From Limnobacter sp. (GTDB lineage: Bacteria; Pseudomonadota; Gammaproteobacteria; Burkholderiales; Burkholderiaceae_E): 32,785 bases of DNA. The notes below the pieces were generated by a model that was not told where the DNA came from, ran no database searches, and was given only the letters and a program-made list of their open reading frames with translations. Every line of letters begins with the position of its first letter. The first letter of the stretch is position 1. The translations under genes were made by a program, and so were the position numbers. Shown here piece by piece: positions 1 through 32,785 of the stretch. The stretch covers positions 1 through 32,785 of the forward strand of contig JAAZBL010000306.1 in NCBI GenBank assembly GCA_012513825.1. The letters run 5' to 3'.

Positions 1-206
1 ACCAGATGACGGTGGCCGCCAGCGGCGAGGAAGAAGCCCGGTACTACACGGTCGTCAAGGGCGACACGCTGTCGAAGATCGCCAAGGAGCATTACGGCAA
101 CGCGAACCAGTACATGCCGATCTTCGAAGCCAACAAGCCGATGCTCACGCATCCGGACAAGATCTATCCGGGACAGGTGTTGAGGATTCCGCCGCTGAAG
201 AAGTGA
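1..206 (+). CDS. LysM-domain protein, C-terminal part (cut by window edge)
   Basis: The reading frame is open to the left edge, so this is the 3' end of a longer gene; the ATG at base 6 is internal by chance or in a linker. The visible 66 residues hold one LysM domain: [19 protein letters not shown], then [14 protein letters not shown] and the closing [10 protein letters not shown]. LysM binds the glycan backbone of peptidoglycan. The arrangement, with a single LysM at the very C-terminus ending in PPLKK, is typical of the small BON-LysM proteins (YgaU/Kbp type), but the BON domain would lie outside the window, so family membership is inference. It converges with hemH; a 9-bp inverted repeat separates them. 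Confidence 0.85.
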
Positions 207-212
207 GCAGCC

Positions 213-250
213 AGGGGCCGGACGGTGCTGCCGGACAGGCGCCGGCCCCT
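213..250. terminator. Inverted repeat between convergent LysM gene and hemH
   Basis: AGGGGCCGG (213-221) and CCGGCCCCT (242-250) are perfect 9-bp reverse complements with a 20-base loop. The right arm ends on the first base of the hemH stop codon. No T-run follows on either strand, so it is only a candidate bidirectional or Rho-assisted terminator. Confidence 0.4.
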
Positions 251-1266
251 CACCAGCCGGACAGGTGGCGCAACGCCAGCCGGCCCAGGGCCTCGACGAA
301 GGCCGGCGAGTCGTTCAGGCAGGGCAGGAAGCGGAATTCGCCCCCGCCGCTCGCCAGGAAGGTTTCCCTACCTTCGATCGCGATTTCCTCGAGCGTTTCG
401 AGGCAGTCGGACACGAAGCCCGGACAGACGACGTCGACCCGGCGCAGGCCGTCCCGGCCGAGTTCGGCCAGCGTCCGGGCGGTATACGGCTGCAGCCACT
501 CGGCGCGGCCGAAACGCGACTGAAACGACACCCCCCAGCCTTCCGGCGGCAGGCCGAGGCGCTTCGCGAGCAGCGCCGCGCTGGCCAGGCACTCCTCGTG
601 GTACGGATCGCCGGCGAGCGTCGTGCGCCTGGGGACGCCGTGAAAGCTCATCAGCAACCGGTCGGGCGGTCCGTCGTGCGTCCATTCGGCGCGGATCCGC
701 TGCACGATGGCGTCGAGCCATCCCTCGTCGTCGTGAAAGCTGCGCACCGTGCGCAGTTCCGGCTGCCGGCGCCATTGCGCCAGCTCGCGCATGACCGCGT
801 CGATTGCCGTCGCCGTCGTCGACGCCGCGTATTGCGGGTACAGCGGCAGCACGAGCAGCCGCTGCAAACCCTGCTCGCGCAGCTCGCGCAGGACCTCGGC
901 GATCGACGGATTGCCGTAGCGCATCGCGAACGCGACGTCGACGTCGTGGCCGTGATGGCCGAGCCAGCCGCGCAACAGGCTCGCCTGGCGCACGGTATTG
1001 ACCATCAGCGGCGAGCCCTCGGGCGTCCAGACCGAAGCGTACTTGCGCGCCGACTCGGCGGGTCGACGGCGCAGGATGACCCCGTGCAGGATCGGCTTCC
1101 AGACCGGCGCCGGGATCTCGACGACGCGCGGATCGGACAGGAACTCCGACAGGTAGCGGCGCACCGCGCCGGGTTCCGGCGCATCGGGCGTGCCGAGCTG
1201 GACCAGCAGGATCGCCGTTCGGCTCGGAGGGCGGGCAGAGCTGCTGGCGGCAGTGAATCGCGGCAT
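250..1266 (-). CDS. hemH: Ferrochelatase
   Basis: Inserts Fe2+ into protoporphyrin IX, the last step of protohaem synthesis. The 338-residue length fits the bacterial family. Recognisable blocks are the N-terminal ILLVQLGTPDAPEPGAVRRYL, the FAMRYGNPSI segment, LPLYPQYAAST near residue 140, LLMSFHGVP with the catalytic His near 209, and GFVSDCLETLEEI with the conserved Glu near 290. The N-terminal 17 residues before TAILLVQLG are Ser/Ala/Arg rich and may be a slightly extended start. It lies 6 bp downstream of hrcA on the same strand, so the two are probably co-transcribed. The gene sits in a window with many iron genes, but I see no iron-responsive site directly upstream of it. Confidence 0.97.
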   Translation of the reverse strand: MPRFTAASSSARPPSRTAILLVQLGTPDAPEPGAVRRYLSEFLSDPRVVEIPAPVWKPILHGVILRRRPAESARKYASVWTPEGSPLMVNTVRQASLLRGWLGHHGHDVDVAFAMRYGNPSIAEVLRELREQGLQRLLVLPLYPQYAASTTATAIDAVMRELAQWRRQPELRTVRSFHDDEGWLDAIVQRIRAEWTHDGPPDRLLMSFHGVPRRTTLAGDPYHEECLASAALLAKRLGLPPEGWGVSFQSRFGRAEWLQPYTARTLAELGRDGLRRVDVVCPGFVSDCLETLEEIAIEGRETFLASGGGEFRFLPCLNDSPAFVEALGRLALRHLSGW

Positions 1267-1272
1267 CGACGG

Positions 1273-2340
1273 CTAACGCTTCTGGCCGGACGTCCCCGCC
1301 TGCCCCGAGCCGCCGCCCGCCTTGCCGTCGTTGCTGAGCGCGGCCGAAACCAGTCGAGCGGTGACGTCGACGATCGGAATCACGCGCTCGTAGGCCATCC
1401 GCGTCGGCCCGATCACCCCCAGCGTGCCGACGATCCGGCCGTCGGACTCGTACGGCGCGGCCACGACGCTGAGCTGGTCCATCGGCACCAGCTCGGATTC
1501 GCCGCCGATGAAGATCTGCACGCCCTGGCCGCGACTGGACGCATCGAGCAGTTCGACCAGGCCGGTCTTCTGCTCGAACAGATCGAACAGCCGGCGCATC
1601 CGCTCGACGTTGTCCGACAGCTCGGCCACGCCGACCAGGTTGCGCTCGCCGGAGAAGATCAGCGGATCCTGCTCTTCGGACAGCGCCTGCGTGCTGGTCT
1701 CGACGGCCTTCTGCATCAGCGCGGTGATGTCGTCGCGCAGCGAGGCCAGCTCGCGATGCAGCCGCTCGTGGATCGCGGCGAAGTCGAGCCCGGCGTAGTG
1801 GACGTTGATGTAGTTGGCCGCCTCGATGAGCTGCGAAGACGCGTAGTCGCGCTCGGTCGACAGGATGCGGTTCTGCACGTCGCCTTCGGGCGTGACGATG
1901 ATCAGCAGCAGCCGGCGCTCGGACAGCCGCAGGAACTCGATCTGGCGAAAGCGCGATGCGCGCCGGGGCGCCATCACGATCCCGGCGAACTGCGAGAAGC
2001 TCGACAGCAGCGACGCGGCCGTAGACAGCACGCGGGCCGGCTCGTCGGGACGCAGCCGGTCCTCGATCGCCTCGGCCTGCTCGCCTTCGAGCGGCTGCAC
2101 GGTCAGCAGCCGGTCGACGAACAGACGATAGCCGCGCGGCGTGGGCACCCGCCCGGCCGAGGTATGCGGACTGGCGATCAGGCCGATTTCCTCGAGGTCG
2201 GCCATCACGTTGCGGATCGTGGCCGGCGACAGGTCGAGGCCGGAGTGCCGCGACAGCGTTCGCGAACCGACCGGCTGACCGTCGGCGATATAGCGTTCGA
2301 TCAGCGTCTTGAGCAGCGTCTGTGCACGGGCGTCGAGCAT
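1273..2340 (-). CDS. hrcA: Heat-inducible transcription repressor HrcA
   Basis: HrcA represses class I heat-shock genes (groESL, dnaK-grpE) by binding CIRCE elements and needs GroEL for activity. The 355-residue protein has the N-terminal winged helix ([22 protein letters not shown], then [19 protein letters not shown] and the wing [20 protein letters not shown]) followed by the GAF-like dimerisation region, and ends with the family segment [33 protein letters not shown] Gly/Ser-rich tail ([16 protein letters not shown]) follows. The gene is divergent from nadK with 61 bp between them, and I see no CIRCE element (TTAGCACTC-N9-GAGTGCTAA) there, so autoregulation is not supported by this window. 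hemH follows 6 bp downstream. Confidence 0.97.
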
Positions 2341-2401
2341 GCTTGGATTCTAAGCCTCACGGCCGAAGTCGCACGCCGGCGTTGTGGTGTAATGCGCTTC
2401 G

Positions 2402-3295
2402 ATGAATGCGCCATTCCGCACAATCGCCCTCGCCGGCCGCTTCCAGACCGAAGGAGTCGCTGCCTCGATCGCCGCCATCGGCGATTTCCTGAGGCAGCGC
2501 GGCATCGCGGTGCTGCTCGAAAAGAACACGGCCGACGCGATCGGAAGGCCCGGCGATGCCGCCGATACCGAGCATATCGGCCACGAGGCCGACCTCGCGA
2601 TCGCGATCGGCGGCGACGGCACGATGCTCGGGCTTGCGCGCGAACTGGCGCCTTACGAAGTCCCGCTGGTCGGCATCAACCACGGCAGGCTCGGCTTCAT
2701 CACCGACATCGGCATCGAAAGCTGGCAGGAGGCACTGGGTTCGATCCTCGACGGCCATTACCTGGCCGAGGAGCGCACGCTGCTGACCGCCCGCGTCGTG
2801 CGCGACCAGGAAATCGTCTGGAACGCGCTCGCGCTCAACGACGTCGTCGTCAACCGATCGTCGCGCATGGGAATGATCGAGCTGCAGGTCGACGTCGACG
2901 ACCTGTTCATGTACAGCCAGCGCGCCGACGGCCTGATCGTCGCCACGCCGACCGGCTCGACCGCCTATGCGCTGTCCTCGTTCGGTCCGATCGTCCACCC
3001 GCAGGTCCAGGGCCTGGTCATGGTGCCGGTCGCGCCGCAGGCGCTGTCGAACCGGCCGATCGTGCTGCCCGACGACGTCTCGATCACGATCCGGGTCATC
3101 GACGGTCGCGAGCCGCGGGTCGCCGGCGACATGCAGGTCTTCAGCGACCTTCAGCTCGGCGACGACATCATCGTGCAGCGGGCGCCGTTCCGCTCGCGCT
3201 TCCTGCACCCGCCCGGCTACAGCCACTACGCGACGCTGCGTGCCAAGCTGAACTGGCACGAGCTGCCGATCCTGCAGCAGCGCGATCGCTCCTGA
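2402..3295 (+). CDS. nadK: NAD kinase
   Basis: Phosphorylates NAD to NADP using ATP or polyphosphate. The 297-residue protein carries the signature GGDGT at residues 70-74, NHGRLGF at about 93-99, the TPTGSTAYALSSFGPIVHP block that forms the NAD site, and the C-terminal FRSRFLHPPGYSHYATLRAKLNW end typical of proteobacterial NadK. It is divergent from hrcA and is followed 61 bp downstream by recN on the same strand. The hrcA/nadK/recN neighbourhood is common in beta- and gammaproteobacteria, which supports the call. Confidence 0.98.
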   Translation: MNAPFRTIALAGRFQTEGVAASIAAIGDFLRQRGIAVLLEKNTADAIGRPGDAADTEHIGHEADLAIAIGGDGTMLGLARELAPYEVPLVGINHGRLGFITDIGIESWQEALGSILDGHYLAEERTLLTARVVRDQEIVWNALALNDVVVNRSSRMGMIELQVDVDDLFMYSQRADGLIVATPTGSTAYALSSFGPIVHPQVQGLVMVPVAPQALSNRPIVLPDDVSITIRVIDGREPRVAGDMQVFSDLQLGDDIIVQRAPFRSRFLHPPGYSHYATLRAKLNWHELPILQQRDRS

Positions 3296-3356
3296 AGCCC
3301 TTCCGAACGATGGCCGACCGTCGCCCGCGGAACGTGTTCCTGTCTGCAAGAAAGCG

Positions 3357-5006
3357 ATGCTGCTGAGCCTGCGCCTGCGCGACTTCGTCATCGTCGACGA
3401 GGCCGAACTGGAGTTCGACGCCGGCTTCACCGTGTTGTCGGGCGAAACCGGTGCCGGCAAATCGATCCTGCTCGACGCGCTGGGCCTGGCCATGGGCGGG
3501 CGCGCCGACGCCGGCGTCGTGCGCGAGGGCGCGCAGCGCGCCGACATCGTCGCAAGCTTCAGTACCACGCCCGAGCTCGAAGCCTGGCTTGCCGAACGCG
3601 AGCTGAGCGGCGACCCGGGCAGCGTGATGCTTCGCCGGGTCGTCGACGGCGAAGGCCGCTCCCGCGCCTTCGTCAACGGCAGCCCGGGAACCGCAGCACT
3701 GCTGCGCGAGCTCGGCGAGCGGCTCGTCGACATCCACGGGCAGCATGCCGCGCAATCGCTGCTGCGCGCCCACGGCCAGCGACTGCTGCTCGACGGCTTC
3801 GCCGGCCTCGACGAACAGGTGCGCGAGGTCGGACAGGCCTGGTCGGCCTGGCGTGCGTTGGCGCGCAGCCTCGAGGAGGCCGAGAGCGGGCAGCGCGAGC
3901 TGGCGCTCGAGCGCGAACGTCTCGCCTGGCAGGCCGAGGAGCTGGGCCGGCTGCGGCTGGAACCGGGCGAATGGCAGGAGCTGAACGAGGAGCAGAAGCG
4001 GCTCGCGCACGCGGCCTCGCTGATCGAAGGCACGCAGGGTGCGGCCGAGGCGCTGGCCGAGAGCGACGACGCGCTGGCCGGGCGGCTGCATCAGCTGCTG
4101 CAGCGGCTGCGGCCGCTGGCCGCCATCGACAGCCGGCTCGGCGAAGCCGTCGAGCTGATCGAAAGCGCCGCAATCCAGATCGACGAGGCGGCGTCGACGC
4201 TGTCGGCCTACGCAAGCCGCGTCGACCTCGATCCGGAGCGGCTGAACCAGGCCGAGCAGAGGATCAGCGCGATCTTCGACACCGCACGCCGGCTGCGCAT
4301 GTCACCCGACGACATTCCGCAGACGCTCGAAACGCTGCACCAGCGGCTGGCCGAACTCGACGCGGCGCAGGACATCGATGCGCTGCGCACCCGCGTGCAG
4401 GCGGCGCGCGAAGCCTACGACCGGCTCGCCGCCGCACTGTCGACGGCGCGGCGAAAGGCCGCCAGGCGCCTTTCCGACGGCGTGTCAACGCATCTCGCGC
4501 AGCTCGGGATGGCAGGCGGACGGCTGACGATCGCCTGCGAACCGTCGGAACCCTCGGCCGCCGGCATCGACGCGATCGAATTCCTGGTTTCCGCGCACGC
4601 GGGCAGTTCGCCGCGTCCGCTCGCCCGAGTCGCGTCGGGCGGGGAGCTGTCGCGCATCGGCCTGGCGATCTCGGTGCTCGCAGCGCAGGCGAACCCGGTG
4701 CCCACGCTGATCTTCGACGAAGCCGACGCCGGTGTGGGCGGCGCCGTGGCCGAGGCGATCGGCGAGCTGATGCGTCGGCTGGGAGGCGACCGGCAGGTCC
4801 TGTGCGTCACTCACCTGCCGCAGGTCGCGTCGAAGGCGCATCACCATTACCGGGTCAGCAAGGCGCTGGAGGGCGGGCGCACGGTCAGCCGGATCGAACC
4901 GCTCGACCGCGGCGCGCGCGTCGAGGAAGTCGCCCGGATGCTCGGCGGCGCCGAGATCACGGCCACGACACGCAAGCACGCGCGCGAATTGCTGGCCCAG
5001 GTCTGA
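3357..5006 (+). CDS. recN: DNA repair protein RecN
   Basis: SMC-like ATPase acting early in double-strand-break repair by recombination. The 549-residue protein begins MLLSLRLRDFVIVDEAELEF with Walker A GETGAGKS at residues 29-36. It has a long Glu/Ala/Arg-rich coiled-coil middle (about 150-360), the ABC signature VASGGELSRIGLAI, Walker B TLIFDEADAGVGG, and the His switch VTHLPQVASKAHHHY. All elements needed for ATP binding and head dimerisation are present and the length is normal. No LexA-type operator is obvious in the 61-bp gap from nadK. A 7-bp inverted repeat lies downstream before the convergent fur gene. Confidence 0.97.
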   Translation: MLLSLRLRDFVIVDEAELEFDAGFTVLSGETGAGKSILLDALGLAMGGRADAGVVREGAQRADIVASFSTTPELEAWLAERELSGDPGSVMLRRVVDGEGRSRAFVNGSPGTAALLRELGERLVDIHGQHAAQSLLRAHGQRLLLDGFAGLDEQVREVGQAWSAWRALARSLEEAESGQRELALERERLAWQAEELGRLRLEPGEWQELNEEQKRLAHAASLIEGTQGAAEALAESDDALAGRLHQLLQRLRPLAAIDSRLGEAVELIESAAIQIDEAASTLSAYASRVDLDPERLNQAEQRISAIFDTARRLRMSPDDIPQTLETLHQRLAELDAAQDIDALRTRVQAAREAYDRLAAALSTARRKAARRLSDGVSTHLAQLGMAGGRLTIACEPSEPSAAGIDAIEFLVSAHAGSSPRPLARVASGGELSRIGLAISVLAAQANPVPTLIFDEADAGVGGAVAEAIGELMRRLGGDRQVLCVTHLPQVASKAHHHYRVSKALEGGRTVSRIEPLDRGARVEEVARMLGGAEITATTRKHARELLAQV

Positions 5007-5012
5007 GAATCG

Positions 5013-5036
5013 GCCCGGCTGCGTCGTCGGCCGGGC
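5013..5036. terminator. Inverted repeat between recN and fur
   Basis: GCCCGGC (5013-5019) pairs with GCCGGGC (5030-5036) across a 10-base loop in the 70-bp gap between convergent recN and fur. There is no T-run, so intrinsic termination is uncertain. Confidence 0.35.
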
Positions 5037-5076
5037 TCGAACGGCTCGGTTGCGCCGTCAGCCGTGCTCGGCCGCG

Positions 5077-5532
5077 TCAGCCGTGCTGCTCGGTTCGCGC
5101 GCGCTCGGCGTTGCGATACTCGCAGTTCGGGCGCATGCAGTTCGCGTACAGCGACAGCGAGTGGTCCTGCAACGCGAAGCCGCGATCCTTGGCGATCTTG
5201 TGCTGGCGCTTCTCGATCTCGGCATCGAAGAACTCCTCGACGTGGCCGCACTGCAGGCACACGAGGTGATCGTGATGCTCGCCTTCGTCGAGCTCGAAGA
5301 CCGATTTGCCGACCTCGAAGTTGTTGCGCTTGAGCAGGCCGGCCTGCTCGAACTGGCTGAGCACGCGATATACGGTCGCCAGGCCGATGTCCTGATGCTC
5401 GGCAAGCAGCTCGCGATAGACGTCTTCGGCACTCATGTGGCGCTGCTTGCCCTGCTGGAAGATCTCGAGGATCTTCAGCCGCGGCAAGGTGGCCTTCAGG
5501 CCGATGCTCTTCAGTTCTTGAGTACCGGTCAT
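5077..5532 (-). CDS. fur: Ferric uptake regulator Fur
   Basis: Iron-sensing repressor of uptake genes. The 151-residue protein has the N-terminal winged helix ([15 protein letters not shown], then the recognition helix [19 protein letters not shown]) and the metal-binding dimerisation half [18 protein letters not shown]. Structural-zinc cysteine pairs are C92/C95 (CLQC) and C132/C137 (CMRPNC). The ORF track extends the frame to 6234, but that extension runs through bamE; the start chosen gives the family N-terminus [15 protein letters not shown]. It is divergent from bamE, the usual proteobacterial arrangement. A TATGAT sequence on the minus strand near 5586-5581 could be its -10. Likely targets within the window are the tonB/chaN and bfd upstream regions. 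Confidence 0.97.
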
Positions 5533-5622
5533 GCTCGGGCGCCGGATGACGGCGCGTGAATTGGGGGGAAGCGCTGCACGTATCATATCGACTTTCGGTC
5601 GACTCCCGTCCCATCCCGGCAA

Positions 5623-6114
5623 ATGAATACGGTGAATTCGGATACTGCGGAAAATGCAGTGCCTCCTGGCGCTCGCCGGGCCACGGCGTGCCCGCGCTGG
5701 CTGCGCAGGCTCGCGCTGGGCGGCCTGTTCGCGGCCGTCGGTCTGGCGAGCGCGGGCTGCGCGTCGAAGGACCCGAACCGCAGCGGCCTGTTCGAGCCCT
5801 TCCGAATCGATCTGCCGCAGGGCAACTACCTGACGCGCGAACAGGTCGACCAGGTGCGCGAAGGCATGACCCGCGACCAGGTCCGTTTCCTGCTCGGCAC
5901 GCCGCTGCTCGGCCAGGTCTTCCACACGGACCGCTGGGATTACGTCTTCCGTTACACGCATCCGAACGGCCAGAGCGAAACGCGGCGCGTGACCGTGCGC
6001 TTCGACGACGAGCGCGTCGCTTCGATCCAGGCCGATCCGCTGCCGCTGCGCGAGGACATGAACGACCCGGCGCTGCCCGGCTACCGGCCGCAACAGGACG
6101 AGGACGGCGCCTGA
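5623..6114 (+). CDS. bamE: Outer membrane assembly lipoprotein BamE
   Basis: Lipoprotein subunit of the BAM complex that folds beta-barrel proteins into the outer membrane. The 163-residue product has an N-terminal positively charged stretch, a hydrophobic segment and a lipobox ending LASAGC, with the lipidated Cys at residue 46. The SmpA/OmlA domain follows: [30 protein letters not shown], then [12 protein letters not shown] and the VRFDDERV strand. The 22 residues before the hydrophobic segment make the signal region longer than usual, so a start further in is possible. It is divergent from fur, and its stop is 1 bp from the dapB start, so bamE and dapB are probably co-transcribed. Confidence 0.95.
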
Positions 6115-6115
6115 G

Positions 6116-6952
6116 ATGACGACAAGCGCAACAACGACGCCGACGGCCGCACCGATGCCGATCGCCGTCGCCGGCGCCGGCGGACGGATGGGCCGGATGC
6201 TGATCGAGGCCGTGCTCGACGCCGACGACGCCACGCTGGCCGGTGCGCTCGACCAGCCGGGCAGCCCGCAACTGGGCCGGGACGCCGGCGATTTCGCCGG
6301 CCGGGGCAGCGGCGTCGCGATCTGCGCCGAACTCGACAGCGGCTTGGCCGACGCCCGCTACCTGATCGACTTCACGCGACCCGAAGGCACGCTGCGCCAC
6401 CTCGAAGCCTGCGTCGAACGCGGGATCAAGTGCGTGATCGGCACGACCGGCTTCGACGAAGCCGGCAAGGCGGCGATCGCGGCCGCCGCGCGCCGGATCG
6501 CGATCGTCTTCGCGCCGAACATGTCGGTCGGCGTCAACGCCACGTTCAAGCTGCTCGAAGTGGCGGCGAAGATCCTGGACAGCGGCTACGACATCGAGAT
6601 CGTCGAGGCACACCATCGGCACAAGATCGATGCGCCCTCGGGCACCGCGCTGCGGATGGGCGAGATCGTCGCGCAGGGCCTGGGCCGCGACCTGCGCCAG
6701 GTGGCGGTTTACGGCCGCGAAGGCGTGACCGGCGAGCGCAACCCGTCGACGATCGGCTTCGCCACCGTCCGCGGCGGCGACATCGTCGGCGACCACACGG
6801 TGATGTTCGCCGGCCTCGGCGAGCGCATCGAGATCACGCACCGCGCATCGAGCCGCATCGGCTACGCGCACGGGGCCTTGCGCGCCTGCCGTTTCCTGGC
6901 CACCCGGGACACCGGCCTCTACGACATGCAGGACGTCCTCGGCCTGCGCTGA
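6116..6952 (+). CDS. dapB: 4-hydroxy-tetrahydrodipicolinate reductase
   Basis: NAD(P)H-dependent reduction in the diaminopimelate/lysine pathway. The 278-residue protein shows the Rossmann motif [12 protein letters not shown] (GAGGRMG at residues 20-26), [36 protein letters not shown] and the catalytic/substrate motif [16 protein letters not shown]. It ends with the family-typical [11 protein letters not shown]. The first 13 residues are Thr/Ala rich and dispensable for the fold. It starts 1 bp after the bamE stop, which points to translational coupling. Confidence 0.98.
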
Positions 6953-6990
6953 CGGCAGACCGCCGCTCGCCGCGTCGTCGTCCGGACAGC

Positions 6991-8010
6991 TCAGCGCTTC
7001 GCGCCGCCGAAGCGCTCGCGCAGCGCCGAACACGGGTCGGGGCGCTTCACCGGCGCCACGCTCAGGAAGCTGTCGAAGCGGCCGATCGGCGGCGCTTCGT
7101 CCTCGCCCAGGCCGATCGCGACGACCGACGCATCGCGGTCGAACTCGGCCAGATGACGGGGCACGCCGATGTCGGCGCGCACGTGTCCGTTGCCGGCGAG
7201 CAGCACGACCGGCAGCCCGGTGCGTCGCGCGGCCTCGCACAGCGCGCGCGCCATCGTCCGGTCGCGGGCAAGCTGCGCACGCACCATGCCGTCGACCGCC
7301 GACTCCGGCAGCAAGCCGCAGTGGCCGTCGCGAATCGCAGCACGCATCGCCGCCTCGTCGGCGGCAGTCCAGCCGGCCGGCGCAGCAGCGTCGATCGTCG
7401 CCGCTCGCCCGCGTGCCACCGCCGACGCATCGGCGTTCGACAGGTTCGCGCCGATCAAAGGCAGGTCCTTGTGCAGCGCAAAGCTGACGACCGGTTCGTA
7501 CAACGGCCAGTCCCAGCCATCGAATGCGAAGCCGGCCGCCTGCGCCAACTGTCGGGCCCGCTGCTCCTGCGGGCCGCCCTCGCGGGCAAGGCGCACGCGC
7601 GCCTCGTCGAGCCTCGGCTGCATGGTGACGTCGAACTGCTCCATCGCCAGCACGAAGCGGGTCTCGGTCTTCAACTGCCGCAGCCAGTCGAGACGCAACC
7701 GATGGACGTGAGGGTTGTCGTGCAACTCGCCCAGCAACAGGTAGCGGGCATCCCGGGCTTCGGCCGGCAAGGCCGGCGGCGGCCGCGTCGCGCCTGCCGG
7801 CCGGGTCGCGCCTGCCGGCTGCGTCGCAGTTGCCGCGGGCGAATCCGGGTCTGCGCCGACCGGGGCATTTCGTCGGGTGTCGACGCCGCTTCGTCGCTCG
7901 CCTGCGGTACGCTCGTTGCCGGTGCTCGGGCTCGCGCAAGCGGCCGCCGCCAGCGGCACGACAGCGAGCATCGCGAGCGTACGACGTCGGCGGCCGGGGT
8001 CGATGTCCAT
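6991..8010 (-). CDS. ChaN-like haem-binding lipoprotein
   Basis: The 339-residue protein has a lipoprotein signal: MDIDPGRRRRTLAML, a hydrophobic run, and LAAAAC with Cys25 as lipidation site. After a low-complexity linker (about 30-85) it enters the ChaN/DUF399 fold, recognisable from YLLLGELHDNPHVHRLRLDWL, ETRFVLAMEQFDVTMQPRLDE, FAFDGWDWPLYEPVV and the late VVLLAGNGHVRADIGVPRHL. Family members studied elsewhere are iron-regulated and bind haem, which fits the divergent tonB-exbB-exbD operon here; the function in this organism is inference. The linker holds PAGATR repeats coded by an 18-bp DNA repeat. The frame is open far upstream through tonB, but the start at 8010 gives a proper lipoprotein signal. 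It shares its promoter region with tonB. Confidence 0.85.
   Translation of the reverse strand: MDIDPGRRRRTLAMLAVVPLAAAACASPSTGNERTAGERRSGVDTRRNAPVGADPDSPAATATQPAGATRPAGATRPPPALPAEARDARYLLLGELHDNPHVHRLRLDWLRQLKTETRFVLAMEQFDVTMQPRLDEARVRLAREGGPQEQRARQLAQAAGFAFDGWDWPLYEPVVSFALHKDLPLIGANLSNADASAVARGRAATIDAAAPAGWTAADEAAMRAAIRDGHCGLLPESAVDGMVRAQLARDRTMARALCEAARRTGLPVVLLAGNGHVRADIGVPRHLAEFDRDASVVAIGLGEDEAPPIGRFDSFLSVAPVKRPDPCSALRERFGGAKR
7784..7837. repeat. Three 18-bp tandem units in the ChaN-like linker
   Basis: Units cgcgtcgcgcctgccggc (7784-7801), cgggtcgcgcctgccggc (7802-7819) and a diverged third copy (7820-7837) encode the repeated PAGATR hexapeptide in the linker after the lipidation site. 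The first two copies differ at one base. Confidence 0.75.
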
Positions 8011-8079
8011 GCGGCGAGTATGCACGTTTCGATCGACGGGAATCGGATCGCACGAGCCTCGAAAACGGCGCGCCTCGCA

Positions 8080-8107
8080 CAGGAATAATTCTCGTTTCAA
8101 ATATAAT
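8080..8107 (+). promoter_or_regulatory. Fur-box-like element and -10 box upstream of tonB
   Basis: CAGGAAT-A-ATTCTCG (8080-8094) fits the 7-1-7 Fur-site form TGAGAAT-N-ATTCTCA at 4 of 7 bases on the left and 6 of 7 on the right. It covers the place where a -35 would lie. A perfect TATAAT follows at 8102-8107. No good -35 hexamer is seen at the correct distance. The TATAAT ends only 7 bases before the tonB ATG, so the transcript would begin at or next to the start codon. Confidence 0.6.
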
Positions 8108-8114
8108 CGCCGCC

Positions 8115-9131
8115 ATGAACTTCCGCCGACCGGTCGCGATCGCGGCGACGCTCGCACTGCACGGTTTCGTGCTCGCCGGCATCGTCGCCTGGACCGACAA
8201 GACGATCCAGCCGCCGCCACCGCAACCGATGCGCGTTGCGCTGGTGGCCGACGTCGCGACCTCACCGGCGGCCGTCCACGAAGGCACCGGGCCGGCTGTC
8301 CCCGAGCAGGACACCCCGGTGCCCGAAATCGCCGCGGCGCCTGCCACGGCGGCGGCGGAACCGCCCCCCGCGCCGGAGCCTCCTCCGCCCCCGCCTCCCG
8401 AGCCGGCGCCGGCTCCGGAACCGCCGCCTGCGCCCGAGCCGCCTCCGCCGCCCAAGCCAGAGCCGCTGCCTGCGCCGCCCGAACCGACGCCGCCTCCGCC
8501 GCCGGTTTCGAAGGCACCCGATGCGCTGCCCCCGCCGCCGGAGCCGCCACGGAAGGAGCCGCCGCCGAAGCCCAAGGCCGAGCCCGACAAGCCGAAGCCG
8601 CCGCCCAAGCGGGTCGAGAAAAAGCCACCGCCCAAGCCGCGGCCCAGGCGGGACGAGCCGGAACCGCCGCGCGAGCCTGCGCTGCCGGTCGCGCAGGCGC
8701 CTGCGGTCGAGCCGACGCCGCCGAGTGCCGAACCGGTCGAGCAGATCGCCGCCGCTCCTGCCACGCCTTCGCCTTCGCCGGCGCCCAGCGCACCGGCGGC
8801 CGCGCCGCAGGCCGAACCGGCCCAGCTCGCCGCCGCGCCGCGTACGGCTCCCCGGGTCGACGCGAGCTGGTCGGGCAACCGGCCTCCACCCTACCCCAGG
8901 CTGGCGCGTCGCCTGGGCCACGAAGGCGTGGTCCTGCTCGACGTCCGCGTCGATCAGGACGGCCGGGTCAGCGACGTCCGGCTGAAGAAATCGAGCGGCT
9001 CGGACCTGCTCGACCGGACGGCGATCGAAACCGTCCGGGAATGGCGATTCCAGCCTGCAACGGTCGGCGGCAAACCGGTGGCGGAGTGGTATCGCGACTG
9101 GAACTGGGTGTTCCAGCTCAACAATGGCTGA
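8115..9131 (+). CDS. tonB: TonB energy-transducing protein
   Basis: Couples the inner-membrane proton motive force to outer-membrane siderophore and haem receptors. The 338-residue protein starts MNFRRPVAIAATLALHGFVLAGIVAW, a single N-terminal membrane anchor containing the His that is conserved in TonB anchors. A very long Pro/Glu/Lys-rich periplasmic linker (about 34-235) follows, then the C-terminal domain PPPYPRLARRLGHEGVVLLDVRVDQDGRVSDVRL ... AIETVREWRFQPA. The frame is open upstream to 7830, but there is no other start that keeps the anchor. The next in-frame Met (8229) would delete it. There is no Shine-Dalgarno sequence, consistent with the leaderless promoter geometry. The 3' end overlaps the longest exbB reading frame by 8 bases. 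Confidence 0.96.
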   Translation: MNFRRPVAIAATLALHGFVLAGIVAWTDKTIQPPPPQPMRVALVADVATSPAAVHEGTGPAVPEQDTPVPEIAAAPATAAAEPPPAPEPPPPPPPEPAPAPEPPPAPEPPPPPKPEPLPAPPEPTPPPPPVSKAPDALPPPPEPPRKEPPPKPKAEPDKPKPPPKRVEKKPPPKPRPRRDEPEPPREPALPVAQAPAVEPTPPSAEPVEQIAAAPATPSPSPAPSAPAAAPQAEPAQLAAAPRTAPRVDASWSGNRPPPYPRLARRLGHEGVVLLDVRVDQDGRVSDVRLKKSSGSDLLDRTAIETVREWRFQPATVGGKPVAEWYRDWNWVFQLNNG

Positions 9132-9147
9132 CCAGGAAACTAGAACC

Positions 9148-9894
9148 ATGCTGGACAATGGCAACGAACTCGGACTGATGCACTTCTGGGAGGCCGGCGA
9201 CGCGGTGACCCACGGCGTCGCTTACCTGCTGCTGGCGATGTCGGTCGTCAGCTGGTACTACATCCTCGCGAAGGCGTGGATCGCCTGGCGGCAACGCCGC
9301 AGCGGGCGCACGGCGCTCGAACGCTTCTGGGGCGCACGCTCGCTCGACGAGGCGATGGCCGAGTTGCGCAGGACCGACACCGAGCGCGTGCTGCTGCCGC
9401 TGGCGGAAAAGGCCGTCGCCGCGGCGTCGATGCGCCCCGACAGTTCGCTGGCCTCGTCGATCGATCGCGAGGAGATGCTCACGCGGGTGCTGCGCAGCGA
9501 GATCACGCAGAGCTCGGCACGGATGGAAAGCGGGCTGACCTTCCTCGCTTCGGTCGGCAGCACGGCCCCCTTCGTCGGCCTGTTCGGCACGGTCTGGGGC
9601 ATCTATCACGCGCTGATCGCGATCGCCGCCAGCGGGCAGGTGCTGATCGACCGGGTCGCCGGGCCGGTCGGCGAAGCACTGGTCATGACGGCCGCCGGGC
9701 TTGCCGTCGCGATTCCAGCCGTCCTCGCCTACAACGCGTTCGTGCGCGTCAACCGGCTCGCCCTGGCCGAACTCGACGGCTTCGCACACGACCTGCTCGC
9801 TCTGTTGCTGACCGGCAGCCGGCTCGAAACCGATCGCGGCGACGTGCTGCGCGGTGCCGTGGCGCCGTTGCAGAGCAGCCCGATGGTTCGCTGA
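9148..9894 (+). CDS. exbB: ExbB proton channel subunit (MotA/TolQ/ExbB family)
   Basis: With ExbD it forms the proton-driven motor that energises TonB. Three membrane segments are visible: VAYLLLAMSVVSWYYILAKAW near the N-terminus, FLASVGSTAPFVGLFGTVWGIYHAL, and ALVMTAAGLAVAIPAVLAYNAFV. The TAPFVGLFGTVWGI and TAAGLAVAIPAVLAYN blocks are family signatures. I chose the ATG at 9148 because AGGA lies 10 bases upstream. The longer frame starts at 9124, overlaps tonB (ATGGCTGA) and adds eight residues, which is also possible. It sits between tonB and exbD in the usual order. Confidence 0.95.
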   Translation: MLDNGNELGLMHFWEAGDAVTHGVAYLLLAMSVVSWYYILAKAWIAWRQRRSGRTALERFWGARSLDEAMAELRRTDTERVLLPLAEKAVAAASMRPDSSLASSIDREEMLTRVLRSEITQSSARMESGLTFLASVGSTAPFVGLFGTVWGIYHALIAIAASGQVLIDRVAGPVGEALVMTAAGLAVAIPAVLAYNAFVRVNRLALAELDGFAHDLLALLLTGSRLETDRGDVLRGAVAPLQSSPMVR

Positions 9895-9912
9895 AGCCAG
9901 GCGGAGGAAACG

Positions 9913-10404
9913 ATGTCGCTCGGAAACTTCGACTCCAGCGGCGGCCAGCCGATGGCCGAGATCAACACGACGCCGCTGGTCGACGTGATGCTGGTGCTGC
10001 TCGTGATCTTCATCATCACGGCGCCGCTGCTCACGCATGCGATCAAGCTCGACCTGCCGCAGGCAGATGCCAGTCGCGCAACGGAAACCGTCGACACGAT
10101 CACGCTGTCGATCGATCCGGCGGGCGGGCTGTACTGGAACAACGAACCGGTCGCCGACCTGGACACGCTATCGCTGAGGCTGGCCGAAGCCGCCCTGGCC
10201 ACGCCGAAACCCGATCTGCACCTGCGCGCCCACAACCTCACCCCCTACGAGCGCATCGCACAGGTGATGTCGGCGGCCCAGAGAGCCGGAATGAACAGCA
10301 TCGGCTTCGTCACGAACCCGGCCTCGGGCGCCAACCAGCCGGCGGCGAATTCTGCTCCGGGCGACGCGGACGCGATCCCGGCGGGCGGCGGCGCTTCGCA
10401 TTGA
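9913..10404 (+). CDS. exbD: ExbD biopolymer transport protein
   Basis: Second motor subunit of the TonB system. The 163-residue protein has the cytoplasmic start FDSSGGQPMAEINTTPLVD and one membrane segment PLVDVMLVLLVIFIITAPLL. The functionally essential Asp lies in it at residue 24. A periplasmic domain ends around GFVTN. The Ala/Gly/Pro tail after residue 140 is not part of the usual fold. A strong GGAGG Shine-Dalgarno lies 8 bases upstream. The gene is 18 bp from exbB and convergent with the dsbD-like gene. Confidence 0.95.
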   Translation: MSLGNFDSSGGQPMAEINTTPLVDVMLVLLVIFIITAPLLTHAIKLDLPQADASRATETVDTITLSIDPAGGLYWNNEPVADLDTLSLRLAEAALATPKPDLHLRAHNLTPYERIAQVMSAAQRAGMNSIGFVTNPASGANQPAANSAPGDADAIPAGGGASH

Positions 10405-10461
10405 ACGCCGCGCGACGCGACGAGCGCGAAGCGGCGCAGGATTCAGAGGGCGTCGGCCGGC

Positions 10462-13071
10462 CTACTGGCGCGCGACCGACTCGATCGCCGCGGCGACGAT
10501 TCCCGGCGTGAGCAACTCGGGCAGCACGGTCGGCTGCGTCGAACCCGGCCGGTACAGCAGGTAGAGCGGCACGCCGTTGCGGCCATGCCGCGCCAGCTCG
10601 GCACCGATCTCCTCGTCGCGACTGGTCCAGTCGGCGCGAAGGCGAAGCACTTCGGCGGCCTGCATCGCCTGCACGACCGCTTCGCGGTCCAGGACGAGCT
10701 TCTTGTTGACCTGGCAGCTCACGCACCAGGCGGCCGTGAAGTCGACGAACACCGGCCTGCCGGCCGCGCTGGCGCGGGCCACGGCATCCGGCGACCACGG
10801 GTACCAGGCGGCCGGGTCGGCCGACGTGCCGCTCGCAGGATCCGCGAACGCGCTTGCCGAGCCCGTCTCGCCTGCACCGGCGCCGGGTGCGCCGACACGG
10901 CCTGCCGCGCCGGCGTCCGCAGCGACGCCCGCCAGTCCGGCACTGCGCGGATCGAAGCCCTCGCCCGCGGACGCGCTGCGTGCCGGCTGCCCGGAGATCG
11001 ATTTCTGGTCGGGCCAGGCGACCAGCAGCCCGGCCGCCAGCGACAGCACGGCCAACGAAGCCGCAAAGCCGCGACGATGGCGCGCACGCACCGGATCGAC
11101 GCGAACCGGCTGCGCCTGCTGGACGAAGCGGCCGTACAGCCACGCGGCGAGCCCGAGAAGCACCGCGCCGATCGCCAGCGCGAACGTCGCATCGATGCCT
11201 GCCTGGCGACCGAGGACCCAGCCGAGCCAGGCGGCCGTCGCGTACATCGGGAACGCGAGTGCCTGGCGGAAACTTTCCATCCAGCGCCCGGGACGCGGCA
11301 GGTGACGCAGCCATGCCGGAAACGAACCGAGCAGCAGGTAGGGCAGCGCCATGCCGAGGCCGAGCGCGGTGAACACGACCAGCGTCTCGACCACGCTCGC
11401 CGACAGCGTGTAGCCGAGCGCGGAGCCCATGAACGGTGCGGTGCAGGGCGTGGCCACCAGAACGGCCAGCACGCCGGCGCCGAAGGAGCCGCTCGTCGTC
11501 GAGCCCTTCCGCTGCTCGTACTGGCCGAGCCGGGTCATGCCCAGGCCGAACTCCCAGACGCCCGAGAAGTTCAGGCCGATCGCGACGAACAGCAGCGCCA
11601 TCGCGGCCACGAAGGCCGGCGACTGCAACTGGAACCCCCAACCGACGGCATGGCCGGCAGCGCGCAGGCCCAGCAGCAGCACGGCAAGCAGCCAGAACGA
11701 AGTCAGTACGCCGGCCGAGAACGCAAGCGCGCTGTTGCGCGAGGCCCGACTCGCCGACTGCTGCCGGGCCGGATCTCCGGCGCTGCCATGCCCGGCGAAT
11801 CCGAGGACCTTCAAGCCGATGACCGGAAACACGCAGGGCATCAGGTTCAGGATCAAGCCGCCGACGGCCGCGAACAGTGCGGCGACCAGCAGTCCGGCCA
11901 GGCTGCCGCCGACCTGACCGCCGGCATCCACCGCAGCGCCGGAGGCGCTCGCGCTGCTGCCTTCCGAGCCCGGCGCACCCGTCGCCTGCGTGCCCGGCGC
12001 CCCGGCGGCGGGGCCGGCCGTCGATGCGCCGCCGGCCCCTCGCGAAAACAGCGACGAGAACGCGCCGCCTGCACGCCCGGCGCTGCTGCCCGGCGCGGGC
12101 GCCGCCTCCGCCCCTGCGACGCGGGAGATCTCGACTCCGGCATCGAGCGGGCCTTGCGCGACGACCGGCGTCAGCTCGAAGATCCGGTCGCCGGCCACCA
12201 GCACGCCTTCGGCCGCCCTCAGACGCTCGGCGGGATCGGCAACGCGTCGCGCGCCTTCGTCGCTCAGTCGCAGTTCGAGCCGGCGCTCGGGCTGGCCCTC
12301 GGCCTCGATGGCGTGCAGCGCCTGCGGTGCGGCGTTCGCGATCAGTCCTTCGTGATACGGAAAGAACTCGGCCGACGCCAGCGCCTCGGGCAGGCCCAGG
12401 GACAGGCGCTCGCCAGCGGCACCGACCTGCACTTCGAGCGTCTGCGCAGGCAGGCGCCGGTGCGCATCGTCGAACAGCGCGGCATGGCGCGAGGCCGACG
12501 TGCTGCCATCTCGCGAGACCGGCAGCGTCAATGCGAGCTCGGCGTCGCCGGGAATGCAGACGTCGCTGCACATCAGCCAGGACGCCTTGCCGACGACCCG
12601 CAGTGAATCGCCGTCGAAGCCGGCCGGCACCGAGACGCGCAGCGGCAGCACGACCTCGCCTTCGTAGCCGTAGTTGGCCAGCGGCGGAATGAACAGTCGC
12701 TGCGGCGCCGGCCAGTCGAAACTGCCGGCCACGAAGCCTTCGGGCAGCGACAGTTCGAGCTGCGTCGGCAGGCCGGAGTCGCCGGGATTGCGCCAGTAGC
12801 TGTGCCAGTGCGGGTCGTGCTGCAGGCGCAGGCCCAGCGTGAGCGGCTGGCCGGGGACCACCGACGTTTCGCGTGCGACGAGTTCGGCCTCGACGGCCTC
12901 GACCTTCACCGGACCCTCGGCCGGTGCGGCCGATGCGAGGGGCGCGGCCGTCAGTGCAGCCGCAGCGAGCACGAAGGCCCCTGCCAGCCTTGCGGACAGC
13001 CACCTGCGAAGCCCGAATCCGTAAGGAAGCGGCTCGCCGTGAAACTTGCCAGGATCGGAGGTGCTGCGCAT
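10462..13071 (-). CDS. DsbD/ScsB-type thiol:disulfide interchange protein
   Basis: Carries electrons from cytoplasmic thioredoxin across the inner membrane to periplasmic thiol proteins. The 869-residue order is: signal peptide (about 20-48, ending ASAAP); a periplasmic DsbC/DsbD-N-like region with a Cys pair in WLMCSDVCIPGDAEL; a low-complexity Ala/Gly/Ser stretch (about 320-390); and a DsbD membrane core with the redox cysteines in NLMPCVFPVIGLK and VATPCTAPFMGSA. A second Ala/Gly-rich linker leads to a C-terminal thioredoxin domain with active site AAWCVSCQVNKK near 783 and the cis-Pro region NGVPLYLLYRPG. It is much longer than E. coli DsbD (about 565 residues), mainly through the N-terminal region and linkers, so ScsB-like is the closer type. 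The Cys complement is complete. No SD was used to fix the start. Confidence 0.9.
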   Translation of the reverse strand: MRSTSDPGKFHGEPLPYGFGLRRWLSARLAGAFVLAAAALTAAPLASAAPAEGPVKVEAVEAELVARETSVVPGQPLTLGLRLQHDPHWHSYWRNPGDSGLPTQLELSLPEGFVAGSFDWPAPQRLFIPPLANYGYEGEVVLPLRVSVPAGFDGDSLRVVGKASWLMCSDVCIPGDAELALTLPVSRDGSTSASRHAALFDDAHRRLPAQTLEVQVGAAGERLSLGLPEALASAEFFPYHEGLIANAAPQALHAIEAEGQPERRLELRLSDEGARRVADPAERLRAAEGVLVAGDRIFELTPVVAQGPLDAGVEISRVAGAEAAPAPGSSAGRAGGAFSSLFSRGAGGASTAGPAAGAPGTQATGAPGSEGSSASASGAAVDAGGQVGGSLAGLLVAALFAAVGGLILNLMPCVFPVIGLKVLGFAGHGSAGDPARQQSASRASRNSALAFSAGVLTSFWLLAVLLLGLRAAGHAVGWGFQLQSPAFVAAMALLFVAIGLNFSGVWEFGLGMTRLGQYEQRKGSTTSGSFGAGVLAVLVATPCTAPFMGSALGYTLSASVVETLVVFTALGLGMALPYLLLGSFPAWLRHLPRPGRWMESFRQALAFPMYATAAWLGWVLGRQAGIDATFALAIGAVLLGLAAWLYGRFVQQAQPVRVDPVRARHRRGFAASLAVLSLAAGLLVAWPDQKSISGQPARSASAGEGFDPRSAGLAGVAADAGAAGRVGAPGAGAGETGSASAFADPASGTSADPAAWYPWSPDAVARASAAGRPVFVDFTAAWCVSCQVNKKLVLDREAVVQAMQAAEVLRLRADWTSRDEEIGAELARHGRNGVPLYLLYRPGSTQPTVLPELLTPGIVAAAIESVARQ

Positions 13072-13154
13072 AACCCGTCGATTCTATCGAACCGTCCGCT
13101 TGCCACCAGTTTGCCCGACTTGACCCTCTCCGGGACGCTCCATAACATCTGCGG

Positions 13155-13466
13155 ATGGATCAGGAATTGCAGGCTCTCGGAGAGCGCGTCGACCGTATCC
13201 TGACGCTCGCGCGCCGCCTCGCCGACGAAAACGCCACGCTGCGCGAGCAACTCGCCACAGCGCGGAACGACAACGAGCGATTGCAGCAGCGCATCGACGA
13301 GGCCCGCGCTCGAGTCGAGACTGCATTGTCGCGCCTGCCGGCCGCCTTGCTCGGCGAAGACGACGACCCGCGTTCGCCCAACGGCAGCGCAGGGGCCGGC
13401 GACACGGGCGCGAGCAATGCGACCGCCGCGTCAACCGCGTCGGCGAACGAATCTTCGGCGCCCTGA
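13155..13466 (+). CDS. ZapB-like coiled-coil protein (TIGR02449/DUF904 type)
   Basis: A 103-residue protein. Residues 1-65 form an uninterrupted heptad-rich helix (MDQELQALGERVDRILTLARRLADENATLREQLATARNDNERLQQRIDEARARVETALSRLP). A Ser/Ala/Asn-rich disordered tail follows. Small coiled-coil proteins of this type are found directly upstream of zapA in many beta- and gammaproteobacteria and are thought to act in division-ring assembly; the role here is inferred from shape and neighbour. It is 23 bp before zapA and probably shares its transcript. It is divergent from the dsbD-like gene. Confidence 0.8.
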   Translation: MDQELQALGERVDRILTLARRLADENATLREQLATARNDNERLQQRIDEARARVETALSRLPAALLGEDDDPRSPNGSAGAGDTGASNATAASTASANESSAP

Positions 13467-13489
13467 CGCGTCGACCGGGACAGAGCCCA

Positions 13490-13792
13490 ATGGCCCAGAT
13501 CGAAGTGAAAATCCTCGACCGCGAGTTCCGGCTCGCAGTCGCCGACGAAGACAAGCCGCGGCTGCTCGAAGCCGTTCGGATGGTCGACGAGAAGATGCGG
13601 GCCGTGCGCGATGCCGGCCGCGTTTCGGGCGTCGATCGCATCGCCGTGATGGCGGCGCTGCAACTGGCGCACGAACTGCTCGGCAACGACAACTCGCCGG
13701 TCGGCCCGAAGTCGCACGAGATGATGTCGCGCATCCGCAAGATGACCGATGCGCTCGACGCCGAAATCAAGCGCCAGGAAAGTCTGTTCTGA
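13490..13792 (+). CDS. zapA: Cell division protein ZapA
   Basis: Binds and cross-links FtsZ filaments at the division ring. The 100-residue protein has the ZapA N-terminal domain (AQIEVKILDREFRLAVADEDKPRLLEAVRMVDEKMRAVRD), the family segment GVDRIAVMAALQLAHELL, and a C-terminal coiled coil (SHEMMSRIRKMTDALDAEIKRQESLF). The length is normal. It is immediately followed by 6S RNA, the classic zapA-ssrS order. Confidence 0.96.
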   Translation: MAQIEVKILDREFRLAVADEDKPRLLEAVRMVDEKMRAVRDAGRVSGVDRIAVMAALQLAHELLGNDNSPVGPKSHEMMSRIRKMTDALDAEIKRQESLF

Positions 13793-13851
13793 CGCAAGCG
13801 TCACCCTGACCCCCGGTCGGAAATCGAAAGGCTCGACCGACGAGCCGGCGG

Positions 13852-13857
13852 TAGAAT
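13852..13857 (+). promoter_or_regulatory. -10 box for 6S RNA
   Basis: TAGAAT matches TATAAT at five of six positions and ends 7 bases before the predicted 6S start at about 13864. No convincing -35 is visible at 16-18 bp. Confidence 0.5.
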
Positions 13858-13863
13858 GGACGC

Positions 13864-13995
13864 GACCCTGCAGTGTTCGATCGGGCCATAGATTCCTTGA
13901 ACCAATGCGATGCATCAGGTCGCGGAATCCCGGCGTTGCTGTTGAGATCGTCCCTAGTCGGATGAACCTGATGCGGCGCCCACTGCGGCCGAACT
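13864..13995 (+). ncRNA. ssrS: 6S RNA (core region)
   Basis: 6S RNA mimics an open promoter and sequesters the housekeeping RNA polymerase. The segment after zapA folds as expected: the closing stem CTGCAGTG (13867-13874) pairs with CACTGCGG (13981-13988); GGGC of CGGGCC pairs within GGCGCCC; GATTCC pairs with GGAATC; GCATCAGG pairs with CCTGATGC. The 3' half GTTGAGATCGTCCCTAGTCGGATGAACC resembles the E. coli 6S strand TGAGCATGCTCGGTCCGTCCGAGAAGCC. Location between zapA and a downstream gene is also as in other proteobacteria. Ends are approximate; the primary transcript may extend through further hairpins to the terminator at 14051. This accounts for the 329-bp gap between zapA and the EVE gene. 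Confidence 0.82.
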
Positions 13996-14026
13996 GAACT
14001 TCACGGTTCAGGATGCCGGTTCGGCC
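13987..14026 (+). repeat. Nested inverted repeats at the 3' side of 6S RNA
   Basis: GGCCGAAC (13987-13994) pairs with GTTCGGCC (14019-14026). Inside, CTGAAC (13994-13999) pairs with GTTCAG (14006-14011). It overlaps the 3' end of the 6S closing stem and could be an extra hairpin of the precursor. Confidence 0.6.
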
Positions 14027-14034
14027 GGCACAGG

Positions 14035-14051
14035 CGGGGTCTCCCCGTTTT
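14035..14051 (+). terminator. Intrinsic terminator after 6S RNA
   Basis: CGGGG (14035-14039), a 3-base loop, CCCCG (14043-14047) and TTTT form a short GC-rich stem with a brief T-tract. It lies where the 6S precursor would end. Confidence 0.55.
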
Positions 14052-14121
14052 CACGAGACTGCGCGCCTTCGACCGGCGCGCAGGCTTGCATGCTTCGGCG
14101 ACCCGGTCCATCGTTTCGAGC

Positions 14122-14601
14122 ATGGCGCGCCAGTACTGGCTGATGAAGTCCGAACCCGACGAGTGCTCGATCGACGACGCGCTCGCGATGCCCGATGGCG
14201 TCGTGCCCTGGACCGGCGTGCGCAACTTCCAGGCGCGCAACTTCATGCGCGACCAGATGCGGATCGGCGACGGCGTGCTCTTCTATCACTCGAGTTGCCC
14301 CGAACCCGGAATCGCGGGCATCGCCGAAGTCGCATCCGAACCCTACCCCGATCCGACGCAGTTCGACGCTGCCTCGCCGTACCACGACGACCGGAGCAAA
14401 CCCGATGCGCCGCGCTGGTCGCTCGTCGACGTCCGGGCACTGCGCAAGACGCGGCTCGTTTCGCTGGCCGAGTTGCGCGAGCACCCCGAACTCGCGGACA
14501 TGCTCGTGCTGCGCAGAGGCAACCGGCTGTCCATCACGCCGGTCTCGCCGGCGCAGTGGCGCTTCATCACCGAACGCCTGCTGGCGCAAGACGGCCTTTG
14601 A
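14122..14601 (+). CDS. EVE domain-containing protein
   Basis: The 159-residue protein is a single EVE (PUA-like) domain: RQYWLMKSEPDECSIDD, VPWTGVRNFQARNFMRDQMRIGDGVLFYHSSCPEPGIAGIAEV, the Tyr/Asp-rich YPDPTQFDAASPYHD, WSLVDVRALRK, and the terminal ITPVSPAQWRFITERL. EVE domains are thought to bind modified bases in nucleic acids; the exact substrate of this housekeeping type is not settled. The track starts at 14086, but the ATG at 14122 gives the standard N-terminus. It follows 6S RNA, a frequent order in proteobacteria. A degenerate 19/20-bp tandem repeat begins at its stop codon. Confidence 0.93.
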   Translation: MARQYWLMKSEPDECSIDDALAMPDGVVPWTGVRNFQARNFMRDQMRIGDGVLFYHSSCPEPGIAGIAEVASEPYPDPTQFDAASPYHDDRSKPDAPRWSLVDVRALRKTRLVSLAELREHPELADMLVLRRGNRLSITPVSPAQWRFITERLLAQDGL

Positions 14602-14677
14602 GGCGCCACGACGGTCATCGAGGCGCCGGACGGCCATCGAGGCGCCACGACGTCCATCGAGGCGCCTGACGCCCATC
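14600..14677. repeat. Four 19/20-bp tandem units at the end of the EVE gene
   Basis: Units are gaggcgccacgacggtcatc (14600-14619), gaggcgccggacggccatc (14620-14638), gaggcgccacgacgtccatc (14639-14658) and gaggcgcctgacgcccatc (14659-14677). Lengths alternate 20, 19, 20, 19. Each contains the palindromic GGCGCC. The first unit includes the last two bases of the EVE stop codon. Confidence 0.9.
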
Positions 14678-14775
14678 ACGGGGCCGGACAAGCCTCCCGG
14701 GCGGAGGCAACGAAACTTCGAAAGGCCATCGGCACGGCCGGTGGTAGCATCGCCGGTTTCCCGGAGATCGTCGCC

Positions 14776-15585
14776 TTGCCTGACTTGCCCCTCATCGGCT
14801 GGCTGCTGCTGCTCGGCGGCTTCACCGGCCTGGCGGCCGGACTGCTCGGTATCGGAGGCGGCATGCTGATGGTGCCCTTCCTGACCATGCTGCTGACGGC
14901 GCGCGACTTCCCGCTCGATATCGTCGTCAAGGTCGCGATCGCCACCTCGCTGACCACGATCCTGTTCACGTCGCTGTCGAGCGTGCGCGCACACGCCCGG
15001 CGCGGCGCCGTGCGCTGGGACATCGCGAAGACGCTGGCGCCGGGCATCGTCGTCGGTTCGCTGCTCGGCGCGCAACTGGCGGCGCTGATGCCGGGCCGGG
15101 TGCTCGCCGTGGCCTTCGGCGTGTTCGTCTCGGTGATGGCGACGAGGATGCTGGTCGCGCGGGCATCGCAGGCCGATCGCACGCTGCCCGGTTCGCGCGG
15201 GATGGCCGGCATGGGGGCGCTGATCGGCGCGCTGTCGGCGCTGGTCGGGGCCGGCGGCGGCTTCATCACCGTGCCCTTCCTGACGCGCGCGAACGTGCGC
15301 ATCCACGAGGCCGTGGCGACCAGCGCCGCCTGCGGGTTTCCGATCGCGCTGGCCGGTGCGCTCGGTTACGTCGTCGCCGGATGGAACCGGCCGCTGCCGG
15401 CCGGCACCGTCGGCTTCGTCTACATTCCGGCGCTGCTGGCGATCGTCGCCGCCAGCGTGCTGACCGCACCGCTGGGCGTGAAGGTCGCGCACGCGCTGTC
15501 GGTCTCGCGGCTGCGCCAGGTGTTCGCCGGCCTGCTCTACGCGCTCGCCGCGTACATGCTCTGGAAGGGGCTGGCCGGCGGCTGA
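14776..15585 (+). CDS. TSUP (TauE/SafE) family membrane transporter
   Basis: The 269-residue protein has about eight hydrophobic segments and the two family half-repeats, LGGFTGLAAGLLGIGGGMLMVPFL and GALIGALSALVGAGGGFITVPFL. This duplicated G-x-GGG-x-(L/I)-x-VPFL motif defines the sulfite exporter TauE/SafE (TSUP) family. Members move sulfite, sulfoacetate or other small organic anions; the substrate here cannot be read from the sequence. The start is TTG with GGAG 9 bases upstream. The gene ends 17 bp before the convergent malonyl-CoA synthetase gene. The neighbourhood gives no sulfur gene to suggest a substrate. Confidence 0.9.
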   Translation: MPDLPLIGWLLLLGGFTGLAAGLLGIGGGMLMVPFLTMLLTARDFPLDIVVKVAIATSLTTILFTSLSSVRAHARRGAVRWDIAKTLAPGIVVGSLLGAQLAALMPGRVLAVAFGVFVSVMATRMLVARASQADRTLPGSRGMAGMGALIGALSALVGAGGGFITVPFLTRANVRIHEAVATSAACGFPIALAGALGYVVAGWNRPLPAGTVGFVYIPALLAIVAASVLTAPLGVKVAHALSVSRLRQVFAGLLYALAAYMLWKGLAGG

Positions 15586-15602
15586 GCGAACCGGCCTGCG
15601 CT

Positions 15603-17126
15603 TCAGCCGGCGTACTTGTCGCGCAGCAGGTTCTTCTGCACCTTGCCCATCGTGTTGCGCGGCAGTTCGTCGACGACGAAGACGCGCTTGGGCACCTTGA
15701 ACGCGGCGATCCGCGAACGCAGCTGCGCGATCAGCGCCGCCTCGTCGAGCGTGGCGCCGGGCAACGGCACGACGACCGCCGTCACGGCCTCGCCGAAGTC
15801 GTGGTGAGGCACGCCGATGACCGCCGACTCGAACACGCCGTCCATCTCGTCGAGATACGACTCGATCTCCTTCGGATAGACGTTGTAGCCGCCGGTGATG
15901 ATCAGGTCCTTGCTGCGCCCGACGATCGACAGGTAGCCGTTCGCGTCCCACTTGCCCATGTCGCCGGTCCGGAAGAAGCCGTCCTCGCTGAACTCTTCCT
16001 TCGTTTTTTCGGGCATGCGCCAATAGCCGCTGAAGACGTTCGGCCCGCGCACCTGGATCGCGCCGATCTCGTCGAAGCCGCAGGGCTTGCCGGCTTCGTC
16101 GACTACGCGCACCTCGACGCCGGGCAACGGCAGGCCGACCGTGCCGGCGACGCGATTGCCGTCGTACGGGTTCGACGTGATCATCACCGTCTCGCTCATC
16201 CCGTAGCGCTCGAGGATGCGCTGGCCGGTGCGCTCCTCGAACTGCCGGAAGGTGTCGGGCAGCAGCGGCGCCGAACCCGAGACGAACAACCGCATCCCTC
16301 GCACCGCTTCGCGCCCGAAGCCCGGATGATCGAGCAGGCGCACGTACATCGTGGGCACGCCCATGAAGACCGTGGCGCGCGGCAGCAGCCGCAGGACGAC
16401 GTCGGGATCGAACTTCGAGAGCCAGAGCATCCGGCTGCCGTTGAGCAAGGCGCCATGGCAGGCGACGAACAAGCCGTGCACGTGGAAGATCGGCAGTGCG
16501 TGCAGCAGCACGTCGCCGCGGCGCCAGCGCCAGTACAGGTGCAGCGTGCGGGCGTTGCTGACGACGTTGCCGTGCGTGAGCATCGCCCCCTTGCTGCGGC
16601 CGGTGGTGCCCGAGGTGTAGACGATGCAGGCCAGGTCGTCGGCGGCGCGAGGCACCGTTTCGAATTCGCCGGACTGCCTGGCGACCGCTTCGGACAGTGT
16701 GCCGTCGCCGTGCTGGCCGAGCGTGAACAGGTGCGGAACGCGATGCCGGGCAACGACCGGTTCGATCCAGTCGCGGCTGCCCGGCGCGCAGACGACGACC
16801 GAGGGCTCGGCGTTCTCGACGAAGTAGTCGATCTCGGCCGCCTGGTAGGCGGTGTTCAGCGGCAGGAACACGCAACCTGCGCGCAGCGTGCCCAGGTACA
16901 GCAGCAGCGCCTCCGGCGACTTCTCGACCTGCACGGCGATGCGCGCACCGGCCGGCAGGCCGAGCCCGGCCAGAAGGTTGGCGATGCGTGCGCTGCCGCG
17001 CTCGATGTCCGCCCAGCTGTAGGTCCGGCCTTCGGGCGTTTCGATCGCGCAGCCGTCGCGATCGGCCGGGAACCCGGCGGCCAGCACCGAGTACAGGTTC
17101 GTGTCGGAGGAGTCTGTCTTGTCCAT
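15603..17126 (-). CDS. matB: Malonyl-CoA synthetase (malonate--CoA ligase)
   Basis: Activates malonate to malonyl-CoA with ATP. The 507-residue protein is an ANL-superfamily adenylate-forming enzyme: P-loop YTSGTTGRSKGAMLTHGN (about 170-187), PIFHVHGLF, the A5 motif ERYGMSETVMITSNPY, GRSKDLIITGGYNVYPKEIE at the hinge, and the C-terminal catalytic Lys in RNTMGKVQKNLL (about residue 495). Length and the YGMSET-to-NPY segment fit MatB rather than acyl-CoA synthetases for long chains. The operon context is strong support: malonyl-CoA decarboxylase lies two genes upstream. It is 65 bp downstream of the Bug-type gene. No strong SD is visible. Confidence 0.93.
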   Translation of the reverse strand: MDKTDSSDTNLYSVLAAGFPADRDGCAIETPEGRTYSWADIERGSARIANLLAGLGLPAGARIAVQVEKSPEALLLYLGTLRAGCVFLPLNTAYQAAEIDYFVENAEPSVVVCAPGSRDWIEPVVARHRVPHLFTLGQHGDGTLSEAVARQSGEFETVPRAADDLACIVYTSGTTGRSKGAMLTHGNVVSNARTLHLYWRWRRGDVLLHALPIFHVHGLFVACHGALLNGSRMLWLSKFDPDVVLRLLPRATVFMGVPTMYVRLLDHPGFGREAVRGMRLFVSGSAPLLPDTFRQFEERTGQRILERYGMSETVMITSNPYDGNRVAGTVGLPLPGVEVRVVDEAGKPCGFDEIGAIQVRGPNVFSGYWRMPEKTKEEFSEDGFFRTGDMGKWDANGYLSIVGRSKDLIITGGYNVYPKEIESYLDEMDGVFESAVIGVPHHDFGEAVTAVVVPLPGATLDEAALIAQLRSRIAAFKVPKRVFVVDELPRNTMGKVQKNLLRDKYAG

Positions 17127-17191
17127 TTCGATTCAGCAGCAGTCGGCCGCGGGATGCGGCCGTTCGTCAGGCCTCGTTCGTCGATCCGGGT

Positions 17192-18184
17192 TCACTGCAG
17201 CTTGGCGCCCGCATCGTCGACGACCTTCGCCCACTTGCGCACCTCGGCATCGACGAAGCGCGCCATCTCTTCGGGGCTCTGGCCGCCTGCATCGGCGCCG
17301 AGCTGCGCCCAGATCTCGCGCAGCTCGCTGGAGGCCAGCGCCTTTGCAACCTCCTGGTGCAGGCGCGAGACGATCGCCGGCGGCGTACCGGCCGGCGCCC
17401 ACATCGCGTACCAGGTGCGCGCCTCGTAACCCTTGACGCCGGCTTCGTCGAGCGTCGGAATGTCGGGCAAAGCCGGCGAGCGTTGCGCGCTGGACACCGC
17501 GAGCGGCACGATGCGTCCGCTTCGGATATGCGGCATCGAGCTGCCGAGCCCGTCGAACATGAAGTCGACCTGGCCGGCCAGCAGGTCCTGGGTCGCGGGG
17601 CCGGCCCCGCGATAAGGAATGTGCGCGGCGAAGCTGCGCGTCATCGTCTTCCACAGTTCGACGGTCAGGTGATGCGTGGTGCCGCTGCCGGCCGAAGCGT
17701 AGTTCAGCTTGCCCGGGTTCGCGTGCACGTACTTCTGGAAATCGGCGAAAGTGCGGCTCGGCACGTTCTTCGGGTTCACGACGACGACGTTCGGCACGAA
17801 CGACAGCACGGTGACCGGCGTCAGGTCCTTCTGCAGGTCGTAGCCGAGCTTCGGATACATGCTGACGGCGATCGTGTGGTGAACCGCGCCGACCAGGAAC
17901 GTGTAGCCGTCGGGCGCGGCCTTGGCGGCCAGGTCCGCACCCAGCGTGCCGCCGGCACCGCCGCGGTTGTCGATGATGAACTGCTGGCCCGTCTGCTGCG
18001 AAAGCAGCTTGGCCAGCGGCCGCGCGAACGCATCGGTGCCGCCGCCTGCCGGGAACGGCACGACCAGCCGGACCGGCCTCGTCGGCCACTCCTGCGCCTG
18101 TGCCTGCGCCGGTGCCAGGCCGACCAGCGCCAGCGTCGAGGCCAGCAGTCCGAGGCCGGCCATCGTCTTGAATCGCGATTTCAT
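17192..18184 (-). CDS. Bug/TctC-family periplasmic binding protein
   Basis: Extracytoplasmic receptor of the tripartite tricarboxylate transporter type. The 330-residue protein has a clear signal peptide (MKSRFKTMAGLGLLASTLALVGLAPAQAQA), then family landmarks EWPTRPVRLVVPFPAGGGTDAFAR, DNRGGAGGTLGADLAAKAAPDGYTFL, YASAGSGTTHHLTVELWK and HIPYRGAGPATQDLLAGQVDFMFD. A GAGGAG Shine-Dalgarno lies 8 bases before the ATG. Placed between malonyl-CoA decarboxylase and malonyl-CoA synthetase, it most likely binds malonate; that is inference from context. No TctA/TctB membrane genes are present in the window, as is common for the many orphan Bug proteins of Burkholderiales. Confidence 0.93.
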   Translation of the reverse strand: MKSRFKTMAGLGLLASTLALVGLAPAQAQAQEWPTRPVRLVVPFPAGGGTDAFARPLAKLLSQQTGQQFIIDNRGGAGGTLGADLAAKAAPDGYTFLVGAVHHTIAVSMYPKLGYDLQKDLTPVTVLSFVPNVVVVNPKNVPSRTFADFQKYVHANPGKLNYASAGSGTTHHLTVELWKTMTRSFAAHIPYRGAGPATQDLLAGQVDFMFDGLGSSMPHIRSGRIVPLAVSSAQRSPALPDIPTLDEAGVKGYEARTWYAMWAPAGTPPAIVSRLHQEVAKALASSELREIWAQLGADAGGQSPEEMARFVDAEVRKWAKVVDDAGAKLQ

Positions 18185-18232
18185 TGCTTGGTCTCCTCTC
18201 GTTTATCTTGGATTCCTGCGACTGCCTGCCGG

Positions 18233-19627
18233 TCAAAGCAGCGACAGCACGGCGCGCGACGCGCTGACGCTGCCATCGACGAACTTCTGGTGGTTGGACT
18301 CGATCTCGCCGAGATCGTAAAGATAATTGACCATCAGCCCGTGCGACTGCCGCAGCCCTTTGCGCGACATGTCGGCCGCCGGGTTGATGCGCTCGAGTCG
18401 CGCGCCGTTGTTCAGGTGGAAGCGCGCAACCGGGTCGGAGCCCCGCGCATCGCCCGGCGACGTATGCAACAAGTAGAACGCACAGAGCCGCCAGAGCATC
18501 CGGCGGTCGGCCTCGAGCTGCCTGGCCGCGACGCCGTTGTTCGCGGCACCGCTGTTCGCCGCGCCGTTGTCCGCCGCGCCGCCGTTCGCCGGGTTGTCCG
18601 ATGCCGACTCGTCCGCCACCGGCGCCAGCCGCGACAGGTCCTTGCCATGACGTTCGCGAAGCGAGACGAGGCCCTCCTGCAGCTCGGCCAGCACCGTCGG
18701 CTTCACGCGCCTGGACTCCAGGTTCTCGACGTGCGCGAGCCAGTTCGCGAAGCCCGGTATCGGCGACAGCGTGCAGAACTGGCGCAGCTTCGGCAGGTCG
18801 CCGGCCAGCCGGTCGGCCACCCGCTTGATCAGGAAGTTGCCCAGGTTCACCCCCCGCAAGCCCGGCTGGCAGTTCGAGATCGAATAGAAGGCGGCGACGC
18901 GGAACTTGTCGGGGTCGAGCTGCGGCTCGGTTTTGCGATCGAGCAGCGGGGCGATCGCCGCCGGCATCTCGGCAAGCAGCGCGACCTCGACGAAGATCAG
19001 CGGTTCGCCGGACAGCGCCGGATGGAAGAACGCGAAGCAGCGGCGATCCGGTTCGAGGCGGCGGCGCAATTCGGGCCAGCCGCCGATCTCGTGCACGGCC
19101 TCGTGCTTGATGATCTTCTCGAGCAGTTCGGCAGGCGACTTCCAGTCGACTTCGACGAGCTGGAGGAACCCGGGGTTGAACCACGACGACAGCAGGTGGT
19201 GAAAGTCGGCGTCGACCGCGCGCAGCGAGGCGTCGTGCCGCAGCCGGTCGAGCAAGACCGTGCGCATCGCGACCAGCGTGGCCGTGCCTCCCGGCGCGAG
19301 GTTCAGGCGCCGCAGCAGCGCCTGGCGCGGCGGGTCGCTGACCTGGGTCAGCTCGATCAGCGCATCGGGCGAGCGGGTCTCGGCGTACTTCCGGGCGAGC
19401 TGCAGGACCCTGGCCGGGTCGGGATCGTAGTCGCGGGCCAGCACCTCGAAGAAGCCGCGCCGCGACTCGGCGCCCAGCCGCCGGTAGTTGTCGAGCGCGC
19501 GCGTGGCGATCGCGATGCTGTTCGATTCGCCGCGCGCCGTCAGCAGCTGCCGGCAGTCATCGAGCAGCTGGTCGAGATCGGCGCGTTCGCGCGCGTCCTG
19601 CCGTGCCTTCCTGAATCGCTCGAACAC
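18233..19627 (-). CDS. matA: Malonyl-CoA decarboxylase
   Basis: Converts malonyl-CoA to acetyl-CoA and CO2. The 464-residue protein has the helical N-terminal domain and the GNAT-like catalytic domain: VDWKSPAELLEKIIKHEAVHEIGGWPELRRRL, FFHPALSGEPLIFVEVAL, FYSISNCQPGLRGVNLGNFLIKRV, TLSPIPGFANWL (catalytic Ser region), DPVARFHLNNGARLERIN (catalytic His) and SHGLMVNYLYDL. The start is GTG with GGAGGA just upstream; the nearby ATG is in another frame. An Asn/Ala/Gly insert of about 25 residues, coded by a 15-bp repeat, sits before the His block. It heads a matA - Bug - matB group and lies 75 bp downstream of lgt. No MatR-type GntR regulator is adjacent. Confidence 0.95.
   Translation of the reverse strand: MFERFRKARQDARERADLDQLLDDCRQLLTARGESNSIAIATRALDNYRRLGAESRRGFFEVLARDYDPDPARVLQLARKYAETRSPDALIELTQVSDPPRQALLRRLNLAPGGTATLVAMRTVLLDRLRHDASLRAVDADFHHLLSSWFNPGFLQLVEVDWKSPAELLEKIIKHEAVHEIGGWPELRRRLEPDRRCFAFFHPALSGEPLIFVEVALLAEMPAAIAPLLDRKTEPQLDPDKFRVAAFYSISNCQPGLRGVNLGNFLIKRVADRLAGDLPKLRQFCTLSPIPGFANWLAHVENLESRRVKPTVLAELQEGLVSLRERHGKDLSRLAPVADESASDNPANGGAADNGAANSGAANNGVAARQLEADRRMLWRLCAFYLLHTSPGDARGSDPVARFHLNNGARLERINPAADMSRKGLRQSHGLMVNYLYDLGEIESNHQKFVDGSVSASRAVLSLL
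18533..18592. repeat. Four 15-bp tandem units inside malonyl-CoA decarboxylase gene
   Basis: Plus-strand units gccgttgttcgcggc, accgctgttcgccgc, gccgttgtccgccgc and gccgccgttcgccgg are in frame. They encode the pentapeptide-like run NGGAADNGAANSGAANNGVAA. The period is divisible by three, so changes in copy number would keep the frame. Confidence 0.8.
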
Positions 19628-19702
19628 GAATCCTCCATTCCGGGAGACTGCCTTGCCCTGCGCTTCGCGCCATCCGTGCCCGCGTGCCTCGCGGCCCGGC
19701 GC

Positions 19703-20497
19703 TCAGTCGCCCGCCGCGCGCCGGCTCGCGTGCAGCATCCAGAGCCCGATTGCGACCATCGGCAGGCTCAGCCACTGACCCATCGTCAGGCCGAATCCGA
19801 GCAGGCCGAGGAAGGCATCGGGCTCGCGCGCAAACTCGGCGACGAAACGCAGCACGCCGTAGCCGATCAGGAACATCGCCGACACCGCGCCGACCGGACG
19901 CCGCCGCGACGAATACCACCAAAGGAAAGCGAACAGCAACAGGCCCTCGCCGGCGAACTGGTACAGCTGCGACGGATGCCTGGGCAGGGCGTCGGCCTGC
20001 GGAAAGATCATCGCCCAGGGCACGCCGCTCGGCCGGCCCCAGAGCTCGCCGTTGATGAAATTGCCGAGCCGGCCGGCAGCCAGCCCGAGCGGCACCAGCG
20101 GTGCGACGAAATCGGCGACCTGCGTGACGCGCCAGCCGCGCCGCCGGGCGAACACGGCCATCGCGACGATGACCCCGAGCAAGCCGCCGTGGAACGACAT
20201 GCCGCCCTGCCAGACGGCCAGCAGTTCGAGCGGATGACCGAGGTAGTAGCCCGGCTTGTAGAACAGCACGTAGCCGAGGCGCCCACCGAGCACGACGCCG
20301 AGCACGCCCCAGAAGATCAGGTCCTCGAGCTCGCGCACGCCGAAACCCGGCGGGACCGACGGCGCGTTCGCCCGGATCCGCGCGCGTCCGAGCACGAACA
20401 CCGCGAGGAAGGCGACCAGGTACATCAATCCGTACCAGCGCACGGCCAGCGGGCCGATGCTGAAGGCGATCGGATCGAATTGCGGGTGAACGAGCAT
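19703..20497 (-). CDS. lgt: Prolipoprotein diacylglyceryl transferase
   Basis: Transfers diacylglycerol from phosphatidylglycerol to the lipobox Cys of prolipoproteins, such as BamE and the ChaN-like protein here. The 264-residue membrane protein shows the family start [34 protein letters not shown], the conserved [13 protein letters not shown], the Lgt signature [16 protein letters not shown], and [12 protein letters not shown]. About seven hydrophobic segments are present. I chose the ATG at 20497 because the track's extension to 20614 adds an Arg/Pro-rich tail with no membrane character. It is the first gene of a minus-strand run into the malonate genes, though linkage with them is uncertain. 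Confidence 0.96.
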
Positions 20498-20601
20498 CGT
20501 CAATCGGGCCGGCTGCGGACGAGGCCGGCATTCTGACATGCGACGAGCCCGTCCGGTTCGGCGGCGGCCCGCCGGCCCGGGACGCGGGCGAGGGGGGATC
20601 G

Positions 20602-20630
20602 CTGACGCCCACACACCGGTCGCGCATAAT
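20602..20630 (+). promoter_or_regulatory. Promoter of bfr
   Basis: CTGACG (20602-20607), a 17-bp spacer and CATAAT (20625-20630) resemble a sigma-70 promoter, with 4/6 and 5/6 matches. The sequence GCATAATCAT over the -10 has a weak resemblance to half a Fur site. Confidence 0.5.
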
Positions 20631-20659
20631 CATCGATTCGACCACCGGAGGCCAGAACA

Positions 20660-21139
20660 ATGAAAGGCGACAAGACTGTCATCGAGTGGCTGAACCGCCA
20701 GCTCAAGAACGAGTTGACGGCGATCAACCAGTACTTCCTGCATGCGCGGATCTTCGGCCACTGGGGCCTGCCCGGGCTCGAAAAGATCGAGTACGACGAG
20801 TCCTTCGACGAGATGAAGCACGCCGATTCGCTGATCAAGCGGATCCTGATGCTCGAAGGACTGCCCAACCTGCAGGATCTCGGCAAGCTGAACATCGGCG
20901 AGAACACCGAGGAGATCCTGGCCAGCGACCTGGCGCTCGAGCGCTCTGCGCTCGCCACGCTGAAGGGCGGCATCGCGCACTGCGAACAGGTCGGCGACTA
21001 TGTCTCGCGCGAGATCCTGGTGAAGATCCTCGACGACTCAGAGGAGCACATCGATTTCCTCGAGACGCAGATCGAACTGATCGGCAAGGTCGGAATCCAG
21101 AACTACCAGCAGACCTTCATGAACCGCGAGGCGCCCTGA
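20660..21139 (+). CDS. bfr: Bacterioferritin
   Basis: Haem-containing 24-mer iron store. The 159-residue protein starts [30 protein letters not shown] and matches E. coli Bfr in length and register. Haem ligand Met52 is present. Ferroxidase ligands E18, E51, H54, E94 and H130 are present, but the position equivalent to E127 is Ser in [11 protein letters not shown]. Neighbouring E128 or D126 might substitute; I recall similar TEEH/SEEH forms in related bacteria, which I cannot check here. GGAGG lies 8 bases before the ATG. It is convergent with bfd, whose product releases iron from Bfr. Confidence 0.97.
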
Positions 21140-21215
21140 GCGCGGATCGCCGATTCCGGGCCATCGATCGCTGCGGCGGGGCCGAACGCGAACCGGGGCT
21201 GCGGCCGCGGAACAT

Positions 21216-21416
21216 TCAGGCGGCAGCGCGCGACAGCTCGTTGGCGACCATCGTGCCGACGCGCTCGACGATCAGTTCGCGCGCCTGGCGTGCGCACTTG
21301 CCGCAGCATTCGCCGATCCCGCAGGCCTCGCGCACTTCGGCCATCGACCGGGCCCCGGAATCGACAAGAGAACGGATCTCCCGGTCCGAGACGGCCCGGC
21401 AAAGGCAGATGATCAT
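21216..21416 (-). CDS. bfd: Bacterioferritin-associated ferredoxin
   Basis: [2Fe-2S] protein that reduces the haem in bacterioferritin so that stored iron can leave. The 66-residue protein has the ligand set C4-x-C6 and C38-x2-C41 ([10 protein letters not shown] and [12 protein letters not shown]), with 31 residues between the pairs, as in Bfd. Two extra cysteines (C32, C37) flank the second pair. The start is the ATG at 21416, which gives MIICLC; the track's longer frame runs back through the palindromic promoter region. The adjacent convergent bfr confirms the role. The palindrome 37 bases upstream is a good Fur-site candidate, which fits the usual induction of bfd under iron limitation. 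Confidence 0.94.
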
Positions 21417-21440
21417 CGCTGGTTCCTGACAGCCGAAAGA

Positions 21441-21489
21441 GGCAAGACGGTCAATACGAATTGTTCGTATTAAGAATAGCCGTCTTGCC
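21441..21489. promoter_or_regulatory. Nested palindrome (Fur-site candidate) between bfd and ilvD
   Basis: The inner repeat AATACGAA-TTG-TTCGTATT (21453-21471) is perfect over 8 bp per arm. It lies within an outer perfect 10-bp repeat GGCAAGACGG (21441-21450) / CCGTCTTGCC (21480-21489). The inner core GAATTGTTC resembles beta/gammaproteobacterial Fur sites of the TGCGAAT-N-ATTCGCA form. It sits between divergent bfd and ilvD. Confidence 0.6.
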
Positions 21490-21565
21490 GGCAGCACGCA
21501 AGCGCGAACCTTGCGCTTTGTTAAACTGCCCTTCTTCCCAGAACCCCCGACCGCCGGAATCCGCC

Positions 21566-23245
21566 ATGACCGCGAACCGCCGCAGCCGCAACATCACCGA
21601 GGGCGTCGCCCGTGCCCCGAACCGCTCGATGTACTACGCGCTCGGGTACGAGAAGAGCGATTTCTCGAATCCGATGATCGGCATCGCCAACGGCCACAGC
21701 ACGATCACGCCGTGCAACTCGGGGCTGCAGGCGCTGGCCGACGCGGCGGTCGAAGCGGTCAAGGCGTCCGGCGCCAACCCGCAGGTCTTCGGCACGCCGA
21801 CGATCTCCGACGGCATGTCGATGGGCACCGAGGGGATGAAGTACTCGCTGGTTTCGCGCGAGGTCATCGCCGACTGCGTCGAAACCTCGGTGCAGGGCCA
21901 GTGGATGGACGGCGTGCTCGTCATCGGCGGCTGCGACAAGAACATGCCGGGCGGGATGATGGGCATCATGCGCGCCAACGTTCCGGCCATCTACGTCTAC
22001 GGCGGCACGATCAAGCCCGGTCGCTGGAAGGGCCAGGACCTGAACATCGTCTCGGTGTTCGAGGCGGTCGGCGAGTTCTCGCGCGGCCGGATGAGCGAGG
22101 AGGACTTCGAGGGCATCGAACGCAACGCGATCCCCGGCACCGGCTCCTGTGGCGGCATGTACACGGCCAACACGATGTCCTCGTCGTTCGAGGCGCTGGG
22201 CCTGAGCCTGCTCGGTTCGTCGACGATGGCGAACCCCGACGACGAGAAGCGCGCGTCGGCGGCCGAGTCGGCCCGCGTGCTGGTCGAGGCCGTGAAGAAG
22301 GACCTCAAGCCGCGCGACATCGTGACCCGGAAGTCGATCGAGAACGCCGTCACGCTGATCATGGCCACCGGCGGCTCGACCAACGCCGTGCTGCACTACC
22401 TGGCGATCGCGCACGCCGCCGGCATCGAATGGTCGATCGACGACTTCGAGCGCATCCGCAAGCGCGTTCCGGTCATCTGCGACCTGAAACCGTCGGGCAA
22501 GTACCTGGCCACCGACCTGCATCGCGCCGGCGGCATCCCGCAGGTGCTGAAGATCCTGCTGAAGGCCGGCCTCGTTCACGGCGACTGCATGACGATCACC
22601 GGCCGCACGCTTGCGCAGGAACTCGAAGGCGTGCCCGACACGCCGCGCGCCGACCAGGACGTGATCCATCCGATCGACAAGCCGCTGTATTCCGAAGGCC
22701 ACCTGGCGATCCTGAAGGGCAACCTGTCGCCCGAGGGCTGCGTGGCCAAGATCACCGGACTGAAGAACCCGGTCATCACCGGGCCGGCGCGCGTCTTCGA
22801 CGACGAGCAAAGCGCGCTGCAGGCGATCCTCGACGGCAAGATCGTCGCCGGCGACGTCATGGTGCTGCGCTATCTCGGACCCAAGGGCGCCCCGGGCATG
22901 CCGGAGATGCTGGCGCCCACGTCGGCGCTCATCGGCGCCGGACTCGGCGAATCGGTCGGGCTGATCACCGACGGCCGCTTCTCCGGCGGCACCTGGGGCA
23001 TGGTCGTCGGCCACGTGGCTCCGGAGGCCGCCGTGGGCGGTCCGATCGCCCTGGTGCGAGAAGGCGACACGATCACGATCGATGCGCACAAGCTGCTGCT
23101 GCAGCTCGACATCGGCGACGAAGAGATGGCGAAGCGGCGCGCCGAGTTCGAGCAGCCCGGTCCGCGCTACAAGCGCGGCGTGCTGGCCAAGTTCCACGCA
23201 CTGACCGGCAGCGCGAGCCGTGGCGCGGTGCTCGACGACTTCTGA
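21566..23245 (+). CDS. ilvD: Dihydroxy-acid dehydratase
   Basis: Fe-S dehydratase of valine, leucine and isoleucine synthesis. The 559-residue protein shows TPCNSG (C50), [15 protein letters not shown] (C123), [16 protein letters not shown] (C195), [22 protein letters not shown] and [23 protein letters not shown]. The three Cys positions fit the IlvD type using three Cys cluster ligands. The start at 21566 gives [13 protein letters not shown]; the track's extension to 21461 would cross the palindrome shared with bfd. CGCAAG/CTTGCG (21497-21515) is a further small inverted repeat upstream. No attenuation-type leader is apparent. Confidence 0.97.
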
Positions 23246-23362
23246 TCCGGCTCCGGTGGGGCGCCATGGCGACGCTGCCGGATCGGATTGCGGTGCGCCT
23301 TCGCCCGCGGACCCGTCGGCGCCTTGCGCAGCGGCTTCGACCGGCTTCGGCGGCCGCGCGCC

Positions 23363-23641
23363 TCAGCGGGCCGCGTCGCCGGAAGCCGCCTGGCCGCGCC
23401 CCGGACGACGCTTGAAACGGAAGTGCGGAAACATCGCCTCGATGCGCTTGCGGCGGGCTTCGGCGATCTCGAGCCCGGGATCGGCTTCGCGGCCGAGGCG
23501 GAACAGCGGCTCGACGACCTCGAACCAGACGAAGGCGCAGGCAAAGGGCGTCAGCACCCAGAGCCAGGGCCAGCTCGCGACGGGCTCGATGGCGAGCGCA
23601 CGCAGAACGATCAGCAGTAATCCGGTCCAGACGAAGGCCAT
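23363..23641 (-). CDS. Small Trp-rich membrane protein (TIGR04438 type)
   Basis: The 92-residue protein begins MAFVWTGLLLIVLRALAIEPVASWPWLWVLTPFACAFVWFEVVEPLF, with two hydrophobic segments rich in Trp. It ends with a basic tail RKRIEAMFPHFRFKRRPGRG. This pattern matches the small Trp-rich protein family I know from Burkholderiales; no function is known. I used the ATG at 23641, with GAGGGA about 8 bases upstream, over the GTG six bases earlier. It is convergent with ilvD across 117 bp and divergent from the cytochrome gene. Confidence 0.8.
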   Translation of the reverse strand: MAFVWTGLLLIVLRALAIEPVASWPWLWVLTPFACAFVWFEVVEPLFRLGREADPGLEIAEARRKRIEAMFPHFRFKRRPGRGQAASGDAAR

Positions 23642-23888
23642 GTGCACTTCCCTCGATGCGTCAAGCCACTTTGCGCCGCCCGGCGCCAGCGGTCAGCTTC
23701 GGACGGCCGAACGGCGTCCGTGCCGGCGCGAGCGGCCGCTGTCAACTGGCGGAGCCCTCCGGCCGTTATTGTTCGATGCTGTTGCTGCGCGAGTCCGTGG
23801 CCAGGCTGGCGCGATGGAGCGAGGCCCTGCGGTACACTCGAAGACGCTTAACATGCGTCTGAGAGTCATCAACTCAACCGGAGAAGTC

Positions 23889-24197
23889 ATGAAAGCAATC
23901 CCGATTTCGATCGCCCTCGCGCTCGCCTGTGCCTCGGGCACCGCCATGGCGAGCCTGGAACTGGCGAAGGCCAAGAACTGCACCGCCTGCCATGCCGTCG
24001 ACAAGAAGCTGATCGGCCCGGCGTACAAGGATGTCGCAGCCAAGTACGCGAACGACTCGAACGCGGTCGCAACGCTGTCGGAGCACGTGCGCAAGGGCAG
24101 CACCGGCGTTTGGGGCCCGATTCCGATGCCCGCGAACCCGCAGGTCTCGGAGGCCGAGGCGGAAACCCTGGTGAAGTGGATTCTCGAGCAGAAGTGA
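23889..24197 (+). CDS. Periplasmic class I cytochrome c (c-551/c-552 type)
   Basis: Small soluble electron carrier. The 102-residue precursor has a signal peptide (MKAIPISIALALACASGTAMA), haem site CTACH (C31, C34, H35) and the distal Met80 in WGPIPMPANPQ. The C-terminal helix is EAETLVKWILEQK. The pattern KNCTACHAVDKKLIGPAYKDVAAKY is that of cytochrome c-551/c-552. GGAG lies 5 bases before the ATG; a TACACT at 23833-23838 may be its -10. The track's long extension upstream is spurious. A terminator with a T8 tract follows. The specific partner oxidase or reductase is not in the window. Confidence 0.95.
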   Translation: MKAIPISIALALACASGTAMASLELAKAKNCTACHAVDKKLIGPAYKDVAAKYANDSNAVATLSEHVRKGSTGVWGPIPMPANPQVSEAEAETLVKWILEQK

Positions 24198-24216
24198 AGC
24201 CGGTTTTCCGCTGCAC

Positions 24217-24237
24217 GGGTGCCGCCGCGCGGCACCC
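24217..24237 (+). repeat. Hairpin GGGTGCCG/CGGCACCC after the cytochrome gene
   Basis: A perfect 8-bp stem with a 5-base loop, 20 bp after the cytochrome stop codon and 9 bp before the intrinsic terminator. It may protect the 3' end of the mRNA. Confidence 0.7.
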
Positions 24238-24246
24238 GACCGAAGG

Positions 24247-24270
24247 GGCGCCATCCGGCGCCTTTTTTTT
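24247..24270 (+). terminator. Intrinsic terminator of the cytochrome c gene
   Basis: GGCGCC-ATCC-GGCGCC followed by eight T residues: a perfect 6-bp stem with a strong T-tract. Confidence 0.93.
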
Positions 24271-24406
24271 CGCCGTGCACCGCCCGTCGGGGATCGATCG
24301 CCGACGGTCGCTGCCCGCGTGCGCTCGCCGACGATCCGGCCCACAGTGGAACCGTAGTTTTCCTCCCTGGCTGGTTTGCCCCGGTTTCCACCGGGGCATT
24401 TTTTTT
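24271..24406 (+). ncRNA. Candidate small RNA between two terminators
   Basis: No ORF is convincing here, yet the segment ends in a second strong intrinsic terminator. Upstream of that hairpin lies the pyrimidine-rich AGTTTTCCTCCCTGGCTGG, whose CCTCCC is complementary to a Shine-Dalgarno GGGAGG. GTGGAACCG (about 24342-24350) can pair partly with CGGTTTCCAC of the terminator loop and stem. No clear -10 is visible. An unannotated transcript, or an extension of read-through from upstream, are the options. With the two terminators and the livH leader this fills the 383-bp gap between the cytochrome gene and livH. Confidence 0.4.
24378..24406 (+). terminator. Second intrinsic terminator, no upstream gene visible
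   Basis: GCCCCGG (24378-24384), loop TTTCCA, CCGGGGC (24391-24397), then A and eight T residues. A perfect 7-bp stem with a strong T-tract. Confidence 0.93.
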
Positions 24407-24580
24407 GTCGTCGGCGGCGCCTCGCGTCGCGCAGGCTCCCTGTCGGCCCGAGTTTTTGGTTAGAATTCGCGCCGCTTCGTGCTATTCGGAACGAGGCGTC
24501 ATCGAAGCGCAAGCCCGGCACCCGCACCGACTCGGGCGTCGACGACGGGGCCCGCGCGGTCCGGGACGGAGACAGACATC

Positions 24581-25513
24581 TTGTTCAGCTTCGACACCCT
24601 GCTCCAGCAGATCCTGAACGGCCTCGTGCTCGGCAGCGTGTACGCGCTCGTGGCGCTCGGCTACACGATGGTCTACGGGATCCTGCAGCTGATCAACTTC
24701 GCGCACGGCGAGGTGCTGATGATCGGCGCGATGGTCGCCGTGACGCTGGCGCCCAAGCTGCTGGCCGCCGGCGTGCCGGCACCGCTGGTGCTCGTGATCA
24801 TCGTGCTCGCGGCGATTCCGGTCTGCATGCTGCTGTCGGTCACGATCGAGCGGGTCGCCTACCGGCCGCTGCGCAACGCCCCGCGACTGGCGCCGCTGAT
24901 CACCGCGATCGGGATGTCGATCGTGCTGCAAACGGTTGCGATGATCATCTGGAAACCGAGCCCGATCGTGTTCCCCGACCTGCTGCCGAACGATCCGGTG
25001 CCGATCTTCGGTGCGTCGCTGGCGCCCAAACAGATCCTGATCCTCGTCGTGGCCTCCAGCCTGATGGCCGGGCTCGTGCTGCTGGTGAACCGCACGAAGC
25101 TCGGCCGCGCGATGCGCGCCACGGCGGAGAACCCGCGCATCGCCGGCCTGATGGGCGTGAACGCCAACCGCATCGTCGCCGCCACCTTCGCGATCGGTGC
25201 GGCCCTGGCCGCGGTCGCCGGCGTGCTGGTGGCGCTGAACTACAACATCGTCCACTTTTCGATGGGCTTCATCCCGGGCCTGAAGGCCTTCACGGCGGCG
25301 GTCCTCGGCGGGATCGGCAACATCGCCGGCGCGATGCTCGGCGGCCTGCTGCTCGGCATCATCGAGAGCCTGGGCGCCGGCTACATCGGCGACCTGACCG
25401 GCGGGTTCCTCGGCAGCCACTACCAGGACATCTTCGCGTTCGCCGTGCTGATCCTCGTGCTGCTGTTCCGCCCGTCGGGGATCATGGGCGAGCGCATCGC
25501 CGACCGGGCCTGA
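24581..25513 (+). CDS. livH: Branched-chain amino acid ABC transporter permease LivH
   Basis: Inner-membrane subunit of a HAAT-family importer. From the TTG at 24581 the protein is 310 residues, the usual LivH length. It shows QILNGLVLGSVYALVALGYTMVYGILQLINFAHGEVLMIGA, ERVAYRPLRNAPRLAPLITAIG, LVNRTKLGRAMRATAENPRIAGLMGVN and the late FIPGLKAFTAAVLGGIGNIAGAMLGG. The TTG has GGAG 9 bases upstream; the track's ATG at 24479 would add an Arg/Pro-rich tail. A TAGAAT at 24461-24466 may be the operon's -10, giving a leader of about 110 bases. First of four genes, followed 13 bp on by livM. Confidence 0.96.
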   Translation: MFSFDTLLQQILNGLVLGSVYALVALGYTMVYGILQLINFAHGEVLMIGAMVAVTLAPKLLAAGVPAPLVLVIIVLAAIPVCMLLSVTIERVAYRPLRNAPRLAPLITAIGMSIVLQTVAMIIWKPSPIVFPDLLPNDPVPIFGASLAPKQILILVVASSLMAGLVLLVNRTKLGRAMRATAENPRIAGLMGVNANRIVAATFAIGAALAAVAGVLVALNYNIVHFSMGFIPGLKAFTAAVLGGIGNIAGAMLGGLLLGIIESLGAGYIGDLTGGFLGSHYQDIFAFAVLILVLLFRPSGIMGERIADRA

Positions 25514-25526
25514 ACGAGGGGCGAAG

Positions 25527-26768
<1,242 letters not shown>

Positions 26769-26785
26769 GCGCCGGAGGATTCGCG

Positions 26786-27562
26786 ATGACGGACGTCCTG
26801 TTGTCGGTCAAGGGGGTCAACAAGCGCTTCGGCGGCCTGCAGGCGCTGTCCGACGTCGGCCTCGAAATCAGGCAGGGCCAGATCTACGGGCTGATCGGCC
26901 CGAACGGCGCCGGCAAGACGACGTTCTTCAACGTCGTCACCGGCCTCTACGCTCCGGATTCGGGCAGCTTCGAGCTGGGGGGCAAGCACTACGAACCGAC
27001 CGCCGTGCACCGCGTGGCCGAGGCCGGCATCGCACGCACCTTCCAGAACATCCGCCTGTTCGGCGACATGACGGCGATCGAGAACGTGATGGTCGGCCGG
27101 CATGTGCGCACGAAGGCCGGCGTCTTCGGCGCGGTGTTCCGCACGCCGCGCCAGCGCCACGAAGAAGAGGCGATCCGCAAGCGCTCGCTCGAACTGCTCG
27201 ACTACGTCGGCATCGCGCGCTATGCCGACTTCCAGGCGCGCACGCTGTCGTACGGCGACCAGCGCCGGCTCGAGATCGCGCGCGCGCTCGCCACCGAACC
27301 CAAGCTGCTCGCGCTCGACGAACCGGCCGCCGGCATGAACGCGACCGAAAAGCTGACGCTGCGTGCCTTGCTGTCGAGCATCAGCCGCGACGGCGTGACG
27401 ATCCTGCTGATCGAGCACGACGTGAAGCTCGTGATGGGACTGTGCAACCGCGTGACCGTGCTCGACTACGGCAAGGTGATCGCCGAGGGACTGCCGGCCG
27501 AGGTGCAGCGCAATCCGGCGGTCATCGAGGCCTACCTCGGCGCCTCGGCTGCCACCCACTGA
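26786..27562 (+). CDS. livG: Branched-chain amino acid ABC transporter ATPase LivG
   Basis: One of the two nucleotide-binding subunits. The 258-residue protein has Walker A GPNGAGKT, the LivG-type Q-loop ARTFQNIRLFGDMTAIENVMVG, signature LSYGDQRRLEIARAL, Walker B LLALDEPAAGMN and switch His IEHDVKLVMGLC. It ends QRNPAVIEAYLG as usual. GGAGGA lies 7 bases upstream of the ATG at 26786; the track joins this frame to a spurious extension through livM. Confidence 0.97.
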   Translation: MTDVLLSVKGVNKRFGGLQALSDVGLEIRQGQIYGLIGPNGAGKTTFFNVVTGLYAPDSGSFELGGKHYEPTAVHRVAEAGIARTFQNIRLFGDMTAIENVMVGRHVRTKAGVFGAVFRTPRQRHEEEAIRKRSLELLDYVGIARYADFQARTLSYGDQRRLEIARALATEPKLLALDEPAAGMNATEKLTLRALLSSISRDGVTILLIEHDVKLVMGLCNRVTVLDYGKVIAEGLPAEVQRNPAVIEAYLGASAATH

Positions 27563-27587
27563 ACGCGCGGCGCGCAGCGAGACAGCC

Positions 27588-28316
27588 ATGGCCGAAACCA
27601 TCCTCGACATCCGCGGCCTGCAGGTCGCCTACGGCGGCATCCAGGCGGTCAAGGGGATCGACATCGAGGTTCGCGAAGGCGAACTGGTCGCGCTGATCGG
27701 CGCCAACGGCGCCGGCAAGACGACGACGCTGAAGGCGGTCACCGGTACGCTGCACTGGGCCGGCGGCGACGTGCTGTACGACGGCCGGTCGATTCGCGGA
27801 CTGGGCTCCTATGCGCTGGTCGCGCGCGGGCTGGCGATGGTGCCCGAGGGGCGCGGCGTCTTCGCGCGAATGACGATCACCGAGAACCTGCAGATGGGCG
27901 CGTATACGCGCAGCGATCCGGCCGGCGTGCGCGACGACATCGAACGGATGTTCGAGGCGTTTCCGCGCCTGAAGGAGCGCGCCGACCAGCTTGCCGGCAC
28001 GATGTCCGGCGGCGAGCAGCAGATGCTCGCGATGGCGCGCGCCTTGATGAGCCGCCCGCGCCTGCTGCTGCTCGACGAGCCGTCGATGGGCCTGTCGCCG
28101 ATCATGGTCGACAAGATCTTCGAAGTCGTGCGCGAGGTGTCGGCGCGCGGGACCACGATGCTGCTCGTCGAGCAGAACGCGCGGCTCGCGCTCGAATGCG
28201 CGACGCGCGGCTACGTGATGGATTCGGGGCTGGTCACGATGAGCGGGCCGGCGCAGCAGATGCTCGACGATCCGCGGGTCAGGGCCGCATACCTCGGCGA
28301 AGAAACGACCGGCTGA
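27588..28316 (+). CDS. livF: Branched-chain amino acid ABC transporter ATPase LivF
   Basis: Second nucleotide-binding subunit. The 242-residue protein has Walker A GANGAGKTT, the Q-loop region LAMVPEGRGVFARMTITENLQMGAY, signature MSGGEQQMLAMARALMSRP, Walker B LLLLDEPSMGLSP and LVEQNARLALE. It closes with DDPRVRAAYLGEETTG. It is 25 bp after livG and completes livHMGF. No periplasmic binding protein gene adjoins the operon in the window, so the exact substrate (Leu/Ile/Val, or amides and related compounds handled by this family) is open. Degenerate copies of its last 25 bases continue past the stop codon. Confidence 0.97.
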   Translation: MAETILDIRGLQVAYGGIQAVKGIDIEVREGELVALIGANGAGKTTTLKAVTGTLHWAGGDVLYDGRSIRGLGSYALVARGLAMVPEGRGVFARMTITENLQMGAYTRSDPAGVRDDIERMFEAFPRLKERADQLAGTMSGGEQQMLAMARALMSRPRLLLLDEPSMGLSPIMVDKIFEVVREVSARGTTMLLVEQNARLALECATRGYVMDSGLVTMSGPAQQMLDDPRVRAAYLGEETTG

Positions 28317-28370
28317 GCCCCGCGAAGAAGCGACCGGCTGGGCGCCGCGAAGAAGCGGCCGGCTGGGCGC
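28296..28370. repeat. Three 25-bp tandem units spanning the livF stop
   Basis: Units ggcgaagaaacgaccggctgagccc (28296-28320, with the stop TGA), cgcgaagaagcgaccggctgggcgc (28321-28345) and cgcgaagaagcggccggctgggcgc (28346-28370). The second and third differ at one base; in both, the stop TGA reads TGG. Confidence 0.92.
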
Positions 28371-28409
28371 CGCAGGCACAGGCGCGAGGACAGCCGCGAC
28401 GACAAGCGC

Positions 28410-28426
28410 GAGCGGCGACGCCGCTC
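28410..28426. terminator. Inverted repeat between livF and the convergent reductase gene
   Basis: GAGCGGC-GAC-GCCGCTC is a perfect 7-bp stem with a 3-base loop, overlapping the stop codon of the minus-strand reductase gene. There is no T-tract, so it is only a candidate terminator. Confidence 0.35.
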
Positions 28427-29468
28427 AGCTCGCGTCGGCCAGGTCGGCCTCCGACGTGAACGCATCGGCGAAGAACTGGTCTTCGGGCAGCGCGCACTGC
28501 GCGACGAAGTCGCGCTGCGCCGATTCGACGACGACCGGCGCACCGCAGGCATAGACCTGGTGCCCCGACAGGTCGGGGAAGTCGGCCATGACGGCGCGAT
28601 GCACGAAGCCGTCGCGCCCGGTCCAGCCGTCTTCGGGCAGCGCGTCCGAGACGACCGGCACGTAGCGGAAGTCCGGGATCTCGGCGGCCCACTGCCGGCA
28701 CAGTGCGTCCATGTAGAGGTCCTGCGGTCGGCGGCCGCCCCAGTACAGCGTCATCGGACGCCGGAGGTCCTTGTGCCGGGCGTGTTCGACGATCGCCTTG
28801 ATCGGCGCGAAGCCGGTGCCGCTGGCCAGCAGCACGATCGGCAGTTCGCTGTCCTCGCGCAGGAAGAACGTGCCCAGCGGCCCTTCGAGCCGAAGGATGT
28901 CGCGCTCCTTGATCGGCGGCTCGGTCACGCCGAACAGCGCATCGGTGAAGCGCCCGCCCGGCATGTGGCGCACGTGCAGCTCGAGCTGCGCGGCCTCGTG
29001 CGGCGCCGTGGCCATCGAGTAGCTGCGCCGCGTGCCGTTGCGCAGGATCAGCTCGACGTACTGGCCGGCCAGGTACTGCAGGCGCTCGCTGGCCGGCAGC
29101 TGCAGCTTCACGCGGGCCACGTCGGGGACCAGCCGTTCGATCGACGCGATCCGGCACGGCATCTTGCGCACCGGAACATCGGCGGCACCGGCGACGAGCC
29201 GGCTCTCGATCGTCAGGTCGGCCGTGATCGTCGAACGGCACATCAGCGCAACGCCCTGTGCGGCTTCGGCCGCGCTCAGCGCATGATCCGAGTGCGCGCT
29301 CATCTCGACGCTGCCTTCGAGCACCTTCGACTTGCACGAACCGCAAGCACCGTTCCGGCAGCCGTAAGGCAGGATCACGTGCTGGCGCAGCGCGGCGTCG
29401 AGGACGGTTTCGCCGGCCTCGACGGTGAACTGACGGCCGCTGGGCTTGACGGTGACGGTGACGGACAT
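28425..29468 (-). CDS. [2Fe-2S]/FAD/NAD(P)H oxidoreductase (CDP-6-deoxy-delta-3,4-glucoseen reductase-like)
   Basis: Single-chain electron-transfer reductase. The 347-residue protein has an N-terminal plant-type ferredoxin domain with ligands C37, C42, C45 (PYGCRNGACGSCKS) and C77 (ALMCRST). A ferredoxin-NADP reductase module follows: FAD site RRSYSMAT, the segment LEGPLGTFFLRED, the NAD(P) site LLASGTGFAPIKAI, and GHQVYACGAPVVVE. This layout is shared by ring-hydroxylase reductases and the proteins annotated as CDP-6-deoxy-glucoseen reductase. No oxygenase or sugar-nucleotide genes adjoin it, so the partner is unknown. The ATG at 29468 gives the normal start; the track's extension to 30143 crosses the divergent gene. 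Confidence 0.88.
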   Translation of the reverse strand: MSVTVTVKPSGRQFTVEAGETVLDAALRQHVILPYGCRNGACGSCKSKVLEGSVEMSAHSDHALSAAEAAQGVALMCRSTITADLTIESRLVAGAADVPVRKMPCRIASIERLVPDVARVKLQLPASERLQYLAGQYVELILRNGTRRSYSMATAPHEAAQLELHVRHMPGGRFTDALFGVTEPPIKERDILRLEGPLGTFFLREDSELPIVLLASGTGFAPIKAIVEHARHKDLRRPMTLYWGGRRPQDLYMDALCRQWAAEIPDFRYVPVVSDALPEDGWTGRDGFVHRAVMADFPDLSGHQVYACGAPVVVESAQRDFVAQCALPEDQFFADAFTSEADLADAS

Positions 29469-29668
29469 TTGCGGGTCGGAGCTCCTGAACGCGTAGGCGC
29501 ACGCTGCGTTCGGCAGCGCGCTTCGGTGAACGGCGCGGCGCGTGAAGCGCGAGGCATCGAAACGCTTATTATCGCCTGCGGTGCCAGTCGCCCGCCGCGA
29601 TCGCCCTCGCCCCGGACCTGGCTGCTCCCCTCCACACCACCGCCGTTTCGCCGCGGCGATCCGCATCG

Positions 29669-30928
29669 ATGCGAATGACGATCCGAGCGCTGCGCGACAG
29701 CGATGGCACCACGAACGCGTACGGCCGCCCCGGAGCGGCCGTTCGACGCAGGCGGCAGGCCAGCCCCGGCGGAGCCCGGCGCTCCGGCGGGCGCCGCGCC
29801 GTTCGTCCTGCTTCGCTGGGCGGACGGCCGTCGACTGCCCGGCCGGGCGCACTGCCCGTCGTGCGCTTCGCCCGCGTCGCTTCGCACGGCGGCGCGACGC
29901 GAACCGCCTGTCGTCCGCAGGGGTCGGCCTCGGCGAACGGGCGCCTGCTGCGCCGGCCGCGACTGCTGATCGTCGGCTGCGGCGACGTCGGCATGCGCGT
30001 GCTGCGCAAGCTCGCGCCCCGGCTGGCCGACGGCCGCCTGGCAGTGCATGCCGTGACCCGCGACGAATCGCGGCAGTCGGTCGCCCGCGCCCTCGGCGCG
30101 CAAACGCTGGCGCTCGACCTCGACGCCAGGCAGGCGCCTTCACGTCTGGCAGGTCTGGCCAGGCGTGCCGTTTATCTGGCGCCCACCCCGCCCGACGGCG
30201 AAGACGACCCGCGACTCGGCCGCGTCATCGCAGCCTGTGCGAGTTCGTGTTCTGCGACCGGGAAGCCGGCGCGCTGGGCCTGGGTCGGCAGCACCGGCGT
30301 CTACGGCGACTGCCAGGGTCTAGAAGTCGACGAAACGCACACCATTGCGCCGACGACAAAGCGTGCGCGCCGCCGCGCAGCCGCCGAGCTACGGCTGCGT
30401 GCTGCCGCGCGACGCGGCGCCCTGTACGCCACGATCCTGCGCGCCCCGGGAATCTATGGACAGGACCGTCTGCCGGTCGAGCGTCTGCGTCAGGGTCTGC
30501 CGGCGCTGTCGCCGGCCGACGACACCTACACGAACCACATCCACGCCGACGACCTCGCGTCGATCTGCTGGATCGCGCTGTTTCGCGGACGCCCGGGCCG
30601 TGTCGTCAATGCCGTCGACAATACGCGCCTGAAGATGGGCGACTGGTTCGACCGCGTCGCCGACACCTTCGCGTTGCCTCGGCCCGAACGGCTGCAGCGT
30701 GAGTTGTTGGCAGGCCGCGTATCGCCGCAGATGCTGTCGTTCATGAACGAATCGCGGCTGCTGTCGAATCGCCGGCTGCTGCGCGAGCTGCGCGTGCAGC
30801 TTCGCTGGCCGACTGTGGACGCCGCGCTGGCGGCAGTGCTTGAATCGCGACGAAGATCGACGGGTCGGCCCCTGGACCAATTCGCCAATACTGATAGCGC
30901 ACCTACGGACGCCGAATCCAGGAGCTGA
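29669..30928 (+). CDS. NAD(P)-binding SDR/epimerase-like protein (YeeZ-like)
   Basis: The core from about residue 95 is an atypical short-chain dehydrogenase/epimerase: RPRLLIVGCGDVGMRVLRKLAPRL (GxGxxG nucleotide motif), AVYLAPTPPDGEDDPR, WVGSTGVYGDCQG, ILRAPGIYGQDRLP, TNHIHADDLASICWIAL and VVNAVDNTRLKMGDWFD. The substrate is unknown. The start is uncertain: the track gives 419 residues, but the first 95 or so are Arg/Gly/Pro rich with no recognisable fold. A GTG at 29861 would shorten it to about 355, and neither has a clear Shine-Dalgarno. The last 25 residues are polar. It is divergent from the reductase across a 200-bp gap in which I see only weak promoter-like AT (TATTAT, 29567-29572). 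Confidence 0.8.
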   Translation: MRMTIRALRDSDGTTNAYGRPGAAVRRRRQASPGGARRSGGRRAVRPASLGGRPSTARPGALPVVRFARVASHGGATRTACRPQGSASANGRLLRRPRLLIVGCGDVGMRVLRKLAPRLADGRLAVHAVTRDESRQSVARALGAQTLALDLDARQAPSRLAGLARRAVYLAPTPPDGEDDPRLGRVIAACASSCSATGKPARWAWVGSTGVYGDCQGLEVDETHTIAPTTKRARRRAAAELRLRAAARRGALYATILRAPGIYGQDRLPVERLRQGLPALSPADDTYTNHIHADDLASICWIALFRGRPGRVVNAVDNTRLKMGDWFDRVADTFALPRPERLQRELLAGRVSPQMLSFMNESRLLSNRRLLRELRVQLRWPTVDAALAAVLESRRRSTGRPLDQFANTDSAPTDAESRS

Positions 30929-30949
30929 GGGCCACGCGACCGCAACGGG

Positions 30950-31711
30950 TCACTTCAAGGCACACGTGTAGGCTCCGTTAACGCCCCGGGAGCAATTCAC
31001 CGACGGCTTATTCGGCCCTGAACTCTGGTAGCGAAGAAATTGCTCGGTATTCGCATCGACCGTACCGGTTGGAGCCAAGCCTCTTGCGGTTTGGAAATCC
31101 TTCAACGCATCAATGCCCGTCGAATTGAGAATGAGCCTGTCTCCTTGGCTCGGATCGCGCAATACATAGGAACTCAAATCTGAGTCCCCGAGCAGCTTCG
31201 CAACTGTGGAGACCTTGGCGTCACTTGCTGCGATCGCGCTGTTGAGATCGCCGTTTCTCGCTGCCGCCTGGACAAGACTCGAATAGATGGACAACCGCGC
31301 CTGCAGGTCAGCTTCGCTCCCTGGCTTCGGCGCCTCGAAAGGCCCCCAAGCGATGTTCATCGCCGAGTAGCCGAACTTCAGGGTCGGTGAACATGTGGCT
31401 CTTGCTTCCTTCGGAATCGCATACGCGAAAGGATGGTCCGCATCGGACTCGAACGAATCCCCGGCCCTGCAGCTGACCGGAGGAGACAAAGCGCCTGTTG
31501 TCTCGACCTTTGCCGCGTATGGTCGGACCCGTTGATTCGTTTCTGGATCGACCCTGTAAAGCTTTCCCGACACTTGCTGTGGCGTTGTCTTGTTGCCTTG
31601 GGAAACCAGTATCTCAACTGACATTATGGACAATGTCTGCGCATGCAGACCAGGATAGACCATAGTCACCAGGCAAACGACCGAAGAGGCGATGTATCGG
31701 ATTGGTCTCAT
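30950..31711 (-). CDS. Exported protein with C-terminal peptidoglycan-binding-like segment
   Basis: Not a protein I recognise as a whole. The 253 residues start with a signal peptide (MRPIRYIASSVVCLVTMVYPGLHA, cut before QT). The middle contains three Cys that could pair (SCRAGDSF, RATCSPTLKFGY) and a helical DLQARLSIYSSLVQAAARNGDLNSAIAASDAKVSTVAKLLGD stretch. The C-terminal IDALKDFQTARGLAPTGTVDANTEQFLRYQ resembles a PG_binding_1 repeat (helix, DFQ-x3-GL, TG-x-VD-x2-T). Two final Cys (NCSRGVNGAYTCALK) may form a disulfide. GGAG is 8 bases before the ATG. It lies 44 bp downstream of the membrane protein gene and is probably co-transcribed with it. A periplasmic, cell-wall-associated role is inference. 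Confidence 0.75.
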   Translation of the reverse strand: MRPIRYIASSVVCLVTMVYPGLHAQTLSIMSVEILVSQGNKTTPQQVSGKLYRVDPETNQRVRPYAAKVETTGALSPPVSCRAGDSFESDADHPFAYAIPKEARATCSPTLKFGYSAMNIAWGPFEAPKPGSEADLQARLSIYSSLVQAAARNGDLNSAIAASDAKVSTVAKLLGDSDLSSYVLRDPSQGDRLILNSTGIDALKDFQTARGLAPTGTVDANTEQFLRYQSSGPNKPSVNCSRGVNGAYTCALK

Positions 31712-31755
31712 TGGTCATCTCCGATTCTTTGGTGTTTCGATTGCTAGCTTTTCGC

Positions 31756-32376
31756 CTACCGTCTCGAGTTCGCCACAAGGAAAATCCCCAGGCCAAGAAT
31801 ACCGAGCCACAGTAGCCCGAGCTCATATCGAACGAATAAAGTAAGCAGGGACCGCTCCATAAGCAAGGGCTCTACATCGGAGGTCGATGAGTCCGTCGGC
31901 AAACTCGATAAGTCACAGTTCGGCACCGCCAATAGCCGCGGAGCCCCCTGTCCAGTGGCCTTCAGGTTCACTTCTACGGACGCACCTGGTGGAAAGTTGA
32001 AAACGGCGAAAGTCAGGAACTCCTCGTTGAAATACTGCTGTTCTATGGCGGGCAACGCAGGACTCCTGACTGTGATCCTTGGATGCTCTGTTATATCGAA
32101 CCGCAGAGAATCGCCAGAAGCGTGTGTTAACGTCAGTAGAAAGCAACGGAACCGTACGCCGCGGGTCAGATTGTCCAACCGAAGGCTCACGGGGAATGCG
32201 CCTCCTTTCTCCCTATGCTGGAATGAGAATGATGAAGGAGCCGCAGCGCTAATGCGAAACTCCACCACAGGGAGGTCAGAGACTTTACCTGTCGTGTAGA
32301 CAATCGACCAACCTACCGCAGCAACGAATGCCGAAAGCAATAGCGGCACGCTTTCCTTCGTTAGCCAGTTGGTCAT
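31756..32376 (-). CDS. Unknown membrane-anchored protein
   Basis: Not recognised. The 206-residue product from the ATG at 32376 has an N-terminal membrane segment (VPLLLSAFVAAVGWSIVY). A domain of about 130 residues rich in beta-prone sequence follows (VVEFRISAAAPSSFSFQH, FPVSLRLDNLTRGVRFRCFLLTLTH, FLTFAVFNFPPGASVEVNLKATG). A C-terminal membrane segment (YELGLLWLGILGLGIFLVANSRR) closes it. The topology suggests an extracytoplasmic domain held by both ends. GGGGAT lies about 5 bases upstream of the ATG. The track's longer frame to 32679 adds an Arg/His-rich stretch over palindromic DNA and is unlikely to be coding. It precedes the exported protein gene by 44 bp. Confidence 0.7.
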   Translation of the reverse strand: MTNWLTKESVPLLLSAFVAAVGWSIVYTTGKVSDLPVVEFRISAAAPSSFSFQHREKGGAFPVSLRLDNLTRGVRFRCFLLTLTHASGDSLRFDITEHPRITVRSPALPAIEQQYFNEEFLTFAVFNFPPGASVEVNLKATGQGAPRLLAVPNCDLSSLPTDSSTSDVEPLLMERSLLTLFVRYELGLLWLGILGLGIFLVANSRR

Positions 32377-32428
32377 ATAGATCCCCGGCCGGCCGGTTGG
32401 AATCGATGTCGTGTGATAGTAGCCACGC

Positions 32429-32460
32429 ACTTGGCGCCAAGTCCAGTTCTCTTGAACTGG
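32429..32460. promoter_or_regulatory. Two adjacent palindromes in the leader of the low-GC gene pair
   Basis: ACTTGGCGCCAAGT (32429-32442) is a perfect 14-bp palindrome. It abuts CCAGTTC-TCTT-GAACTGG (32443-32460), a perfect 7-bp inverted repeat. They lie 53-84 bases upstream of the minus-strand start at 32376 and could be operators or leader hairpins. The rest of the 351-bp gap (32377-32727) holds only promoter-like sequence and a small CGAGCG/CGCTCG repeat (32644-32659). Confidence 0.6.
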
Positions 32461-32514
32461 TGCCGTCGGCGTGTGGTTGATGCGTCTCCGAGGCGAACGC
32501 TTCGGCAACGGCCG

Positions 32515-32542
32515 TCTATATTGTGGCCGCAGGGAACGGCAA
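32515..32542 (-). promoter_or_regulatory. Possible promoter of the low-GC gene pair
   Basis: On the minus strand TTGCCG (32542-32537), a 16-bp spacer and TATAGA (32520-32515) give a sigma-70-like pair, each 4 of 6. A start near 32507 would leave a leader of about 130 bases containing the palindromes. Confidence 0.35.
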
Positions 32543-32700
32543 TGGATCGGTCGCACTTCACGGCGAGATGTGTGAGAACTGGCTTGTGACCGTCGCTGAG
32601 AATCTATTGCAGTCGGCCAGCCTTCGCGATGAGCCAAATGACACGAGCGCTCCCGCTCGGTCTGGCGATCAACGTCCAAGTCGGTGTATCGGCCTAGTTC

Positions 32701-32709
32701 TGATACACT
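32701..32709 (+). promoter_or_regulatory. Extended -10 of the tRNA-Thr gene
   Basis: TGATACACT (TGn plus TACACT) lies 18 bases before the tRNA 5' end, a good distance for a short tRNA leader. No strong -35 is seen. Confidence 0.5.
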
Positions 32710-32727
32710 CCTCTGCTGTTCACGGCA

Positions 32728-32785
32728 GCCGGTGTAGCTCAGTTGGTAGAGCAGCGCATTCGTAATGCGAAGGTCCCCAGTTCGA
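32728..32785 (+). tRNA. tRNA-Thr (anticodon CGT), 3' end cut by window edge
   Basis: GCCGGTG acceptor strand, D-arm TAGCTCAGTTGGTAGAGCA, anticodon arm GCGCATTCGTAATGCG with CGT at 32761-32763, then the variable loop and the start of the T-arm (GTTCGA). The 3' half of the T-arm and acceptor stem lie beyond the window. CGT reads ACG (Thr). Confidence 0.95.

Follow-up and report, generated by a model that had tools for sequence, protein, structure and literature searches.

The window, a 32,785-nucleotide stretch of Limnobacter sp. DNA (contig JAAZBL010000306.1), carries on its forward strand a small cytochrome c gene, the terminator of that gene, a second intrinsic terminator and livH, the first gene of a branched-chain amino-acid ABC transporter operon (Table 1). 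livH starts approximately 175 bases beyond the end of the second terminator (24406) and is followed by livM, from 25527. The livH leader (24461–24580) shows high conservation in the nearest relative, L002, and starts with TAGAATTCGCGCC, which resembles a −10 and is found again ahead of livH in many relatives. The cytochrome c terminator and its T8 tract were read directly, as in an earlier sequence-only reading, and a similar terminator is present in most relatives, the exceptions being L014, L015 and L017. The second terminator was likewise confirmed; its stem, TGCCCCGGT-TTCC-ACCGGGGCA (24377–24398), has 9 pairs, 7 of them G-C, with the T8 tract at 24399–24406. Directly 5′ of it, within 24336–24406, lies TTTTCCTCCCTGGCTGGTTTG, and TTTTCCTCCCTGG is located at 24358–24370. 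The list of open reading frames holds no real-looking frame in the interval 24271–24406, which agrees with the earlier statement that no convincing frame separates the two terminators. A terminator pattern of this kind is ordinary by itself (2 found in 3 kb, 1.5 expected from shuffled sequences), so the question had to be settled by comparison with relatives. At the far end of the window, a tRNA gene (Rfam RF00005; 32728–32785) runs off the sequence.

Table 1 Features of the cytochrome c–livH region of the window
Feature	Position	Strand	Basis and remarks
Small cytochrome c gene	23889..24197	+	Open reading frame with haem motif CTACH in the translation; conserved upstream neighbour, syntenic in relatives
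Cytochrome c terminator, GGCGCC-ATCC-GGCGCC-T8	24247..24270	+	Sequence
Remnant promoter-side boxes, CCGCCCGTC ... ATCGATCGCCGAC	24281..24305	+	Upstream regions aligned on the −10
Hairpin 1 5′ arm, CCGGCC (relatives: CCAGCC)	24336..24341	+	Only if the transcript begins upstream
Weak candidate −10, CACAGT	24342..24347	+	Kept in the closest relative; insecure assignment
Anti-Shine–Dalgarno site 2, UUUUCCUCCCUGG	24358..24370	+	In relatives, sits in the hairpin 1 loop
Hairpin 1 3′ arm, GGCUGG	24369..24374	+	Alignment of orthologues
sRNA intrinsic terminator, 9-bp stem and T8	24377..24406	+	Sequence; covaries among relatives
livH operon −10-like element, TAGAAT	24461..24466	+	Downstream of the sRNA terminator; conserved in relatives
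livH, lead gene of the liv operon	24581..25513	+	Open reading frame; tblastn synteny

A DNA search covering 60 relatives located copies of the element within the genus and family to which the window belongs. All 19 orthologues first recovered retain the 17-base core TTCCTCCCTGGCTGGTT and the terminator in the same gene neighbourhood, defined by tblastn as running from ilvD through a small reverse-strand gene and cytochrome c to the element, livH and livM. Aligned, these 19 sequences show no variation in TTCCTCCCTGGCTGGTT, in the terminator's CCCCG or in the T-tract, nor in the TTCCTCCCTGG of anti-Shine–Dalgarno (anti-SD) site 2. Between the window and L002, 55 of 56 positions of the core are identical, compared with 266 of 327 in the remaining spacer (1 and 61 differences, respectively; Fisher p=6e-4). 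Such conservation in 19 of 19 orthologues, together with the contrast between core and flank, goes beyond chance, and the core of the window copy is evidently still constrained despite drift around it. The sequence-only reading had raised the case of a hairpin lost while the flanking genes are conserved; the opposite was found, with the hairpin conserved alongside its flanks.

The covariance search proposed in that reading was also productive. A model (R1), built from the relatives' alignment with trimmed ends, gave a match in 60 of 74 genomes of the family, and inspection of the loci placed approximately 40 of the 60 at the cytochrome c/livH neighbourhood, strongly diverged copies included. 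The remaining weak matches in the family are other sRNA-like elements at other loci. Other families of the order gave weak matches as well, away from the livH locus. In a motif scan of genome contigs, records with the full two-site motif were mostly Burkholderiales MAGs, for example Lautropia sp. SCN 69-89, and three matches were labelled otherwise (Clostridia, Devosia and Dehalococcoidia).

In the window and in most relatives the element stands directly upstream of livH, a position that would suit a cis-acting leader in which the terminator attenuates the livH operon until relieved by a signal; the sequence-only reading had also considered early termination within the leader of the operon. 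The RNA is, however, retained where livH is not the next gene (L003, L008 and L015), and the operon has a separate conserved −10-like element downstream of the terminator, where the sequence-only reading had placed it. Neither an alternative antiterminator pairing nor a leader peptide was noticed at the locus, and we regard attenuation of livH as highly improbable.

The full form of the element, found in most relatives, reads from 5′ to 3′ AGGCCTCCTCT and CCAGCC, followed by a loop whose last bases are CCTCCCT, then by GGCTGG, TTT and the terminator. Its plan comprises a conserved −10, a 5′ leader, a single-stranded CCUCCU (anti-SD site 1), a CCAGCC/GGCUGG hairpin (hairpin 1) with CCUCCC in its loop, and the terminator. 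In 32 aligned members, 98.3% of pair cells hold standard pairs and at most 57% do so when the pairing is slid, figures that lean towards the model to which this alignment was fitted. Three terminator pairs have changes on both sides. The pairs of hairpin 1 are kept in 98% of cells, the variation being almost solely on the 5′ arm and mostly compatible (A-U to G-U, C-G to U-G). A −10 (TACATT, TAGATT or TACAGT) is common to most full-form relatives at approximately 65–84 nt before the core, preceded at near-constant distance by the boxes CCGTCCGTCCG and CCRYCRATCGCCG. No −35 was evident in the upstream regions of these relatives aligned on the −10, which may point to an activator.

These features bear on whether the second terminator, on the same strand and after the cytochrome c gene, is a fail-safe that keeps cytochrome c transcription out of the livH operon and has no independent RNA function. 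It is the next terminator after the gene in the three relatives that lack the usual one (L014, L017 and L015), but most genomes already possess a good cytochrome c terminator, and a fail-safe would need no invariant TTCCTCCCTGGCTGGTT, pairing 5′ arm, conserved −10 or boxes. Given the invariant 17 bases, the hairpin and the promoter boxes, a mere tandem terminator is insufficient as an explanation, and we consider it unlikely.

The window copy is reduced in that it lacks the first anti-SD site, as do L002, L006 and L011. Site 1 is kept and site 2 lost in L110, L114, L115, L125, L252 and L255, and in the very diverged L254, L256 and L258 the simple rule applied recognised neither. L110, L115 and L252 have ilvD nearby, with no livH within the stretch inspected. 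A canonical TANNNT −10 is not recognisable in the window lineage when upstream regions are aligned, CACAGT being the best candidate. It lies 39 nt from the ATCGCC box, approximately 10 bp beyond the canonical 29 nt, at which L006 and L011 have a −10-like hexamer (counted by hand). A start after CACAGT would give a 53-nt RNA from approximately 24354 and exclude the CCGGCC arm. Were transcription to begin earlier, CCGGCC could pair with GGCUGG in a predicted hairpin 1 that includes one G-U pair. The element proper is approximately 24336–24406, or 24354–24406. The interval first put forward as the candidate had begun at 24271, and its 5′ portion, 24271–24335, is promoter-side upstream DNA.

The want of a good −10 in the window lineage would be consistent with an sRNA that RNase E, for instance, cuts out of the 3′ untranslated region of the cytochrome c transcript and that is not made as a primary transcript. 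S17 and ncS27 are processed forms (PMC11722255 and PMC5688073, respectively), and no terminator separates cytochrome c from the RNA in L014, L015 and L017. In the window, however, a strong T8 terminator intervenes, and most relatives have a promoter-like −10 at fixed spacing; a 3′UTR origin is judged very unlikely, though it may apply to those relatives in which the first terminator is missing.

The fold z-score of 24271–24420 is −4.57, in part because an outer stem extending beyond the T-tract contributes to it. This outer inverted repeat, GCGCTCGCCGACGA / TCGTCGGCGGCGC (24322–24335 and 24408–24420), encloses the sRNA and its T-tract. It has no counterpart in L002 and is therefore probably due to chance or of recent origin.

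We interpret 24336–24406 (or 24354–24406) as an independently transcribed intergenic gene for a trans-acting, Hfq-type sRNA of approximately 53–80 nt that would repress Shine–Dalgarno-dependent translation, and assign this interpretation a probability of roughly 0.78 from the sequence comparisons. That a short regulatory RNA gene exists between the cytochrome c gene and the amino-acid-uptake operon is very probable. The small RNA first suggested from the sequence is supported in that it fits the known anti-SD architecture and is conserved at the locus; the suggestion that CCTCCC pairs with ribosome binding sites is, by analogy, in keeping with the layout of known anti-SD sRNAs. The primary transcript would stop at the T8 terminator. 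Hfq, which the window's genome encodes, may be recruited by the U-tail and hairpin of that terminator. CCUCCC, lying free at the 5′ end or within the hairpin 1 loop, would pair with GGGAGG-type Shine–Dalgarno sequences of target mRNAs and block ribosome binding. In most relatives the single-stranded CCUCCU 5′ of hairpin 1 would provide a second such site, lost in the window lineage. Translational repression at Shine–Dalgarno sequences is inferred from the presence of an Hfq gene and from a layout shared with experimentally supported sRNAs.

The element represents a distinct new family of a kind known in Neisseria, Bordetella and Burkholderia. Among its closest described counterparts are the Burkholderia double-hairpin RNAs of RF02278 (ncS03, ncS05, ncS27 and bdhR1; PMC5688073), which have two hairpins, the second being the terminator, and anti-SD stretches 5′ of and inside hairpin 1. 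Most orthologues fit this plan; in the window copy hairpin 1 needs a start upstream of 24336, and the 5′ anti-SD site is absent. The window element scored 19.2 bits with RF02278, compared with a gathering threshold of 50 in Rfam, and the 20 loci scored from relatives all fell below it. Four genomes (G002, G007, G014 and G032) contain the element and, at a separate locus, a true RF02278 member; in G014, the RF02278 copy receives only 22 bits from R1. RF02278 members read TGTCTCCTCCACCCTCCTCCTTTGGTGGATT, whereas the element's family reads AGGCCTCCTCT..CCAGCC..TTCCTCCCTGGCTGGTT. The sub-threshold scores and the coexisting copies argue for a separate family of like plan, which may or may not share its ancestry with RF02278. 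The window's own genome (G000) gave no RF02278 match at E≤0.01, and the three same-genus genomes searched have one; this reflects either loss or a gap in the 501-contig assembly.

In the RF02278 RNAs (PMC5688073) and Bordetella S17S (PMC11722255), as in the element's family, a short hairpin precedes a second one that serves as terminator, CU-rich anti-SD stretches lie both ahead of hairpin 1 and in its loop, and the mature form measures approximately 60–70 nt. S17 is described in PMC11722255 as having anti-SD sites at its 5′ end and in its first loop and as resembling RF02278, and S17S as having a 27-nt conserved block at its 5′ end. RF02278-type loci carry a block different from that of the element's family, and no Bordetella or Achromobacter record matched the family's own motif in the genome-contig scan. 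In Neisseria, the sibling RNAs NmsRA and NmsRB (PMC5362039) are built of a leader hairpin, a single-stranded anti-SD1, a hairpin with anti-SD2 in its loop and a terminator. Compared by described architecture and not by sequence, this layout corresponds to the full form seen among relatives of the window. Most orthologues have both sites, whereas the window copy lacks anti-SD1 and retains the second alone; the comparison is one of architecture and not of descent. No link of NmsR to liv was found in the passages of PMC5362039 consulted.

Membership of other Rfam families was rejected, with scores of 29.3 bits for RF00519 (mmgR/suhB; threshold 41) and 27.1 bits for SorX (RF02784; threshold 46.6), and anti-hemB and all others also below threshold. 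The alphaproteobacterial mmgR/suhB and SorX RNAs have in common with the element a CCUCCCU anti-SD before a GC-rich terminator, and homology is shown no further. Rhizobial AbcR1 and AbcR2 regulate ABC transporters (PMC3712013), a functional lead, with no sequence relation shown, because the element adjoins an amino-acid ABC transporter operon. Our literature search found no paper describing a betaproteobacterial sRNA beside livH.

Proximity to the liv genes is no evidence that they are targets. Target prediction for the CCTCCC segment, suggested in the sequence-only reading, yielded no enrichment of complementary Shine–Dalgarno sequences. The exact 9-mer GGGAGGAAA occurs at four other places in the window's genome, none at a convincing start. 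Across the 74 family genomes, AGGGAGGAAA precedes ATG 24 times and the one-base control AGGGAGGCAA 28 times; the former matches include genes named by eye as 3-hydroxybutyryl-CoA dehydrogenase, acetyl-CoA acetyltransferase and methylisocitrate lyase-like. In relative G004 (1343 predicted genes, approximately 1.6 Mb, flank-shuffled controls), complementarity in Shine–Dalgarno context gave p values of 0.16–0.66 for site 2 and no better for site 1, with gene starts taken from a crude caller. These negatives are not decisive because the seed is short, the genomes are GC-rich and the gene starts are crude.

The element adds a syntenically anchored sRNA family, not present in Rfam, to the anti-SD sRNAs of Betaproteobacteria, and one genome can carry it side by side with RF02278. 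The separate loss of either anti-SD site among orthologues offers a natural comparison for the role of each. A broader proposal, which we hold to be doubtful, is that of an undescribed anti-SD sRNA family between cytochrome c and liv from which either site is lost by branch and whose position next to liv reflects control of amino-acid uptake and catabolism. If true, the family would illustrate the rewiring of a two-site sRNA, the window lineage keeping site 2 only and others site 1 only.

Comparable elements occur elsewhere. At two loci from other families of the order (L122, 1501–1580; L127, 1501–1567), GGCTCCTCCCCCTTTATC ... GATAAGGGTTC, or a shorter form, is combined with a terminator, in what looks from its sequence like another anti-SD hairpin sRNA family of different sequence. 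At other loci in genomes of the window's family, L260, L261, L262, L264, L265, L267 and L269 have a CTCCTCC-like stretch with a hairpin and a terminator, and these genomes seem to hold several candidate anti-SD sRNAs.

Follow-up and report, generated by a model that had tools for sequence, protein, structure and literature searches.

What are the two small genes at the right end of this contig, how did they come to lie beside a tRNA gene, and could their products act together at the cell envelope? The window, which is the whole stretch of 32,785 nucleotides that was analysed, comprises one complete contig (C219 of 501) of a 4.05 Mb assembly of Limnobacter sp. An initial annotation of this DNA had proposed that the pair is accessory content with an envelope function, acquired by transfer, with the tRNA as a possible mark of the vehicle.

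Coding capacity and base composition of the pair

Both ORFs are on the minus strand and start with ATG. The first, at 30950 to 31711, encodes a putative exported protein of 253 amino acids with a signal peptide, an uncharacterised middle part and a C-terminal stretch resembling the PG_binding_1 domain. The second, at 31756 to 32376, encodes a protein of 206 amino acids that is predicted from its hydrophobic helices to be anchored twice in the membrane. The 44 bp between them (31712 to 31755, minus strand) hold the ribosome binding site of the exported-protein gene, CGGAG, located 7 nt before the ATG. The membrane-protein gene has GGGGAT before its ATG, so that both ORFs are preceded by a plausible ribosome binding site. 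A gap of this length is consistent with one transcript, and the two genes are probably cotranscribed. The noncoding spacer that follows (32377 to 32727; 59% GC up to position 32700) presumably contains the promoters of the pair on the minus strand and of the tRNA on the plus strand.

The coding status was analysed with 1000 simulated sequences, drawn by a first-order Markov model from the base-to-base transitions of the stretch 30929 to 32700 itself. Two ATG-started ORFs of 253 and 206 amino acids never occurred together (0 of 1000). A single ORF of at least 206 amino acids was obtained in 29 of the 1000 sequences and one of at least 253 in 6. The amino acid composition of the two frames was 3.5 and 2.6 standard deviations above simulated sequence, i.e. 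more protein-like. For genes that have no homologue on which conservation could be tested, the simulation and the amino acid composition make it likely that both ORFs are coding.

The GC content was 0.54 to 0.55 over positions 31001 to 32500, compared with 0.64 to 0.74 elsewhere in the contig. At third codon positions, it was 0.60 to 0.63 in the two ORFs, whereas livM, livG, livF and the reductase gene showed 0.90 to 0.93 and the epimerase-like gene 0.79. As described initially, the pair thus consists of two genes on one strand, 44 bp apart, and no other part of the window is clearly AT-richer.

The interval between the epimerase-like gene and tRNA-Thr

On its left, the pair is bordered by a NAD-dependent epimerase-like gene (29900 to 30928, plus strand, start approximate), which is conserved in the genus to the left of tRNA-Thr. 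On its right, the first 58 bases of tRNA-Thr(CGT) are found at 32728 to 32785 on the plus strand, and the contig end cuts off the rest. The tRNA matched positions 1 to 56 of the 71-position Rfam model (E 3e-6), and its anticodon was assigned by comparison with relatives. ARAGORN missed it because it is incomplete at the contig end. The 58 bases are the same in tRNA-Thr(CGT) of one relative (G063), and for most of the remaining genus members the identity is 95 to 97%. The upstream region (32701 to 32727) is unlike that of the relatives, most of which have a leader bearing TATAAT about 44 bp before the tRNA. In this genome, a TGATACACT-like sequence some 20 bp ahead of the tRNA is the likely -10 element.

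Searches of the genus located the epimerase-like gene in 14 further genomes, and in ten of these tRNA-Thr(CGT) follows after only about 40 to 130 bp. The pair is therefore an insertion carried by this genome alone. Apart from the tRNA, nothing in the genus resembled its DNA except in a few short and weak matches, and a search of 73 other genomes of the family did not recover the exported protein, which was thus found in only one genome among 74. The pair is thus not a fixture of this locus throughout the family, and its description as accessory content missing from relatives was borne out.

In three relatives, the interval carries other cargo. In G065 and G071 it is about 1.27 kb long and contains a CBS-domain gene and an HPP-family gene with a host-like GC content of 0.71 to 0.72, the gene names being read from the sequence and not from a profile. 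These genes are located at 2437 to 3704 of L013 (G065) and on L021 (G071). In G064 (L059 / L018) the interval is 2.7 kb long with a GC content of 0.65 and codes for what reads as a large exported protein, which contains repeats of the GATLYAQW type and ends in an IPTL-CTERM-like sequence. Since the cargo differs between G065 and G071, G064 and the genome studied here, the interval is a small variable spot. The exported repeat protein of G064 is a sign that insertions recur in a small spot 5' of the tRNA.

The contig ends with 35 bases of the tRNA that recur exactly on contig C310 (L003:1490-1689), and the tRNA pattern was found at these two places only. With the expected tRNA beyond the pair and its last bases found again on C310, synteny brackets the insert. 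This bears on whether the AT-richer 1.8 kb could come from another organism and have been joined to the contig by assembly or binning. The assembly is fragmented and metagenome-like with its 501 contigs, and the stretch lies at a contig end. However, the expected tRNA-Thr(CGT) follows across the pair from the epimerase-like gene and is oriented as it should be, and no repeat on the epimerase side could have caused a misjoin. We regard such an artefact as very improbable.

The copy on C310 represents a 3' portion of the tRNA. The remaining tRNA bases come next, and after them a terminator-like hairpin that some relatives have in similar form. Beyond the other end of the copy, the DNA is unrelated; it contains a small palindrome and, where the contig stops, the initial four codons of an ORF (MAKV...). 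Such an arrangement would be expected at the distal boundary of an element that had integrated in the 3' part of tRNA-Thr, and the copy is probably such a junction. The ORF, of which 12 bases are visible, might be the integrase of this element, which is a guess. A search for the integrase by DNA similarity and by pattern gave nothing useful. Three matches to PF00589 were present in the genome, none of them on the contig of the pair or on C310; this contig stops within the tRNA, and the element itself is unassembled. Contig C342 was considered as a carrier of the integrase and dropped, as it is a XerD-like chromosomal contig. Of the two marks of integration that had been suggested for inspection, the repeat of the tRNA 3' end was thus found, 35 bp long and exact, while no integrase match fell on either of the two contigs as assembled.

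The pair itself sits 5' of the tRNA, outside the two copies of the tRNA 3' part, and the DNA of the element is on the 3' side. The tRNA is therefore not evidence for the route by which the pair arrived, and its reading as the mark of the transfer vehicle was not supported in the form given. Around the pair, no convincing flanking repeat and no recombinase or integrase was detected. We also considered that the two genes are what remains of the cargo of an earlier integrative element or prophage that used tRNA-Thr and has since lost its integrase. In favour of this, integration commonly takes place at tRNA genes, C310 has a repeat of the tRNA 3' part with DNA of foreign appearance inside it, and the composition of the pair is deviant. 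However, elements that use the 3' end of a tRNA insert 3' of it, whereas the pair is 5'. Moreover, neither gene showed phage or plasmid homology, no integrase is linked to them and no att-like repeat was found at the left edge. This origin is unlikely.

Features and homology of the two products

The 253-residue protein starts with the signal peptide MRPIRYIASSVVCLVTMVYPGLHAQ, read directly from the sequence. Its C-terminal residues 201 to 226 gave a weak Pfam match to PG_binding_1 (PF01471) with an E value of 2.4e-4 and 21.6 bits, which does not reach the gathering score of 23. The match spans profile positions 32 to 57 of 57, i.e. the second half only. As in secreted PG_binding_1 proteins, a stretch that fits this domain, IDALKDFQTARGLAPTGTVDANTEQFL, follows after a signal peptide. 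Unlike in these proteins, the score is below the cut-off, the first half of the domain is unmatched, no catalytic domain was detected and the N-terminal 190 residues match nothing. The C-terminus resembles a peptidoglycan-binding fold, and binding to peptidoglycan is predicted.

The 206-residue protein has two hydrophobic helices, near residues 9 to 30 and 180 to 204 or, in a wider delimitation, 9 to 31 and 176 to 204, and ends with Arg-Arg. The charges fit a location of both ends inside, and the middle domain (about residues 32 to 175) is predicted to be periplasmic. Together with a low-confidence model, these features suggest an inner membrane helix at each end and a periplasmic domain in between. 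The envelope localisation proposed initially for both products is supported by the signal peptide and the two helices. Single-sequence structure predictions of the two proteins had a mean pLDDT of 34 and 46 and were too poor for use.

Searches of NCBIfam, PHROGs, plasmids and phages gave nothing significant for either protein, and the anti-phage defence models of PADLOC did not match the pair. Scans of viral and genome contigs returned the peptidoglycan-binding motif only, or nothing, and the sole viral match was to the peptidoglycan-binding stretch. Roughly 400 genomes each were sampled from the order, the class and the phylum, and the matches were at chance level or to the motif only; because these searches covered samples, and the contig scans extended no further than close relatives, rare or distant homologues may be missed. 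For the membrane protein, 399 genomes from the order and as many from the phylum yielded no genuine match. Consequently, neither family could be named, as stated at the outset, and the one likeness to a known family is the PG_binding_1 match below the cut-off.

Several weak matches were rejected after inspection. In G271, the matching frame overlaps genes resembling tricarboxylate-binding receptors, and in G853, G1084, G852, G1028, G1078 and G1043 the alignments were short or of low complexity, some of them running across stop codons. Overall, the weak genome matches were judged to be due to chance or to the shared PG_binding motif. The PDB matches to the membrane protein were dismissed as not significant (best E 0.05, SpaK).

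The lack of a donor or homologue in the searches made, together with the small variable interval, would also fit old native genes or ORFs formed de novo at this place, diverged beyond recognition, which kept or acquired a low GC content without any transfer. However, the sister genomes hold only about 40 to 130 bp there, and the signal peptide, the two transmembrane helices, the ribosome binding sites and the PG_binding_1-like end look like those of evolved proteins. We consider such a local origin quite unlikely.

A possible envelope function and its counterparts

We favour the reading that a two-gene insert of about 1.8 kb, specific to this genome, was acquired horizontally between the epimerase-like gene and tRNA-Thr(CGT), and consider it about as likely as not that the two genes are ORFans acquired in this way whose products act at the envelope. 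Against it count the PG_binding_1 match, which is below the cut-off and limited to half of the profile, the unusable structure models and the lack of a mobile-element signature at the borders of the pair. The first product would be held in the inner membrane by the helices at both ends, exposing its domain in the periplasm. The second would be exported and dock on the wall with its C-terminal peptidoglycan-binding-like domain. Docked there, it could meet the membrane-held domain and form a link from the wall to the membrane, or the two could protect against phages, antibacterial agents or toxins. That the proteins may be partners is suggested by the adjacency of their genes only; the specific wall-to-membrane mechanism is unlikely. 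It is improbable, though conceivable, that the pair represents an undescribed two-component envelope system, in which a wall-binding exported protein works through a double-anchored membrane receptor, and that it stems from a rapidly exchanged pool of surface cargo, delivered to the epimerase/tRNA-Thr interval of the genus by a mechanism that does not involve integration at the tRNA 3' end.

If the pair is real and functional, two protein families without known relatives join the envelope repertoire. It would also suggest that cargo related to the cell surface can be inserted repeatedly into a small spot 5' of a tRNA gene. The pair is one instance, without comparative leverage.

By analogy only, the pair can be compared with linking systems of the Tol-Pal or OmpA-like type. 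It has no sequence relation to them, no energised TolQR-like partner adjoins it and no lipoprotein box was seen, but it would likewise combine a membrane-held periplasmic domain with an exported protein of the wall-binding kind. The closer counterparts are lineage-specific ORFans in genomic islands and tRNA-linked spots. The pair differs from these in its position 5' of the tRNA and in that no integrase or bordering repeat was found, and it resembles them in being AT-richer, specific to one genome, without homologues and beside a tRNA. In conclusion, the two genes are lineage-specific ORFans that occupy a small variable spot, together an object of a familiar kind.
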